Source: Pseudomonas mandelii
GTDB lineage: Bacteria > Pseudomonadota > Gammaproteobacteria > Pseudomonadales > Pseudomonadaceae
NCBI RefSeq assembly: GCF_900106065.1
Contig: NZ_LT629796.1
Location: 682,001-746,000, forward strand
Length of the DNA: 64,000 bases
Direction: 5' to 3'
Part shown: positions 1-64,000 of the stretch, piece by piece
How positions within the stretch are numbered: the first letter of the stretch is position 1
Layout of the letters: every line of letters starts with the position of its first letter
The notes under the pieces: generated by a model
Database searches by the model: none
Told to the model about the DNA's origin: nothing
The model's input: only the letters and a program-made list of their open reading frames with translations
Program-made: the position numbers and the translations under genes

Positions 1-1
1 G

Positions 2-1639
2 CACGGCACGCCGAAACGCGGCTTCTTCGGCTGGTTCAACCGCAGCTTTGACCGTGGCGTCAAAAGCTACGAGCGTGGCGTGGGCAACATGCTGACGCAC
101 AAGGCGCCGTACCTGCTGGCCTACTTGATCATTGTCGTCGGCATGATCTGGCTGTTCACCCGCATTCCAACGGCGTTCCTCCCGGAAGAAGACCAAGGCG
201 TGCTGTTTGCCCAGGTGCAGACCCCGGCCGGCTCCAGCGCCGAACGCACGCAGGTGGTGATCGATGAGATGCGCTCCTACCTGCTGGACAAGGAATCGAG
301 CGCCGTGGCCTCGGTGTTTACCGTCAACGGCTTCAACTTCGCCGGTCGCGGCCAAAGCTCGGGCCTGGCGTTCATCATGCTCAAGCCGTGGGATCAGCGG
401 GATGCGGAAAACAGCGTGTTCAAACTCGCCGCCCGCGCCCAGCAGCACTTCTTCACCTTCCGCGATGCGATGGTGTTCGCCTTTGCGCCACCGGCGGTAT
501 TGGAGCTGGGTAACGCCACCGGTTTCGACGTATTCCTGCAAGACCGCGCCGGCATCGGTCACGACAAGTTGATGGAAGCTCGCAACCAGTTCCTCGGCAT
601 GGCGGCACAGAGCAAGGTGCTTTATCAGGTGCGTCCGAACGGCCTGAACGACGAGCCGCAATACCAGCTGGAAATCGATGACGAGAAAGCCAGTGCATTG
701 GGCCTGACCCTCACCGACATCAACAGCACCCTGTCGATTGCCTTGGGTAGTAGCTACGTAAACGACTTCATCGACCGTGGTCGGGTGAAGAAGGTCTACG
801 TGCAAGGTCAACCCGGTTCGCGGATGAGCCCGGAAGACATCAAGAAATGGTATGTGCGTAACGCCGCCGGAACCATGGTGCCCTTCTCCGCCTTCGCCAA
901 GGGCGAGTGGATTTACGGTGCACCGAAGCTCTCGCGTTACAACGGTGTAGAAGCGATGGAAATCCTCGGTGCCCCGGCCCCGGGCTATTCCACCGGTGAA
1001 GCCATGGCGGAAGTCGAAGCCCTGGCCAAGAAACTGCCGGCCGGTGTCGGTATTTCCTGGACCGGTCTGTCATACGAAGAACGGCTATCGGGCTCACAGG
1101 CGCCGGCGCTGTATGCGTTGTCGCTGCTGATGGTGTTCCTGTGCCTGGCGGCGCTGTACGAAAGCTGGTCGATTCCGATCGCGGTGATGCTGGTGGTGCC
1201 GCTGGGGATCATCGGGGCACTGTTGGCCACCAGTCTGCGGGGACTCTCCAATGACGTTTACTTCCAGGTGGGCCTGTTGACAACCATCGGTCTGGCAGCG
1301 AAAAACGCCATTCTGATCGTCGAGTTCGCCAAGGAACTGCATGAGCAAGGGCGTAGCCTTCGCGAAGCGGCGATTGAAGCGTGCCGGATGCGTTTGCGAC
1401 CGATCATCATGACCTCGCTGGCCTTCGTGCTCGGTGTGGTACCGCTGGCGATTTCCACGGGCGCCGGTTCAGGTAGCCAGCACGCAATCGGCACGGGCGT
1501 TATTGGCGGTATGATCACCGCCACCGTCCTGGCGATCTTCTGGGTCCCACTGTTCTTCGTTACCGTGTCGTCCATTGGCCAGCGCAAAAAAGCCGACCAG
1601 GATGACGCAATCGAACCTTCTAAAGAGGCTGGCCAATGA
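2..1639 (+). CDS. emhB: RND multidrug efflux inner-membrane transporter, C-terminal half (partial at window edge)
   Basis: This is the last 545 codons of a proton-driven RND pump of the MexB/TtgB/EmhB family. It expels hydrophobic drugs and solvents from the inner membrane through a tripartite complex. The reading frame is open from base 2, so the 5' half lies outside the window; full family members have about 1050 residues. Visible family marks are the FLPEEDQG segment after the first membrane helix of the second repeat, the periplasmic porter domain, and the conserved helix run [20 protein letters not shown] near the C terminus. The stop codon overlaps the ATG of the outer-membrane channel gene (ATGA), which indicates translational coupling. 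The periplasmic adaptor gene is expected upstream. The emhB name comes from remembered similarity to the P. fluorescens pump; ttgB or mexB would be equivalent names. Confidence 0.93.
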
Positions 1640-3096
1640 GCAAGTCGCTACTCTCCATCGCCGTTGCCGCCTTCGTGCTGAGCGGCTGCTCGCTGATTCC
1701 CGACTATCAGCAACCTGAGGCACCAGTGGCGGGCCAATACCCGCAAGGTCCGGCGTACTCGTCGGCCCTGGCGCCGAATCAGGCGGCTGCGGAACAGGGC
1801 TGGAAGCAGTTTTTCCATGACCCGGCACTGCAACAGCTGATTCAGGTGTCGCTGGAAAACAACCGTGACCTGCGTGTTGCGGCCCTGAACATCGACGCGT
1901 TCGCGGCTCAATACCGCATCCAGCGCGCCGATCTGTTCCCGGCCGTTTCGGCCAATGGCACCGGCAGCCGTCAGCGTCTTCCGGCTGACGCGTCGCAGAC
2001 CGGTCAAGCGGGCATCAGCAGTTCCTACTCCGCTACGGTCGGTATCAGTGCTTATGAACTCGACCTGTTCGGTCGGGTTCGCAGCCTCAGCGAAGAAGCC
2101 CTTCAGAAGTACTTCGCGACAGAAGAAGGCCGTCGCAGCACGCAGATCAGTCTGGTGGCCAGCGTGGCCAATGCCTACCTGACCTGGCAGGCCGACAAGG
2201 AACTGCTGAAACTCACCCAGGACACCCTCGGTGCGTTCGAGGAGAGCTACAAGCTCACCGCGCGCAGCAACGAAGTCGGTGTGGCCTCGGCCCTGGACCT
2301 GGCCCAGTCGCGTACCTCGGTGGAAAACGCCCGGGCGCAACTGGCCAAGTACACCCGTCAGGTGGCGCAGGACGAAAACAGCCTGGTGCTGCTGCTCGGC
2401 ACCGGCATCCCGGCCAATCTGCGAGAAGCCAAACCGCTATCTGACAACCTGCTGAGCGACGTACCGCCCGGTCTGCCATCGGACTTGCTGCAACGTCGTC
2501 CGGATATTCTCCAGGCCGAGTACAACCTGAAAGCTGCCAACGCCAACATCGGCGCGGCACGGGCGGCGTTCTTCCCGAGCATCAGCCTGACGGCCAATGC
2601 CGGGACCCTGAGCCCGGACTTGTCCGGTCTGTTCAAGGGCGGCTCGGGCACCTGGTTGTTCTCGCCGCAGATCAACCTGCCGATCTTCAATGCCGGCAGC
2701 CTGCGCGCCAGCCTGGATTACTCGAAAATCCAGAAAGACATCGGCGTGGCGAACTACGAGAAGTCCATTCAAACGGCCTTCCAGGAAGTCGCCGACGGCC
2801 TGGCCGCCCGCCAGACCTACACCGATCAGTTGCAGGCGCAGCGTGATTTCGTCACCGCCAACCAGGACTACTACCGTCTGGCCGAGCGTCGCTACCGTAT
2901 CGGTGTCGACAGCAACCTGACCTTCCTCGACGCCCAGCGTCAGTTGTTCAGCGCCCAGCAGGTGCTGATCACTGATCGTCTGGCGCAGCTGATCAGTGCG
3001 GTCAATCTGTACAAGGCACTGGGTGGTGGCTGGAACGAGCAGACGGCGAAAGTCGAACCGCTGAAAGAAGAAGCGCCGAAGATGAAGTTGTTCTGA
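1636..3096 (+). CDS. emhC: RND efflux outer-membrane channel lipoprotein (OprM/TtgC/EmhC family)
   Basis: A 486-residue TolC-like outer-membrane factor that forms the exit duct of the preceding RND pump. The signal peptide ends in lipobox LSGC with Cys18 as the lipidated residue. Two OEP repeats follow, with typical family stretches such as [36 protein letters not shown] and [16 protein letters not shown]. Length matches OprM relatives. The start overlaps the transporter stop by four bases, and a strong rho-independent terminator begins 20 bases after the stop, so this is the last gene of the pump operon. Confidence 0.95.
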
Positions 3097-3115
3097 TAGC
3101 GCTGTAAGACAAGAG

Positions 3116-3139
3116 GCCCACCTTTTGGTGGGCTTTTTG
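3116..3139 (+). terminator. Rho-independent terminator of the efflux operon
   Basis: Perfect 7-bp stem GCCCACC / GGTGGGC with a TTTT loop, followed by a run of five T. It lies 20 bases past the stop of the outer-membrane channel gene. Confidence 0.92.
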
Positions 3140-3176
3140 TTGTCTGCGGGAAAAGGTGTGGTGTCAGTAATCCCCT

Positions 3177-3268
3177 CTTCGCGGGCAAGCCTCGCTCCTG
3201 CAGTGTCCGCGCCGAATCATATTCCATGAAACCCGCACACCCCGTAGGAGCGAGGCTTGCCCGCGAAG
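3177..3268. repeat. REP inverted pair (REPIN-like), family with AAGCCTCGCTCCT core
   Basis: Two copies of a REP sequence face each other: CTTCGCGGGCAAGCCTCGCT at 3177 and its near-exact reverse complement ending at 3268, about 40 bases apart. The same element recurs at 21291 and 46555. The remaining 265 bases up to the porin gene show no convincing gene or hairpin. Confidence 0.85.
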
Positions 3269-3534
3269 ACGCCAGCCCATAAACACAAAAACCTCAGACC
3301 AACATGCGTTCGATAACCGCCCAAAACCCGCTTTCCCCGATTGAACCCTCCAGCCCATCCCCCGCACCATTCGTCGCACAAGACCAATAACATCAGGTTC
3401 GACACCATGCCCCCGCGCCCTGCCCTGTCCGGCTGATCCCACCCCGTTTTTCACGATATCGAATCCCTTGTCTGCAACGGCCACGTTGCGGCAGCGCCCC
3501 GTTTCATCCCTAACAATTAGAGAGACCCGAGCCC

Positions 3535-4794
3535 ATGACGCCTTCCACCACGCCGTACTACTTCCCAAGCCTGATAGCCATCGCCCTGGCCTGCGCGGCC
3601 CTGCCTGCCATGGCCGAGGAGTCGGGTTTTGTCGAAGGTGCCAAGGTCAACCTGAACCTGCGCAATTTCTACATCAACCGCAACTTCACCAACCCGACCA
3701 AAGCCCAGGGCAAGGCTGAAGAATGGACACAAAGTTTCATTCTCGACGCCAAATCCGGCTTCACCCAAGGCACCGTCGGCTTCGGCATGGATGTGCTGGG
3801 CTTGTATTCGGTGAAGCTCGACGGCGGCAAAGGCACGGGCGGGACTCAGTTGCTGCCGCTGGATCACGACGGTCGCCCGGCGGACAGCTTTGGTCGCACC
3901 AACGTGGCGTTCAAGGCCAGGTTGTCGCAGACCGAAATCAAGGTCGGTGAATGGATGCCGGTGCTGCCGATCCTGCGCTCGGACGACGGTCGCTCCCTGC
4001 CGCAAACCTTTCGTGGCGGCCAGATCACCTCGAAAGAAATCGCCGGCCTGACGTTCTACGGCGGCCAGTTCCGCGCCAACAGCCCCCGTGACGACAGCAG
4101 CATGAGCGATATGTCGATGACCGGAAAACCGACCTTCACCTCAGACCGCTTCAACTTCCAGGGCGGCGAATACGCCTTCAACGACAAGCGCACCCAGATC
4201 GGCCTGTGGAACGCCGAACTCAAGGACATCTACAGCCAGCAATACGTGAACCTGACTCACAGCCAGCCCATCGGCGACTGGACCCTCGGCGCCAACCTGG
4301 GTTTCTTCTATGGCAAGGAAGACGGCAGCGCCCGGGCCGGCGATCTGGACAACAAGACCTGGTCAGGCCTGTTCTCGGCCAAATACGGCGGCCACACCTT
4401 CTATGTCGGCCTGCAAAAACTCACCGGCGACAGCGCCTGGATGCGGGTCAATGGCACCAGCGGCGGCACCCTGGCCAACGACAGTTACAACGCCAGTTAT
4501 GACAATGCGAAAGAAAAATCCTGGCAGGTACGGCATGACTACAACTTCGTCGCCCTTGGCATTCCCGGCCTGACCCTGATGAACCGCTACATCAGCGGCG
4601 ACAACGTGCACACCGGCACAATCACCGACGGCAAGGAATGGGGCCGCGAAAGCGAATTGGGCTACACCGTGCAAAGCGGCGCGCTCAAAGATCTCAACGT
4701 CAAATGGCGCAACTCGACCATTCGTCGGGACTTCAGCAACAACGAGTTCGATGAGAACCGGTTGATCGTCAGCTATCCGATCAGTTTGTTGTAA
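3535..4794 (+). CDS. OprD-family outer-membrane porin
   Basis: A 419-residue substrate-selective porin of the Pseudomonas OprD superfamily, which admits small organic acids or amino acids through an 18-strand barrel. The first 27 residues form a signal peptide ending in AMA. The mature part opens with the family-typical FVEGAKVNLNLRNFYINRNF and continues with alternating amphipathic strands, for example SKEIAGLTFYGGQFRANSPR. It ends ENRLIVSYPISLL, close to an aromatic/hydrophobic barrel C terminus. The start is preceded by a GAGAG element. It resembles the OprE/OprQ/BenF-like branch, but the substrate cannot be read from sequence. It stands alone between REP sequences and a hairpin. Confidence 0.9.
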   Translation: MTPSTTPYYFPSLIAIALACAALPAMAEESGFVEGAKVNLNLRNFYINRNFTNPTKAQGKAEEWTQSFILDAKSGFTQGTVGFGMDVLGLYSVKLDGGKGTGGTQLLPLDHDGRPADSFGRTNVAFKARLSQTEIKVGEWMPVLPILRSDDGRSLPQTFRGGQITSKEIAGLTFYGGQFRANSPRDDSSMSDMSMTGKPTFTSDRFNFQGGEYAFNDKRTQIGLWNAELKDIYSQQYVNLTHSQPIGDWTLGANLGFFYGKEDGSARAGDLDNKTWSGLFSAKYGGHTFYVGLQKLTGDSAWMRVNGTSGGTLANDSYNASYDNAKEKSWQVRHDYNFVALGIPGLTLMNRYISGDNVHTGTITDGKEWGRESELGYTVQSGALKDLNVKWRNSTIRRDFSNNEFDENRLIVSYPISLL

Positions 4795-4803
4795 CCGCAC
4801 CCT

Positions 4804-4833
4804 GGCAGCGGTCGAAGTCAAAAGGCCGCTGCC
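4804..4833 (+). terminator. Hairpin after the porin gene, possible terminator
   Basis: Perfect 8-bp stem GGCAGCGG / CCGCTGCC with a 14-base loop, ten bases after the porin stop. No T tract follows, so it is a weak intrinsic terminator at best, or a 3' stabilising stem. Confidence 0.5.
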
Positions 4834-4986
4834 CGTAACCACCTGTCGGCTTGCCTGGCGTTTTGCGAGTGGGCAGATACAGTCAAAAAGCGTGTTTAAT
4901 TCTCCATCACTGCTGTAGGAGCCCCTGTTTTCTTCCGTTATCTCCGGATGCTGTACGCGAAGCTGCCATGACCCAGGAGGTCAGGT

Positions 4987-6177
4987 ATGAGCAAGCGAAT
5001 AGTTATCGTCGGTGGCGGCGTTGGTGGAACCATGCTGGCCAATCAACTGGCCAGCAAGCTGTATCCGGAAATCCTGCGCGGCGAAGTCTCGATTGCACTG
5101 CTGTCCAATTCCCCCGATCACTTCTATAAACCTGCGTTCATGTACGTGGCGTTCAACCTGTTCTTTGAAGAAGAACTCAAGCGCCCGGAACGTTCACTGT
5201 TGCGCCCGGAAATCGAGTTCCATGTCGATGAAGTCGTGCGTTTCGATTTCAACCGACAACACCTGCAAACCCGCAGCGGCAAGCGTTACGGCTATGACTT
5301 TTTAGTCATCGCCACCGGATGTGTGCCGGCCCCGGAACGTATCGAAGGCTTGAAAGAAGCCGGCGATCATTTCTATCAGTTCGCGCCCGCCAGGCAACTG
5401 GCGCAAAAACTGAGCACGATCGAAAAAGGCCGCATCTTCATTACCGTGTCCTTCCCGAAAACACCCAATGTCCCGCATCAATGCGGTATCGCGCCCGTCG
5501 AAACCACATTGATGCTCGATGATTTCTTGCGGCGTCGTGGGGTGAGAGACCAGGTGGAAATCGTCTACACCTACCCGACCACGGCTCAACTACTGCGCAA
5601 CTGCCTGTTCCTGCAACGCCCGACCGGGGAAATTCTGCCGGGTATCTTTGAACGGAAAAATATTCGCTTTCAACGCGGCTTCACGCTCAAACGAGTCGAT
5701 CCGGATAAAAAAGTCGCGTACTCCGAGGAAGGTGACGAGCAACCCTTCGACATTCTGATGGCGACACCACCGATCAGGGCCGTGGACGCTGTGCTCGAGT
5801 CCGGCGCCTCACAAGCGCCCAACGACGAAGGCTGGCTGCCGACCCACCATGAAACGTTGCAGGTCTACGGCCTGGAAAACGTCTACGTCATCGGTGATAC
5901 CGTCGACTTGCCTGTCAGCAAAGCCGGCGGGGCATGCCATAACCAGGCGCCGGTGATCGCCAACAACATCGCTGCCGAAATTCGTCTGGGCACCCCCATC
6001 GCCGTCTACGACGGACGTGTTCAGGCCGTGGCACAAATGGGCCTGGATGCCGGCATGCCGCTTTGGTACGACTACCAGCACGATGTCCGGCCCACCCCGG
6101 CCACCAAGCTCGGCGGGTTGCTCAGAAACGGATTCAACCGTGGACTGTACTGGGCGGTTGCCCGCGCAATGCTTTGA
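4987..6177 (+). CDS. Sulfide:quinone oxidoreductase-like FAD protein
   Basis: A 396-residue two-dinucleotide-fold flavoprotein. The N terminus carries the FAD-binding glycine motif GGGVGG (residues 9-14), and the second ATG motif VIATG is at 107-111. C166 in PHQCGIAP sits where sulfide:quinone oxidoreductases keep an active-site cysteine; C317 in KAGGACHNQ is a candidate partner, and C112 and C206 are extra. The late GDTVDLPVSKAGG is the flavin-contact motif of this family. The C terminus (LLRNGFNRGLYWAVARAML) is amphipathic, fitting membrane association. A strong CAGGAGGTCAGGT ribosome site precedes the ATG. It heads an operon with a DUF1641 protein and a methyltransferase. SQR-type activity (sulfide to sulfane sulfur with quinone) is an inference. 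Confidence 0.8.
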   Translation: MSKRIVIVGGGVGGTMLANQLASKLYPEILRGEVSIALLSNSPDHFYKPAFMYVAFNLFFEEELKRPERSLLRPEIEFHVDEVVRFDFNRQHLQTRSGKRYGYDFLVIATGCVPAPERIEGLKEAGDHFYQFAPARQLAQKLSTIEKGRIFITVSFPKTPNVPHQCGIAPVETTLMLDDFLRRRGVRDQVEIVYTYPTTAQLLRNCLFLQRPTGEILPGIFERKNIRFQRGFTLKRVDPDKKVAYSEEGDEQPFDILMATPPIRAVDAVLESGASQAPNDEGWLPTHHETLQVYGLENVYVIGDTVDLPVSKAGGACHNQAPVIANNIAAEIRLGTPIAVYDGRVQAVAQMGLDAGMPLWYDYQHDVRPTPATKLGGLLRNGFNRGLYWAVARAML

Positions 6178-6204
6178 TCGGCCCGGGGAGAGGAGTAAAT
6201 CGTA

Positions 6205-6570
6205 ATGAGCGTCTCAAATGAATCAATCACCCCCCTCATCAGCCCTGGATCAGACGCGCTGATGGAAAAGCTCAAACCCTTGATTGACGGCGGTCGACTG
6301 GACAACCTGGTGGACCTGCTTTCACTGATCAGCGACCTCGTCGATCTACTGGACCCGGCCATGGTGGAGAAACTGGCGCGGCTGTTCGAAGGCGCGACCG
6401 AGGCAACCTGGAGCGTCAGCAATGCCGTGCGCATGGCAAAAGCCGATAGCACAGCAAACGAGCAGCCCCCTGGCTTTTACCAGCTACTGAAATTATTGCG
6501 CGAACCCGACACGCGAAGAGGGGTGGGGTTTGCACTCAAAACCCTCAACGTCATTGGAAGACAACTTTGA
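6205..6570 (+). CDS. DUF1641 family small helical protein
   Basis: A 121-residue protein of the DUF1641 type. It has a leucine-rich helical core (LDNLVDLLSLISDLVDLLDPAMVEKLARLFEG, given here only as a position: about residues 32-63) and the family-typical C-terminal segment LLREPDTRRGVGFALKTLNV. There is no signal peptide or membrane span. Members commonly lie beside SQR-like flavoproteins, and that is the arrangement here, 27 bases downstream in the same orientation. A partner or assembly role for the flavoprotein is inference. A GGAGAGGAG ribosome site precedes the ATG. Confidence 0.8.
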   Translation: MSVSNESITPLISPGSDALMEKLKPLIDGGRLDNLVDLLSLISDLVDLLDPAMVEKLARLFEGATEATWSVSNAVRMAKADSTANEQPPGFYQLLKLLREPDTRRGVGFALKTLNVIGRQL

Positions 6571-6591
6571 ACGTCCAGAGAGGACAACCTC

Positions 6592-7404
6592 ATGAGCACC
6601 AAACTGCAAAGAGCAAGGACGGCTGACTGGGACGCCACGGCCTACCAGCAATTCTCCCGGCTTCGACAACGACCGGTTAACGAGCTGATCGACCGTGTCG
6701 ACATTAAAAACCCCAGGCGCATCTACGACCTGGGATGTGGCACAGGCATCGCGACGCAGGTTTTGGCCAAACGCTGGCCCCGCGCACACCTGATGGGCAT
6801 CGACAGTTCGGAGCAAATGCTTCAGGAGGCCAGAGGCTTGCCGATCAAGGCGCTGTGGAAGCAGTGCGATCTACAGAACTGGCAGCCGGAGCAACCCGCC
6901 GACCTGCTCTTTGCCGCCGCCGTGCTGCACTTCATCGACGGTCACGAACAGTTGTTGCCGCGTTTGCTCGGTTATCTCAATCCAGGCGGTTGTCTGGCGG
7001 CGCACATGCCCGATTGGCGGGATGCGGTGTGGTATCAGCTGGTGCTCGACACCCTCAACGATGGAGGCTCCGACGGCAAACCGCTCGGCTCCCCGCAAGT
7101 GCGCGAGAGGATGGCGACGCGGACGTTATTGTCGCTGGAAAATTACCACCGATTGCTTGCTCCGATTACCCGGACGCTGGACATCTGGGAAACCGAGCAG
7201 TTGCAGGTCGTGGACGGCAAGTCGCCGATTTATGACTGGATCAAGGTCTCGGCCTTGCGGGCGGTGATGCAAGGCTTGAAGGATGACGAACAGGCGCGGT
7301 TCATTTATCACTTCATGATGCGGGTGCATGCGCATTACCCGCGAGAATACGATGGGCGCACGCTGTTTCCGTTCAAGCGGATCTTCATTGTCGCCACCGT
7401 TTGA
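6592..7404 (+). CDS. Trans-aconitate 2-methyltransferase-like SAM-dependent enzyme
   Basis: A 270-residue class I methyltransferase. The SAM site is plain: motif I YDLGCGTGIATQVL (about residues 44-57), the acidic end of strand 2 in GIDSSEQML, and a later LHFIDGHEQLLPRLLGYLNPGG block. The N-terminal DWDATAYQQFSRLRQRPVNE and the overall plan match Tam, which methylates trans-aconitate in E. coli. The gene starts 21 bases after the DUF1641 gene, so it is the third gene of the SQR-like operon. Why it is joined to a sulfide-type flavoprotein is not clear, so the true substrate may differ. GAGAGGA precedes the ATG. Confidence 0.75.
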   Translation: MSTKLQRARTADWDATAYQQFSRLRQRPVNELIDRVDIKNPRRIYDLGCGTGIATQVLAKRWPRAHLMGIDSSEQMLQEARGLPIKALWKQCDLQNWQPEQPADLLFAAAVLHFIDGHEQLLPRLLGYLNPGGCLAAHMPDWRDAVWYQLVLDTLNDGGSDGKPLGSPQVRERMATRTLLSLENYHRLLAPITRTLDIWETEQLQVVDGKSPIYDWIKVSALRAVMQGLKDDEQARFIYHFMMRVHAHYPREYDGRTLFPFKRIFIVATV

Positions 7405-7470
7405 CCCTGTGGTCGCCGCGCGTGCCCGCGATGGCGGTGTGTCATTCACCATCGATGCAAGCTGACCCAC

Positions 7471-7570
7471 CGCGATCGCGAGCAGGCTCGCTCCCACACG
7501 GGTCCTGTGTGAACACAAGTCATGTACTCACCGGACATCCCATGCAGGAGCGAGCCGGCTCGCGATGGCG
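7471..7570. repeat. REP inverted pair
   Basis: CGCGATCGCGAGCAGGCTCG (from 7471) and the opposing GCAGGAGCGAGCCGGCTCGC (from 7544) form a REPIN-like pair between the convergent methyltransferase and pcaC genes. Confidence 0.85.
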
Positions 7571-7598
7571 TCAGCTCAGACACCGCAAATCGCCAGGA

Positions 7599-7991
7599 TC
7601 ACTCCCGCGATTCAACCCCAAGCTCATCCCACACCGACTCCGCCAAATGGAACGTCGCATTGGCCGCCGGGATGCCGCAGTAGATCGCACTCTGCATGAT
7701 CACTTCCTTGATCTCGCCGCGGGTCACGCCGTTGTTGGCGGCGGCGCGCAGGTGCAGTTTGAGTTCTTCGTTGCGGTTCATGCCGATCAGCATGGCGATG
7801 GTGATCAGGCTGCGGGTATGGCGTGGCAGGCCCGGCCGGGTCCAGATGTCGCCCCATGCGTGGCGGGTGATCATTTCCTGGAACTCCGAGTTGAACTCGG
7901 TCAGGGCATTCAGACTGCGGTCGACATGGGCGTCGCCGAGCACCGCGCGACGGACTTCCAGGCCGTCGTCGTAACGTTGTTTCTCGTCCAC
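7599..7991 (-). CDS. pcaC: 4-carboxymuconolactone decarboxylase
   Basis: A 130-residue protein of the AhpD-like decarboxylase family. It converts gamma-carboxymuconolactone to beta-ketoadipate enol-lactone in the protocatechuate branch of the beta-ketoadipate pathway. The characteristic core NEELKLHLRAAANNGVTRGE and the following IYCGIPAANATFHLAESVW are intact, and length equals the usual monofunctional PcaC. It is the last gene of the pcaTBDC segment, ten bases after pcaD, and has not fused with pcaD as it does in some bacteria. Confidence 0.95.
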   Translation of the reverse strand: MDEKQRYDDGLEVRRAVLGDAHVDRSLNALTEFNSEFQEMITRHAWGDIWTRPGLPRHTRSLITIAMLIGMNRNEELKLHLRAAANNGVTRGEIKEVIMQSAIYCGIPAANATFHLAESVWDELGVESRE

Positions 7992-8001
7992 AACAATCCC
8001 C

Positions 8002-8793
8002 TTAATCAGCTGACAAAAACGTCAGGACCCGGTCACTGAACGCAGCACCGGCCTGAACGTTGGACAAGTGCGCGGCGTAGAACTCGGCGTATTCGGCGCC
8101 CGGCACATGCTCCTGAATAAAGTGCCCACCGGACGGCGGCGTGACCGCGTCTTCGGTGCCGGCAATGACCAGCAGCGGCACCTTGATTTCGGACAGCTGA
8201 TCACGGAAGTCGGCATCGCGCACGGCGGCGCAGTTGGCGGCATAACCCTCTGGCGAAGTGGCCGCGAGCATGTCGGTAATCCGCTTCGCGGCGGCCGGGT
8301 TGGCCTCGGCAAAGTCGGGGGTAAACCAGCGCGCAATCGACGCATCGCGCAAGGCGACCATGGCCGCCTGACCGTCACGCAGCACGGTTTCGATCCGTGG
8401 ATTCCACACCGATGGATCGCCGATTTTCGCGGCGGTGTTGCACACCACCAACTTATTCAATCGATCACCGGCATTGATGCCCAGCCACTGGCCGATCAAG
8501 CCACCCATGGACAGGCCGCAGAAATGCGCACGTTCGATGTGCAGCGCATCCAGCAGCGCCAGCACGTCGTGGCCCAGTTGCTCGATGCTGTATGGCCCCG
8601 GCGTGACCAGCGATTTTCCGTGGCCACGGGTGTCGAAACGCAGCACCCGGAAATGCTCGGAGAACGCGGCGACCTGCGCGTCCCACATGTGCAGGTCGGT
8701 GCCCAGCGAGTTGGACAGCACCAGCACCGGTGCATCCGCCGGGCCATCAAATTGGTAATGCAGTTCGCCCTCGGCGAGTTGTACAAAAGCCAC
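8002..8793 (-). CDS. pcaD: 3-oxoadipate enol-lactonase
   Basis: A 263-residue alpha/beta hydrolase that opens beta-ketoadipate enol-lactone to beta-ketoadipate. The nucleophile elbow GLSMGG puts Ser95 as nucleophile. The acid is in AGTEDAVTPP and the histidine in YAAHLSN near the C terminus. An oxyanion-type segment SNSLGTDLHMW is at 27-38. It lies 11 bases after pcaB and ten before pcaC in one transcription unit. Confidence 0.95.
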   Translation of the reverse strand: MAFVQLAEGELHYQFDGPADAPVLVLSNSLGTDLHMWDAQVAAFSEHFRVLRFDTRGHGKSLVTPGPYSIEQLGHDVLALLDALHIERAHFCGLSMGGLIGQWLGINAGDRLNKLVVCNTAAKIGDPSVWNPRIETVLRDGQAAMVALRDASIARWFTPDFAEANPAAAKRITDMLAATSPEGYAANCAAVRDADFRDQLSEIKVPLLVIAGTEDAVTPPSGGHFIQEHVPGAEYAEFYAAHLSNVQAGAAFSDRVLTFLSAD

Positions 8794-8804
8794 AGCAATC
8801 TCCT

Positions 8805-10169
8805 TCAGGCAGTCAACGCAGAATGTTCAGCCACCGCCCGCTCGACCCAGGTATGGGCCTGACCAAGGTAATGGGCGGGGTCCAGCAGACGATCGAGTTC
8901 CAGGGCCGACAACTCGGCGGTCACTTGCGGCTCTTCGCCGAGCACCGCTCGCAGATGACGTTGCTCGGCCACTGCACGTTTGCAGCAGCGCTCCAGCAGA
9001 TGGTGCGCAGTGTCGCGGCCAACCCGTTGGGCGAGGACGATGCTCACCGCCTCGGCCAGCACCAGGCCTTGGGTCAGGTCGAGGTTGCGGGCCATGCGGT
9101 CGGCGTCCACTTCCAGCCCGTCCGCCACCAGCAGCGCTTGCTTGAGGCTGCCGGACACCAGGCAGCAAATCTCCGGCAGGGTTTCCCATTCGGCATGCCA
9201 CAGGCCCAGGCTGCGCTCGTGTTCCTGAGGCATGGCGCTGAACAGGGTCGAGAGCAAACCGGGAACGCGGGTCGCCGCACCGATCAGCACCGCGGCGCCC
9301 ACCGGGTTGCGTTTGTGCGGCATGGTCGAGGAACCGCCCTTGCCCGGTGCCGACGGTTCGAACACTTCGCCGGCTTCGGTCTGCATCAACAGACTGATGT
9401 CGCGGCCGAGTTTGCCGAGGCTGCCGGCGATCAAACCGAGTACCGCGCCGAACTCCACCAAGCGGTCTCGCTGGGTGTGCCAGGGTTGGTCCGGCAGGGT
9501 CAGTTGCAGCTCACCGGCCAAGGCTTCGGCAATCGGCATCGCTTGCTCGCCGAGGGCTGCCAGGGTTCCGGAGGCGCCGCCAAATTGCAGCACCAGCAAC
9601 CGAGGCTTGAGTTCTTGCAGACGTTGGCGGCTGCGAGTGACGGCGCCCAGCCAACCGGCGATTTTCATGCCGAGGGTGACGGGCGTGGCGTGCTGCAACC
9701 AGGTGCGCCCGGCCAGCGGCGTGGCGACGAAGCGTAACGCCTGGGTCGCCAAGGTTTCGCCCAGTTGCGCCAGATCGCTTTCGATCAGCGCCAGCGCGCG
9801 GCGCAGTTGCAGCACCAGGCCCGTGTCCATTACGTCCTGACTGGTGGCGCCCAGATGCACGTAGCGTTCTGCTTCGGCATCGTTGGCGGCGATCTGTTTA
9901 CCCAACGCCTTGACCAACGGAATCGCCGAATTGCCCGCCGTGGCAATCGCCTCGCCGAGTGCTGAAAAGTCGTAATGCCCAGCCTGACAAGCCGCTGCGA
10001 TCGAGGCGACAGCCGACAGCGGAATCAAACCCACCCGCGCCTCGGCCCGGGCCAGTGCCGCTTCGAAATCAAGCATGGCCTGCACCCGGCCTTGATCACA
10101 AAACACCTCACGCATATCGCGTGCCGTGAAATAGGCATCGAACAATTGATTGCCCGGTCGCTGATTCAT
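8805..10169 (-). CDS. pcaB: 3-carboxy-cis,cis-muconate cycloisomerase
   Basis: A 454-residue enzyme of the fumarase/aspartase/argininosuccinate lyase superfamily. It lactonises beta-carboxymuconate to gamma-carboxymuconolactone. The superfamily signature GSSTMPHKRN is at residues 279-288, with the helper region HLGATSQDVMDTG near residue 105. I chose the ATG at 10169 over an upstream in-frame codon because AGGGA lies the right distance before it and the family begins NQLFDAYFT. It follows pcaT and is part of pcaTBDC. Confidence 0.95.
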   Translation of the reverse strand: MNQRPGNQLFDAYFTARDMREVFCDQGRVQAMLDFEAALARAEARVGLIPLSAVASIAAACQAGHYDFSALGEAIATAGNSAIPLVKALGKQIAANDAEAERYVHLGATSQDVMDTGLVLQLRRALALIESDLAQLGETLATQALRFVATPLAGRTWLQHATPVTLGMKIAGWLGAVTRSRQRLQELKPRLLVLQFGGASGTLAALGEQAMPIAEALAGELQLTLPDQPWHTQRDRLVEFGAVLGLIAGSLGKLGRDISLLMQTEAGEVFEPSAPGKGGSSTMPHKRNPVGAAVLIGAATRVPGLLSTLFSAMPQEHERSLGLWHAEWETLPEICCLVSGSLKQALLVADGLEVDADRMARNLDLTQGLVLAEAVSIVLAQRVGRDTAHHLLERCCKRAVAEQRHLRAVLGEEPQVTAELSALELDRLLDPAHYLGQAHTWVERAVAEHSALTA

Positions 10170-10214
10170 AGACAGTCCCTGAAGGCATGGGCCAGTCGGG
10201 CCCACGCGGATGGA

Positions 10215-11519
10215 TCAAAGGTCGTGGTGCAAATACTTGGCCTGTTTCGGCAGGCGCAGGCTGAACAGGAACGCCACCGCCATCATCACTGTCACGTACC
10301 AGTAGAAGGAGTTTTCAATGCCCGCGGCTTTAAGGCTCAGGGCGACGTATTCCGCCGAACCACCGAAGATCGCGTTGGCCACCGCATACGCCAGGCCGAC
10401 ACCGAGTGCGCGCACTTCCGGCGGGAACATCTCGGCTTTTACCAGGCCACTGATGGAGGTGTAGAAACTGACGATCGCCAGCGCCACGGTAATCAGCACA
10501 AAGGCCAGGAACGGACTGCTGACACTTTTCAGGCTCAGCAGAATCGGCACAGTACACAACGTACCCAATGCACCGAACCACAGCATCGAGTTACGGCGAC
10601 CGATCTTGTCCGCGAGCATGCCGAACAGCGGCTGCATGCACATATAAAGGAACAGCGCGCCGGTCATGATGTAACTGGCGGTCTTGGCGTGCATGCCGGC
10701 GGTGTTCACCAGGTACTTCTGCATGTACGTGGTGAACGTGTAGAAAATCAGCGAGCCACCGGCGGTGTAACCGAGCACGGTAATAAAGGCCGCTTTATGG
10801 TCGCGGAACAACGCGCGAATGCTGCCGGCGTCCTTGTTTTCACGCATTTCCTTGCTGGTGGTTTCCTTGAGCGAACGACGCAGGAACAGCGAGATCAATG
10901 CAGCCACGGCGCCGACCACAAACGGGATCCGCCAGCCGTAGGCACGCAGGTCATCTTCAGTGAGGAACTGTTGCAGGACCACCACCAGCGACACCGCCAG
11001 CAACTGCCCGCCAATCAGCGTCACGTACTGGAACGAGGCGAAGAACCCGCGCTGGCCCTTGAGGGCGACTTCGCTCATGTAGGTTGCGGTGGTGCCGTAC
11101 TCACCGCCCACCGACAAGCCCTGCAGCAAACGGGCGAACAACAGCATGATCGGCGCCCAGACGCCAATGTCCTTGTAGGTCGGCAGGCAGGCGATGAGCA
11201 ACGAACCGAAACACATCATCAGAATCGAGATCAGCATCGAATTCTTGCGCCCGTGCTTGTCCGCGACACGGCCGAAAATCCAGCCGCCAATCGGCCGCAT
11301 CAGGAACCCGGCCGCAAACACGCCGGCGGTATTCACCAGCTGCACAGTCGGGTTATCGGACGGGAAAAAGGCCGGCGCAAAGTAGATCGCGCAAAAGGCG
11401 TAGACGTAGAAGTCGAACCATTCAACGAGGTTGCCGGACGAGGCGCCGACAATGGCGAAGATCCGTTTGCTGCGCTCTTCGCCGGTGTAGTGCGCTGGAA
11501 TAGCGGTAGGAGTTGTCAT
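10215..11519 (-). CDS. pcaT: MFS dicarboxylate/beta-ketoadipate transporter
   Basis: A 434-residue major facilitator of the metabolite:H+ symporter (MHS) branch with twelve predicted membrane helices. The MFS loop motif appears as [14 protein letters not shown] between helices 2 and 3. Its position at the head of pcaTBDC matches the beta-ketoadipate carrier PcaT of P. putida. The 186 bases before it contain a REP pair; I found no PcaR-like palindrome there, so it may depend on read-through from pcaHG or on a promoter I cannot identify. Confidence 0.9.
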
Positions 11520-11600
11520 TGTTTTTCACTCTTTGGGGACCATGACATTCTAGACACACTTTGCAACAGTCCCGTTCCACAGTTGGCAATACTGTCCTCT

Positions 11601-11690
11601 GTAAGGAGTGAGCCTGCTCGCGATGGCGGAGTGTCATTCAGCACTGAAGGCACTGATACACCGCCATCGCGAGCAGGCTCACTCCTACAG
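11601..11690. repeat. REP inverted pair between pcaG and pcaT
   Basis: GTAAGGAGTGAGCCTGCTCG and the opposing GCGAGCAGGCTCACTCCTAC flank about 40 bases. The pair sits inside an otherwise continuous co-directional pca cluster and could stabilise or end the upstream mRNA. Confidence 0.88.
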
Positions 11691-11705
11691 GGATCTGCGG
11701 TGTTT

Positions 11706-12272
11706 TCAGTAGTCGAAGAACACCGTCTCGGCATCGGTGCCTTGCAGGATCACATTCCACTGATAGACACCCGACGCATCCTGCTTCGCCAGCAACGTAC
11801 CCCGGCGCTCGGCCGGCACACACTCCAGCAACGGGTCGTCGACGTTCGCCGGTTCGCCCTCAAAGTAAATCCGCGTCAGCAAGTGCTTCACCAACCCGCG
11901 AGCGAACACCAGCACCACCAGGTGCGGCGCCTGGGTCGAGCCCTTCAGGCCTTCCACCGTTCCGGGTTTGATCGTGGTGAAACGAAAGCGCCCTTCGGCG
12001 TCCACCGGCACCCGGCCGAAGCCTTCGAAATTCGGGTCCAGGGGTTTGGCCTGGTCGTCTTCGGGGTGGTCGTACTTGCCGGCGGCGTTGGCCTGCCAGA
12101 CTTCCAGCATCGCGTCGTTAACGAAATCGCCATTGCCATCGACGACTTGCCCGGTGATCGCCACGCGCTCGCCCAGGGTTTGTTCGACCGTCAGGTCTTC
12201 GCGGTTCAGCCAGGTCAAACCAATGTGGTAATACGGCCCGACGGTGTGGGATGTGGTCGCGTTCAGCGTCAT
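11706..12272 (-). CDS. pcaG: Protocatechuate 3,4-dioxygenase, alpha subunit
   Basis: A 188-residue subunit of the intradiol dioxygenase that cleaves protocatechuate to 3-carboxy-cis,cis-muconate. It begins TLNATTSHTVGPYYHIGLTW and shares the intradiol fold, with MLEVWQANAAGKYDHPEDD and LVVLVFARGLVKHLLTRIYF. As expected, the alpha subunit lacks the full set of iron ligands held by the beta chain. The ATG at 12272 is one base past the pcaH stop; upstream extensions would run into pcaH. Confidence 0.95.
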   Translation of the reverse strand: MTLNATTSHTVGPYYHIGLTWLNREDLTVEQTLGERVAITGQVVDGNGDFVNDAMLEVWQANAAGKYDHPEDDQAKPLDPNFEGFGRVPVDAEGRFRFTTIKPGTVEGLKGSTQAPHLVVLVFARGLVKHLLTRIYFEGEPANVDDPLLECVPAERRGTLLAKQDASGVYQWNVILQGTDAETVFFDY

Positions 12273-12273
12273 C

Positions 12274-12978
12274 TTATTTCTCCATCGGCGTGGCTTCACG
12301 GCCGCGCAAGACGATGTCCCAGCGATAACCGAGGGCATAGGAAGGGATGGTTTTTTCCAGGTCGAAACTGGCGATCAAACGCTCTTTGGCGCTGGTGTCC
12401 GGTACGCAGTTGTAGATCGGGTCATAAGCCAGCAGCGGGTCGCCGGGGAAATACATCTGCGTGACCAGCCGCGTCAGGATGCTCGGCCCAAACAGCGAGA
12501 AATGAATGTGCGCCGGACGCCAGGCGTTGTGGTGGTTGCCCCACGGGTAAGCGCCGGGCTTGATGGTCTGGAATTGATACCAACCATCGGCGTCGGTCAC
12601 GGTGCGACCGGTACCGGTGAAGTTCGGGTCCAGCGGCGCGTCGTGCAGGTCGCGGGCATGGTTGTAGCGCCCGGCGGCATTGGCCTGCCAGATCTCCACC
12701 AGAATCCCCGGCACCGGCAAGCCGTCTTCATCCAGCACGCGGCCGTGGATGATGATGCGCTCGCCCAACGGTTCGCCCGCGTGCTGCACCGTCAGGTCGT
12801 TGTCCTTCTCGTTGATACGCTCGGCGCCGATGGTCGGGCCGGTAATTTCCGACAACGAATGCGGCAAAAACACCAACGGCTTGGACGGCGCGCGAAGGTT
12901 GGTGGATTGATAAGTCGGGTGCAGGTAGTCCGGCTGGGTGCCTTCCTGCGGGCGACGGTAACCAGGCTTGTCAGTCAT
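12274..12978 (-). CDS. pcaH: Protocatechuate 3,4-dioxygenase, beta subunit
   Basis: A 234-residue catalytic chain of the Fe(III) intradiol dioxygenase. The four iron ligands can be placed by spacing. Y105 is in GRYNHARD, Y144 in GAYPWGN, and H157 and H159 are in WRPAHIHFSLFG; the 39- and 13-residue gaps equal those between the known ligands of the P. putida enzyme. The start at 12978 follows a GAGGAAAG ribosome site; the longer frame upstream is non-family sequence. It lies between pcaF and pcaG. Confidence 0.96.
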   Translation of the reverse strand: MTDKPGYRRPQEGTQPDYLHPTYQSTNLRAPSKPLVFLPHSLSEITGPTIGAERINEKDNDLTVQHAGEPLGERIIIHGRVLDEDGLPVPGILVEIWQANAAGRYNHARDLHDAPLDPNFTGTGRTVTDADGWYQFQTIKPGAYPWGNHHNAWRPAHIHFSLFGPSILTRLVTQMYFPGDPLLAYDPIYNCVPDTSAKERLIASFDLEKTIPSYALGYRWDIVLRGREATPMEK

Positions 12979-13013
12979 TTCGCTTTCCTCTGTTCTTATT
13001 AGTCTGCCGGGCG

Positions 13014-14216
13014 TCAGACGCGTTCGATGGCCAAGGCCAGACCCTGGCCGACACCGACGCACATGGTCGCCAGGCCTTTGTTGCCGCCCGTTTTTTCAAG
13101 CTGATGCAACGCGGTCAGGACCAGGCGCGCACCGCTCATGCCCAACGGATGGCCCAAGGCAATGGCGCCACCGTTCGGGTTGACCTGGGCCGCGTCGTCC
13201 GCCAAGCCCAGCTCACGCAGTACCGCTAACCCTTGGCTGGCAAAGGCTTCATTGAGTTCGATCACATCGAAATCGCTGACGGCCAGCCCGAGGCGCTCGG
13301 TCAATTTGCGCACCGCCGGCACCGGGCCGATGCCCATTACCCGTGGCGCGACACCCGCGCTCGCCATACCCAGCACTTTGGCGCGGGCGGTCAGGCCGTG
13401 TTTCTTCACTGCTTCAGCGGAGGCCAGAATCAACGCCGCTGCGCCGTCGTTCACACCGGAAGCGTTGCCGGCGGTGACGGTTTTGCCTGGACCGTTGACG
13501 GGCTTCAGCTTGGCCAGGGTTTCCAGCGTGGTGTCGGCACGAGGATGCTCATCCTGGCTGACGACGGTTTCGCCTTTCTTGTGGGCAACCCGCACTTCGA
13601 CGATTTCTTCAGCGAAAAATCCTGCAGCTTGCGCGGCGGCTGTGCGCTGCTGGCTGCGCAGGGCGAAAGCGTCCTGATCCTCGCGAGACACTTCGTAATC
13701 GTCGGCCACGTTGTCGGCGGTCTGCGGCATCGCATCGACGCCGTATTGCGCCTTCATCAACGGGTTGATGAAGCGCCAGCCGATGGTGGTGTCTTCCAGC
13801 TTCATGTTGCGCGAGAACGCCGCATCGGCCTTGCCCATCACGAAGGGTGCGCGGGACATCGACTCGACGCCGCCGGCAATTGCCAGTTCCATTTCGCCAC
13901 TGGCGATTGCGCGGAAGGCAGTGCCGATCGCATCCATACCCGAGGCGCAGAGGCGATTGAGCGTGACGCCGGGAATGCTTTCCGGCAGCCCGGCCAGCAA
14001 CAGCGCCATGCGGGCGACGTTGCGGTTGTCTTCGCCGGCCTGGTTGGCGCAGCCGAGGAACACCTCGTCCACTGCGTTCCAGTCCACCGACGGGTTGCGT
14101 TCCATCAAGGCCTTGATCGGCACGGCGGCGAGGTCGTCTGCACGCACCGCTGACAAGCCGCCGCCGAAACGGCCGATGGGGGTGCGAATCGCATCGCAGA
14201 TATAAACGTCGCGCAT
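13014..14216 (-). CDS. pcaF: Beta-ketoadipyl-CoA thiolase
   Basis: A 400-residue thiolase that splits beta-ketoadipyl-CoA into succinyl-CoA and acetyl-CoA, the last step of the pathway. Catalytic residues are C90 ([11 protein letters not shown]), H356 ([12 protein letters not shown]) and C386 ([10 protein letters not shown]). The ATG at 14216 shares its A with the pcaJ stop codon (TGATG), so translation is coupled; an adjoining GTG one codon earlier is less likely. Confidence 0.96.
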
Positions 14217-14995
14217 CACGCTTCTCCCGGTGTCTGGCCATGGGCGGCGGCGGTGCGGGCTTCCAGGTCCCTGAGCGCCTTAAGCTCAACATCCGTTGGC
14301 TCAGCCGTATTTTCGACATTGCCTGCGAAGCGAATTGCCCAGCCGGTGGCGGCAATCACTTGCTCGCGAGTCACGCCCGGGTGCAGCGCGGTGACCACGA
14401 ATTCATGGGTATCCGCTTCGGGCTCCATGATGCACAGGTCGGTAATGATGCCGACTGGCCCGGCGCCCGGAAGGCCGAGACGCTTGCGCGAATCACCGCC
14501 CTCGCCATGACCGACCGAGGTGATGAAGTCGAGTTTGTCGACGAAGGAGCGTGCCGATTGCTTGAGAATGATGAGTACGCTTTTCGCCGAGCCGGCAATT
14601 TCCGGCGCGCCACCGGCACCGGGCAGACGGACTTTCGGTGCGTGGTAATCACCGACCACGGTGGTGTTGATGTTGCCGAAGCGGTCGACCTGCGCGGCGC
14701 CGAGAAAACCGACGTCAATGCGCCCGCCCTGCAACCAGTAGCGAAAAATCTCACCGGTCGGGACGACGGTGTCGGCGGTTTCCGCCAGTTCGCCGTCACC
14801 GATCGACAGCGGCAGTACGCTTGGCTTGGCACCGATCGGACCCGATTCGTAGATCAGGACCACATCCGGCGAAGACGTCAGGCGCGCCAGGTTGGCGGCT
14901 TTCGACGGCAGGCCGATGCCGACGAAGCACACCGAACCGTTCTTCAGGCGGCGGGCAGCGGCGACGGTCATCATTTCGTTGGTGGTGTAAGTCAT
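14216..14995 (-). CDS. pcaJ: 3-oxoadipate CoA-transferase subunit B
   Basis: A 259-residue beta chain of succinyl-CoA:3-ketoadipate CoA-transferase. It begins [20 protein letters not shown]. The active-site glutamate region reads [11 protein letters not shown], with E50 the likely acyl-CoA nucleophile. [14 protein letters not shown] and [14 protein letters not shown] are family segments. Its ATG overlaps the pcaI stop (TAATG), the usual coupling of the two subunits. Confidence 0.95.
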
Positions 14996-15852
14996 TACTT
15001 GGCCTCCGAAGCAGCGGCCAGTTTGGCCTGGAACTCGCTGAAGTCAGCGCAGCCGTGGATGTATTCGTCGATCCACGCGGTGAAGGTTTCACGGTCGCGG
15101 GCAATCGGGTCCCAAGCCTGGTAGAAGCGGTTGTCGCGTTCGTTGTAACCGTGGGCGTAGGACGGATGCGCGCCGCCAGGCACATGGCAGACCGCGCTCA
15201 AGGCCCAGGTCGGCAGCACGCAAGAATTCATTGGTGCATTGAGGTCGTCGACGATTTCCTCGACGGTGACGATGCAACGTTTGGCCGCCAGCGCGGCTTC
15301 TTTTTGAACGCCGAGAATGCCCCACAGCAGCACGTTGCCTTTGCGGTCGGCTTTCTGCGCGTGAATCACGGTGATGTCCGGGCGTACCGAAGGCACGGCG
15401 GCCAACACTTCGCCGGTGAACGGGCAGGTGACGGTTTTGATCAGCGGGTTGACCTTCGGCAAGTCGGAACCGGCGTAGGCACGCAGTACCGCGAACGGTA
15501 GGCCGGAGGCGCCAGCGACGTAGGCATTGGCCAGGTCGGCGTGGCTATGCTCTTCGATTTCCAGCGCGTGCGGCCACTGCTTCTCGACCGCGTCACGCAG
15601 ACGGTGCAGCGAACCGACACCCGGGTTGCCGCCCCAGGAGAAAATCAGCTTGCGAGCACAACCGGCGCCGATCAACTGGTCGTAGATCAGGTCAGGCGTC
15701 ATCCGCACCAGCGTCAGATCTTTCTTGCCCTGGCGAATGATTTCGTGACCGGCCGCCGTAGGGATCAGGTGAGTGAAGCCTTCGAGCGCGACGGTATCGC
15801 CGTCGTTGACGAATTGCTTCACCGCGTCGTGCAGCGAAAGGATTTCAGCCAT
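14995..15852 (-). CDS. pcaI: 3-oxoadipate CoA-transferase subunit A
   Basis: A 285-residue alpha chain of the CoA-transferase that activates beta-ketoadipate with succinyl-CoA. The family CoA-site pattern appears as DGDTVALEGFTHLIPTAAGH near the N terminus, and SWGGNPGVGSLHRLRDA follows. It is the first gene of the pcaIJFHG run. A PcaR-type palindrome lies about 100 bases upstream. Confidence 0.95.
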   Translation of the reverse strand: MAEILSLHDAVKQFVNDGDTVALEGFTHLIPTAAGHEIIRQGKKDLTLVRMTPDLIYDQLIGAGCARKLIFSWGGNPGVGSLHRLRDAVEKQWPHALEIEEHSHADLANAYVAGASGLPFAVLRAYAGSDLPKVNPLIKTVTCPFTGEVLAAVPSVRPDITVIHAQKADRKGNVLLWGILGVQKEAALAAKRCIVTVEEIVDDLNAPMNSCVLPTWALSAVCHVPGGAHPSYAHGYNERDNRFYQAWDPIARDRETFTAWIDEYIHGCADFSEFQAKLAAASEAK

Positions 15853-15955
15853 GGGGCAGGCTCCCGTTTGTGATGAACCGACAGTGGTAGAAAAAGGCGC
15901 GATGCGCAGCGCCGGAATGACTGAAGGTTAAGCCTGTGCAAAACGCCAAACAATC

Positions 15956-15983
15956 CGATAATCGACTAAGTGTTCGTTTATCG
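15956..15983 (-). promoter_or_regulatory. Putative PcaR operator upstream of pcaI
   Basis: Inverted half-sites CGATAATCG (15956-15964) and CGTTTATCG (15975-15983) are separated by exactly 10 bases, and the second is continued by AAC. Read on the minus strand it gives GTTCGATAAACGAAC, close to the remembered P. putida PcaR box GTTCGATAATCGCAC. It lies 104 bases before the pcaI start. Confidence 0.75.
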
Positions 15984-16036
15984 AACATATTGTTGTCTCG
16001 CTATCGATCCCAAAAAGCATCGTCGGAACGCCGCCC

Positions 16037-16100
16037 GGAGCCGGCTCACTCCTACAGGAGAACGCGATTGACTGTAGAACCGAGCCTTCTCGCGAAGAGG
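16037..16100. repeat. Degenerate REP pair between pcaI and pcaK
   Basis: GGAGCCGGCTCACTCCTACA faces a diverged copy CGAGCCTTCTCGCGAAGAGG about 25 bases later. The arms match the REP families of the window but are eroded. Confidence 0.6.
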
Positions 16101-16134
16101 CCATCAAACCCGCCGAAGATTCCGGAGCCTGGAC

Positions 16135-17481
16135 TCAGGTCGCATCCGCATGACTGACCATGCCCTTGATCACCACCGCCATGGTTGCCACCGCCGCCGG
16201 AATCACCAGCGCCGTCAGCACCTGTTCAAAGTTCCAGCCCAGGCCCAGCAATGTCGCACCCATCCAGGCCCCGAGAATCGCGCCGAAACGACCAATCCCG
16301 AGCATCCACGACACCCCGGTCGCTCGCCCTTGAGTCGGATAAAACCGCGCTGCCAGCGACGGCATCGCCGATTGCGCACCGTTGACGCACATGCCGGCCA
16401 CCAGCACCAATGTCGCCAAAATCGTGATATTGCCCAGGCTCTGCCCTACCGCGTAGGCAAACACCCCGGCCAGCAGGTAGAAAATGCCGATGACCTTGTG
16501 CGGATTGAACCGGTCCATCGCCCAGCCCACGCCCACTGCGCTCAACACCCCGCCAAACTGGAACAGGGCACCAATGAATGCCGCTTGTTCCATGCTCGCG
16601 CCACTGTCACGCATCAGCGTCGGCAACCAACTGGTCAGCAGGTAAACAATCACCAGCCCCATGAAGTAGGTCAGCCACAACAGCAAGGTGCCGGTGCTAT
16701 AGGTGCCAGAGAAGATCACCGCGAACACGTTGCGCGCCTTCACGGTTTTCTGCTCCGGTACGCTGAAGCTCGACGCCTGAGCGACGACGGTCGGATCGAT
16801 CGGTGCGAGAGCCTTGCGCACTTTGTCGGTGCCACGGTTGCGCACGACCAGGTAACGCGCCGATTCGGGCAGCCAGAACAGCAAGACGACGGTCAGGATC
16901 AACGGCAGAATCCCGCCGATCAGTAGCAGACTGTGCCAGCCGAAGGCCGGAATCAGCTTGGCCGAGATAAACCCACCACCGGCCATGCCGAGGTTGAAGC
17001 CGCAGAACATGCTGGTCACCAGCAGGGATTTTTTGCGCTCCGGGGTGTATTCCGACAACAGCGTGGTGGCGTTCGGCATCCCGGCGCCAAGGCCCAGGCC
17101 GGTGAGGAAGCGCAGCACCAGCAGTTGATCGACGTTAGTGCTGTACGCCGAGGCCAGGCTGAAAGCCCCGAACAACAATACCGCGCCGACCAGTACGACT
17201 TTTCGCCCAAAGCGGTCAGCCAAGGGACCGGAGCCCAGTGCGCCGAAGACCATGCCGATCAGCGCGGCACTCATCACCGGGCCGAGACTGGCGCGATCAA
17301 TGCCCCAGTCCTGGGACAGGGCCGGCGCGATGAAGCCCATGGCCGCGGTATCGAGGCCATCAAGGAAGACAATCAGGAAACACAGGATCACCACTCGCCA
17401 CTGGTAGCGCGAGATGGGTTGAGCATTGATGAAGGACTGCACGTCGAGGCAGTTTCCTACAGCAGACTGAGGCTGGTTCAT
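16135..17481 (-). CDS. pcaK: 4-hydroxybenzoate/protocatechuate transporter of the AAHS MFS family
   Basis: A 448-residue aromatic acid:H+ symporter with twelve predicted helices. Family marks are FLDGLDTAAMGFIAPAL in helix 1 (the Asp essential in PcaK relatives) and the loop ADRFGRKVVL. The ATG at 17481 is chosen over an in-frame start six codons upstream because MNQPQSAVGN matches the usual cytoplasmic N terminus. It lies between pcaR and pcaI on the same strand and has its own PcaR-type operator, so it can be induced separately from pcaIJ. Confidence 0.93.
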   Translation of the reverse strand: MNQPQSAVGNCLDVQSFINAQPISRYQWRVVILCFLIVFLDGLDTAAMGFIAPALSQDWGIDRASLGPVMSAALIGMVFGALGSGPLADRFGRKVVLVGAVLLFGAFSLASAYSTNVDQLLVLRFLTGLGLGAGMPNATTLLSEYTPERKKSLLVTSMFCGFNLGMAGGGFISAKLIPAFGWHSLLLIGGILPLILTVVLLFWLPESARYLVVRNRGTDKVRKALAPIDPTVVAQASSFSVPEQKTVKARNVFAVIFSGTYSTGTLLLWLTYFMGLVIVYLLTSWLPTLMRDSGASMEQAAFIGALFQFGGVLSAVGVGWAMDRFNPHKVIGIFYLLAGVFAYAVGQSLGNITILATLVLVAGMCVNGAQSAMPSLAARFYPTQGRATGVSWMLGIGRFGAILGAWMGATLLGLGWNFEQVLTALVIPAAVATMAVVIKGMVSHADAT

Positions 17482-17575
17482 TATTTTTATTCCACGCAAG
17501 AACGCAGTCGGACAGGTGCCAGCTCAGGGCTGGCGCTGCCGCGACAGTAATGATCCTGGGGAAACAGCGTCAATT

Positions 17576-17603
17576 CGATAAACGCGAGTCTGTGCGTTTA
17601 TCG
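17576..17603 (-). promoter_or_regulatory. Putative PcaR operator upstream of pcaK
   Basis: CGATAAACG (17576-17584) and CGTTTATCG (17595-17603) are perfect inverted half-sites with a 10-base spacer. The minus-strand reading GTTCGATAAACGCAC differs from the remembered PcaR box by one base. It lies 95 bases before the pcaK start, immediately after the pcaR stop codon. Confidence 0.8.
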
Positions 17604-17609
17604 AACAGC

Positions 17610-18452
17610 TTAGGCAAACAACTGGGCGCTGAGGTCACGGCTGGCACTTAACAAACCGGGCAAGAAACGCTGCTCCAGCTCGTTGCGGCTGACTCGTCCG
17701 GCGTGGGTACTGACGTTGAGCGCGGCCACCACCTGGCCCGAAGCGTCGTACACCGGAACGGCAATCGAACGCAGGCCCTGCTCCAGTTCCTGATCGACGA
17801 TGCACCAGCCTTGTTGCCGCACTTCCTGCAGACATTCGAGCAACGCCTCGGGTGTGTGCAAGGTTCGGCTGGTCTTGGCCTGGAACTCCGCATGGTCGAG
17901 GTATTCGCGCAGCGAGGTGTCGTCCAGTGCCGCAAGAAGAATCCGGCCCATCGACGTGCAATACGCTGGCAACCGCCCGCCCACCGACAGGTCGACGGAA
18001 ATCAGGCGTTGGGTGGTCGCCGAGCGAGCGATGTACAAAATGTCGTCGCCCTCCAGCGTGGCCATGTTGCAGGCCTCGTGAAGTTGCTCACTCATACGGT
18101 CCAGATACGGCTGGGCGGACACCGCCAAAGGCGTTGAGGACAAATAGGCATGGCCCAGCGTCAGCACTTTGGGCAGCAGCGAATAGGTGCGACCGTCGGT
18201 GGTGGCGTAGCCGAGTTTGATCAGGGTGTGCAGGCAACGTCGCACAGCGGCGCGGGGAATTTCCGTGCGGTGGCTGATCTGGGCAATGGTCAGGTGCCGT
18301 TTGCGCTCCTGGAACGCTTGAACCACCGCCAATCCCCGGGCCAGAGACGTCATGAAATCCGGATCGCCGGTCAGGGCCTGGATTCGCTTGGCGGGCGAGG
18401 CCACGATCGGCGGCGCCACTGAAGCGAAGGAGTTGCGCATTTGATCGTTCAT
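17610..18452 (-). CDS. pcaR: IclR-family activator of the beta-ketoadipate genes
   Basis: A 280-residue transcription factor. The winged HTH covers about residues 30-95 (LAVVQAFQERKRHLTIAQIS, then IPRAAVRRCLHTLIKLGYAT). The IclR effector domain follows, with RLPAYCTSMGRILLAALDD and a C-terminal LRSIAVPVYDASGQVVAALN. PcaR proteins activate pca genes in response to beta-ketoadipate. The ATG at 18452 has AAGGACC in front; the longer frame adds only six codons. Its own upstream region carries a matching palindrome, which suggests autoregulation. Confidence 0.93.
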   Translation of the reverse strand: MNDQMRNSFASVAPPIVASPAKRIQALTGDPDFMTSLARGLAVVQAFQERKRHLTIAQISHRTEIPRAAVRRCLHTLIKLGYATTDGRTYSLLPKVLTLGHAYLSSTPLAVSAQPYLDRMSEQLHEACNMATLEGDDILYIARSATTQRLISVDLSVGGRLPAYCTSMGRILLAALDDTSLREYLDHAEFQAKTSRTLHTPEALLECLQEVRQQGWCIVDQELEQGLRSIAVPVYDASGQVVAALNVSTHAGRVSRNELEQRFLPGLLSASRDLSAQLFA

Positions 18453-18535
18453 ATCAGGTCCTTTTCCCACACGGATCAGCGGCTATTACAAGCGGCTTCG
18501 GGTCCGGCACACAAGCCACAGGCTGCAAGATTGGG

Positions 18536-18563
18536 CGATTATCGAACCATCGACCGATAATCG
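18536..18563 (-). promoter_or_regulatory. Putative PcaR operator upstream of pcaR
   Basis: CGATTATCG (18536-18544) and CGATAATCG (18555-18563) are inverted half-sites with the same 10-base spacer seen at pcaI and pcaK. The minus-strand reading GTTCGATAATCGCCC matches the remembered PcaR box at 14 of 15 positions. The half-sites are in the opposite order compared with the other two operators. Confidence 0.75.
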
Positions 18564-19131
18564 CAATCGACCTCACAGGCGATGGCTACCTGCGCGCGCT
18601 GATTTGCGCAGCGCCCGCAACATGCTTTTATTCTTTACTGATTAAGGGCTGATGTAGTGGGATTAACTTGTTCGACTTTATGGCGTCAGAAAGACATCGT
18701 TGCACTGTGACATCACCCACACCCTAGTTACCTCTGAAAGTTGTGAGTAACAAAACAATCACACAGGTAGAACTACTTTTAACTCTCAAGCGATAGTGTT
18801 CTTCGGATCGACCGCTATAATGCACCTCAGTGGCGAAGCGGTTTTTACGTGCCGATCCCGCTATCCGGCAGCCCGGTATTCTATCGTCGCTGCCTGCAGC
18901 AAGCGCTTGACGCTCATTTCATATGCTCCGCCAACGCGCTCGCTGAAACAGGTAACTGATGCTACGTCAGCTGTTTTTCTCTGGTGCCGTGGCCGCCTGC
19001 AACATGGAAGTATTTTTCGCACGCCGTAGAAACGATGCCTTTATCGGGTATTGGCCTTTCGACGGGTGTGGTCAATAGGTTCCATGCAGCGCGTTTCACC
19101 AGAATTTATCTCAACTCATACAGGTAGCACT
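18564..19131. other. Long intergenic leader, no gene recognised
   Basis: 568 bases between pcaR and the next small gene. It contains a good -10 hexamer TATAAT at 18816-18821 with no convincing -35 at standard spacing, then about 310 bases without a good open frame. A long 5' leader or a small RNA is possible but not demonstrated. Nothing else was recognised. Confidence 0.4.
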
Positions 19132-19332
19132 GTGACGAAAGACGAACTGCGCGCGGAACTTGAGCGCCAGGAACAACGTTACAAGGAAGTTTACGGCGGG
19201 GAAGTCACCACCTACGCCGCTCAGCCCGAACCCGAACGCAAACCCTGGCGTAAACGCGCCACCGTTCAGGATCAGGCATTCACCCAGGAATTGCAGAAGA
19301 TGGAAAAGGAACTCAAAGCCGAAGAACCCTGA
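19132..19332 (+). CDS. Small charged conserved-type protein, GTG start
   Basis: A 66-residue acidic and basic helical protein ([20 protein letters not shown] at the N terminus, [13 protein letters not shown] at the end). I placed the start at the GTG at 19132 because the charged helix begins there and the upstream in-frame sequence looks like untranslated leader. No domain is recognised, and there is no signal peptide or membrane span. A coiled coil is likely across most of the length, with a Pro/Arg-rich break near residues 36-46. Function unknown. Confidence 0.65.
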
Positions 19333-19708
19333 ATACCTCGGCCTGAATCCTTCAAGGGTCTGCATCGGCACCCGTTAAAAGCGGGGTGTTCTGATGATGC
19401 CTTTCGCGCCCGCTACAAGCGGGCAGCGGTCACCTCACCCTACGGATGAGGCAAATGGCACTTGCCTGACCCTCTTCTCAGATATTTCACACAAGTGTTC
19501 AAGCCTCTCGGTCTCACGAGAGAAACCCTTGTGGCTGCGGCCTTTTCATCTGAATTCAATGACTTGCAAAACCCGGTAAAAACCTCGGCGATAGGCCATC
19601 GTCACAAATTAATTCGTTGAAGAATGTTACCGATGAGCACCTAGTGCATCGATTTGCAGTCTTTTCTGGCATAATCGCGCCCCCTTATGACCGGGTCAGA
19701 AAACCTTC
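19333..19708. other. Intergenic region before the phosphate transporter
   Basis: 376 bases without a gene. It holds an imperfect stem CACCCG...CGGGGTG near 19370 that may end the small gene, a perfect 6-bp hairpin GCCCGC/GCGGGC at 19408-19424, and a CATAAT -10-like hexamer at 19670-19675 ahead of the transporter. No clear Pho box was seen. Confidence 0.4.
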
Positions 19709-21184
19709 ATGATCGATTTATTCAGCGGACTTGATGCTTGGGTGCTTGTGAGCCTCTTGCTCGCCCTGGCCTTTGTCCTCGCCTTCGAGTTCATCAACGG
19801 CTTTCATGACACCGCTAACGCGGTGGCCACCGTTATCTACACCAAAGCCATGCCGCCTCATCTGGCGGTGTTCTTTTCCGGTGTGTTCAACTTTCTCGGC
19901 GTACTGCTGGGCGGTGTCGGCGTGGCGTATGCCATCGTCCACCTGCTGCCGGTAGAACTGCTGATCAATGTGAACACCGGTCACGGGCTGGCCATGGTGT
20001 TCTCGCTGCTCGCCGCCGCCATCACCTGGAACCTGGGCACCTGGTACTTCGGTATCCCGGCCTCCAGCTCCCACACGCTGATCGGTTCGATCCTCGGTGT
20101 CGGCCTGGCCAACGCGTTGATCAACGACATTGCGTTGGCCGATGGCGTGAACTGGCAGAAAGCGATCGACATCGGGGCGTCCCTGGTGTTCTCGCCGATG
20201 GCGGGTTTCCTGGTCGCAGCGCTGATATTGATCGGTCTTAAATGGTGGCGTCCTCTGTCGAAGATGCACAAGACACCGGAACAGCGCCGCAAGATCGACG
20301 ACAAGAAACACCCGCCGTTCTGGAATCGCCTGGTGCTGGTGATCTCAGCCATGGCCGTGAGCTTCGTGCACGGTTCCAACGATGGCCAGAAAGGTATCGG
20401 CCTGATCATGCTGGTGCTGATCGGTATCGTGCCGGCGCAGTTCGTTCTCGACCTGGGCAGCACGACCTACCAGATCGAACGGACCCGCGATGCGACGTTG
20501 CACCTGAGCCAGTTCTACAAGCGTAACGCCGACACCTTGGGCGAGTACCTGGCCCTGGGCAAAAGCGTGGAAGGCGATCTGCCGGAGAAATTCCGTTGCA
20601 ACCCGCAACAGACCGAACCGACCATCACCGCCCTCCTCGACACCCTTAAAGGTGTAGCGGATTACCACTCGCTGTCGCCGGAAAGCCGCATCGAAGTGCG
20701 TCGCTATCTGCTCTGCCTGGATGACACGGCGAAGAAAGTCGGCAAGCTGCCTGGCCTCGCTGCCCGTGAAAAGGCTGACCTGGACAAACTGCGCAAAGAC
20801 CTGACCACCACCACCGAATACGCCCCGTTCTGGGTGATTCTGGCGGTCGCCCTGGCCCTGGGCCTGGGGACCATGGTCGGCTGGAAACGCGTGGTGCTGA
20901 CCATCGGCGAGAAGATCGGCAAGCAGGGCATGACTTACTCCCAAGGCATGTCGGCACAGATCACCACCGCGAGCCTGATCGGCATGGCCAACATCTTCAG
21001 CCTGCCGGTCTCCACCACCCACGTCCTGTCCTCGGGTGTGGCGGGCACCATGGTCGCCAATAAAAGCGGCCTGCAAGGCGGCACCGTGAGAACCATCCTG
21101 CTGGCCTGGGTCCTGACCCTGCCCGCGACAGTGGCCTTGTCGGCCGGCCTGTTCTGGCTGGCATCGAAGGCACTGGGCAGCTGA
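19709..21184 (+). CDS. Low-affinity inorganic phosphate transporter, PiT family
   Basis: A 491-residue inner-membrane phosphate:cation symporter. Both duplicated family signatures are present: GFHDTANAVATVIYTKAMP near residue 31 and VHGSNDGQKGIGLIMLVLIG near residue 223. A soluble loop of about 140 residues with an acidic and basic helical middle separates the halves, as in PitA relatives. Ten or so membrane helices are predicted. It is a single-gene unit closed by a strong terminator. PitA and PitB cannot be told apart here. Confidence 0.9.
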   Translation: MIDLFSGLDAWVLVSLLLALAFVLAFEFINGFHDTANAVATVIYTKAMPPHLAVFFSGVFNFLGVLLGGVGVAYAIVHLLPVELLINVNTGHGLAMVFSLLAAAITWNLGTWYFGIPASSSHTLIGSILGVGLANALINDIALADGVNWQKAIDIGASLVFSPMAGFLVAALILIGLKWWRPLSKMHKTPEQRRKIDDKKHPPFWNRLVLVISAMAVSFVHGSNDGQKGIGLIMLVLIGIVPAQFVLDLGSTTYQIERTRDATLHLSQFYKRNADTLGEYLALGKSVEGDLPEKFRCNPQQTEPTITALLDTLKGVADYHSLSPESRIEVRRYLLCLDDTAKKVGKLPGLAAREKADLDKLRKDLTTTTEYAPFWVILAVALALGLGTMVGWKRVVLTIGEKIGKQGMTYSQGMSAQITTASLIGMANIFSLPVSTTHVLSSGVAGTMVANKSGLQGGTVRTILLAWVLTLPATVALSAGLFWLASKALGS

Positions 21185-21202
21185 TACATGGCTGCGACAA
21201 AG

Positions 21203-21233
21203 AGGCGCGTTCCGTAAGGTTCGCGCCTTTTTT
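21203..21233 (+). terminator. Rho-independent terminator of the phosphate transporter gene
   Basis: 7-bp stem AGGCGCG / CGCGCCT, 12-base loop, then TTTTTT, 18 bases after the stop codon. Confidence 0.9.
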
Positions 21234-21290
21234 ATGGCCTGCAGTCCGGCATTGCCGGGTCTGTTGAAAGAGATGGTTGGCCGTGAGGAC

Positions 21291-21319
21291 GCCTTCGCGG
21301 GCAAGCCTCGCTCCTACAG
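21291..21319 (+). repeat. Single REP copy
   Basis: GCCTTCGCGGGCAAGCCTCG and the next bases equal the copy at 3177 and 46619. No facing partner lies close by, but the composite repeat begins about 65 bases on and ends in another REP. Confidence 0.8.
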
Positions 21320-21383
21320 TGGGACGTTGCCCACCGAACGCTTCTCACCACTCAATAGGCCGAGCGTTAGCTCGCCTGCTTTT

Positions 21384-21730
21384 GATCTTGATCTGCCCGC
21401 CCCTTCGGGAGGCGGAGTGGAGGCGTTCATCTGGGGGGGGGCGCGTAGCGCCGTGCGGCGAAGCCGCACACATCGAGAGGAGGTCGAAGCGAAGCCGACC
21501 GGAGGCGATGCCCCCAGATGAATGCCGGAGCGAAGGAACGCCGAGCCTAGGCGAGGGGCCGGACGTTCGGGGCGAGCCTTTTTTTGCTTACTTTTTTTTG
21601 GCGTTTGAAAAAAAAGTGAGTCGCCGTAAGGGCGAAACCATAAGCGGCCATTACCGCAGGAATGGATATGTACACCACGCAGAGACAGGTCGGCTATCAG
21701 GCCGCCTTCGCAAGCAGGCTCACTCCCACA
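21384..21730. repeat. Long composite Pseudomonas intergenic repeat ending in a REP
   Basis: About 350 bases of structured non-genic DNA. Hairpins include GTGCGGC-GAA-GCCGCAC (21453-21469) and a T8/A8 arm pair ACTTTTTTTT / AAAAAAAAGT (21592-21601, 21610-21619) with an 8-base loop. A G8 run lies near 21433. From memory the same block recurs in many fluorescent Pseudomonas genomes, often with spurious predicted proteins. It ends in a REP copy (21701-21730). I see no transposase. Confidence 0.6.
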
Positions 21731-21816
21731 GCCCCCCCATTACCAAATCGCAGGCGAAAAAAAGGGCAACCGAAGTTGCCCAAAATGCCTTGCGTGCTCA
21801 TTACATCCAGAAAGAA

Positions 21817-21930
21817 CTACGGCTTACGCTTATGCGAATCCTTCCAGATAAAAAATCCGAACCCTGCGAAAAACAGAACCATGAGGCCAACTGTCAGCAC
21901 CCCTGCGATCACCACGTTGTCGAAAAACAT
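21817..21930 (-). CDS. ccoM: CcoM-like 37-residue membrane subunit of cbb3 oxidase
   Basis: A short gene of 37 codons. The peptide starts MFFDNVVIAGVLTVGLMVLF, carries one membrane helix (about residues 6-29) and ends in a basic tail IWKDSHKRKP. Length, helix and the FIWKDSxK tail match my memory of CcoM, the single-helix subunit found in the Pseudomonas stutzeri cbb3-type cytochrome c oxidase. AGGAGA lies eight bases before the ATG. An ANR/FNR box sits 66-79 bases upstream, as expected for a low-oxygen oxidase component. It is unlinked to ccoNOQP in this window. Identity is by memory, not alignment. Confidence 0.7.
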   Translation of the reverse strand: MFFDNVVIAGVLTVGLMVLFFAGFGFFIWKDSHKRKP

Positions 21931-21967
21931 GACGGCTCTCCTGCACTTGCCCTGTTGCGATAGGGCT

Positions 21968-21973
21968 AAGTTA
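21968..21973 (-). promoter_or_regulatory. -10 element paired with the ANR box
   Basis: Minus-strand TAACTT lies with its centre about 32 bases downstream of the ANR-box centre, the spacing of a class II FNR-type promoter with activator at -41.5. Confidence 0.5.
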
Positions 21974-21995
21974 ACCAATCAGGCAGAAGAGAAAA

Positions 21996-22009
21996 TTGAC
22001 CAGGATCAA
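21996..22009 (-). promoter_or_regulatory. ANR/FNR box
   Basis: Minus strand TTGAT-CCTG-GTCAA matches the ANR consensus TTGAT-N4-ATCAA at nine of ten fixed positions. It stands 66 bases before the CcoM-like ATG and predicts induction at low oxygen. Confidence 0.75.
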
Positions 22010-22049
22010 TGTCGCCCAAGACAGGGCGTAAAGGAGGGGAAATAACTGA

Positions 22050-22069
22050 CCTGCATCAACGGATGCAGG
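22050..22069 (-). terminator. Hairpin after the basic small-protein gene
   Basis: Perfect 8-bp stem CCTGCATC / GATGCAGG with a four-base loop, five bases past the stop of the minus-strand gene. The trailing sequence TCAGTTATTT is only weakly T-rich. Confidence 0.55.
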
Positions 22070-22074
22070 GTGTT

Positions 22075-22236
22075 TCAGCGCTTTTTCGGCTTGTTCTTCG
22101 GTTTCTTTTTGGCTTTACCCAACGGCATCGCCTGCTCAAACGCCTGACGCACTTCATTCAGACGCTTTTCATTAAGGTCATGAACCCGCTTGGCGCGTTC
22201 GGAATTGAGATCAATCAGCTTGTCGTCTTGGCTCAT
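22075..22236 (-). CDS. Small basic protein of unknown function
   Basis: A 53-residue protein beginning MSQDDKLIDLNSERAKRVHD, with a heptad-like helix through residue 40 and a very basic tail (KAKKKPKNKPKKR). I chose the ATG at 22236 over a GTG 11 codons upstream. There is no signal peptide. The Lys-rich tail suggests nucleic acid or ribosome contact, but that is only inference. It precedes the ANR-regulated small gene on the same strand, separated by the ANR promoter. Confidence 0.65.
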   Translation of the reverse strand: MSQDDKLIDLNSERAKRVHDLNEKRLNEVRQAFEQAMPLGKAKKKPKNKPKKR

Positions 22237-22308
22237 GGTGCTCAGTACATCGTATGGCAGGGTTGTCACAATAATGCGGTCTCACGGCAGCGCTGACCAG
22301 CCACAACC

Positions 22309-22650
22309 TCAAATCTGGATATCGACCCACAACCCCTGGCGCGGCTGATCTTCCATCAACGGCGCCACCGGCACGGTATTGTCGGCATTGAGCTCGTTAC
22401 CGGGAATCGCCAGATGCTCTTCCGGATCTTCATCAGCCTCACGACGACGCCGTTCCCGCTCCTGCTTGCGCCGCTGTTCCTCGCGCAGCTGAAAAGCCGC
22501 TTCTTCGGGATCTCGCTGTTGCAGGTCGATGGTGTTTTCGTTGGAGCTTTCCTGCACCGGCACGACAGGCGGAATATCCGGGCGCTGGCGGATCGGGTCC
22601 TGCTGTGACGTGATCGGCACGGCACTCAAAGGGAGCATCGGTGGCAGCAT
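22309..22650 (-). CDS. Pro-rich/coiled-coil hypothetical protein
   Basis: A 113-residue protein. The N-terminal 45 residues are Pro-rich (MLPPMLPLSAVPITSQQD). The middle is a charged helix of Glu/Arg repeats (about residues 50-80, REEQRRKQERERRRREADED), and the C terminus has PRQGLWVDIQI. AGGAGA precedes the ATG at 22650; an upstream in-frame start is unlikely. Homologues in Pseudomonas are, as I remember, sometimes mislabelled aspartate-semialdehyde dehydrogenase; nothing here supports that enzyme. It is divergent from rapA. Confidence 0.7.
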   Translation of the reverse strand: MLPPMLPLSAVPITSQQDPIRQRPDIPPVVPVQESSNENTIDLQQRDPEEAAFQLREEQRRKQERERRRREADEDPEEHLAIPGNELNADNTVPVAPLMEDQPRQGLWVDIQI

Positions 22651-22868
22651 AATTATTAGTCTCCTGTCAGCAGGCTGTCGGCTGCGGGGATGGCGACTTG
22701 AGCCATCGGTCGCAAACTGTGACCGGTTTGGCACCAATTGGTGCCCCGACCTGCAAGCATCGCGTCGCTGGGCTAACGTAAGAGTGCGAGTTTTTATGAG
22801 AGTCCTTTGGCCCTGAAGCCCTCATTCCGTTAAGATAGCCCGCTTTTTCAAGGTGGGAGTCAGGCAGC

Positions 22869-25715
22869 ATGGCGCAGCAGTATCAACCGGGGCAACGCTG
22901 GATCAGTGACAGCGAAGCCGAGCTGGGTTTAGGCACCGTTCTGGCACAGGACGGCCGCTTGTTGACCGTGCTCTATCCGGCCACTGGCGAGACTCGCCAG
23001 TACGCGCTACGGAATGCGCCCCTCACCCGCGTGCGGTTTTCGCCGGGCGACTCCATCACTCACTTCGAAGGCTGGAAGCTGACCGTCCAGGAAGTCGACG
23101 ACGTCGATGGCCTGCTGGTCTACCACGGCCTCAACGCGCAGAACGAAGTGGTTACCCTGCCGGAAACCCAACTGTCGAACTTCATTCAGTTCCGCCTGGC
23201 CAGTGACCGTTTGTTCGCCGGGCAGATCGACCCGCTGGCCTGGTTCTCCCTGCGCTACAACACCCTGGAACACACCAGCCGCCAATTGCAGTCCGCGCTT
23301 TGGGGCCTCGGTGGCGTACGCGCGCAACCGATCGCGCACCAGTTGCACATCGCCCGTGAAGTCGCCGACCGCATTGCGCCGCGGGTTCTGCTGGCCGATG
23401 AAGTGGGCCTGGGCAAAACCATCGAAGCCGGCCTGGTGATCCATCGCCAACTGCTCTCGGGCCGCGCCAACCGCGTGCTGATCCTGGTGCCGGAGAACCT
23501 GCAGCACCAGTGGCTGGTCGAGATGCGCCGCCGCTTTAACCTGCAAGTCGCGCTGTTCGACGAAGAACGCTTCATCGAAAGCGATGCCGCCAACCCATTT
23601 GAAGACACCCAGCTCGCGCTGGTTGCACTCGAGTGGCTGGTGGACGACGAAAAGGCCCAGGACGCGCTGTTCGCCGCCGGTTGGGACCTGCTGGTGGTCG
23701 ACGAAGCGCACCACCTGGTGTGGCACGAAGACAAGGCCAGCCCTGAATACACCTTGGTCGAGCAACTGGCCGAAGTCATTCCCGGCGTCCTGTTGCTGAC
23801 CGCGACCCCGGAACAACTGGGTCAGGACAGCCACTTTGCGCGCCTGCGCCTGCTTGACCCGAACCGTTTCCATGACCTGCACGCCTTCCGCGCCGAGAGC
23901 GAAAACTATCGCCCGGTGGCCGAAGCCGTTCAGGAGCTGCTGGACAAAGGGCGCCTGTCGCCGGAAGCGCACAAGACCATTCACGGTTTCCTCGGCAACG
24001 AAGGCGAAGCGCTGCTGACCGCCGTCAACGATGGCGACATCGAAGCCAGCGCCCGCCTGGTCCGCGAACTGCTGGACCGCCACGGCACCGGCCGCGTGCT
24101 GTTTCGCAACACCCGCGCCGCCGTGCAGGGTTTCCCGGAACGCAAACTGCATCCGTACCCGCTGCCGTGCCCGGACGAATACCTCGAACTGCCGCTGGGC
24201 GATCACGCCGAGCTGTACCCGGAAGTCAGCTTCCAGGCCCAGCCGGACGCCAACGAAGAAGAACGCTGGTGGAAATTCGACCCGCGCGTCGAGTGGCTGA
24301 TCGATCAGCTGAAGATGCTCAAACGCACCAAAGTGCTGGTGATCTGCGCCCACGCTGAAACCGCCATGGACCTGGAAGACGCCCTGCGTGTGCGCTCCGG
24401 TATTCCGGCCACGGTCTTCCACGAAGGCATGAACATCCTTGAGCGTGACCGCGCCGCGGCCTACTTCGCCGACGAAGAATTTGGCGCACAGGTGCTGATC
24501 TGCTCGGAAATCGGCAGTGAAGGTCGTAACTTCCAGTTCTCGCACCACCTGGTGCTGTTCGATCTGCCATCCCACCCGGACTTGCTCGAGCAGCGTATCG
24601 GTCGTCTGGACCGGATCGGCCAGAAGCACATCATCGAACTGCACGTGCCGTATCTGGAAACCAGCCCTCAAGAACGGCTGTTCCAGTGGTACCACGAGGC
24701 GCTGAACGCGTTCCTCAACACCTGCCCGACCGGCAACGCCTTGCAGCATCAGTTCGGCCCGCGCCTGCTGCCACTGCTGGAAAACGCCGACGATGGCGAG
24801 TGGCAAGCCCTGATCGACGAAGCCCGCGCCGAGCGTGAGCGCCTGGAAGCCGAGTTGCACACCGGCCGTGACCGCTTGCTGGAACTCAACTCCGGCGGCG
24901 CTGGCGAAGGTGATGCGCTGGTCGAGGACATTCTCGAACAAGACGATCAGTTCGCCCTGCCGATCTACATGGAAACCCTGTTCGACGCATTCGGCATCGA
25001 CAGCGAAGACCATTCGGAAAACGCCCTGATCCTCAAGCCGAGCGAAAAAATGCTCGACGCCAGTTTCCCGCTGGGCGACGACGAAGGCGTGACCATCACT
25101 TACGACCGTAACCAGGCGCTGTCTCGCGAAGACATGCAGTTCATCACCTGGGAACACCCGATGGTGCAAGGCGGCATGGACCTGGTCTTGTCCGGTTCAA
25201 TGGGCAACACCGCCGTGGCGCTGATCAAGAACAAGGCGCTGAAACCGGGCACCGTGTTGCTGGAACTGCTCTACGTCAGCGAAGTGGTTGCGCCGCGCTC
25301 GCTGCAACTGGGCCGTTACCTGCCGCCGGCCGCCCTGCGCTGCCTGCTCGATGCCAATGGCAACGACCTGTCGGCACGGGTGTCGTTCGAAACCTTGAAC
25401 GATCAACTGGAAAGCGTGCCCCGCGCCAGCGCCAACAAGTTCATCCAGGCTCAGCGCGATCAACTGACGCCACGGATCAACGCCGGCGAAGAGAAGATCT
25501 TCCCGCGTCACGCCGAACGGGTTGCCGAAGCGCAACGTCGTCTGGCGGCCGATACCGACGAAGAGCTGGCACGTTTGACCGCACTGCAAGCGGTCAACCC
25601 GACCGTGCGCGACAGCGAACTGGTTGCCCTGCGCAAACAACGCGAGCAGGGTCTGGCGATGCTGGATAAAGCCGCGTTGCGGCTGGAAGCGATTCGGGTG
25701 TTGGTGGCGGGTTAA
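22869..25715 (+). CDS. rapA: RNA polymerase-associated Swi2/Snf2 ATPase RapA (HepA)
   Basis: A 948-residue ATPase that binds core RNA polymerase and helps it recycle. The N-terminal Tudor-like region runs to about residue 110. Helicase motif [16 protein letters not shown] is at about 176-190, motif [14 protein letters not shown] near 280, motif [15 protein letters not shown] near 315, and motif [16 protein letters not shown] near 580. The C-terminal part includes the RapA C domain. Length equals the E. coli protein within a few residues. A single-gene unit with its own terminator. Confidence 0.97.
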
Positions 25716-25745
25716 ACCGCCCCGCTCCACCGCTGAAAACAAGAA

Positions 25746-25771
25746 GGCCCGCAGTGATGCGGGCCTTTTTT
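25746..25771 (+). terminator. Rho-independent terminator of rapA
   Basis: Stem GGCCCGC / GCGGGCC with a six-base loop AGTGAT and a T6 tract, 30 bases after the stop. Confidence 0.93.
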
Positions 25772-25802
25772 ATTGCCTGAAATTTGATGCAGTGATGCTG
25801 AT

Positions 25803-25893
25803 GGCCGCATCGCTAGCAGGAGCAGGCTAGCGCCCACAGGGGATTTGTTAACGCTGTAGATCCAATGTAGGAGCCAGCCTGCAGGCGATAGCG
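25803..25893. repeat. REP inverted pair, variant with CTAGC core
   Basis: CATCGCTAGCAGGAGCAGGC faces TGTAGGAGCCAGCCTGCAGG about 40 bases later. It is a more diverged REP type than the main family, located between the convergent rapA and MFS genes. Confidence 0.7.
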
Positions 25894-25894
25894 A

Positions 25895-27244
25895 TTATGC
25901 AGTCGCCACTGCAACATCAGATTCACCCACAGCGACCAACCCTTCCTTCATCCGCTTCGAATCCCGAACAAAACACCGCGAAGCCAAAAACAGAAACACC
26001 ATGGTGAAAAACAGCGCCACCGGGATCAAGTACATCGCGTCATGCAAGCCGACCGCCTTGAATGCCTCGGTCATTTGCTCGGTGCCTGCCGCGGCCATCG
26101 CCGTGTGCGCGAAGTGGTCGGACAAACCACCCACCACCACCGGTCCCAAACCACCGCCCAGCAAGTACAACCCGGCGAAGAACAGCGCCATCGCCGTGGC
26201 CCGCAAGCGCGGTTCGACCACGTCCTGAATCGCCGTGTAAACGCAGGTATAGAAGTTGTAAGCAAACAGCCAACCCACGCTGAACACTGCCACGAACACC
26301 CCGATCTCGATCCGCCCGGCATGCAGCGCCCACGCGGTACAGACCGTCGAGATGATCAGGCTGAATGCCGCAAACAGCAGGCGCCCATTGGCCACTCGCT
26401 GGTGAATCTTGTCGGCGACCCAGCCACCGAGCGTCAATCCGAACAAACCGGTCACGCCGACGATCACGCCGGTCGCCACCGCCGCTTCCTGCAACGGCAT
26501 CAGGAAGTAACGCTGCAACATCGGCACCAGAAACGAGTTGCAGGCATAAGTAGCGAAGTTGAAGCACAACCCGGCCAAGACCAGCCAAAGAAAGGTCGGC
26601 ACCGCCAGAATTCGCCGGATCGGCTTGTCGACTTTCTCTTGCGAGACCTGCACGGTTTCTGCCGCGCCACGCTTCGGCTCTTTGATGAAGAACATGAAGA
26701 TCGCGAGGATCAGCCCTGGCACCGCCGCGATGAAGAACGGTGCACGCCAGCTATCGAACGCTTTGACCATTGCGCCAATGGTGAAGAACGCCAGCAGCAG
26801 GCCCAGTGGCAGACCGAGCATGAAAATGCCCATGGCCCGCGCGCGACGATGCGCCGGGAACAGGTCGCCGATCAGCGAGTTGGCGGCCGGCGCGTAACTG
26901 GCTTCGCCGACGCCGACGCCCATGCGCACGATCAGGAACGCCCAGAAATTGCCCACCAGCCCATTGACCGCCGTCAGACCGCTCCACGCCGCCAGGCCCC
27001 AGCCCATCAGCTTGCTGCGCGAACCGGTATCGGCCATGCGCCCCAGGGGCAAGCCGGCAATGGCGTAGACGATGGTGAATGCAGTACCGATGATCCCCAG
27101 CTGAAAGTCGCTGAGGTGCCATTCCATGCGGATGGGTTCGATGATGATGGCCGGGATGGTGCGATCGAAGAAGTTGAACAGATTGGCCAGGAACAGCAGG
27201 AACAGAATGCGCCAGGCATTCGCCGCTTGGGTCGAGTTCTGCAT
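25895..27244 (-). CDS. MFS transporter, spinster-like branch
   Basis: A 449-residue secondary carrier with twelve predicted helices. The motif-A loop reads LGRMADTGSRSKLMGWG, and the conserved GVGEASYAPAANSLIGDLFP follows helix 4, as in spinster-type and related MFS proteins. A basic cytoplasmic loop (KEPKRGAAETVQVSQEKVDK) separates the halves. Substrate unknown. It stands alone, with no regulator or enzyme beside it to suggest a role. Confidence 0.85.
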   Translation of the reverse strand: MQNSTQAANAWRILFLLFLANLFNFFDRTIPAIIIEPIRMEWHLSDFQLGIIGTAFTIVYAIAGLPLGRMADTGSRSKLMGWGLAAWSGLTAVNGLVGNFWAFLIVRMGVGVGEASYAPAANSLIGDLFPAHRRARAMGIFMLGLPLGLLLAFFTIGAMVKAFDSWRAPFFIAAVPGLILAIFMFFIKEPKRGAAETVQVSQEKVDKPIRRILAVPTFLWLVLAGLCFNFATYACNSFLVPMLQRYFLMPLQEAAVATGVIVGVTGLFGLTLGGWVADKIHQRVANGRLLFAAFSLIISTVCTAWALHAGRIEIGVFVAVFSVGWLFAYNFYTCVYTAIQDVVEPRLRATAMALFFAGLYLLGGGLGPVVVGGLSDHFAHTAMAAAGTEQMTEAFKAVGLHDAMYLIPVALFFTMVFLFLASRCFVRDSKRMKEGLVAVGESDVAVATA

Positions 27245-27602
27245 GGGGGTCCGTCTCTTTTATTGTTATTGGGGCTTCGCTGTCCCCGGAACCTCCAATC
27301 TAGACAGGCCCGCCGGAGCTGTCTGTAATTATTCGTAATGCTGATATCAACCCATGGAGCCAAATCCAAACCTGTGGGAGCGAGCTGCTAGCGAAGAGGC
27401 CGGCACATTCAATACAGAGGGTGACTGATCCGCCGCTTTCGCGAGCAGGCTCGCTCCCACAAGGGATTCTGCAAGGCAAGTATTTCTCGCCATTGGTCAC
27501 ATGAAAAAATACTTTTTCGCCCCCTTCCCAAGTTCAAAGCGAAGCCTAGAATAGCGGCCTTGCCTGCCCCACCAATCCCCTATCCCTCTTTGATTATCGC
27601 CC
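27245..27602. other. Intergenic region with inverted repeat and REP pair
   Basis: 358 bases between divergent genes. Near the MFS gene is an inverted repeat AGACAG/CTGTCT around 27302-27324, a possible operator. A REP pair occupies 27373-27464. No small gene was recognised. Confidence 0.5.
27373..27464. repeat. REP inverted pair
   Basis: TGTGGGAGCGAGCTGCTAGC faces CGCGAGCAGGCTCGCTCCCA; the first arm has lost part of its core. Confidence 0.85.
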
Positions 27603-27968
27603 ATGTCCGAAGCCAGTCCGTGTCTGAATTGCGGTGCCTGCTGTTCTCATTTTCGCGTGTCTTTTTTCTGGGGTGAATGCACCTCGGCCGGGGGAACGGT
27701 GCCTGACGAGCTAGTCGCCCCCATCAGCCCCAGCCGGGTGGCCATGCTGGGCACGGACTGCAAACCCACTCGCTGCGTCGGGCTGGTCGGCGAAGTCGGC
27801 AGCACCGTGCAATGCTCGATTTACGACCAACGTTCCAGCACCTGTCGGGAGTTCGACGCCTCCTGGGCCAACGGCGAGGCAAATGTGGATTGCGATGCGG
27901 CACGGGCAGCGTTCGGATTGCCGGCCCTGCAACCGGAATTCGAGTTCCCTTATGAGCAGATCGCCTGA
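27603..27968 (+). CDS. YkgJ-type cysteine cluster (zinc/iron-chelating) protein
   Basis: A 121-residue soluble protein of the CxxCxxCC family. The N terminus has CLNCGACCSHFRV (Cys 7, 10, 13, 14). Further cysteines follow in GECTSAGG, TDCKPTRCVG, VQCSIYDQRSSTCREF and VDCD, a full set for metal binding. The biochemical role of the family is not settled. It lies 131 bases before the diguanylate cyclase gene and is probably independent. Confidence 0.85.
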   Translation: MSEASPCLNCGACCSHFRVSFFWGECTSAGGTVPDELVAPISPSRVAMLGTDCKPTRCVGLVGEVGSTVQCSIYDQRSSTCREFDASWANGEANVDCDAARAAFGLPALQPEFEFPYEQIA

Positions 27969-28099
27969 ATACCGGCGCCTGTAATTACAAAATGTTCGAA
28001 TGCAATGTGCCACTACCGTTTGCACTCTTTGTGTGACCTCTATACTCCAAGACATTCGCCAGGGTTCATGGTGTCGGCTGGATAAATACGAGGCGTCCG

Positions 28100-30310
28100 A
28101 TGGAGTGGCCAGCTTTATATTTCACGACTCAACTGCCTGAGACTGGCCAGGTCATCCTCAATTGCACCCATAACCCCTTTCTGGTGTTGCTGGCCTATGT
28201 GGTCGCCTGTGCGACCGGCTTCGCCACACTGGACATCACCGAGCGGATCGGCCACGCCGAGAAAGCGGCGTCCCAACGACTATGGCGCTGGGTTGGTGCC
28301 GGGTGTCTGGCGGGCGGTATCTGGGCCATGCACTTTGTCAGCATGCTGGCCTTCCAGGCCCCGATCGAAATCCATTATCAGTTACCCGTCACCCTGATCT
28401 CGTTGCTGTTTGCACTGACAGCTTCTTGGCTGGCGATGCATACCCTCAGCCATCCTCATCTGACTTTCTGGAAAACACTGCGGGCCGCGGTATGGATCGG
28501 CCTGGGTATCGCGACCATGCATTACGTGGGTATGGCCGCGATGCGCTCCTACGCGACGGCCTATTACAACCCTGCCCTGTTCGCGCTCTCTATCGTGATC
28601 GCAATTGGCGCCAGCCTGGCGGCCCTGTTGATTTCCCGTCACCTGTGCGAGGGCAGCGGCGTGGTTCATCAACTGCTCAAATACACCGCCAGCCTGGTGC
28701 TCGGAGCCGGCATCGTCAGCATGCATTTCACTGGCATGGCGGCGCTCAACCTGGTGCTTCCCATCGATAGCCCCCAGCCACTGCCCGACGACAACACCCA
28801 CCTGCAACTGGGGCTGACGGTGGCGGTAATGACCTTGCTGATCATCGGCAGCAGCATCAGCGCGGCATTGGCCGACAAGAAGCTGCAACACAAGGAATCC
28901 GACCTGAAGCGGGTCAACATCCTGCTCAGCCAACTGGATCAGGCGCGCTTGTCGCTGCAACAGGTGGCGCACTACGACGCGCTGACCAACCTGATCAACC
29001 GCCGCGGCTTCAATCAGATTTTCGCCGAAAAACTGCTCGAAAAGACCAACGAAGGCGGGATGCTTGCCGTGATGTTCCTCGACATCGACCACTTCAAGCG
29101 GATCAACGACAGCCTGGGCCATGACGCCGGCGATGAATTGCTCAAGGTCCTGGCCAGCCATATCAAGGATTCGGTACGCAGCCATGACGATGTGGTGGCG
29201 CGCTTCGGCGGGGACGAGTTCTGCATCCTCATCGGGCTGCATGACCTTGAAGAAGCCCGGAGCATGGCCCAACGCATCATGCTGAAGATGAAAGAGCCCG
29301 TCGAGCTGTCCGGCCGCAGCATGGTCATGACCACCAGCATCGGCATCAGCGTTTTTCCGCAAGATGGTATGACCTGCGAGGAGCTGCTGAAAAACGCCGA
29401 CCTGGCGCTTTACCAGTCCAAGGGCTGCGGGCGCAACGGGCTGCATTTTTTCAGTCCACACATGAAAAACCGTGCCACGCTGGAGCTGCAACTCGAAGAA
29501 GAACTGCGGTACGCCCTGCGCAACGACGCCGGTCTGATCCTTTATTACCAACCGATCTACGACCTGAAAAGCGGCCAGGTCACCAAACTCGAAGCGCTGA
29601 TTCGCTGGCAACACCCGGTTCACGGGTTGCTGGCACCGGATCGGTTCATTGCCATTGCCGAGGCCAACGGCCTGATCAACGAACTGGATAACTGGGTATT
29701 GCACAAGGCCTGTGAGGATCTTGGAGTGCTGTCTCGCCAGGGGCGCGAAGAACTCAAGATCGCCGTGAACTGCTCGCCGCTGAACCTCGCCCGGGAAGAG
29801 TTGGCCGATGAAATCGAAAACGCCCTGCGCATCGCCGGAGTGTCACCACAACGGCTGGAACTCGAAGTCACCGAAAACGCGCTGATGGGCAATCTCGCCA
29901 ACACCCTGGCGTTGTTGAAGCAGATCCGTTCTCTCGGCGTCTCGCTCTCGATCGACGACTTCGGCACGGGCTATTCATCCCTGGCCTACCTCAAGCGCCT
30001 GCCGCTGAACACACTGAAAATCGACCGCTCGTTCATTCAGGACATCCCCAAGGCCACCCAGGACATGGAAATCGTCCACGCCATTATCATCATGGCCCAC
30101 ACCCTGCATTTACAGGTCGTCAGCGAGGGCGTCGAAACGCCCGAGCAACATGACTTTCTCGAACGCCAGGGCTGCGACCTGGTTCAAGGCCACCTGCTCA
30201 GCCGCCCGGTACCGCTGGCCGAGCTGCCTGCGGTGCTGGCCGAAATCAATCAGCGCAAACATTCACGCAGTGTCAGTTCTCTGAGCCTGGCTACGGTACA
30301 ACTGCACTAA
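28100..30310 (+). CDS. MHYT-GGDEF-EAL cyclic-di-GMP signalling protein
   Basis: A 736-residue membrane protein. Residues 20-255 form the seven-helix MHYT sensor with motifs AMHFVSM (76), TMHYVGMAAM (139) and SMHFTGMAAL (207), a unit proposed to bind copper and sense gases. GGDEF is intact at 370-374. EAL is intact (KLEALIRW, 496-503) with later ELEVTENALM and IDDFGTGYSSL, so both synthesis and breakdown of c-di-GMP are possible. The allosteric I-site is not canonical: SHDD stands where RxxD should be. Architecture matches MucR/YkoW-type proteins. The last 48 bases overlap the 3' end of the convergent gene. Confidence 0.93.
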   Translation: MEWPALYFTTQLPETGQVILNCTHNPFLVLLAYVVACATGFATLDITERIGHAEKAASQRLWRWVGAGCLAGGIWAMHFVSMLAFQAPIEIHYQLPVTLISLLFALTASWLAMHTLSHPHLTFWKTLRAAVWIGLGIATMHYVGMAAMRSYATAYYNPALFALSIVIAIGASLAALLISRHLCEGSGVVHQLLKYTASLVLGAGIVSMHFTGMAALNLVLPIDSPQPLPDDNTHLQLGLTVAVMTLLIIGSSISAALADKKLQHKESDLKRVNILLSQLDQARLSLQQVAHYDALTNLINRRGFNQIFAEKLLEKTNEGGMLAVMFLDIDHFKRINDSLGHDAGDELLKVLASHIKDSVRSHDDVVARFGGDEFCILIGLHDLEEARSMAQRIMLKMKEPVELSGRSMVMTTSIGISVFPQDGMTCEELLKNADLALYQSKGCGRNGLHFFSPHMKNRATLELQLEEELRYALRNDAGLILYYQPIYDLKSGQVTKLEALIRWQHPVHGLLAPDRFIAIAEANGLINELDNWVLHKACEDLGVLSRQGREELKIAVNCSPLNLAREELADEIENALRIAGVSPQRLELEVTENALMGNLANTLALLKQIRSLGVSLSIDDFGTGYSSLAYLKRLPLNTLKIDRSFIQDIPKATQDMEIVHAIIIMAHTLHLQVVSEGVETPEQHDFLERQGCDLVQGHLLSRPVPLAELPAVLAEINQRKHSRSVSSLSLATVQLH

Positions 30311-31165
30311 CGTCGACGGATCCTTTTCCAAAAAGCCCTGCCCCCCATGCAGGCGCATCAGTTGTGCGGCCAATCCGCTGATCGGCGTGGCCGAGCCCTG
30401 TTCGCGGGAGAATTTCACCGCGGTGTCGAGGTCTTTGAGCAGCGTACGCACGTGCCACTTCACCGGTTCGAAACGACTCTCGGCCATCTGCGGGGCGAGG
30501 ATCTGCAGCGGTTTTGAATCAGCGAACCCTCCCGCCAGCGCCTCGGCGATCAGGCTGGCGTCAACCCCGGAGCGCTCGGCCAGTGCCACCACTTCAGCAA
30601 TCACCAGTGCATTGCAGGCAACGATCATCTGATTGCAGGCCTTGGTCACCTGCCCGGCGCCGACACCGCCCATGTGAGTCACCCGCTGACCGAGGTTCAA
30701 CAGCACCGGCTTGACTCGCTCAAGGTCTGCCGCTTCGCCGCCGACCATAATAGCCAGGCTACCGGCCTCGGCACCGACGACCCCGCCGGACACCGGAGCG
30801 TCCAACCAACGCATGCCGCATTGGTCGACAAGCGCCGATGCCATGTCCCGCGTCGCCGTCGGTTCCAGACTGGAAAAGTCCACCAGCAACTGACCGCTTT
30901 TCGCCCCCTCGGCAATGCCAGCCGGACCGAAAACCACCTCGCGCACCACCGCCGTGTCCGCCAGGCACAGCATCACAACTTCGGCGTGCCGAGCCAATTC
31001 GGCCGCTGTCGCCACTTGCCGGGCGCCGGCCTCGACCAACGCTGCGCACTTGGCCGGGTTGCGATTCCACACCGTCAGCGGATACCCCGCCGCCAACAGG
31101 CGGCGGCACATGGGCAAGCCCATCAGGCCGATTCCGGCAAAACTCAACGAAGGTAGCGTTGACAT
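30263..31165 (-). CDS. NAD(P)-dependent beta-hydroxyacid dehydrogenase (3-hydroxyisobutyrate dehydrogenase family)
   Basis: A 300-residue oxidoreductase. The Rossmann motif FAGIGLMGLPMCRRLLAAGY lies at the N terminus, the substrate loop reads LDAPVSGGVVGAEAGSL, and the catalytic lysine is in GAGQVTKACNQM. This is the 3-hydroxyisobutyrate / tartronate semialdehyde / glyoxylate reductase group; the exact substrate cannot be read. Two ATG codons are adjacent; the one at 31165 is better spaced from AGAAGG. The last 48 bases overlap the opposite-strand c-di-GMP gene. Confidence 0.9.
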   Translation of the reverse strand: MSTLPSLSFAGIGLMGLPMCRRLLAAGYPLTVWNRNPAKCAALVEAGARQVATAAELARHAEVVMLCLADTAVVREVVFGPAGIAEGAKSGQLLVDFSSLEPTATRDMASALVDQCGMRWLDAPVSGGVVGAEAGSLAIMVGGEAADLERVKPVLLNLGQRVTHMGGVGAGQVTKACNQMIVACNALVIAEVVALAERSGVDASLIAEALAGGFADSKPLQILAPQMAESRFEPVKWHVRTLLKDLDTAVKFSREQGSATPISGLAAQLMRLHGGQGFLEKDPSTLVQLYRSQAQRTDTA

Positions 31166-31366
31166 CATTTAGCCTTCTTTTTGATTAAAGATCGCAGAAT
31201 ATTGGCCGATTCATCATGACTAAGGAAAGGATTCCCCCGAGCGACGCTCAGGCTTAGTCCCTGACGCTTGGGCAAAATACGCGCTAAAAAAGTCGCGAGT
31301 TCCTATTCCGTGAAGGTTCGACGACACCGTGTCGCCGAGCTAACCAGCCCAGGTACATGGCGCCCA

Positions 31367-33562
31367 ATGACCTCTAAAAATAATCCGGCCACTACGGTTT
31401 CCGACCTGACACTGAGCCCCGCGGCGAACAGCCCCTCATCGTCGAAGCCATTGATCCCGTCACGTCCTCTGGCCAGTCAGCAATACCTGTATTTCACCGA
31501 AACCAACACCGACCGCATCCTCGATAACCTCGATGGCCTGCGCGACATGGTGTTCCCGCGCCCACCGCACCTGGAAGGCGACAACGAACAGCACAGCGAT
31601 CAGGAATTCCCGTCGGTGTGCCTGATCGGCCTGGGACGTTGCGGATCGAACATTGCGCTGGACGTCGCGGAGCTGGTGTACAACGCCCGCAAGTTCTACC
31701 TCAACGAATTCAACAACGAAGACCGCCTGTCGCCGGACAAACGTTACGCCGAAAAGGGTTACAGCCCGGCGCAGTGGATTCGCAACAACCTGCGCCTGGG
31801 GCCGAACAAGGCCACCAAACCGGTGTTCCTGGTCGAGCCGCTGGTGATGCTCGGCGACCTGGACAAAGACATCGCCGGTCGCATCCGTTTCTCGCGCAAG
31901 GGCGAAAAGAGTGGCTTCCTGCGCGACTACAGCAAAATGAAGATCATGGACTTGTCGGAAGTCCACGCCGGTGGCGCCGGTAACGCGCCGATCCTCGGTC
32001 AGTACCTGGCCAAGATCATCCTGAACAAGGACACCCAGCGTTTCTCCAGCCCGGACTGGAAAATGATTCACTCGTACCTGATCGACAGCTGCGGGATCAA
32101 GGCCAACCAGTCGCGCCTGTATTTCTCGATCTTCAGTGCCGGCGGCGGTACCGGTTCGGGCATGGCCTCGGAATTCGGCCTGGCCCAGCAACACTCGTAC
32201 ATGAACAAGACGTTCGACACCAAGCCGATGGATGAGCACGACGGCAAGAGCGGTCACTCCTTCGTCTTCGAGCCGATCTTCACCAGCGGCATCTGCGTGC
32301 TGCCGAACATTTCCGATCACCGCAGCGAAATGTCCGAGGCGCTGCACATCAACGCCGGTCGCCTGCTGTGCAAATACCTGTCGGAAGAGTGGGACTTCTC
32401 CTATAACTTCGCCAACGAAGACAGCAGCGAGGCCAGCGTCATGGGCCGGATCCGCCCATGGAACGCCATGATGCTGATCTCCAACGACATCATGCGGTAT
32501 GCCGAAGAAAGCGATGACGGCAACATTCAGAACATCGACGTCAACGCGATGGAAAAGCACGCCAACCAATACATCTCGCAGCAGATTTTCAACATTCTGA
32601 CGGCGCAGGCGGTCACGACTGACTACGACCAGAACTATTTCCGTCGCGCCGGCATCGACATCGGCGAAACCATTCGCCTCGACGCCAACGACCTGTTCAT
32701 GAGCCTGGCCGGCCCGGTGGCGATTGCCTACGCCGAGTCCGTGGTGCCGGAAACCCCGCCGCCGAGCAGCGACAAGTTCAAGGTGTTCGAGAAAGAGCCA
32801 CAGCGTCTGAACATCGACGACCTGTTCTTCCGTTCCATCGACCTGCCGCACTTCAACAAAGTGACCCAGGCGATCGAAGGCATCAGCCTGTTGCCGATCG
32901 AGTCCAAGCGCTATCGGGCCTCGCTGGAGCAGTACAAGAACTCCGGTTATGACGCGGCCGCGTTGCACGACCTGCACTTCTTCAAGAACTGCTCGTCGGT
33001 GGTGTCGATTGTCTCGCTGCCGAAAGACTACAAGCTGTCCTACATGGACTTGAACCGGTTGAAGACCCACCTCAACAGCCTGTTCCCCAACACTACGCTC
33101 AAGCGTTATGCCCTGGTGATCGGCGCTTCGGCCAACTTGTCGCTGACCACCCTGATCGCCAAGAGCCCGTGCCTGTCGGACGATTTCCTGACGCTGATCG
33201 TGGCCTTCATCAAGCGCTGCTTCGCGAAGAACCCGTACCGCTTCGACGACACCCTGGATAACTCGATCCTCGACTTCATCATCAATGAAGACTTCGACGA
33301 AGACCTGATCGACGATCTGCTGAACGAGTTCGAGAACCCGGCGAAGATCCTCGACACCAACTGGTACGCGATCAAACCGATGTACGAGAAGAAGTACCGC
33401 GAGCTGATCAACGACAAGGACAAATTCGTCTCGATCAACGACATTCGCCTGTCGCGCGACTGCGTGAAGAAGGCGATCAAGTACCTGCGTGAGATCTACC
33501 GTCACCGGATTGGCAAGACCAAGGTTATTTCGCTGAATAACCATACCGGTAAAACCTTCTAA
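31367..33562 (+). CDS. FtsZ/tubulin-superfamily-like protein
   Basis: A 731-residue soluble protein. Three elements of an FtsZ/tubulin GTPase are visible in order: a glycine loop CLIGLGRCGSNIALDVAEL (about 85-103), HAGGAGNAPILGQYLAK (about 200-216), resembling the GAGGNPxxG segment of FtsZ, and the tubulin signature FSAGGGTGSGMASEFG (about 256-271). The rest is unlike FtsZ: a Ser/Pro-rich N terminus of about 60 residues and a long C-terminal part with acidic stretches (DEDLIDDLL). The ATG at 31367 is preferred; the frame extends upstream only through a TTG. Codon use is strongly optimised, suggesting good expression. It is single, with no FtsA, MinC or partner gene nearby. It may belong to the bacterial FtsZ-like/Tubulin_2 group tied to membrane remodelling; function here is inference. 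Confidence 0.72.
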   Translation: MTSKNNPATTVSDLTLSPAANSPSSSKPLIPSRPLASQQYLYFTETNTDRILDNLDGLRDMVFPRPPHLEGDNEQHSDQEFPSVCLIGLGRCGSNIALDVAELVYNARKFYLNEFNNEDRLSPDKRYAEKGYSPAQWIRNNLRLGPNKATKPVFLVEPLVMLGDLDKDIAGRIRFSRKGEKSGFLRDYSKMKIMDLSEVHAGGAGNAPILGQYLAKIILNKDTQRFSSPDWKMIHSYLIDSCGIKANQSRLYFSIFSAGGGTGSGMASEFGLAQQHSYMNKTFDTKPMDEHDGKSGHSFVFEPIFTSGICVLPNISDHRSEMSEALHINAGRLLCKYLSEEWDFSYNFANEDSSEASVMGRIRPWNAMMLISNDIMRYAEESDDGNIQNIDVNAMEKHANQYISQQIFNILTAQAVTTDYDQNYFRRAGIDIGETIRLDANDLFMSLAGPVAIAYAESVVPETPPPSSDKFKVFEKEPQRLNIDDLFFRSIDLPHFNKVTQAIEGISLLPIESKRYRASLEQYKNSGYDAAALHDLHFFKNCSSVVSIVSLPKDYKLSYMDLNRLKTHLNSLFPNTTLKRYALVIGASANLSLTTLIAKSPCLSDDFLTLIVAFIKRCFAKNPYRFDDTLDNSILDFIINEDFDEDLIDDLLNEFENPAKILDTNWYAIKPMYEKKYRELINDKDKFVSINDIRLSRDCVKKAIKYLREIYRHRIGKTKVISLNNHTGKTF

Positions 33563-33578
33563 AACCGCGTCGCGCCCA

Positions 33579-33666
33579 ATCGCGAGCAGGCTCGCTCCCA
33601 CAGGGACCGCATTTCTTCTGAAGAAACGCGGTTAACTGTGGGAGCGAGCCTGCTCGCGATGGCGGC
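33579..33666. repeat. REP inverted pair
   Basis: CGCGAGCAGGCTCGCTCCCA and TGTGGGAGCGAGCCTGCTCG face each other just after the FtsZ-like gene; near-perfect copies of the main family. Confidence 0.92.
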
Positions 33667-33705
33667 ATCGGATTCACCGGAAAATCCAACATCCAGAAAC
33701 AATTA

Positions 33706-33723
33706 AGCAGCCCGAAGGCTGCT
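33706..33723 (-). terminator. UUCG-loop hairpin downstream of the DUF2288 gene
   Basis: On the minus strand AGCAGCC-TTCG-GGCTGCT forms a 7-bp stem with a stable UUCG tetraloop, followed by TAATTGTTT. It lies 137 bases past the minus-strand stop. Confidence 0.5.
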
Positions 33724-33860
33724 CAATAAACTGTTCCCGTTACGTTTACGTCACCCTCGCCAAGACCCTTCTGTGGCCTTTCTCTACGGCAACATGCCAT
33801 CACGCTACTCACCTACACACTTTTGGTCGCCCGCCAGGCGCACCAATAAAGTGCGGACAG

Positions 33861-34166
33861 TCAGCTCGTCGCCCTTTCCTGGATCAGAATCCACGGCGAA
33901 ACCACCACAGCCCACAGCTGCGGGTCGCGTTCAAAAAGATCCAGCGCCCGCGTTTCAGACAGCTTGGCGACCTTGTCGGCAGCCAGCCAGGCAGCCACTT
34001 TCTCGCCTTCATCCGTCGCAACAGCTTGGGCAGCAGCGATCAAATCCAGGCCGGGATCGACCCACAATAGGGCACCCTTGGCAAAGAAGGGCTCCAACTC
34101 TTTCCACGTAATAGATGCGGTTTCACCAAGCAGCTTGGCATAGAGGGTGCTAGGTTCTTCATTCAT
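33861..34166 (-). CDS. DUF2288 family protein
   Basis: A 101-residue soluble protein of the DUF2288 type. It begins MNEEPSTLYAKLLGETASIT, and the conserved WKELEPFFAKGALLWVDPGLD and DPQLWAVVVSPWILIQ segments are present. The ATG at 34166 is preferred to a GTG two codons upstream. Function unknown; it is transcribed away from the bra operon. Confidence 0.82.
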   Translation of the reverse strand: MNEEPSTLYAKLLGETASITWKELEPFFAKGALLWVDPGLDLIAAAQAVATDEGEKVAAWLAADKVAKLSETRALDLFERDPQLWAVVVSPWILIQERATS

Positions 34167-34401
34167 GGGCACTGTCCGGAAAAGAAATCGACGCGAATGA
34201 TAACGTCGGTGGTCTGGCAGAAAAACCCGGATGCAATTGAGTCACCGAAAGAAAAGAGCAGGAAAGCCAGGGAATGCTGCTGAATCAAGCAATTAGCCAG
34301 CTAACATCCCGCCGCTATTCTGTCTTTTTCTTTCAATTAAGCGACACCCTCAGGTTTTGCCCCCCGGCGCCAGCTTCCCAGGCTAACAATTGGCGCTCTA
34401 C

Positions 34402-34417
34402 ACTGTACCGGTACAGT
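34402..34417. promoter_or_regulatory. 16-bp perfect palindrome upstream of braC
   Basis: ACTGTACCGGTACAGT reads the same on both strands, 100 bases before the braC start, in a 350-base gap that otherwise holds the braC leader and a GATATC-GAA-GATATC repeat (34439-34453). It could be an operator; the binding protein is unknown. Confidence 0.45.
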
Positions 34418-34516
34418 TGTCGGGGGCATTTTCCGGAGGATATCGAAGATATCTGACCCGGTTCTGCTGCTACGGCGCCAGGACTATAAAAACTACAACA
34501 GTAAGAGTGGAGCACT

Positions 34517-35644
34517 ATGACTAAGGCTACTAAGCAGATTTCCAAACTGTTTGCCGCTATGGTTCTGGCCGGGGTTGCCAGCCATTCGTTCGCAGCTGAC
34601 ACCATCAAGATCGGCATCGCCGGCCCTAAAACCGGCCCTGTAGCCCAATACGGCGACATGCAGTTCAGTGGCGCCAAAATGGCCATCGAACAGATCAACG
34701 CCAAAGGCGGCGTAGACGGCAAGAAACTCGAAGCCGTTGAATACGATGACGCCTGTGATCCAAAACAAGCGGTAGCGGTCGCGAACAAAGTCGTCAACGA
34801 CGGAGTCAAGTTCGTAGTCGGTCACCTGTGCTCCAGCTCCACCCAACCGGCTTCGGACATTTACGAAGACGAAGGCGTGATCATGATCACCCCGGCTGCC
34901 ACCAGCCCGGACATCACCGCCCGTGGTTACAAAATGGTGTTCCGCACCATCGGTCTGGACAGCGCCCAAGGCCCTGCCGCCGGTAACTACATCGCCGACT
35001 TCGTAAAACCGAAGATCGTTGCTGTCCTGCACGACAAACAGCAATACGGTGAAGGCATCGCCACCGCCGTTAAACAAACCCTCGAGAAAAAAGGCACCAA
35101 GGTTGCCGTGTTCGAAGGCATCAACGCCGGCGACAAGGACTTCTCGTCGATCATCCAGAAACTCAAGCAAGCCAACGTCGACTTCGTTTACTACGGTGGC
35201 TACCACCCTGAGCTGGGTCTGATCCTGCGCCAGGCAGATGAAAAAGGCCTGAAAGCCAAGTTCATGGGTCCGGAAGGCGTGGGTAACGACTCGATCTCGC
35301 AGATCGCTCAGAAAGCTTCGGAAGGTCTGCTGGTGACGCTGCCGAAATCCTTCGACCAGGATCCGGCCAACATCGCCCTGGCTGATGCGTTCAAAGCGAA
35401 GAAAGAAGACCCGAGCGGTCCGTTCGTGTTCCCGGCCTACTCGGCTGTGGAAGTGATTGCCGAAGGCATCAAGGCCGCCAAGTCCGAAGACACTGCCAAA
35501 GTGGCTGCTGCCATCCACGCAGGCACCTTCAAGACGCCTACCGGCGACCTGAGCTTCGACGACAAGGGCGACCTGAAAGACTTCAAATTTGTGGTTTACG
35601 AGTGGCACTTCGGCAAACCAAAAACTGAAGCCAAGCCTCAGTAA
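34517..35644 (+). CDS. braC: Branched-chain amino acid ABC transporter, periplasmic binding protein
   Basis: A 375-residue Leu/Ile/Val-binding protein. A 26-residue signal peptide ends SHSFA before ADTIKIGIAGPKTG. The type I binding fold follows, with VGHLCSSSTQPASDIY and PAATSPDITARGYKMVFRTI as ligand-pocket segments of LivJ/BraC proteins. GGAG precedes the ATG. Codon use is highly biased, fitting an abundant protein. A strong hairpin after the stop separates it from braD, so it is probably made in excess over the membrane parts. Confidence 0.96.
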   Translation: MTKATKQISKLFAAMVLAGVASHSFAADTIKIGIAGPKTGPVAQYGDMQFSGAKMAIEQINAKGGVDGKKLEAVEYDDACDPKQAVAVANKVVNDGVKFVVGHLCSSSTQPASDIYEDEGVIMITPAATSPDITARGYKMVFRTIGLDSAQGPAAGNYIADFVKPKIVAVLHDKQQYGEGIATAVKQTLEKKGTKVAVFEGINAGDKDFSSIIQKLKQANVDFVYYGGYHPELGLILRQADEKGLKAKFMGPEGVGNDSISQIAQKASEGLLVTLPKSFDQDPANIALADAFKAKKEDPSGPFVFPAYSAVEVIAEGIKAAKSEDTAKVAAAIHAGTFKTPTGDLSFDDKGDLKDFKFVVYEWHFGKPKTEAKPQ

Positions 35645-35670
35645 GGCGTTGCCTGACTGACTGCCAATAA

Positions 35671-35700
35671 AGCCCACGGCGTGCCGTGGGCTTTGTTTTA
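35671..35700 (+). terminator. Attenuating terminator between braC and braD
   Basis: 9-bp stem AGCCCACGG / CCGTGGGCT with a four-base loop and a TTGTTTT tail, 27 bases after braC. Partial termination here would set the excess of binding protein over permease. The 176 bases beyond it to braD show no further element I recognise. Confidence 0.85.
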
Positions 35701-35876
35701 CGAATGTATTGGGCCGCGCTGGCGTGATCCGCCAGTCTCCCCACCTGAAAATCTCAAAACCGTCATCAGCGGTTCGCTGGCAAACCTCGCGTTCGAAGTG
35801 GATGCAGATCCACGGGGCTCGAGCGGGAAAATGACTCCACCAGTGAAATGCGTATCAGGTTTTTAGGAGCGCTGTA

Positions 35877-36800
35877 ATGCCTGACATCTATCACTTCCTC
35901 CAACAGCTGGTTAATGGCCTGACCATTGGCAGTACGTATGCCCTGATCGCCATCGGCTATACGATGGTTTACGGCATCATTGGAATGATCAACTTCGCCC
36001 ACGGCGAGGTGTACATGATCGGCTCCTACGTGGCGTTCATCGCCATCGCCGGGTTGGCCATGCTGGGACTCGACAGCGTTCCGCTGTTGATTACCGCTGC
36101 TTTCATCGCGACCATCGTCGTGACCAGTGCCTACGGTTACAGCATCGAACGCGTCGCCTACCGCCCTTTGCGCGGCAGCAACCGTCTGATCCCGCTGATT
36201 TCCGCCATCGGCATGTCGATCTTCCTGCAGAACACGGTTCTGTTGGCGCAAGACTCCAAGGACAAATCCATAGCCAACCTGATCCCCGGCAGCTTCACCT
36301 TCGGGCCAGGTGGCGCACATGAAGTGCTGATTTCCTACATGCAAATCGTGGTATTCGTGGTGACCTTCGTCGCCATGCTCGGCTTGACAATGTTCATCTC
36401 CCGCTCTCGTCTCGGACGTGCCTGCCGCGCCTGTGCCGAAGACATCAAGATGGCCAACTTGCTGGGCATCAATACCAACAACATCATCGCCCTGACCTTC
36501 GTCATCGGTGCCGCATTGGCGGCCATCGCGGCCGTCTTGTTGAGCATGCAATACGGTGTGATCAACCCGAACGCCGGGTTCCTCGTTGGACTCAAGGCGT
36601 TCACCGCAGCGGTACTGGGCGGTATCGGCAGCATCCCGGGAGCCATGCTCGGCGGGCTGGTATTAGGGGTGGCGGAAGCCTTTGGTGCCGATATCTTCGG
36701 CGACCAGTACAAGGACGTCGTGGCTTTCGGCTTGTTGGTTCTGGTTCTGTTGTTCCGGCCGACCGGCATCCTTGGCCGTCCGGAGGTTGAAAAAGTATGA
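35877..36800 (+). CDS. braD: Branched-chain amino acid ABC transporter permease
   Basis: A 307-residue LivH-type inner-membrane permease with about eight helices. It begins [20 protein letters not shown] and has the family [17 protein letters not shown] and [20 protein letters not shown] (the contact site for the ATPases). GGAGCG precedes the ATG. The stop overlaps the braE start by four bases. Confidence 0.96.
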
Positions 36801-38053
36801 CTAGGAATCTTAAACAGGCACTGTTCAGTGCTTTGCTGGTGTGGGCCGTGGCCTACCCGGTACTGGGTCTGAAACTGACCATCGTCGGCATCCACCTCGA
36901 AGTGCACGGCACCAGCAGCGCCACACTGATCACTATCGCGGTGTGCTCGGTGCTGATGTTCCTGCGGGTGCTGTTCGATCAACAGATCAGCTCGGCCTGG
37001 CGCTCGTCGCCAAACATGCCGCTGATTCCGGCCAAGGCCAGTAACTTCCTGACCCTGCCGACCACCCAACGCTGGATCATCATTGCGCTGATCGCCGGTG
37101 CCCTGGTCTGGCCGTTCTTCGGCTCTCGTGGTGCGGTGGATATCGCCACGCTGGTGCTGATCTACGTGATGCTCGGCCTCGGCCTGAACATCGTGGTCGG
37201 CCTGGCCGGCCTGCTCGACCTGGGTTACGTCGGCTTCTATGCCGTCGGGGCGTACAGCTATGCATTGCTGTCGCACTATCTGGGTCTGGGCTTCTGGATC
37301 TGTCTGCCGATCGCCGGCCTGATGGCGGCCACTTTCGGTTTCCTGCTCGGCTTCCCGGTACTGCGTCTGCGCGGCGACTACCTGGCGATCGTGACCCTGG
37401 GCTTTGGTGAAATCATCCGTCTGTTCCTGCGTAACCTCACCGATATCACTGGTGGCCCGAACGGCATCAGCAACATCGAGAAGCCGACGTTCTTCGGGCT
37501 CACCTTCGAGCGCAAAGCGGCAGAAGGCATGCAGACGTTCCACGAGTACTTCGGCCTGGCCTATAACTCGATCAACAAGGTGATTTTCCTCTACCTGGTT
37601 GCACTGTTGCTGGCCCTGGCTGCGCTGTTCGTGATCAACCGTTTGCTGCGCATGCCGATCGGCCGTGCGTGGGAAGCGTTGCGTGAAGACGAGATCGCCT
37701 GCCGTGCGCTGGGTCTGAATCCTACGGTCATCAAGCTTTCCGCCTTCACCCTGGGCGCCGCCTTCGCAGGTTTCGCCGGCAGTTTCTTCGCTGCCCGTCA
37801 GGGCCTGGTGACACCGGAGTCGTTCACCTTCATCGAGTCGGCGATCATCCTCGCCATCGTCGTATTGGGTGGCATGGGCTCGCAGTTGGGTGTGATCCTC
37901 GCGGCCGTGGTGATGATCCTGCTGCCGGAAATGATGCGTGAGTTCAGTGAGTACCGCATGTTGATGTTCGGCGCCTTGATGGTGCTGATGATGATCTGGC
38001 GTCCTCAAGGCCTGCTGCCCATGCAACGTCCTCACATGGAGCTGCGCAAATGA
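36797..38053 (+). CDS. braE: Branched-chain amino acid ABC transporter permease
   Basis: A 418-residue LivM-type permease, longer than BraD by an N-terminal helical extension of about 90 residues, which is usual in the family. Core segments are [40 protein letters not shown] and [22 protein letters not shown] overlaps occur with braD and with braF. Confidence 0.96.
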
Positions 38054-38817
38054 GCCGCGAGATCCTTAAAGTCGAAAATCTGAGCATGCGCTTCGGCGGC
38101 TTGCTGGCGGTCAACGGCGTGGCCCTGACCGTGAAGGAAAAACAGGTGGTTGCACTGATCGGCCCTAACGGCGCCGGCAAAACCACGGTGTTCAACTGCC
38201 TGACCGGTTTTTACAAGCCGAGTGGCGGCAGCATCCTGCTGGACGGCGAGCCGATCGAAGGCCTGCCAGGCCACAAGATCGCCCTCAAAGGCGTGGTGCG
38301 CACCTTCCAGAACGTGCGGTTGTTCAAGGACATGACCGCGGTCGAGAACCTCTTGATCGCGCAACACCGTCATCTGAACACCAACTTCCTGTCTGGTCTG
38401 TTCAAGACCCCGGCATTCCGCAAAAGCGAACGCGAGGCCATGGAGTTTGCCGAGTTCTGGCTGGACAAGGTCAACCTCACGCAGTTCGCCAACCGCCCGG
38501 CCGGCACCCTGGCCTACGGTCAGCAACGCCGTCTGGAAATCGCTCGCTGCATGATGACCCGCCCGCGGATCCTCATGCTCGACGAACCGGCCGCCGGCCT
38601 GAACCCGAAGGAAACCGAGGACCTCAAGGCGCTGATCAGCATGCTGCGTGAAGAGCACAACGTCACCGTGCTGCTGATCGAACACGACATGAAACTGGTC
38701 ATGAGCATTTCCGACCACATCGTCGTGATCAACCAGGGCACGCCTCTGGCCGACGGCACGCCGGAACAGATCCGCGACAATCCTGAAGTGATCAAAGCCT
38801 ACCTGGGGGAAGCGTAA
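38050..38817 (+). CDS. braF: Branched-chain amino acid ABC transporter ATPase (LivG type)
   Basis: A 255-residue nucleotide-binding subunit. Walker A is GPNGAGKTT, the signature loop [15 protein letters not shown], Walker [14 protein letters not shown], and the switch histidine lies in [11 protein letters not shown]. Its ATG overlaps the braE stop, and its stop is followed directly by braG. Confidence 0.97.
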
Positions 38818-39519
38818 ATGCTGCAATTTGAAAACGTTTCCACCTTCTACGGCAAGATCCAGGCGCTGCACAGCGTCAACGTTGAAGTCCGCCAGGGCGA
38901 GATCGTGACCCTGATCGGCGCCAACGGTGCCGGCAAGTCGACCTTGCTGATGACCCTCTGCGGTTCGCCGCAAGCCCACAGCGGCAGCATCCGCTACATG
39001 GGTGAAGAGCTCGTCGGCCAGGACTCGTCGCAGATCATGCGTAAAAGCATTGCGGTCGTGCCGGAAGGTCGTCGAGTGTTCGCCCGCCTGACCGTGGAAG
39101 AGAACCTGTCCATGGGCGGATTCTTTACCAACAAGGGCGATTATCAGGAACAGATGGACAAGGTTCTCGGACTTTTCCCACGCCTGAAAGAACGCTTTGC
39201 CCAACGCGGCGGCACCATGTCCGGCGGCGAACAGCAAATGCTCGCCATCGGCCGTGCGCTGATGAGCAAACCCAAGCTGCTGCTGCTGGACGAGCCATCG
39301 TTGGGCCTGGCACCGATCATCATCCAGCAGATCTTCGACATCATCGAACAGCTGCGCAAGGATGGCGTGACGGTGTTTCTGGTAGAGCAGAACGCCAACC
39401 AGGCGCTGAAAATTGCCGACCGTGCCTACGTTCTGGAGAACGGCCGGGTGGTGATGACCGGCACGGGGGAAGCACTGCTGACTGATCCGAAAGTGCGCGA
39501 AGCGTATCTCGGCGGCTAA
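38818..39519 (+). CDS. braG: Branched-chain amino acid ABC transporter ATPase (LivF type)
   Basis: A 233-residue second nucleotide-binding subunit. Walker A is GANGAGKST, the signature loop TMSGGEQQMLAIGRAL, Walker B LLLLDEPSLGLAP, and H-loop position VFLVEQNANQAL carries Gln as is normal for LivF. It begins on the base after the braF stop and ends the operon before a terminator. Confidence 0.97.
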   Translation: MLQFENVSTFYGKIQALHSVNVEVRQGEIVTLIGANGAGKSTLLMTLCGSPQAHSGSIRYMGEELVGQDSSQIMRKSIAVVPEGRRVFARLTVEENLSMGGFFTNKGDYQEQMDKVLGLFPRLKERFAQRGGTMSGGEQQMLAIGRALMSKPKLLLLDEPSLGLAPIIIQQIFDIIEQLRKDGVTVFLVEQNANQALKIADRAYVLENGRVVMTGTGEALLTDPKVREAYLGG

Positions 39520-39534
39520 GCAATTGCGGTAAAC

Positions 39535-39561
39535 AAAAAACGGCCTTCGGGCCGTTTTTTT
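39535..39561 (+). terminator. Rho-independent terminator of the bra operon
   Basis: Stem ACGGCC / GGCCGT with a TTCG tetraloop and a T7 tract, 16 bases after braG. Confidence 0.93.
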
Positions 39562-39594
39562 GTGCCCGCCATAAACCTTCACGGCAATAAAGAC

Positions 39595-39693
39595 CCCCTG
39601 TGGGAGCGAACCTGCTCGCGATAGCGGAGTGTCAGTCAACAAAACCGTTGAAGGCGAAACAGCTATCGCGAGCAGGCTCACTCCCACAAGGGG
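39595..39693. repeat. REP inverted pair
   Basis: CCTGTGGGAGCGAACCTGCT and GCGAGCAGGCTCACTCCCAC face each other; the outer bases CCCC/GGGG extend the palindrome. Confidence 0.92.
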
Positions 39694-39819
39694 TCGGTGG
39701 TGTTTTGAGATTTTTAAAAAAGTTTTGCACTGGGCTGTAACGCATCGCGATGACCTCTCTCTAGAGGGGTAAGCCAGCACACACGCGGCTTACCAAAACT
39801 CAAACAACGGAGAAACATC

Positions 39820-40128
39820 ATGACTGCTACCACCCGCACCCTGTCCGCCACCGCCCTCGTTCTGGCCCTTGGTTCTGCGCTGAGCATGGCCGCTGTCTCC
39901 ACCGTCCAGGCCGCCGACAACAGCAACATGGAAAAATGCTTCGGCGTGGCCATGAAAGGTCATAACGATTGCGCCGCAGGTGCAGGCACCACCTGCGCCG
40001 GTACTGCCAAGATGGACCACCAGGCAAACGCCTGGAAACTCGTTCCGAAAGGCACTTGCGCCACCACCGAAAGCAAAACCTCGCCGACCGGTTTCGGTCA
40101 GATGGAAGCCTTCAAAGCCAAAGCCTGA
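39820..40128 (+). CDS. Bufferin precursor, DUF2282 family
   Basis: A 102-residue exported precursor. The signal peptide (about residues 1-31, ending VQA) is followed by [20 protein letters not shown]. Exactly four cysteines are present (40, 51, 59, 80) in the family pattern KCFGVA...NDCA...TCAG...PKGTC. DUF2282 peptides, called bufferins, are substrates of MNIO enzymes that convert cysteines to thiooxazole-type heterocycles, and the product binds copper. It heads an operon with the matching MNIO, DUF2063 and DoxX genes. GGAG precedes the ATG by seven bases. Modification here is inferred from operon content. Confidence 0.9.
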
Positions 40129-40154
40129 TCCGCCTCCCAGCCTGAGTGTCGACC

Positions 40155-41009
40155 ATGAACAATTCACTGTTCGGGCTCCCGCCCCGCGCCGGGCTGGGGC
40201 TCAAGACCGGGCACTTGCGTGAAGTGCTCGGTTCAAAGCCGGACATCGGCTTCTTCGAAGTCCACGCCGAAAACTACATGGTGGCCGGCGGCCCTTTTCA
40301 TCATTACCTGGGGTTGATCCGCGAGCAGTATCCGCTGTCGCTGCATGGCGTTGGCCTGTCCATCGGTGCCGAAGGTCCGCTGGATGTTCAACACCTGCAA
40401 CGCCTTGCCGAGCTGATCGAGCGCTACCAACCCCACTCCTTTTCCGAACACCTGGCCTGGTCAAGCCATGGCCCGGTGTTCCTCAACGACTTGCTGCCAC
40501 TGGCCTACGACAACGCGACGTTGAACCGCGTCTGCGAACACATCGATCAGGTGCAAACCACACTCAAACGCCCAATGCTGCTGGAGAACCCGGCGACGTA
40601 CCTGGCGTTCCAACGCTCGACAATCGATGAGGCCGACTTCATCAGCGAAGTCATTCGCCGCACAGGCTGCGGGCTGTTGCTGGACGTGAACAACGTTTAC
40701 GTGTCGAGCATCAATCATCAACGCGATCCTGTGGCCTACATCGATGCCCTGCCCCTTCATGCCGTCGGCGAGATTCATCTGGCCGGATTTGCCGAAGACA
40801 CCGACAGCCTCGGTGACCGTCTGTTGATCGACGATCACGGCGCGCCCATCGACAACGCCGTGTGGGCGCTGTACGTGCAAGTGCTGGAGCGTGTCGGACC
40901 AGTAGCAACGCTGATCGAACGCGACAATCAGGTGCCAGCCTTCGGCGTATTACACGCCGAAGCGCGTCAGGCCGATGAGTTGTTGCGATGCGCCGAGGTC
41001 CGGTCATGA
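40155..41009 (+). CDS. MNIO-family (DUF692) peptide-modifying oxidase, BufB type
   Basis: A 284-residue TIM-barrel multinuclear non-heme iron oxidase. It begins [20 protein letters not shown]. Metal-ligand segments of the family are visible: [54 protein letters not shown] and [11 protein letters not shown]. The ATG at 40155 is preferred to the GTG three codons earlier. The stop overlaps the next ATG (ATGA). It should modify Cys residues of the adjoining DUF2282 peptide. Confidence 0.9.
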
Positions 41010-41767
41010 GCAATCACGCCGATTTCGCCGCCGCCCTGCTTGATCCGGAGCGGCCCTGCCCTGACGGATTACTCAGCGTCAATGGCGCCGATCCGGCCAG
41101 CCGTTTCGCGGTGTATCGCAACAATGTGCAGGCCTCGCTGATCAACGCGTTGGCGGACAGTTACCCCGTGGTTGTGCAATTGGTCGGCGATGAATTCTTC
41201 CGGGCCATGGCCGGTGTTCATGTGCAAGGCTCCCCGCCCCGCAGCCCGTTGATGAATGACTACGGGCACGATTTCGCAGCCTTCATCGAAGGCTTTGCGC
41301 CCGCCGCCAGCGTGCCTTATCTGGCCGATGTCGCCCGATTGGAGCGCCTGCGCGTCATCGCGTATCACGCGGCCGATGCGCAGCCCCTGGAGCATGAGCA
41401 GATCGCCGCAGCACTGGCCGACCCGCAAGCCCTGAGCGAGCTCACCGTCGAACTTCATCCCTCCCTCAACCTGTTGAGTTCTGCCTTCGCGGTGGTGGCG
41501 ATCTGGGCGGCGCATCAACAGGAAACAACGCTGGCGGGGATTGACCTGAGCCAGGGACAACACGCGCTGGTGTTACGTAATGGCCTGGACGTTGAAGTAT
41601 TCGCCATCGATCAAGGTGCCAGCGCGTTCATCCAGTATCTGCAAAACGGCCAGTCACTGATGCAGGCGCTGGAAGCCGCCCCCGCCTTCGACCTCAGCCA
41701 AACCCTGGCGCTGCTGATCAGCCGCAACGCCATCACTCACTTGCATAACAACAAGGTATCGCCATGA
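41006..41767 (+). CDS. DUF2063 partner protein of the MNIO enzyme, BufC type
   Basis: A 253-residue protein. The N-terminal DUF2063 domain ([40 protein letters not shown]) binds the precursor leader for the MNIO enzyme in the known systems. The C-terminal half is helical. ATGA overlaps occur on both sides, with the MNIO and DoxX genes. Confidence 0.88.
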
Positions 41768-42258
41768 ACATCCGGACCGAATCACAGAACCCCATCGTTC
41801 GCGCCATCGCGTTACTGGAGATGATTCCCCGCAGTCTGATCGCCTTTATCGCGCGCTTCTCGATTGCGGCGGTGTTCTGGAAGTCCGGGCAAACCAAGGT
41901 CGAAGGCCTGGCCATCGACCTGTTTGACGGCTCCTTCCAGCTTGGCGTGCCGCATCTGGCGGACTCGACCATCCCGCTGTTCCAGAGCGAGTACCACGTG
42001 CCATTGCTGTCCCCGGAACTGGCGGCGCACCTGGCCGCCTTCGCCGAGCATGTCTTCCCGATGCTGATCCTGATCGGCTTCGCCACGCGATTTTCGGCGC
42101 TGGCCTTGCTGGGCATGACCCTGACCATTCAACTGTTCGTGTACCCCGACGCCTACCCGACCCATGGCACTTGGGCGGCGGTGTTGCTGTACCTGATGGC
42201 GACCGGGCCGGGGAAATTGTCGATCGATCATCTGATCGCCCGCCATTTCGCCCGGTAA
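41764..42258 (+). CDS. DoxX-family membrane protein of the bufferin operon
   Basis: A 164-residue protein with about four membrane helices and the DoxX pattern IARFSIAAVFWKSGQTKVEG near the N terminus and AEHVFPMLILIGFATRFSAL in the middle. DoxX proteins are regular members of DUF2282/MNIO operons; their role there is not settled. Its start overlaps the DUF2063 stop by four bases, so all four genes form one coupled unit. Confidence 0.88.
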   Translation: MNIRTESQNPIVRAIALLEMIPRSLIAFIARFSIAAVFWKSGQTKVEGLAIDLFDGSFQLGVPHLADSTIPLFQSEYHVPLLSPELAAHLAAFAEHVFPMLILIGFATRFSALALLGMTLTIQLFVYPDAYPTHGTWAAVLLYLMATGPGKLSIDHLIARHFAR

Positions 42259-42265
42259 ACATCTT

Positions 42266-42364
42266 CCCCTGTGGGAGTGAGCCTGCTCGCGATAGCGCTG
42301 TGTCAGTCAACATCAATGCTGAATGTCACACCGCTATCGCGAGCAGGCTCACTCCTACAAGGGG
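42266..42364. repeat. REP inverted pair
   Basis: CCTGTGGGAGTGAGCCTGCT faces GCGAGCAGGCTCACTCCTAC, with outer CCCC/GGGG extension, almost the same as the pair at 39595. The bufferin operon is thus bracketed by near-identical REPINs. Confidence 0.93.
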
Positions 42365-42377
42365 TGGATGTGGGCGG

Positions 42378-43292
42378 CTATTGCTGAAGACGCGCCAATG
42401 CCTCGCCGCTGCGTTTAAACCAATCAATCAAGTAGTCCGCCAACACCTGCGTGCGTTTGGGCAGTCCGCCCTGATACGGATGCACCAGGTACATCGGCAT
42501 GCTCCGCGTCTGATAATCACGCAGGAGCCAGCGCAATCGCCCGTCAGCCAATTCCGTTTGCAGCAGGTAGGAAGGCAACCGCGCAATGCCGGCCCCTGCC
42601 AGCGCTGCTTTTTTCAACAGGCTGTAGTGATTGCTGGCAAACGGACCCGACACTCGCACCCGCAGCAACTCGTGCTGCTGGTGATACAGCCATTCTTCGC
42701 GACCGCTGTAATGGCTGTTGAGCAGACAGCGATGGTCGGCCAACGCCTGGGGCGTCTGCGGCTCACCGTACTGTTCGAGATAGGCCGGGCTGGCGCAGGT
42801 CATTTCGTGCCAGGCCAGCAGAGGACGCGCGACCAAGCGTTGGTCATTGGCCACTTCGGAGCGGATGGCCAGGTCAAAACCGTCTCGGGACAAATCGTGA
42901 AAGCTGTTGTTGAGGTCCAACTCGATCTGCACCTCGGGATATTGGCGGGAAAATTCCAGCAACAAGCCATCGAAGAAGGTTTCCCCCAGCGAGACCGGAA
43001 CCGTCATGCGCACCGGCCCGGCCATGTCGTCCTTCAACCGCGCCAACGCCTGACGCGCCTTCTCGACTTGAACCACCAGCGCCTGGGCTTGAGGCAACAG
43101 CGCCGCGCCCGCCGCCGTCAAACTCAAACGGCGGGTGGTGCGTTGCAGCAAGACAACGGAGAACCGTGTTTCCAGCAAGCTGATGCGCTTGGACAACTGT
43201 CCCTTGCTGCAGCCCAATTGCTGCGCCGCCAGGGTGAAACTGCCCGCTTCGATCAACACCGCGAACGCCGCCAGATCATCCATCTCGCTCAT
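42378..43292 (-). CDS. LysR-family transcriptional regulator
   Basis: A 304-residue LTTR. The N-terminal winged HTH covers residues 1-60 (LAAFAVLIEAGSFTLAAQQL, GCSKGQLSKRISLLETR), and a periplasmic-binding-like effector domain follows from about 90. The ATG at 43292 begins the HTH directly; the in-frame extension upstream is leader. It is divergent from the SDR gene 105 bases away and probably controls it. Confidence 0.93.
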   Translation of the reverse strand: MSEMDDLAAFAVLIEAGSFTLAAQQLGCSKGQLSKRISLLETRFSVVLLQRTTRRLSLTAAGAALLPQAQALVVQVEKARQALARLKDDMAGPVRMTVPVSLGETFFDGLLLEFSRQYPEVQIELDLNNSFHDLSRDGFDLAIRSEVANDQRLVARPLLAWHEMTCASPAYLEQYGEPQTPQALADHRCLLNSHYSGREEWLYHQQHELLRVRVSGPFASNHYSLLKKAALAGAGIARLPSYLLQTELADGRLRWLLRDYQTRSMPMYLVHPYQGGLPKRTQVLADYLIDWFKRSGEALARLQQ

Positions 43293-43397
43293 GGATTGTT
43301 TCCATTTGAAAACCAAAGGTTGCCTATTAGCGCGCTTATCAATGGAAAAAACCACTCTAGACTGCAACCTCGTTCAACCACTTCGAGGAACAGCACG

Positions 43398-43997
43398 ATG
43401 AAAATTCTTTTGATAGGCGCAGGTGGCACCATCGGTTCAGCGGTCGACAAGGAACTGTCCCAGCGCCACGACATCATTCGCATCGGCCGTAACAGCGGCG
43501 ACTTCAATGTGGATATCAGCGACAGCGCCTCGATCCGCAAGCTGTTCGAGCAAACCGGTAAATTCGATGCGCTGGTCTGCGCTGCCGGCAACGTGACCTT
43601 TGCACCGCTGGATGAAATGAGCGAAGAAAGCTTTGCGCTGGGCTTGAAAGACAAGCTGATGGGCCAGGTCAACCTGCTGCTGATCGGCCGTGAATTCGCC
43701 AATGACGGCGCCTCGTTCACCTTGACCACTGGCGTGCTCAGCCACGACCCGATTCGCAGCGGCGCCTCGGCGGCATTGGTCAACGGCGCGCTCGACAGCT
43801 TCGTGCGTGCGGCGGCCATCGAACTGCCCCGCGGCTTGCGGGTGAACTCGATCAGCCCGACCGTTCTGCTCGAAGCCATGGGCAGTTACGCGCCGTACTT
43901 CCGGGGCTACAAGCCGGTTCCCGCAGCGGATGTGGCATTGGCCTACGCCAAAAGCGTAGAGGGCCTACAGACCGGCCAGACCTTTCACGTCGGCTGA
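43398..43997 (+). CDS. Short-chain dehydrogenase/reductase
   Basis: A 199-residue SDR. The NADP-binding motif is KILLIGAGGTIGSAVDKELS, an early acidic/basic segment RIGRNSGDFNVDIS follows, and the NNAG-type loop reads VCAAGNVTFAPL. The usual YxxxK site is replaced by a GASAALVNGALDSFVRAA region, as in the short atypical SDRs, so catalysis is uncertain. GAGGAA lies seven bases before the ATG at 43398. The divergent LysR gene is the likely regulator. Confidence 0.85.
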   Translation: MKILLIGAGGTIGSAVDKELSQRHDIIRIGRNSGDFNVDISDSASIRKLFEQTGKFDALVCAAGNVTFAPLDEMSEESFALGLKDKLMGQVNLLLIGREFANDGASFTLTTGVLSHDPIRSGASAALVNGALDSFVRAAAIELPRGLRVNSISPTVLLEAMGSYAPYFRGYKPVPAADVALAYAKSVEGLQTGQTFHVG

Positions 43998-44009
43998 CAC
44001 ACCACCCTC

Positions 44010-44106
44010 ACTGTAGGAGCGAAGCTTGCTCGCGAAAGCGTTCTGTCATTCATGACGATGCTGGATGCACTGGCCCCTTCGCGAGCAAGCTTCGCTCCTA
44101 CAGGAG
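44010..44106. repeat. REP inverted pair, AAGCTTCGCTCCTA variant
   Basis: CTGTAGGAGCGAAGCTTGCT faces GCGAGCAAGCTTCGCTCCTA. This variant carries a HindIII-like AAGCTT core absent from the other families. Confidence 0.92.
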
Positions 44107-44178
44107 ATCGAACATCGCTGGGGTTGTGATGAACGGTCAGGCTGCGTAACGTGGCGGCACTTGTCTGGAGAGCCAAAG

Positions 44179-44832
44179 ATGCGTGTTGCCCGTTCCTTAG
44201 TCCTTGTCGCCCTGCTTCCGCTGTTTGCCGCCTGCCAATTGTTTGATGGCCCGCGTGAAAGCGCCTCCCACGTGGGCCAGACCCGCCTGCAGGGCCAGTT
44301 GACGGCAGCGGACGGCAAGTTGCTGTTCCAGCCGTGCAATGAACAGCGCAGTTATGTGGTCAATGACAGCGGTGGCACCAGCGTCTTGCAAGAGGCCGCG
44401 GCCCTCGCCGATGCCCAGGGCAAGCTGTTCGCCGACGTGCGTGGGCAAATCGTCGACAGTCGCCTTGATCTTGAACAGCTGTACCGCGTCGAACGCTCCG
44501 GCGCCGCCTGCGACGATCCCAATTTCAAATTGCTGATCCTGCGCGCCGCCGGCCACTCGCCAGAGTGGAACGTCAAGGTCAGCGGCAAAGGCATGGTTAT
44601 CGACCGTGCCGGCCAGGCGCCCCTGGCCGTGCCCTATGTTGAAGAACAGCTGGGCGATGGCCGTTTCAATCTCAGCACCGAAGCCAATAACCAGCACATC
44701 GAACTGTGGGTCGCGCCGCAACGTTGCGTCGACAGCACCACCGGCAGCGTCCAGCACATGAGCGCCGAGCTGCGCATCGATGGTCAGGTGCAACGCGGTT
44801 GCGGGTATTTCGGCGGCTCGCGTAACGACTGA
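44179..44832 (+). CDS. Putative lipoprotein (COG3650-like)
   Basis: A 217-residue exported lipoprotein. The signal peptide ends LFAAC with Cys19 lipidated. The body carries GQTRLQGQLTAADGKLLFQPC, EWNVKVSGKGMVIDRAG and a C-terminal pair QRCVDSTTGS / QRGCGYFGG. Cysteine spacing suggests disulfides. The start is the ATG at 44179; the in-frame sequence before it runs through the REP pair and is not coding. Function unknown. Confidence 0.82.
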   Translation: MRVARSLVLVALLPLFAACQLFDGPRESASHVGQTRLQGQLTAADGKLLFQPCNEQRSYVVNDSGGTSVLQEAAALADAQGKLFADVRGQIVDSRLDLEQLYRVERSGAACDDPNFKLLILRAAGHSPEWNVKVSGKGMVIDRAGQAPLAVPYVEEQLGDGRFNLSTEANNQHIELWVAPQRCVDSTTGSVQHMSAELRIDGQVQRGCGYFGGSRND

Positions 44833-44926
44833 TCGTTTTTGCCTCACGGGACCGGCGTTTGGGGCTTATAATCGCCGCCTTCAAACGCCTTGGCGCAGTT
44901 GTGCGCCCCGCGAACCGGATCCTGTC

Positions 44927-46540
44927 ATGTTACGAATCACCGAACTCAAGTTGCCGATCGACCATCCCGATGAAGACCTGCGCCCTGCCATCGTGCAGCG
45001 CCTGGGCATCGCCAGCGATGACCTGCTCGATTTCACCTTGTTCAAGCGCAGCTACGATGCGCGCAAAAAGTCCTCTGAACTGTGCTTCATCTACACCATC
45101 GACCTCACCGCCAGGGATGAGGCCGCGTTGCTGCACAAGTTCGCCGATGACCGTAACGTCAACGTGGCGCCGGATGTCAGCTACAAAGTGGTCGGCCAGG
45201 CGCCGGCGGATCTTGAACAACGTCCTGTCGTCGTGGGTTTTGGTCCGTGCGGGATTTTCGCCGGGCTGCTGCTGGCGCAAATGGGCTTCAAGCCGATCAT
45301 CCTCGAACGCGGCACCGAAGTGCGTCAGCGCACCAAAGACACCTGGGGCCTGTGGCGCAAAAGCGTACTCAACCCTGAATCCAACGTGCAGTTTGGCGAG
45401 GGCGGCGCGGGGACATTCTCCGACGGCAAGCTCTATAGCCAGATCAAGGACCCGAAATTCATCGGTCGCAAAGTCCTGCACGAGTTCGTCAAGGCCGGCG
45501 CCCCGGAAGAAATCCTCTACGTCAGCAAACCGCACATCGGTACGTTCCGACTGACCGGCGTCGTGGAAAACATGCGCGAGCAGATTCGCGCGCTGGGCGG
45601 CGAAGTGCGCTTCCAGCAGCGGGTCACCGACGTGTTGATCGAGGACGGCCAACTGGTCGGCGTCGAGCTCAATGGTGGCGAACAGATTCATTCGAAACAC
45701 GTGATTCTTGCCTTGGGCCACAGCGCCCGGGACACCTTCCGCATGCTTCACAGCCGTGGCGTGTTCATGGAAGCCAAGCCGTTCTCGGTGGGCTTCCGCA
45801 TCGAGCACCCGCAGTCGCTGATCGACCGCGCACGCCTGGGCAAGTACGCCGGCCACCCGAAACTCGGGGCGGCAGACTACAAACTGGTGCACCACGCCAA
45901 GAACGGTCGCGCGGTGTACAGCTTCTGCATGTGTCCGGGCGGCACCGTGGTAGCGGCGACATCCGAGCCGGGCCGCGTGGTCACTAACGGCATGAGCCAA
46001 TACTCGCGTAACGAGCGTAATGCCAACTCCGGGATCGTCGTCGGGATCACCCCGGAAGTCGATTACCCGGGCGGCCCGCTGGCGGGTATCGAGTTGCAGG
46101 AACGCCTGGAATCCCACGCTTACGTGTTGGGCGGCAGCAACTACGAAGCCCCGGCGCAGTTGGTCGGTGACTTCATCGCCGGCAAGCCGTCCACCGAGTT
46201 GGGCAGCGTAGAACCGTCCTATAAACCGGGTGTTGCCTTGGGTGATCTGGCGCTGGCTCTGCCCGCGTTTGCCATTGAAGCCATTCGTGAAGCTCTGCCG
46301 GCGTTCGAAAAGCAGATTCGCGGTTACTCGCTGCATGACGCGGTGTTGACCGGGATCGAGACGCGCACCTCGTCGCCGCTGCGCATTACCCGCAACGAGT
46401 CGATGCAGAGCCTGAACGTGAAAGGTCTGTTCCCGGCGGGTGAAGGCGCGGGTTATGCGGGCGGGATTCTGTCGGCGGGTGTCGACGGGATTCGGATCGC
46501 CGAAGCCGTGGCCCGCGACATCCTCGGCCTGGAAGCCTGA
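44927..46540 (+). CDS. FAD-dependent dehydrogenase of the COG2509 family
   Basis: A 537-residue flavoprotein. Residues 1-90 form the N-terminal domain typical of this family (MLRITELKLPIDHPDEDLRP). The FAD motif VVVGFGPCGIFAGLLLAQMG is near 100-119, then QFGEGGAGTFSDGKLYSQIK and the late AGEGAGYAGGILSAGVDGIR. Length is standard. Activity is unknown for the family, although it is widespread. The ATG at 44927 has no strong ribosome site; in-frame sequence upstream overlaps the previous gene. Confidence 0.88.
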   Translation: MLRITELKLPIDHPDEDLRPAIVQRLGIASDDLLDFTLFKRSYDARKKSSELCFIYTIDLTARDEAALLHKFADDRNVNVAPDVSYKVVGQAPADLEQRPVVVGFGPCGIFAGLLLAQMGFKPIILERGTEVRQRTKDTWGLWRKSVLNPESNVQFGEGGAGTFSDGKLYSQIKDPKFIGRKVLHEFVKAGAPEEILYVSKPHIGTFRLTGVVENMREQIRALGGEVRFQQRVTDVLIEDGQLVGVELNGGEQIHSKHVILALGHSARDTFRMLHSRGVFMEAKPFSVGFRIEHPQSLIDRARLGKYAGHPKLGAADYKLVHHAKNGRAVYSFCMCPGGTVVAATSEPGRVVTNGMSQYSRNERNANSGIVVGITPEVDYPGGPLAGIELQERLESHAYVLGGSNYEAPAQLVGDFIAGKPSTELGSVEPSYKPGVALGDLALALPAFAIEAIREALPAFEKQIRGYSLHDAVLTGIETRTSSPLRITRNESMQSLNVKGLFPAGEGAGYAGGILSAGVDGIRIAEAVARDILGLEA

Positions 46541-46554
46541 AGCAACACCCCACT

Positions 46555-46645
46555 TGTAGGAGCGAGGCTTGCCCGCGAAGAACGATAATGCGGTCTTTTA
46601 GGAAGACCGCGTTAACCTCTTCGCGGGCAAGCCTCGCTCCTACAG
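46555..46645. repeat. REP inverted pair
   Basis: TGTAGGAGCGAGGCTTGCCC faces GGGCAAGCCTCGCTCCTACA across about 40 bases; same family as 3177 and 21291, followed by a G8 run. Confidence 0.93.
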
Positions 46646-46657
46646 GGGGGGGTGGTA

Positions 46658-47752
46658 TCAGATATTCGCGCGTAAAACGTTGGCGGGAAGCGGTTCACCG
46701 CGCTCGACACTCCCCGCCACAACCTCCATCAACCCACTCAACTCATACCCTTGGGCCTTGAGCCAATCCTGGTCGTAATAGCTGGTCTCATACCGCTCGC
46801 CGCCGTCGCACAGAATCGCCACGATCGACCCCGACTCCCCCGCCGCTGCCATCTGCCCGGCCGCCATCAAGGCACCGATCAGGTTGGTCCCGCTCGACCC
46901 GCCGACACGCCGTCCCAAATGTTGCGCCAGGTAATGCATGGCCGCCAGCGACAACGCGTCCGGCACCTTGACCATCGCATCGATCACCTTGGGCAGAAAC
47001 GACGCCTCGACCCGTGGCCGGCCAATGCCTTCAATCCGAGAACCATGGTCCAGTCGCAGGCTGGCATCCCCCGTCTGGTAGAAATCGAAGAACACCGAAC
47101 GCTCGGCATCGGCGCACAACACGCGGGTGCAATGCTGGCGATAACGCACGTATCGACCCAGCGTCGCGGTGGTGCCGCCGGTGCCGGGGCTGGAAATCAG
47201 CCAGCTCGGCTCCGGGTACCGTTCAAAACGCATTTGCTGGAAGATCGACTCGGCGATGTTGTTGTTCGCCCGCCAGTCAGTGGCGCGTTCGGCATAGGTG
47301 AACTGGTCGATGAAATGCCCGTCATGTTCGCGGGCCAGGCGCTCGGACTCGGCGTAGATCTGCGTCGGATCGTCGACCAGATGACTCTTGCCGCCGTAGA
47401 ACGCGATCTGCGCGATCTTCTCTTTGGACGTGGTCGCCGGCATCACCGCAATGAACGGCAAGCCCAGCAACCTGGCGAAGTAAGCCTCGGAAATCGCCGT
47501 CGAACCGCTGGACGCTTCAATCACCGGCGCGCCGGGTTTGAGCCAGCCGTTGCACAAAGCATAGAGGAACAACGAGCGCGCCAGCCGGTGCTTGAGGCTG
47601 CCGGTGGGATGGCTGGACTCGTCCTTGAAGTACAGCTCGATGCCCGCAAACCCCGGGAGCGGCAAAGGGATCAGGTGGGTGTCGGCGCTGCGCTGGAAGT
47701 CGGCTTCGATGATCCGGATGGCTTCGCGGGCCCACTGTCGGTTGTCGCTCAT
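46658..47752 (-). CDS. PLP-dependent cysteine synthase/desulfhydrase-like enzyme
   Basis: A 364-residue fold-type II PLP enzyme. The Schiff-base lysine is K54 in SSHPTGSLKHRLA, the substrate loop reads EASSGSTAISEA, and the phosphate-binding glycines read SPGTGGTTATLG. It is longer than CysK/CysM (about 310-325) because of an N-terminal helical addition. It could be a cysteine synthase or a cysteine desulfhydrase of the Cds1 kind; no neighbour decides. The ATG at 47752 is chosen from the family-like start SDNRQWAREAIR; the upstream frame opens only at a TTG. It is divergent from nhaA. Confidence 0.85.
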   Translation of the reverse strand: MSDNRQWAREAIRIIEADFQRSADTHLIPLPLPGFAGIELYFKDESSHPTGSLKHRLARSLFLYALCNGWLKPGAPVIEASSGSTAISEAYFARLLGLPFIAVMPATTSKEKIAQIAFYGGKSHLVDDPTQIYAESERLAREHDGHFIDQFTYAERATDWRANNNIAESIFQQMRFERYPEPSWLISSPGTGGTTATLGRYVRYRQHCTRVLCADAERSVFFDFYQTGDASLRLDHGSRIEGIGRPRVEASFLPKVIDAMVKVPDALSLAAMHYLAQHLGRRVGGSSGTNLIGALMAAGQMAAAGESGSIVAILCDGGERYETSYYDQDWLKAQGYELSGLMEVVAGSVERGEPLPANVLRANI

Positions 47753-47992
47753 GATGGTTTTTCTCGTTGAGTCGGCCTTCGTGCAAGGCTCAGCCCATAA
47801 GCTTAGGAAAAATCCCACGCCACGCACAGATACAGCTGAGGCCCAATACGTTTGGCAACTGCTAGGCTCATCTCCGTGCCAACCCCTCGCGTTGTAACGG
47901 TATATAACAAAAAAGAATATAACTTTTGTTTTAACAACCAACGGTACGGGTTAGGGTGTGCCACCTTTTTGATTTTTCGATGGAGAGCGACC
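47753..47992. promoter_or_regulatory. Divergent PLP-enzyme/nhaA control region
   Basis: 240 bases, AT-rich in the centre (about 47895-47935), where ATATAAC occurs twice in direct orientation. This is the likely promoter zone of nhaA or of the divergent pair. No known operator was recognised. Confidence 0.4.
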
Positions 47993-49180
47993 TTGCCTCT
48001 GCGTAGCACTTTCACGCGTTTCTTTCAGTTGGAAGCTGCCAGCGGTCTGTTATTGATCGCCGCGGCAGCCCTGGCTTTGATCATCAACAACTCCCCGTTG
48101 TCGTGGCTGTACAGCAGTTTCCTCGACACGCCGGTGGTGGCGCAGATCGGTGCGCTGCAAATCGCCAAACCGGCGCTGCTGTGGATCAACGACGGCCTGA
48201 TGGCCCTGTTTTTCCTGCTGATCGGCCTGGAAGTGAAGCGCGAAGTCCTCGACGGCCAGCTGTCGAAACCTTCGCAGATCGTCCTGCCCGGCGCGGCAGC
48301 GATTGGCGGCATGGTCGTTCCGGCACTCCTCTACTGGTTCCTCAATCGTGACAACCCGGCAGCCCTGAGTGGCTGGGCCATCCCGATGGCCACCGACATC
48401 GCCTTCGCCCTCGGCGTTCTCGCCCTGCTAGGCAAGCGCGTGCCGGTGTCGCTGAAACTGTTCCTGATGACCCTCGCGATCATTGACGACCTCGGCGCCA
48501 TTATCGTCATTGCGATCTTCTACTCCGGCACACTGTCGACACTTTCGCTGGCATTGGCTGCGTCGTGCATCGTCGCCTTGATCGCGATGAACCGGCTCGG
48601 CGTGGTCAAGCTCGGGCCGTACATGATCATCGGTTTGATCCTCTGGGTCTGCGTGCTCAAGAGCGGCGTCCACGCGACGCTGGCTGGTGTGACCCTGGCG
48701 TTCTGCATTCCCTTGCGCACAAAAAATGCCGAACCGTCACCGCTGCTGACCCTCGAACACGCCCTGCATCCCTGGGTGGCCTACGGCATTCTGCCGCTGT
48801 TCGCCTTCGCCAACGCCGGCCTGTCGCTCAGCGGCGTGACCATGGAAAGCTTCACTCACCACGTGCCGATGGGCATTGCGGTGGGCCTGCTGCTGGGCAA
48901 AACCGTCGGTGTGTTCGGCCTGACTTGGCTGGCCGTGAAAATCGGCATCGCCGCCCTGCCCCAAGGCGCCAACTGGGGCCAGGTGCTGGGTGTCGCGATC
49001 CTCTGTGGTATCGGCTTCACCATGAGCCTGTTTGTCGGTTCCCTGGCCTTCGAGCCGGGTGTCAGTGAATACGCCGGAATGGACCGGATGGGTATTTTGA
49101 CCGGTTCGATTCTGGCGGCATTGATCGGTTACGCGGTGACAGCGGTAGCGAGCCGCAAGCGCACCGCGCTGCCATCCTGA
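47993..49180 (+). CDS. nhaA: Na+/H+ antiporter NhaA, TTG start
   Basis: A 395-residue inner-membrane antiporter. The ion-binding pair of aspartates sits in [20 protein letters not shown], and the family segments [40 protein letters not shown] and [18 protein letters not shown] are intact. No ATG is available at the right place: the frame upstream opens only through TTG codons. I placed the start at TTG 47993, six bases after GGAGAG, giving the usual length and the N terminus [13 protein letters not shown]. Confidence 0.92.
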
Positions 49181-49252
49181 GCGAAAGAGAACCCTCTTAA
49201 CGACAATCAGGATTCGTCCTACAGCCACGTTTGACCTCGTTCGTTAACGTCG

Positions 49253-49275
49253 CACAGCCCCTTATCCGGGGCTGT
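49253..49275 (+). promoter_or_regulatory. Hairpin upstream of the bacteriocin gene
   Basis: ACAGCCCC / GGGGCTGT form an 8-bp stem with a seven-base loop, ending 26 bases before the bacteriocin ATG. No T tract follows. It may be the terminator remnant of nhaA or a leader structure. No clear PrtN P-box was recognised. Confidence 0.4.
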
Positions 49276-49300
49276 CGATGTGCGAGCGCAAGGAAGATCA

Positions 49301-50524
49301 ATGGCTGGAAACAAGGATATCCCCCGGGTTAAAAACCCACCGTCCGGCGACGGACACCACGTCACTCACCGCTTCATGACGGCCTCCGAACTGGCCGAGC
49401 GGGACGCCCGACAAAACACTTACGACGCCATGCTCGCCAGGCAAGAGGCCTTCGAGCTCAGTCGTGAGATCGCCCCCAAAAGGGACGAATCGGTTCGTGC
49501 CGGTTGCGTCTTCGCCAAGTCCTGCAAACTGCCGGACGCCATCATCGACTACTCGAATCCTTCGGGCATGGTACCTACCGACAGCCTCAAGGATTACGGG
49601 GAAGTCGCCTGGCTGGGTGCCCGCGAAGCGGACGATGCCGGGCTGCTGAATCTCGAAACCATCAGCGGCAGTACGCTCTCGCTCGGCATTGGCCGACTCG
49701 CCCTGAGTGCTCCGACGCTCGCGGCTCCGGTGGCCGCAATCGGCGCCGCCGGGGCCACCGCGCTGGCTACGGTGATCGCGCTGTTCTGGACGCCAAGCCT
49801 GGGCGACAGCGCGCTGTATACCGAAGATCAGTTGCGCGCTCTGAAACAGGCCAGGACCCGCGTTCGCTTGCAGGTCGAGCAACAGGCGGATGGCCGTCTC
49901 AAGGGTTATGGCTTCTACACCGGCAAGAACCGCGGTTGGGAAATGGTTGATGTTGTGCAGTTCACCTTGCGCGACAGTCAGCAGGTGGCGGATCTAGGGG
50001 ATGGGGTTGAGCTGATCTGGACACCGGCAGTGGATGGTTCGGACATTCTCGGGATTCCGGCGCTGGAGGCTGCTCCACGAGCGCCGCATATTTGGGTGTA
50101 TCCGCCGACGAAAGCGGCTGACGGGATTATTGTGAATCCGGTGTATCCGCCTGATTACAAGGATTTCATTCTTGTGTTTCCGGTGGGGTCGGGGGTGCAA
50201 CCGGTCTACATCGTGGTTAGTGCTTCAGGACGAAAACTTCCTAACCCCGATCATGACTATCACTCCGCGCCCGAAACAGAAGAAATCACCGGATTTTCAG
50301 GCTTGCGCGAAGCGAAGAAGAAAACGCCACGGCAAGGAGGCGGAGGCCTTCGAGAACGTTGGATTGATAACAAAGGCCGAACCATCTATGAATGGGACTC
50401 TTTGCATGGAGAGCTAGAAGCCTATCGTGCAAGCGATGGAAGTCATCTTGGCTCGTTCGATCACAAAACTGGTGAACAAATAGATCCACCAAAAAAAAAC
50501 CGAAGCATTAAAAAGTATCTGTGA
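49301..50524 (+). CDS. S-type pyocin-like bacteriocin with colicin E3-type rRNase domain
   Basis: A 407-residue toxin. Residues 1-130 are a conserved but unassigned N-terminal part with two cysteines (C69, C75). Residues 130-165 are Ala/Gly-rich and helical. About 170-308 is the Pyocin_S domain (ADLGDGVELIWTPAVDG, HIWVYPPTKAADGIIVNPVY). Residues 314-407 match the colicin E3 cytotoxic domain, which cuts 16S rRNA at the decoding site: DYHSAPETEE, TPRQGGGG, IYEWDSLHGELEAYRASDG, and a C terminus IKKYL. It is much shorter than most S pyocins (600+ residues) and shows no classical receptor-binding region. AGGAAG precedes the ATG at 49301. The 3' end is AT-richer than the rest. The immunity gene follows at seven bases. 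Confidence 0.92.
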   Translation: MAGNKDIPRVKNPPSGDGHHVTHRFMTASELAERDARQNTYDAMLARQEAFELSREIAPKRDESVRAGCVFAKSCKLPDAIIDYSNPSGMVPTDSLKDYGEVAWLGAREADDAGLLNLETISGSTLSLGIGRLALSAPTLAAPVAAIGAAGATALATVIALFWTPSLGDSALYTEDQLRALKQARTRVRLQVEQQADGRLKGYGFYTGKNRGWEMVDVVQFTLRDSQQVADLGDGVELIWTPAVDGSDILGIPALEAAPRAPHIWVYPPTKAADGIIVNPVYPPDYKDFILVFPVGSGVQPVYIVVSASGRKLPNPDHDYHSAPETEEITGFSGLREAKKKTPRQGGGGLRERWIDNKGRTIYEWDSLHGELEAYRASDGSHLGSFDHKTGEQIDPPKKNRSIKKYL

Positions 50525-50531
50525 GGACTAC

Positions 50532-50786
50532 ATGGGACTGAAAGTCAGATTGGACTGGTACGACAAGGAAACGGAAATAGCGGACGGAAAGGAATACTCC
50601 GCCGACCTTGGCGATGACGGTTCAATAATCGCCGCGTTGGGCTTGATGGCGGAAAGCGAGATTTACGATGGTGGATTCGATGTGTTGGTTGCTTGGATTC
50701 CAGAGATTCAGCCTCTGTTCAACCATCAAATTGATATTTCCGCTTTTGACTACCAGATTGCGTTTCGATATCGGAAAGAATGGTGA
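50532..50786 (+). CDS. Colicin E3-type immunity protein
   Basis: An 84-residue acidic protein. MGLKVRLDWYDKETEIADGK, YSADLGDDGSIIAALGLM and LFNHQIDISAFDYQIAFRYR correspond to the cloacin/colicin E3 immunity family, which binds the rRNase domain and blocks it. It sits seven bases after the toxin gene and must be co-made with it. AT content is higher than in the surrounding chromosome, consistent with exchange as a toxin-immunity cassette. Confidence 0.94.
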   Translation: MGLKVRLDWYDKETEIADGKEYSADLGDDGSIIAALGLMAESEIYDGGFDVLVAWIPEIQPLFNHQIDISAFDYQIAFRYRKEW

Positions 50787-50837
50787 GAGTGCCCAAATCG
50801 TTTTTTATCCGATAAATGACTATCCATCAAAAAAGCC

Positions 50838-51062
50838 ATGAAACATCTAATTATGGGAGTTCCGAAAGGAGAAGACTTTCCTTCATTCGAGAAACAGATC
50901 CCCATTGCCACCACTGAGCTCAAATTCATCATGGGATGGGCGAATGACGAAGACCCGTTGCATGATTACCGGCTAACCGACCAACAAGTCCTCGGTATAG
51001 AAAAAGCGTGCGCAATGGAGCTACCTAAAGATCTCGAATTGTTTCTGACTTCACACGACTAA
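50838..51062 (+). CDS. Second immunity-like small protein (pyocin S6-immunity type)
   Basis: A 74-residue acidic protein, MKHLIMGVPKGEDFPSFEKQ, with a C-terminal LTDQQVLGIEKACAMELPKD. The pattern (ELKFIMGW, DYRLTDQQ, PKDLELFL) resembles proteins that, as I recall, carry the annotation pyocin S6 family toxin immunity protein. The ribosome site is poor. It lies 51 bases after the E3-type immunity gene and is AT-rich. It may be an orphan immunity gene protecting against another toxin, or a remnant. Confidence 0.6.
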   Translation: MKHLIMGVPKGEDFPSFEKQIPIATTELKFIMGWANDEDPLHDYRLTDQQVLGIEKACAMELPKDLELFLTSHD

Positions 51063-51123
51063 CACTATTGAAAACCAGTTCTCATAGAACGTCTTTCCGC
51101 ACCCGCCATCCTGCCCCCCTCAA

Positions 51124-51164
51124 AAAACAAAACCCCGACCAGTCACCTGATCAGGGTTTTCTTT
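51124..51164 (-). terminator. Rho-independent terminator of the SlyB-like gene
   Basis: On the minus strand CCCTGATCAG / CTGGTCGGGG pairs through all ten positions if two G-U wobbles are allowed, with a GTGA loop and a T-rich tail (TTTTGTTTTTT). The complementary strand has mismatches, so it works only in this direction. Confidence 0.85.
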
Positions 51165-51180
51165 TACCGCTCGTTCCCGC

Positions 51181-51645
51181 TTAGTGCGTAACGCGGCTCG
51201 TACCGTCAACAGTCGCAATCCGTACCCGCTCGCCCACGCGGAACACTTCATTCTCCTGAACCTGCTGCACATAGGCGCGCATGCTGCCGTCGTCTTCACG
51301 GACGGTGATTTCCACGCCTTGGGTGCGGGTCAGGCCTTCTTCAGTGGCTGAACCGAGCAGGCCGCCCGCCACGGCGCCGATGACCGCAGCGACGATGCTG
51401 CCTTTACCGCCGCCGATGGCGCTACCGCCGACACCGCCGACCACTGCGCCCGCTGCGCCGCCGATCGGGGTCTTGGTGCCTTCGATTTTCACCGGACGCA
51501 AGGATTCGATGGTGCCCATGCGAACGGTCTGCACACGACGCGCTTCGTCACGGGAATAGGAGTCACCGGTCAGGCTCGATTGGCAGCCGGTGAGCAACAT
51601 CGCCATCGTGGAAAAGGAAGCAACCAGCAGAACAGACTTACGCAT
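51181..51645 (-). CDS. slyB: SlyB-like outer-membrane lipoprotein with glycine zipper
   Basis: A 154-residue lipoprotein. The lipobox LLTGC gives Cys21. A glycine zipper of two helices covers about residues 60-105 (GGAAGAVVGGVGGSAIGG, AVIGAVAGGLLGSATEE), and a small beta domain closes the C terminus (VFRVGERVRIATVDG). This is the Rickettsia 17-kDa antigen / SlyB / PcpY type. The ATG at 51645 has GGAG in front; the longer frame upstream is leader. It has its own terminator. Confidence 0.88.
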   Translation of the reverse strand: MRKSVLLVASFSTMAMLLTGCQSSLTGDSYSRDEARRVQTVRMGTIESLRPVKIEGTKTPIGGAAGAVVGGVGGSAIGGGKGSIVAAVIGAVAGGLLGSATEEGLTRTQGVEITVREDDGSMRAYVQQVQENEVFRVGERVRIATVDGTSRVTH

Positions 51646-51811
51646 AGCATCAACTCCAAAGGACAAGTATTCATTAAACTCCGCAGCTTGACGTCTGTCA
51701 CGGCATCGCCCGGATAAAATTGGTTTCATTCAGGCTCGGTACAGGCGCCTCGGAACTCACCACACAGTAGCGGCAAACCGAAAAACCTGCCCCACTGACC
51801 CAAGGATTTTC

Positions 51812-52048
51812 ATGGATTACTTCATCATTGTTGTCACCACGGTCGCCGGTTTGTACTTCCACTGGTGGCTGTACGTGCGGATCAAGCGCTGGATGGACCG
51901 CGATCTGGCGTTGGCGCTGGCGGGTAAAGACGAGCAGAAAAAAGCGTTCATGCTCGAGCAACTGGCAAGCGCTCAGGCGCAGAAGATCAAGCGCCGGGAC
52001 CTGCCCCAGTGGCTTGAAGCCGCTGCGGCAGGCTATCCCGATCGGTAG
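51812..52048 (+). CDS. Small single-span membrane protein
   Basis: A 78-residue protein. Residues 3-22 (YFIIVVTTVAGLYFHWWLYV) form one membrane helix, followed by a basic helix with KRWMDRDLALALAGKDEQKK and a soluble tail RRDLPQWLEAAAAGYPDR. No domain known to me. It ends five bases before the convergent pdxH stop. Confidence 0.7.
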   Translation: MDYFIIVVTTVAGLYFHWWLYVRIKRWMDRDLALALAGKDEQKKAFMLEQLASAQAQKIKRRDLPQWLEAAAAGYPDR

Positions 52049-52053
52049 ACTGC

Positions 52054-52701
52054 TTAAGGTGCCAGACGTTCAAGAATCCAGTCGGCGCCTTGCAAACGGT
52101 AGTTGAGGCGATCGTGCAGGCGGCTCGGACGGCCTTGCCAGAACTCGATGCGCTCGGGTAGCAAGCGGTAACCGCCCCAATGTTCCGGGCAGTGCGGTTG
52201 AGTGTCGCTGAAACGTTGCTCGGTGTTCTTGAGCAGCGCTTCCAGTTCAGCACGATCGGCGATCACCCGGCTCTGGGGCGAAGCCCAGGCACCGAGACGA
52301 CTGCCCAGCGGGCGGACCTGGAAATAGGCGTCGGACTCTTCAGCCGTAACCTTCACCACCCGCCCTTCGATGCGCACCTGGCGCTCCAGGGTCGGCCAGA
52401 AAAACGTCATGGCGGCGAACGGGTTTGCCGCCAGATGCTGGCCTTTGGCGCTGTCGTAGTTGGTGAAGAAGGTGAAACCCTCTTCGTCCAGGCCCTTGAG
52501 CAGCAGAATGCGGCAATGCGGCCGACCGTCCTGATCGACGGTGGCCAGGGTCATGGCATTGGCCTCCACCGGCGGTTGCTCGGTTTTCACCGCGTCCGCA
52601 AACCACTGATGGAACAGTCCGAACGGCTCGGCCGGGGCTTGCGCCTCGGTCAGACCGTCACGGGTGTAGTCGCGACGCATATCAGCCAGGCCCTGGGTCA
52701 T
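52054..52701 (-). CDS. pdxH: Pyridoxamine 5'-phosphate oxidase
   Basis: A 215-residue FMN enzyme that makes pyridoxal 5'-phosphate. It begins [20 protein letters not shown]. Family segments [59 protein letters not shown] and the C-terminal [16 protein letters not shown] are all present, including the terminal LERLAP. Confidence 0.97.
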
Positions 52702-52725
52702 GGCGCATTCCTTTTGGTTAACGAA

Positions 52726-53832
52726 TCACTTCTTTGCAGCATCGGCAGCGGCGACTTTCTTGTCAGCCACTGCGGCTTTTGCTGGGGCAGTCTTTTTCGC
52801 CGGGGTCGCGGTTTTAGCCGGTGTCTTCTTGGCTGGAGCCTTGGCGGCTTTCTTGGCCGGGGCTTTTTTCGCAGCAGGCACAGCCGCTTTTTTCGCCGCA
52901 GGTGCAGGCGTGACAGGCTTGACCACTGGCTTGACGTCCTGGGCAGCGACCAGGCGAACGGGCGCCGGAGCCGGCATGTTGTACTTGCTCAGCAACGCGA
53001 CCATGGTGTTTTGCGGAGTCACCAGCAATTCCACACGACGGTTCAAGGCGCGACCTTCGTTGCTGTCGTTGGCTGCACGAGGGGCTTCACCGCCCATGCC
53101 GCGCAGCATCAGGCGATCACGCTGCAAACCGCTGAGGCGGAAGATCGCAGCGACGGCTTGCGCACGCTCCTGGCTCAGTTTGACGTTGGCCGGTGCGGCG
53201 CCCGAGGTATCACTGTGACCCAGTACCAGGACGGCGGTCTTAGGATCGACTTCCAGGATTTTCGCGACGCGAGTGAACGGGCCTAGGGTCACGGGCAGCA
53301 ACATGGCCGGACGGTCCGGGTTGAACGAGCCTTCTACCGGCGCGGTCACGACCAATACGTTTTCACGACGCTCAAGTTGCAGATTGCTGTCCTTGATCGC
53401 TTCACGCAGGCGCGGCTCGTAGTCGTCGAGCCAGGCTTGAGTGACTTTAGGATCCGGCATCGGCACGGCTTTGGCGGTGGGTTGATCTTTACCCCCGAAC
53501 GGCCACCACCACTTTCCACCGGCTTCAGCTTCAGCCTTGGCCACTTCGACAGGCTTGGCTTCGGGTTTTACTTCCGGCTTTTTGTCGAGCGCTTCATCGG
53601 AGCCGAACGGCCAGTACCAAGGGTTGGAACTTTCAGCTTTGGTCACTGGAGCCGCGGCGGCCGTTTTCAAAGGGGCTGGGGTCGGGGCCGGAGCCGGCTC
53701 TTTCGCCGCGACTTTGTCGGAGGAGCCGAACGGCCACCAGCTGCTGCCATCCGAATCATTTTGTGGGGTCTGTGCACAACCGGTGATCGCGACACACAGG
53801 GCCAAGGCAAGGGTGGTTTTATTGAATGACAT
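52726..53832 (-). CDS. OmpA-family lipoprotein with Trp/Pro repeats and histone H1-like tail
   Basis: A 368-residue exported protein. The signal peptide ends in the lipobox-like AITGC (Cys19). Three WPFG motifs follow in Pro/Ala-rich linkers: SWWPFGSSD (31-39), PWYWPFGSD (71-79) and KWWWPFGGKD (107-116). The OmpA peptidoglycan-binding domain (about 160-285) includes VLVLGHSDTSG and NEGRALNRRVELLV. The last 70 residues are a Lys/Ala/Pro repeat (AKKAP, PAKKTPAK), like AlgP or eukaryotic H1. The combination is unusual. Peptidoglycan contact is likely; the role of the basic tail is unknown. It is transcribed in the same direction as pdxH, 24 bases upstream of it. Confidence 0.85.
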   Translation of the reverse strand: MSFNKTTLALALCVAITGCAQTPQNDSDGSSWWPFGSSDKVAAKEPAPAPTPAPLKTAAAAPVTKAESSNPWYWPFGSDEALDKKPEVKPEAKPVEVAKAEAEAGGKWWWPFGGKDQPTAKAVPMPDPKVTQAWLDDYEPRLREAIKDSNLQLERRENVLVVTAPVEGSFNPDRPAMLLPVTLGPFTRVAKILEVDPKTAVLVLGHSDTSGAAPANVKLSQERAQAVAAIFRLSGLQRDRLMLRGMGGEAPRAANDSNEGRALNRRVELLVTPQNTMVALLSKYNMPAPAPVRLVAAQDVKPVVKPVTPAPAAKKAAVPAAKKAPAKKAAKAPAKKTPAKTATPAKKTAPAKAAVADKKVAAADAAKK

Positions 53833-53945
53833 TGGATATCCACAAAAATGAAATCATAAAAAATCAGGCCGGCGTGACCGGATAAACAGACGGTTGGAAA
53901 CCATAATGGCCTTCGGGTTCCGGCCCTGGAGCCCGAGAGTGCGTA

Positions 53946-55091
53946 TTACAGACAAGTGGCCAGTACCCGCGCAAGCTTCTGCGCGCGCGGATCCATCAAG
54001 ACGTAAGGCCCCAGTGTATTTGTCACAAATCCGAAGGCCACATCATGTTCCGGGTCAGCAAAACCGATGGAGCCGCCAGCGCCCGGATGGCCGAATGCCC
54101 GCGGGCCGAGGCCGTAAGTCGCATTGGGAACGTCCGGTTGATCAAGCATGCAACCCAGGCCAAAACGGGTCCGGGTCAATAAAGTCTTGTCTTCGCCAAG
54201 GCTGTGTTCGCGGGTCAGCTCCTCGAGCATTTCGCTTTCCAGCAGGCTGCCATCAAGCAGGCCGGCGTAGAAACCAGCAAGGCTACGGGCGTTACCGTGG
54301 CCATTGGCGGCGGGTTGTTGCATCCGGCGCCATTCGGGTTTGTTGGTGCTGGTCATGATCGACGGCGGGTTAGTGAAGGCCCGGGTGGTCATGGCGGTCG
54401 GCTCGCGCATAGTCACTTGCAGCAAGCGCTGGGCCGCCGCATCGCCAACGTTGCCCTTGCCGCGGGCGATGTGCGCCACGCGATGGAACTCTTCGTCCGC
54501 CAGGCCCACATGGAAATCCAGCCCTAACGGCTTGGCGACCCGCGCCACAATCGATGAGCCCGGCCCACGACCGTCGGCACGGCGCAGCAACTCGCCCACC
54601 AGCCAGCCATAGGTGATTGCCGCGTAACCGTGGCCTTCGCCCGGTGTCCACCACGGCGTTTCGGCAGCAAGGGCATCGACCATGGTGTACCAGTCGTAGA
54701 GCGCTTCGGGTGCCAGCAACTCGCGCAGTGCCGGCAGACCGGCCTGATGGCAGAGCAACTGGCGCAAGGTGACGGAGTCTTTGCCGGCGGCGGCGAATTC
54801 GGGCCAGTAGCGCGCCACCGGGGCATCCAGTTGCAGCTTGCCTTCGGCCACCAATTGCAGGGCGGTGACGGCAGTGAAGGTCTTGGTGCAGGAGAACAGG
54901 TTGGCGATAGTGTCGCTGTGCCAGGCTTCAAGGCCATCCTTGTCGGCGGTACCGGCCCAGAGGTCGAGGACGGTTTCGCCACCGACCCGGATGCACAACG
55001 CCGCACCACGTTCCTGAGGATCGTCGAACAGCGCCGCGAACGCTTCGCGTACTGCTTCGAACTTAAGCTCGTAATGACCCTGAATCTGCAC
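53946..55091 (-). CDS. Serine hydrolase of the beta-lactamase/family VIII esterase type, GTG start
   Basis: A 381-residue enzyme of the beta-lactamase-like (EstB/LACTB) family. The nucleophile motif S67-C-T-K70 (NLFSCTKTFTA) and the later Tyr region AAITYGWLVGE are visible, and HPGAGGSIG occupies the third-motif position. Such proteins are usually esterases rather than beta-lactamases. I chose the GTG at 55091, six bases after GGGGAG; the TTG two codons earlier would touch that ribosome site. There is no signal peptide, so it is cytoplasmic. Confidence 0.88.
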   Translation of the reverse strand: MQIQGHYELKFEAVREAFAALFDDPQERGAALCIRVGGETVLDLWAGTADKDGLEAWHSDTIANLFSCTKTFTAVTALQLVAEGKLQLDAPVARYWPEFAAAGKDSVTLRQLLCHQAGLPALRELLAPEALYDWYTMVDALAAETPWWTPGEGHGYAAITYGWLVGELLRRADGRGPGSSIVARVAKPLGLDFHVGLADEEFHRVAHIARGKGNVGDAAAQRLLQVTMREPTAMTTRAFTNPPSIMTSTNKPEWRRMQQPAANGHGNARSLAGFYAGLLDGSLLESEMLEELTREHSLGEDKTLLTRTRFGLGCMLDQPDVPNATYGLGPRAFGHPGAGGSIGFADPEHDVAFGFVTNTLGPYVLMDPRAQKLARVLATCL

Positions 55092-55207
55092 CCGCAACTC
55101 CCCGGACTATCGTTCTACAAAGTGGCCCGCATTGTTCCAGCCATTGAAGGTTTTGGGAACAGGCGTGAGCCGGGCGGTCGGTTGCCCATGGATTGGATCA
55201 GAAATTT

Positions 55208-55282
55208 GTCGTCAGGCTCGCTCCCCAGGGATCACGCAGCACCATGGTGGGAGCGAGCCTGCTCGCGAAGAACGATAACGCG
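55208..55282. repeat. REP pair, one arm degenerate
   Basis: A diverged arm GTCAGGCTCGCTCCCCAG (from about 55210) faces a good copy GTGGGAGCGAGCCTGCTCGC (55249 on), which runs into AACGATAACGCGGTC, a trailer also seen in the pair at 46555 (AACGATAATGCGGTC). Confidence 0.8.
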
Positions 55283-55294
55283 GTCGAGCAGGGC

Positions 55295-57805
55295 TCAGTG
55301 ACCGTTGGCCGAATGGCCACCGGCATGGTCCGCACCTTGCCCCACGCCTTTGCCCGCATCACCTTTTTTACCGCCCTCGCCTTCATGGGCGGCTTTATTT
55401 GCTGCAGCCTTGGCCTTCTCAGCCTCCTTGCCCAACTGGTCAACGGTCGCCAGGTTGCTCTTGCGCACGCTGTCGACAAAGCCCTGGAACGGCAGATCGG
55501 TAATGCCCACCAGGCCAAAGTGACCGTTCTCGCCATCCAGCAGACGTCCGGTCACCGGTTGATCGAGGTACTGGAACCAGTGCACGCCGACAATCGACGG
55601 TTCGCTCAACGCCTGTTTGAGGAAGTTGGCATAAGCCGGGCCACGGTCTTCTTCCTTGGCCAACTGCGTCACGCCGCCCCAGAAAGGACCGCGATCAGCG
55701 GAGCCGAAGTTGAACTCGGTGATCAGCACCGGTTTGTCCAGGCTGCGCAATTTGGCGAAGTCATAGCCGTCTTGCGGTTGCAGGGTGTACATGTTGAAGC
55801 TCAGTACGTCGCAATACTGGGCGCAGGACTCAACGGCTTCCGGGGTGCTGGTGGCGAAGCGACCGCCCAGCAGCAACTGGTTCGGTGCGTGCCACTTGAG
55901 CGAATCGGAAAGGGTCTTGAAGTAGGTATCGGCGAAGACCTTCTGGAAGTATTTGAAATCAGCTTCGATTTCCGGGTGTTCGGCGCTCGGCAGCGGCGGC
56001 ACGAAACCCGGGTCTTCCATCAATTCCCAGGCCGGCAAGTCGATGCCCCACGCCTTGGAAAGGCCGGCCTGATTGCGGTACTTGTCGCGCAATTGCTTGA
56101 GAAACGCCCGTTTGGCCGGCACGTCGGTGGTCATTTTCAAGGTGCCGTAGGCCAGTGCGTAACGGGCTTTCGGATCGTCGCCGGGGCCGGCCCAGGCCAG
56201 TTCGTTGTCGGCGAAGTAACCGATCAGCCAGGGATCGTCGCGATGGTCACGGGCGGCGATGGCCACGGCGCGTTCGGTGGCCATGGCGAAGCGTGGGTCG
56301 AACGGGTCGGGCATGCCGCCCCACCAATCGGTGCCGGTGCTGATGCTGGCGTAATCGCCGACGATCGACAGCGGCAAGGTGTACGGCACACGGTCAGCAT
56401 TGGCCAGCGCCGGAGCGCTCCAGTTGCCGACCGTGTTGAAACCCCAGGCCTGCAGGCGGTCCAGGGTATGGCTGGCCCAGCGTTGTTCATCAACCACGGC
56501 TTTGCAGGGTTCAGCAGGTTTTTGCTCGACGGCTTTGGCGACGGTCGCTTCCTCCGCGCCGGTCTTGGCGGCTTCGGCGACGCCGGATTCGGCAGTCGTA
56601 GGTGCGACAGGTTGCTCGGCGGCCTTGTCGGTCGTGGCCTCGACCGCATCAGCCTTGGCCGCTTCGGCGACACCAGCCTTGGTGTCGCTGCCCAGCGCGC
56701 ACGGTTCGCCGTACAGGCGCTGCAAGTTAGCGCCATAGAAATCGTACCAGCGACCGGCGTTATAACCACGGCCCTGATCGGCGCCGTTGCCACCACGGTT
56801 GTCGCCTTCGCCATAATGACTGGCCAAGGGTTCTTCCGGTTTTGGCAGGGATTCAAACATCCACTCGCGGCCGGCGATGTAGGTCTGGTTGACGTTCGGG
56901 GTAACGGTATTGACCCCCAACGAATAGAACGGATGCCCTTCCGGAGTCACCAGGTACCAGCGACCGTCACGTTTTTCCGTGCGGAAAAAACCGCTGGCCT
57001 TGAACGTCGGGCCTTTGTTCCAGCCGCCGAACTTGTCCAGGGACAACTTCTGACGCTCGGCGAGCCAGGTTCTGGTTTGTTGCTGTTCTTTGGCGGCGGC
57101 GCTTTTCAGTTGCTCATCGCTACCGACCTTCTCCGGCCATTTGGCCCGGGTCGATTGACCGTAGGCGTCCACCAGGCCGCCGTATGCCGCCTTGGTCACC
57201 GCTTCACCGTCCTGCACGCCGAAACGCTCAAGCAGGATACTTTGGGCTACTTTCGGCTGATCCATCGACAACGTCACCGACACCACCTGGCTGCGATCCA
57301 GCTCACCGGCGCTGCTGGCCAGCAATACCCGTTGGCCGTCAAACGTCATCGGCATCGGCGGCCCGGCCTTCATGCCCTGGCTCAGCGGCGAACTCGGTTG
57401 CAGCGGCACCAACAGGGTCTGCGCCGGTCCGGCGGGCAAGTCGACACGACTGATCAGGGTCTTGCCATCGTTGCTCTGGATTTTCACGTACAGGGTCACG
57501 GCCCAGTCCATCGCGCTCTGAATGCGCAAGCTCATGACACCTGACTGGGACCAGTCCCAGGCGCCGGTTTGCGGGGTCAGACGCAAGGTCGGTTGCGCCA
57601 CCGGGTTGAACGTCACCCGACGCAGCACTTCACCTTCGGCCGTTTGCTCCGCATTGGATTGCGGCAGGCTGGCATCCTGAGTTGCCACCTGGACCACATC
57701 GGCGGGGCGCACAAAGTTGAACAGCGTCTGTTGGCCGGCAGGGGCTGCCAGCAAAGGGGCTGCGAACATCAGGGCGAAAACAGCAGGCAACGAACAGCGA
57801 ATCAT
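55295..57805 (-). CDS. Exported clan GH-A glycoside hydrolase-like protein (agarase/galactosidase type) with repeat linker
   Basis: An 836-residue secreted protein with a signal peptide to about residue 21. An N-terminal beta domain covers about 30-200. The TIM-barrel part starts near 270 (GRWYLVTPEGHPFYSLGVNT). Candidate catalytic acid is E535 in GYFADNELAW and nucleophile E697 in VLITEFNFGS, the NE/E arrangement of clan GH-A. A linker at 374-433 holds two copies of a repeat GVAEAAK...EAT...AVEQ, inside the barrel region between YGEPCALGS and PCKAVVDEQRW. The C terminus is a Lys/Ala/Gly tail ending HAGGHSANGH. Substrate unknown; relatives are often called beta-agarases. The ATG at 57805 begins a clean signal peptide. 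Confidence 0.78.
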   Translation of the reverse strand: MIRCSLPAVFALMFAAPLLAAPAGQQTLFNFVRPADVVQVATQDASLPQSNAEQTAEGEVLRRVTFNPVAQPTLRLTPQTGAWDWSQSGVMSLRIQSAMDWAVTLYVKIQSNDGKTLISRVDLPAGPAQTLLVPLQPSSPLSQGMKAGPPMPMTFDGQRVLLASSAGELDRSQVVSVTLSMDQPKVAQSILLERFGVQDGEAVTKAAYGGLVDAYGQSTRAKWPEKVGSDEQLKSAAAKEQQQTRTWLAERQKLSLDKFGGWNKGPTFKASGFFRTEKRDGRWYLVTPEGHPFYSLGVNTVTPNVNQTYIAGREWMFESLPKPEEPLASHYGEGDNRGGNGADQGRGYNAGRWYDFYGANLQRLYGEPCALGSDTKAGVAEAAKADAVEATTDKAAEQPVAPTTAESGVAEAAKTGAEEATVAKAVEQKPAEPCKAVVDEQRWASHTLDRLQAWGFNTVGNWSAPALANADRVPYTLPLSIVGDYASISTGTDWWGGMPDPFDPRFAMATERAVAIAARDHRDDPWLIGYFADNELAWAGPGDDPKARYALAYGTLKMTTDVPAKRAFLKQLRDKYRNQAGLSKAWGIDLPAWELMEDPGFVPPLPSAEHPEIEADFKYFQKVFADTYFKTLSDSLKWHAPNQLLLGGRFATSTPEAVESCAQYCDVLSFNMYTLQPQDGYDFAKLRSLDKPVLITEFNFGSADRGPFWGGVTQLAKEEDRGPAYANFLKQALSEPSIVGVHWFQYLDQPVTGRLLDGENGHFGLVGITDLPFQGFVDSVRKSNLATVDQLGKEAEKAKAAANKAAHEGEGGKKGDAGKGVGQGADHAGGHSANGH

Positions 57806-57871
57806 AGGAACGTGTTTCTCCCGAACGACCCTCAATGGGCCAATGGAAAGGTGGTGGCTGAACGATAGACA

Positions 57872-57896
57872 ACGCGGTGGGCAAAAAAGCCCACCG
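57872..57896. other. Inverted repeat between dinG and the glycosidase gene
   Basis: CGGTGGGC-AAAAAA-GCCCACCG is a perfect 8-bp palindrome with an A6/T6 loop just after the dinG stop. The T run is in the loop and not after the stem, so ordinary termination is doubtful. Confidence 0.5.
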
Positions 57897-57901
57897 GTGT
57901 T

Positions 57902-60046
57902 TCAGGAAATTTCGCGACGGAATGGCGGCAATGCGTTGAGGATTGCTTTGCCGTAACGCTGGGTGACCAGACGTCGATCCAGCAGGGTAATGGTGCCGCG
58001 GTCTTCTTCGGTACGCAGCAAGCGGCCGCAGGCCTGGACCAGTTTCAGCGAAGCGTCGGGCACGGAGATTTCCATGAACGGATTGCCGCCACGGGCTTCA
58101 ATCCATTCGGCCAGGGCCGCTTCGACCGGGTCGTCGGGCACCGAGAACGGAATCTTCGCGATCACCACGTGCTCGCAATACGCACCGGGCAAGTCGACCC
58201 CTTCGGCAAAACTCGCCAGGCCGAACAGCACGCTGGAGTCTCCGCCATCAACACGCGCCTTGTGCTTGTTCAGGGTTTCCTGTTTCGACAGGTTGCCTTG
58301 AATGAACACTTGCTTGCGCCAGTCACGGTCCAGGCCGTCGAACACGTCCTGCATCTGTTTGCGCGAGGAGAACAGCACCAGGGTGCCGCGCGAACCTTCC
58401 ACCAAGGCTGGCAAGTCACGGATGATCGCGGCGGTGTGGGCCGGTGCGTCACGCGGGTCGGCTTTCAGGTCCGGCACCCGCAACACACCGGCGTCGGCGT
58501 GATGGAACGGGCTCGGGACCACGGCAGTCACGGCTTTTTTTGGCAGGCCGGCACGCATGCGGAAACGGTCGAAGGTGCCGAGAGCGGTCAGGGTCGCCGA
58601 AGTCACCAGTGCGCCATAAGCGACATTCCACAGGTTGCGCCGGAGCATTTCCGCGGCGAGGATCGGGCTGGCGTTGACCTCGATGTCGAACAGCGAACCG
58701 CTTTCGGCCAGGGTCAGCCAGCGGGCCATGGGCGGGTTGTCTTCCGGGTCTTCAGCGGTGAACGCGACCCACAATTCCCAGTTGCCCGAAGAACGGGACA
58801 ACAGGCTGCCGAACAGCGGATACCACTCTTCGGCCTGGTTGCTGGCGATGCCGATATTGACCTCGCCGTCCATGCCTTCCTTGAGCAGTTCGGTGAGCCG
58901 GGTGAACAGGTCGGTCAGACGGGCATAGCCCTTCTTCAGCTCGACGCCCATTTCACGCATGTGCTCGGGAATCACCCCGCCGACGAAACGGTGACGCGGC
59001 CGTTCGCGGCCTTCGACGTCTTCGCCGGGTTTGAAATCGGCCACTTGCTCGCACGCGGTGAACATGAACTGCTGCTGGGTCTTGATCTCGCGAGCCAGCT
59101 CCGGCACCTGCTCGATCAACTTGCCCAGGTCACCCGGCAGCGGATGCTGGGCCAGTAGTTTGGTGAGGTTCTTGGCGGTGGTTTCCAGCCAGTCGGCGGT
59201 GGAACGCAGGCGCGTGTAGTGGGCGAAATGGCCGATGGCCTTGTCCGGCAGGTGGTGGCCTTCGTCGAATACGTAAATGGTATCGCGCGGGTCCGGCAGC
59301 ACGGCGCCGCCGCCCAACGCCAGGTCTGCCAGGACCATGTCGTGGTTGGTGACAATCACGTCAACCTTGCCCATGCCTTCGCGGGCCTTGTAGAAGGCGC
59401 ACTGGCCGAAGTTGGGGCAATGACGGTTAGTACACTGGCTGTGATCGGTGGTCAGGCGCGCCCAGTCGGCGTCTTCCAGGGCGGTGGACCAACTGTCGCG
59501 GTCGCCGTCCCATTTATTGCCGGCGAGCTTCTCGATCATGCTGGTGAAGAGCTTCTGACTGGCCTCATCGACCTCGATCTTGAAACCTTCTTCTTCGAAC
59601 AGCTGAGCCGTGGCGGTTTGCGCGTGACCTTCCTGGAGCAACATGTCGAGCTTGGACAGGCACATGTAGCGCCCGCGCCCCTTGGCCAGGGCGAAGCTGA
59701 AATTCAGACCGCTGTTGCGCATCAGGTCGGGCAAATCCTTGTAGACGATCTGCTCTTGCAGGGCCACGGTGGCCGTGGCGATGACCAGGCGTTTGCCCGC
59801 GGCCTTGGCGGTGGGTATCGCCGCCAGGCTGTAGGCCACGGTTTTACCGGTACCGGTGCCGGCTTCCACCGCGACAATCGCGGGGTCGCCACTGCGCCGG
59901 CCTTCGTCGTCGGTGTCGATGTCACCGAGGACTTTGGCAATTTCGGCGATCATCAGGCGTTGGCCGTAGCGTGGTTTGAGGCTCTTGGCTTCAAGAAAAC
60001 GCGAGTAGGCGCCCTGGATCGTGGTTTTGAGTTCGGTGCTGATCAT
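57902..60046 (-). CDS. dinG: ATP-dependent DNA helicase DinG
   Basis: A 714-residue superfamily 2 helicase of the XPD/DinG group. Walker A is AGTGTGKTVAYSLAA, the DEGH box VFDEGHHLPDKA, and the iron-sulfur domain has the cysteines in MCLSKLD, QCTNRHCPNFGQC. The C-terminal motif is QACGRLLRTEEDRGTITLLD. It acts on R-loops and recombination intermediates in known bacteria. Length is standard. Divergent from the CopD-like gene. Confidence 0.96.
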   Translation of the reverse strand: MISTELKTTIQGAYSRFLEAKSLKPRYGQRLMIAEIAKVLGDIDTDDEGRRSGDPAIVAVEAGTGTGKTVAYSLAAIPTAKAAGKRLVIATATVALQEQIVYKDLPDLMRNSGLNFSFALAKGRGRYMCLSKLDMLLQEGHAQTATAQLFEEEGFKIEVDEASQKLFTSMIEKLAGNKWDGDRDSWSTALEDADWARLTTDHSQCTNRHCPNFGQCAFYKAREGMGKVDVIVTNHDMVLADLALGGGAVLPDPRDTIYVFDEGHHLPDKAIGHFAHYTRLRSTADWLETTAKNLTKLLAQHPLPGDLGKLIEQVPELAREIKTQQQFMFTACEQVADFKPGEDVEGRERPRHRFVGGVIPEHMREMGVELKKGYARLTDLFTRLTELLKEGMDGEVNIGIASNQAEEWYPLFGSLLSRSSGNWELWVAFTAEDPEDNPPMARWLTLAESGSLFDIEVNASPILAAEMLRRNLWNVAYGALVTSATLTALGTFDRFRMRAGLPKKAVTAVVPSPFHHADAGVLRVPDLKADPRDAPAHTAAIIRDLPALVEGSRGTLVLFSSRKQMQDVFDGLDRDWRKQVFIQGNLSKQETLNKHKARVDGGDSSVLFGLASFAEGVDLPGAYCEHVVIAKIPFSVPDDPVEAALAEWIEARGGNPFMEISVPDASLKLVQACGRLLRTEEDRGTITLLDRRLVTQRYGKAILNALPPFRREIS

Positions 60047-60145
60047 GGATTGTCGGGCGCAAAAAACGCTGGATAAATTTTCAGTGGTTCGTATGGGCCG
60101 CTATCATACCCCGCTAATTAATCCCGCGCAGAACGGAGTACCTCA

Positions 60146-60610
60146 ATGACACCTTTTGGCATCGTTTACACCCTGCACGTCCTGTCCGCCCTGGTGTGGG
60201 TCGGCGGTATGTTTTTCGCCTGGATGGTCTTGCGGCCTGCAGCGATGAAGGCGCTGGAGGGGCCTGCCCGTTTGAAGCTGTGGGTGGAAGTGTTTCAAGG
60301 TTTTTTCCGCTGGGTCTGGGTCGCGGTCGTGCTGTTGCCGATCAGTGGCGTGGGCATGATTCATCTGCAATACGCCGGGTTTGAGGCGGCGCCGCGGTAT
60401 GTGCAGGTGATGATGGGCTTGTATGTGGTGATGACCGCGCTGTTTATCCGGATTCAAGCGTTGCTGCTGCCAGAGTTGCGCACGGCGGTGGGCGCACAGG
60501 ATTGGCCGACCGGGGCTGCGACGCTTGGGAAGATTCGCAAGTTGGTGGGGATCAATTTGATTGTCGGGTTGGTGCTGGTGGCGATTGCTGCGGCCAGACC
60601 GATGTTCTAA
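60146..60610 (+). CDS. CopD-family integral membrane protein
   Basis: A 154-residue protein with four membrane helices, IVYTLHVLSALVWVGGMFFA at the N terminus and INLIVGLVLVAIAAARPMF at the end. The histidine in helix 1 (LHVLSALVW) and the segment GVGMIHLQYAGFE match the CopD-like family. A role in copper or haem handling is only suggested by the family name. Single gene, followed by REP sequences. Confidence 0.82.
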   Translation: MTPFGIVYTLHVLSALVWVGGMFFAWMVLRPAAMKALEGPARLKLWVEVFQGFFRWVWVAVVLLPISGVGMIHLQYAGFEAAPRYVQVMMGLYVVMTALFIRIQALLLPELRTAVGAQDWPTGAATLGKIRKLVGINLIVGLVLVAIAAARPMF

Positions 60611-60623
60611 AGCAAACAGTACA

Positions 60624-60717
60624 ACTGTGGCGAGGGAGCTTGCTCCCGCTGGGTTGCGAAGCGGCCCCAAAATAGGACTGCTGCGCAGTCCAGCGGGAGC
60701 AAGCTCCCTCGCCACAG
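60624..60717. repeat. REP inverted pair, GGAGCTTGCTCCCGCTG family
   Basis: TGTGGCGAGGGAGCTTGCTC faces GAGCAAGCTCCCTCGCCACA, with GGACTGCTGCGCAGTCC as a second palindrome in the spacer. This REP family is distinct from all other pairs in the window. Confidence 0.93.
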
Positions 60718-60731
60718 GATCTCGGTCGTTC

Positions 60732-61490
60732 TTACAACCTTTGAACGGTCACCGAACCCGCCGCACCCGCAGGCCCCGGCTGTCCATCAATCCCAGGACG
60801 ACCGCTTTTGCCGCCATCGGCCTCGTAAACGAGGCAGCCCTTGGCCTTGCCGCCCGCGCCCGGCTTGCCGCCAGGCCCCGCGATGCCACCGGCACCACCC
60901 GCCACCTGAACCTTGATCTGTTCAACCGGATAATCCCGTGGCACTTCCAGCCTGACCAGCGCCCCCGGCGCCCCCGGCTGACCATCACTGCCATTGCTGC
61001 CATCGGCACCGCGGCCGGCCTGACCCCATGTGCAACCCGGCGCCTGACCGTTGGCCCCATCGAGGCCGACAAAACCTGGCGCACCCGCGCCACCGCGAGC
61101 GTCTACTGACAACAGCGGTGCATTCAGTGCCTTGATCTGCAAATTCAGGTTGCGTCCGGAGCGAGCGGCCTTGAGGTAAGTCCCCGGCGCCCCACGAGCC
61201 GTGATCTGGCTGCCTTCAGACAATTCGGCACGACTGACTTTCAATTCCAGTACCTGTTCACTTGGCACGATGGCGATCCGCGCCTCACGCCCCAGATGCA
61301 ATTCGCCGACGGTAACTTCGGTCACGTTCGAAGGAATCAACAAAGTGCCGTAATCGGCGACTTCCAGGCGTTCAAGCTGCAAGGTGCTGGCGGTGTTGGG
61401 CAGGCGCATCAATGAATTGGTTTCGACACTGACCACCTGGGCGCAGGCCAATGGGCTGATGAGTGCGGCGAGCAGACAGAGTTTACGCAT
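60732..61490 (-). CDS. Exported collagen-like protein
   Basis: A 252-residue protein. The signal peptide ends ISPLACA (about residue 17). Residues 20-125 are beta-rich (SVETNSLMRLPNTASTLQLE, LKVSRAELSEGSQITARG). From about 130 the chain becomes Gly-X-Y-rich with GAPGFVGLDGANGQAPG, GADGSNGSDGQPGAPG and, at the end, GRPGIDGQPGPAGAAG. Four cysteines occur in pairs around the repeats. It may form a fibre or surface coat. Its first eight bases overlap the end of the DUF1145 gene, so the two are co-transcribed. Confidence 0.83.
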   Translation of the reverse strand: MRKLCLLAALISPLACAQVVSVETNSLMRLPNTASTLQLERLEVADYGTLLIPSNVTEVTVGELHLGREARIAIVPSEQVLELKVSRAELSEGSQITARGAPGTYLKAARSGRNLNLQIKALNAPLLSVDARGGAGAPGFVGLDGANGQAPGCTWGQAGRGADGSNGSDGQPGAPGALVRLEVPRDYPVEQIKVQVAGGAGGIAGPGGKPGAGGKAKGCLVYEADGGKSGRPGIDGQPGPAGAAGSVTVQRL

Positions 61491-61761
61491 GGGAAGCCTT
61501 CGATACGGTCGGAGCCGGGAGGGTTTGCAGGTGGAATACGCCGAAAAACAGGATCTTCAAGCGATCACGCCAAGGGTGGGCGCGACCTCTGAGGCTGCGG
61601 AAACAGAACACCGCCTCAAGCAGATGAAGAGACGCCAACACGCCGCCAGCCAGATTGACCAGCAGGTGCAACGGATTGACAAACGGCATCAGCAGATTGA
61701 CCAGCACCACCAGCCAAAACAGCAGGGTCAACAACTTCCCCAGCCCCCAAAACACCTTCAT
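61483..61761 (-). CDS. DUF1145 membrane protein
   Basis: A 92-residue protein with two membrane helices (LLTLLFWLVVLVNLLMPFVN, LLVNLAGGVLASLHLLEAVF) and a basic tail (RLKILFFGVFHLQTLP). The pattern is DUF1145. It overlaps the collagen-like gene by eight bases in a different frame. Function unknown. Confidence 0.83.
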   Translation of the reverse strand: MKVFWGLGKLLTLLFWLVVLVNLLMPFVNPLHLLVNLAGGVLASLHLLEAVFCFRSLRGRAHPWRDRLKILFFGVFHLQTLPAPTVSKASHA

Positions 61762-61908
61762 ACGCCCCCCGTTGAGAATTATTCTTTGCGCGCACAGTAA
61801 CGGCTTCCGCGAGGGATAAGCCAGAGGGCAACAGAAAATTCTTCATGAAGGCCGCCGAATGGCCGTCGAATCAACAGCCACTGTTGTCCGACGGCTCTAT
61901 TACGGGGC

Positions 61909-62622
61909 TTAGCGATTAATGTGCAATTCCACCCTACGGTTTTTCGCGCGTCCTTCATCCGTTTCGTTGTCGGCCAACGGCTGGCTTTCGCCTTTGCCTT
62001 CGCTGGTGAGTTTGCTCGGCGCAATGCCCTGGCTCAACAGATAAGCTGCCACACTGCTGGCGCGACGCTCCGAAAGTGCCTGGTTGTATTCATCCGAACC
62101 GACGCTGTCGGTATGACCGATCACCTTGATGCTCACCACATCGGCGAATTGCAGTTTGGACATCAGCGAATCCAATTGACTCTGCGCGGCGGGACTCAGG
62201 TCAGACTTGTTGAAGGCAAACAGCACGTCGCTGGGCAGCGTGATGACTTCGGGCTCAACAACTTCGACAGGTTTCACGCTGGCCGGGTACTGCGGCAGCG
62301 GACAACCATGGTGTTCGACAGGCGTATTGGCCGGGGTATCGGGGCAACGATCACGCCGATCGAAAACGCCGTCTTCGTCCTCATCGCCATCCTGGGCGTA
62401 ACAGATCAAGCCACCGGTCAAGATACCGAGTGCTGCGCCACCGCCTGCCCAGCCGGCACTTTCAATCGCGCCCAGACCGCCGCCGACCAGTCCGCCGATG
62501 AGGCTGCAGATCGGCCAGGTACGTTGATTGAGAGGGGCGGTGCCATCGCTGTGAGTGGCGCAACCGGTCAACAGGCTGCCTAGCAGCAGAACCGGCAAGA
62601 CGGTCCTTGTGAGAACGCTCAT
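61909..62622 (-). CDS. OmpA-family lipoprotein with TSP3-like repeat (copy 2)
   Basis: A 237-residue outer-membrane lipoprotein. The lipobox LLTGC gives Cys21, then a glycine-zipper-like stretch (SLIGGLVGGGLGAIESAGWA). A calcium-type TSP3 repeat DEDEDGVFDRRDRCPDTPAN is at about 80-99. The OmpA domain follows with IKVIGHTDSVGSDEYNQALS and AKNRRVELHINR. It is the downstream member of a tandem pair; both share this domain order. An upstream hairpin occludes the ribosome site. Confidence 0.9.
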   Translation of the reverse strand: MSVLTRTVLPVLLLGSLLTGCATHSDGTAPLNQRTWPICSLIGGLVGGGLGAIESAGWAGGGAALGILTGGLICYAQDGDEDEDGVFDRRDRCPDTPANTPVEHHGCPLPQYPASVKPVEVVEPEVITLPSDVLFAFNKSDLSPAAQSQLDSLMSKLQFADVVSIKVIGHTDSVGSDEYNQALSERRASSVAAYLLSQGIAPSKLTSEGKGESQPLADNETDEGRAKNRRVELHINR

Positions 62623-62632
62623 TGTGAAAGCT

Positions 62633-62664
62633 CCTGTGTTACCGGCCCATACCGGTTACACAGG
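62633..62664 (-). promoter_or_regulatory. 5' leader hairpin covering the ribosome site of the downstream OmpA gene
   Basis: Arms CCTGTGTAACCGG (62652-62664) and CCGGTAACACAGG (62633-62645) differ from perfect complementarity by one base, with a six-base loop. AGG of the AGGAG ribosome site lies in the second arm. The 12-mer GGTCTTTACTCC precedes it. Confidence 0.7.
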
Positions 62665-62712
62665 AGTAAAGACCCGCATCCGCGACTGCACAAGCCGCGG
62701 AGCGGATGGGAC

Positions 62713-63408
62713 TTAGCGGTTGATTTTGATTTCCGTGCGACGGTTCTGCGCACGGCCGTCAGCGGTTTTGTTATCGGCCACCGGCTGGCTTTCACCGGCA
62801 CCGGTCACAGACACGAAGCTGCTGCGTGGGACGCCTTGCTGGATGAGGTATTCAACCACCGAGTGAGCACGCTTATCCGACAGTTTCTGGTTGTAGGTAT
62901 CACTGCCCACGCTGTCGGTATGGCCGGTCACGGTCAATTGAGCGGTGGAGGCTTCCTGTTTCAGGCGCGTGGCGATTGTGTTGAGTACATCTTTATCGGC
63001 AGGCGTGAGTGTGGCTTTGTCGAACTGGAAGTGGACATCGCGGATGACAATGACTTCTTCCTTGACCACCACGACTTCTTCGACCACTGGCGCAGGTACC
63101 GGTGGAGGGCAGCCGTCGGCATCGACCTTCACGCCTCGAGGCGTACCCGGACACTTGTCGCGACTGTCCGGCACACCATCGCCGTCTTCGTCGCCATCGC
63201 CATGCACCCAGCAATAAGCCGCGGCGAAACTGCCGACGGCCAGCGCGCCATACCCCGCCCATGCCGTACTCTCGGTCGCACCGAGACCCGCACCGATGAC
63301 ACCACCGACCCCTGCACAGGTCGGCCAGTCGGTTTTCTGCAAACCTGCGCAACCAGTCAACACACTGGTTAGCAGAACCAAGGGTAATGCTGTCCGAACT
63401 ATGCTCAT
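62713..63408 (-). CDS. OmpA-family lipoprotein with TSP3-like repeat (copy 1)
   Basis: A 231-residue paralogue of the next gene. The lipobox VLTGC gives Cys20, the zipper-like stretch is GVGGVIGAGLGATESTAWAG, the TSP3-type repeat is DEDGDGVPDSRDKCPGTPRG, a Pro/Val/Glu linker follows, and the OmpA domain has LTVTGHTDSVGSDTYNQKLS and AQNRRTEIKINR. Both copies keep HTDSVGSD and the NRR peptidoglycan motif. The gene pair arose by tandem duplication. An upstream hairpin covers its ribosome site. Confidence 0.9.
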   Translation of the reverse strand: MSIVRTALPLVLLTSVLTGCAGLQKTDWPTCAGVGGVIGAGLGATESTAWAGYGALAVGSFAAAYCWVHGDGDEDGDGVPDSRDKCPGTPRGVKVDADGCPPPVPAPVVEEVVVVKEEVIVIRDVHFQFDKATLTPADKDVLNTIATRLKQEASTAQLTVTGHTDSVGSDTYNQKLSDKRAHSVVEYLIQQGVPRSSFVSVTGAGESQPVADNKTADGRAQNRRTEIKINR

Positions 63409-63418
63409 CTAGTTTTCT

Positions 63419-63448
63419 CCTGAGGGATCGGCTTGAAACCGATTCAGG
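63419..63448 (-). promoter_or_regulatory. 5' leader hairpin covering the ribosome site of the upstream OmpA gene
   Basis: Arms CCTGAATCGG (63439-63448) and CCGATCCCTCAGG (63419-63431) pair with a three-base bulge and a seven-base loop; AGG of AGGAG is in the stem. The same 12-mer GGTCTTTACTCC (63448-63459) leads into it as in the other copy. Confidence 0.7.
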
Positions 63449-63597
63449 GAGTAAAGACCGGAGTTTTAATCTCCGCCAGCAATAGGCCACCGCTGTTTAG
63501 TCACGTATTCACGGCCGTTCGCCGATTTTGGTGCAAACCCGCTCTAGGCCCGCACGTTTGGGCAGGCTAGTCTTGGTGCTCTTTTTGAGGAACTCTG

Positions 63598-64000
63598 ATG
63601 ATTGCAGGTATTTCTTCGCGCACGCCCCAGCAGGCGTTGGCCGCTTTGCTTGATCGATACGCCCCCGCGCGCCTGTTGTTGATCGGCGCCAGCGAATTCC
63701 CCGCACTTGAGGCGTTCAAGCTCGCGCACCCGGACAGCTGCGTGGCGCATGCGGCACCGGGTGCACTGCCGGCCGAACTGGCGGCGCGCCGCTTTGATCT
63801 GGCGCTGGTGGTCGATTGCCTTGAACACCTGCCAAAGCGTGACGGTCTGAATCTTTTAGGCGGGATCCGTAATCTGAACGCCAGCCGCATTGCGGTGCTG
63901 GCGGATTTGCCGGCCAGCGGCTGGCAGGAGACGGATTTCTTTTCCCTGGCCTTGCAAGCCAGTGAACGCTTCCAGCGCGATGAACAAGTGCTGACGCTGT
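63598..64000 (+). CDS. DUF6231-type methyltransferase-like protein, N-terminal part (cut by window edge)
   Basis: 134 codons remain open to the window end. It begins MIAGISSRTPQQALAALLDR, and a nucleotide-fold pattern follows: RLLLIGASEF at 25-34 and FDLALVVDCLEHLPKRDGLN at about 68-87, like the motif I and post-II regions of class I methyltransferases. The canonical GxGxG is not present, so SAM binding is unproven. A GAGG site lies seven bases before the ATG at 63598. Confidence 0.65.
   Translation, partial: MIAGISSRTPQQALAALLDRYAPARLLLIGASEFPALEAFKLAHPDSCVAHAAPGALPAELAARRFDLALVVDCLEHLPKRDGLNLLGGIRNLNASRIAVLADLPASGWQETDFFSLALQASERFQRDEQVLTL

Follow-up and report, generated by a model that had tools for sequence, protein, structure and literature searches.

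A probable FtsZl2 locus

The window analyzed here is a stretch of 64,000 nucleotides from Pseudomonas mandelii (contig NZ_LT629796.1, positions 682,001 to 746,000), which carries on its forward strand a gene for an FtsZ/tubulin-like protein, referred to below as FtsZl2 after the family to which it very likely belongs. The gene and the segments of its product are located as follows, in window coordinates:

31367..33562, + strand: FtsZ-like 2 (FtsZl2) gene, translated into 731 residues plus stop
31367..31480, + strand: variable N-terminal tail (residues 1-38), which aligns poorly among 19 relatives
31625..31651, + strand: loop T1, IGLGRCGSN (residues 87-95), with G88, G90 and C92-A97 invariant in 44 alignment rows
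31973..31999, + strand: T3-like loop, GAGNAPILG (residues 203-211), the exact string present in 108 of 125 rows
32141..32161, + strand: tubulin signature loop T4, GGGTGSG (residues 259-265), present in 125 of 125 rows
32474..32491, + strand: candidate loop T6, LISNDI (residues 370-375), with LISNDIMR in 125 of 125 rows
32672..32695, + strand: candidate catalytic loop T7, IRLDANDL (residues 436-443), with RLDANDLFMS in 125 of 125 rows
32762..33559, + strand: C-terminal region (residues 466-731), with no Pfam family over its cut-off

Translation of the open reading frame at 31367-33562 confirms the length of 731 residues given in an initial sequence-only reading of the same DNA. Upstream of the assigned start the frame stays open to a TTG at 31268, and the ATG at 31367 coincides with the alignment start for most of the orthologues fetched by tblastn. 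The same reading had described the C-terminal half as long and acidic, which does not hold for the half as a whole (residues 366-731: 13.9% acidic, 12.3% basic, net charge -6) but does apply to residues 300-470 (net charge -15). Within the C-terminal region (residues 466-731), the best Pfam match is a MIF4G match below its cut-off (E 0.0062), found in 2 of 44 family members. PADLOC returned no match for the protein, and NCBIfam only one at chance level (E 0.088).

Two short elements border the gene. A six-codon frame (31357-31377; ATG GCG CCC AAT GAC CTC TAA) is preceded at a distance of two bases by AGGT; it overlaps the 5' end of FtsZl2 and may couple or tune its translation. Among 100 loci, mostly from close relatives, 97 keep the ATG of this frame, and in 85 its stop codon follows within six or eight codons. 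Just 3' of the gene, a perfect, REP-like 24-base inverted repeat was recognized by eye (33580-33603 and 33636-33659), which could end transcription. The neighbors of FtsZl2 are an oppositely oriented 3-hydroxyisobutyrate-dehydrogenase-like gene on one side and a branched-chain amino-acid transporter operon on the other; a MHYT-GGDEF-EAL gene, the gene of a CxxCxxCC protein, an MFS transporter gene and rapA lie upstream. No operon partner of FtsZl2 was found within the window, in agreement with the sequence-only reading, which had called the gene solitary. Elsewhere in the window, the small RNA PhrS is encoded on the minus strand (21755-21969; Rfam RF01673, 188.6 bits).

Putative GTP-binding loops and profile comparisons

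The three FtsZ/tubulin loops which had been read from the sequence (T1, the T3-like loop and T4) are present at the positions assigned to them and in the right order, and none of 20,000 shuffles of the protein holds all three together; taken singly, the motifs arose in 20, 5 and 0 of the 20,000 shuffles, respectively. The spacing from T1 to T4 amounts to 172 residues. Of the two further candidates, T6 (residues 370-375) falls within the stretch matched by the Pfam family Tubulin_2 (PF13809; residues 240-379, 16.5 bits against a cut-off of 27), and the T7 segment IRLDANDL resembles, by eye, the FtsZ consensus NVDFADV.

When the protein was compared with the Pfam library, the top two matches were Tubulin (E 0.0034) and Tubulin_2 (E 0.0054), both below their curated cut-offs, with MIF4G (E 0.0062) in third place. 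Scanned singly, 43 of 44 family members, the window protein included, matched Tubulin at E <= 0.1 (best 3.1e-5) and 37 of 44 matched Tubulin_2 (best 0.0012), again below the curated cut-offs where these are shown. The best Tubulin stretch corresponds to the GGGTGSG region in eight of ten members (profile positions between 109 and 151) and to the loop-1 region in the other two (profile positions 2-44 or 2-39). Because the T1 and T4 regions align in the register of the Tubulin profile, GGGTGSG lies in the equivalent place. The profile search proposed by the sequence-only reading as a check accordingly returns sub-threshold matches to Tubulin and Tubulin_2 with T1 and T4 in register; matches exist and GGGTGSG occupies the equivalent profile position, the points on which that reading had let its assignment depend.

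Comparisons with FtsZ itself reach less far. With an FtsZ profile, the window protein on its own was matched at E 0.044, and the family members among the matches listed stood at E 2.2 or worse. An hhalign comparison of the family with FtsZ covered the T3-T4 segment only (probability 5%, E 0.0078), and this low-probability alignment sets GAGNAPILG on the GAGxxPxxG segment of FtsZ. Cut-down versions recovered the T3-T4 segment at best, and neither T6 and T7 nor the C-terminal region could be aligned sensibly. Profile alignment of the core (residues 80-620) reached a score of 7.54 against a null mean of 4.56, and 0 of 60 column shuffles scored as high; the alignment comprises only nine columns at GGGTGSG, and the reversed control comes close (6.98). 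For residues 270-620 the score was 5.39, with 1 of 60 shuffles as high, and the alignment is off the expected register (residues 376-381 placed on FtsZ 144-149). Neither the T6-T7 region (140 of 150 column shuffles as high) nor the C-terminal region (78 of 150) aligned to the FtsZ profile better than shuffled columns. An assignment of residues 543-600 to FtsZ strands S8-S10, made by eye, was dropped after the profile test gave it no support.

Both AlphaFold2 models of FtsZl2 are poor (mean pLDDT 46.3 and 49.6); when the second was searched with Foldseek and VIA-align, neither tubulin nor FtsZ chains were among the matches. The single sequence retrieved no PDB chain at E <= 10, and a PDB search with the family profile found ribosomal L23 as its sole candidate (E 0.33 and above). 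The description of the gene product as a solitary FtsZ/tubulin protein is borne out by the signature loops and the profile register; the structure models, both poor and the second without a tubulin or FtsZ chain match, lend the tubulin fold no support. Within the same genome, FtsZ is the sole match to the Tubulin profile at E <= 1, and the window gene is the sole match to the Tubulin_2 profile at E <= 10. The division FtsZ lies 2.8 Mb from the window gene, which confirms the earlier statement that the two are not the same protein.

Distribution, selection and genomic context

Homologues of FtsZl2 were found in 667 protein clusters at E <= 1e-3 among 7995 candidates scored, and searches from two more distant members yielded 647 clusters (E <= 0.01) and 648 clusters (E <= 0.1); scoring was limited in each of these searches to the approximately 8,000 candidates with the most words in common, and 120 of the matches are listed. 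The family is tight, as the lowest identity to the window protein is 58% over residues 39-731 among 296 gathered sequences. Named holders among the matches listed include Pseudomonas, Cellvibrio, Rheinheimera, Arsukibacterium and Alishewanella as well as Marinomonas, Celerinatantimonas, Agarivorans, Corallincola and Thioalkalivibrio. The UniRef label of two relatives (P0206 and P0222) reads “Tubulin-like protein.”

At the genus level, FtsZl2 is present in 27 of 36 genomes, a count to which the own genome belongs; over the whole search the figure is 28 of 57. It is rare in broader samples, which each count the own genome: 23 of 390 genomes in the order sample, 2 of 369 in the class sample and 10 of 398 in the phylum sample, the last comprising one likely chance match and one broken copy. 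The former, in genome G469 (29% identity over 92 residues, E 6.6e-4), was rejected as a relative, its DNA suggesting by eye a chance similarity. The broken copy, in a genome of another family (G787, locus L126), is decayed and scattered in pieces over several frames with stops, and intact copies occur elsewhere. Copies of the order search which had been flagged for internal stops carry these at the gene ends and have intact frames. Collections of plasmids, phages and viral contigs contained no match to FtsZl2.

Both halves of the protein are under strong purifying selection. Across eight orthologue pairs, for which several of the dS values approach saturation, dN/dS ranges from 0.04 to 0.17 in residues 79-465 and likewise from 0.04 to 0.17 in residues 466-731, so that constraint on the C-terminal region equals that on the GTPase part. 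For residues 1-78, higher values of 0.22-0.53 were obtained in seven of the eight pairs, where computable. The codon adaptation of FtsZl2, measured against the ribosomal-protein region, is 0.73 as compared with 0.71 for the FtsZ reading frame and ranks second among the 45 ORFs in the window with a length of at least 150 aa (crude gene calls); this high adaptation agrees with the good expression suggested earlier from codon bias.

The similar codon adaptation, together with membership in the same superfamily, would suit a modulator of the division ring which co-assembles with FtsZ or regulates it in certain growth states. However, FtsZl2 is not near the FtsZ locus and lacks an FtsZ_C match, and 9 of 36 genus genomes do without it. 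Owing to this absence, it does not belong to the core division machinery, and a modulating role is considered very improbable.

The comparison of gene order took in 91 loci of >9 kb, of which the 80 named ones are the best 80 of 565 found and the others have crude ORF picks as neighbor genes. The order seen in the window is kept in nearly all of the 80 named loci, which are close relatives and represent few independent cases. Two genus genomes (L106 and L123) keep the FtsZl2 slot within another gene order, and five others (L105, L107, L108, L124 and L125) hold the gene elsewhere, so that its position varies within the genus. In all nine genus genomes without FtsZl2, braC is still there and no remnant of the gene was detected at the braC locus; rapA lies within 13 kb in six of the nine. 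These comparisons show the rapA-braC slot to be variable and FtsZl2 to be dispensable at the genus level. Of the 80 named Pseudomonas loci, 79 have a 103-residue minus-strand ORF (33861-34172 in the window) next to braC, and this ORF is also found beside braC in the nine genus genomes lacking FtsZl2. At locus L109, a 640-residue ORF (5001-6923, minus strand) lies 83 bases 3' of FtsZl2 on the same strand and has no Pfam or NCBIfam match.

The neighborhood has also suggested that FtsZl2 could be a cytoskeletal element wired to cyclic-di-GMP signaling. GGDEF/EAL genes lie at most two genes from FtsZl2 in 3 of 10 lineage contexts and account for 12 of 98 near ORFs as opposed to 1 of 183 farther ones. 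In Marinomonas, FtsZl2 is adjacent to an ammonium-transporter-PAS-GGDEF-EAL gene, the order of the two being swapped between the same flanks:

L121, 8855-10882 and 5568-8630: Marinomonas-type pair
L185, 8688-10778 and 10970-14023: the pair in swapped order

However, the enrichment was noticed after the fact in contexts grouped by the analyst, 11 of the 12 near GGDEF/EAL ORFs stem from two clades, and 7 of 10 contexts are without such a neighbor. Since three genomes carry 48, 48 and 62 GGDEF matches, chance neighbors are to be expected. Furthermore, the architectures differ (MHYT, ammonium transporter-PAS, PAS-GAF), and the Marinomonas gaps are near 200 bp. The link is regarded as a weak lead, and FtsZl2 as a signaling-wired cytoskeletal element as very improbable.

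Proposed mechanism and relation to known systems

In the reading favored here, with a probability of about 0.6, FtsZl2 is a tubulin-superfamily protein which forms GTP-driven cytoplasmic filaments apart from division. The mechanism combines the sequence facts with established knowledge of the superfamily. FtsZl2 is predicted to bind and hydrolyze GTP and would likely self-assemble head-to-tail in a GTP-dependent manner through the candidate T7 segment RLDAND, as argued from its pattern, whereby each subunit would complete the GTPase site of its neighbor by analogy with FtsZ. The highest hydropathy mean over 19 residues is 1.40, which points to a cytoplasmic location. Given that the protein occurs beside FtsZ and that 9 of 36 genus genomes lack it, its role is most likely a dispensable one in cell organization rather than division.

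Alternatively, FtsZl2 could be a GTP-binding switch or scaffold with a tubulin fold, monomeric or dimeric, whose C-terminal region relays the nucleotide state to a partner without filaments being formed. Such a role would be consistent with the long distance between T1 and T4, with the profile tests, which support the glycine loops alone, and with a C-terminal region conserved like the GTPase part, as a partner-binding surface would be. However, an invariant D-x-x-D segment (125 of 125 rows) fits T7, and in the available text of the 2010 study all characterized members of the superfamily are stated to form filaments, which its authors also expect of FtsZl2 (Makarova and Koonin, 2010; PMC2875224). 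A switch without filaments is considered unlikely.

The filament reading can be extended to a broader picture, held here as tentative and rather doubtful, in which environmental pseudomonads and related gammaproteobacteria would possess a second, chromosomal and FtsZ-independent tubulin cytoskeleton built from one 730-residue protein, its own C-terminal region replacing partners and its state possibly set by c-di-GMP. With FtsZl2, soil pseudomonads that are easily handled in the laboratory carry a tubulin relative which is strongly conserved and resembles FtsZ in codon adaptation, and if it does form filaments, a common genus would have a second cytoskeleton of the tubulin type. The gene is open to direct testing, as it is single, has no operon partner in the window and is naturally missing from some genus genomes.

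Among the known systems, FtsZ shares the T1, T3 and T4 loops in register. In contrast to FtsZ, FtsZl2 is almost twice as long and without an FtsZ_C match, lies away from the FtsZ locus and is missing from part of the genus. Tubulin_2 (PF13809), the family of FtsZl1, provides the longest sub-threshold match (residues 240-379); the score remains below the cut-off, and the ten neighboring ORFs scanned show neither the vWA, kinase and OmpA-type proteins of the FtsZl1 operon nor a GTPase. TubZ and PhuZ of plasmids and phages belong to the same superfamily, whereas the FtsZl2 gene resides on a single contig of 7.0 Mb and has no relative on the plasmids, phages and viral contigs searched.

The sequence-only reading had referred in general terms to FtsZ-like families known from comparative genomics, which can now be made exact, as the gene is, judging from its sequence, very likely a member of FtsZl2 itself. 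This second FtsZ-like family, proteobacterial and defined from sequence, has PFL_1302 of P. fluorescens Pf-5 as its type protein (Makarova and Koonin, 2010; PMC2875224). In that article, the family is described as conserving T1, T4, T6, T7 and helix H7, with insertions separating T1 from T4, without a coiled coil and with a C-terminal region of ~300 aa that has no known relatives; it coexists with FtsZ and has no associated genes. Among the open-licence PMC papers listed by the searches, and in the passages of PMC9871819 consulted, no experiment on FtsZl2 came up. Identity with the type protein is likewise very likely, as drawn from the species and the family description. All named relatives among the matches listed (120 per search) are Proteobacteria, the genome searches having covered one phylum. 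LISNDI and IRLDANDL fit T6 and T7 by pattern and are conserved, though alignment to the FtsZ profile lends them no support. The family is already known, and the present gene is a real, correctly recognized and, as a discovery, ordinary case, to which the tightness of the family, the purifying selection, the presence in the genus, the lack of a mobile-element match and the codon adaptation are added here. Set against the published description in the features compared, no difference was found; the gene agrees with it in its species group, the glycine loops and the long distance from T1 to T4, in a long C-terminal region without known relatives (here residues 466-731), in the presence of FtsZ in its own genome and in the lack of a conserved partner gene, its neighbors varying among the 10 lineage contexts, with the GGDEF/EAL genes as the one weak exception.
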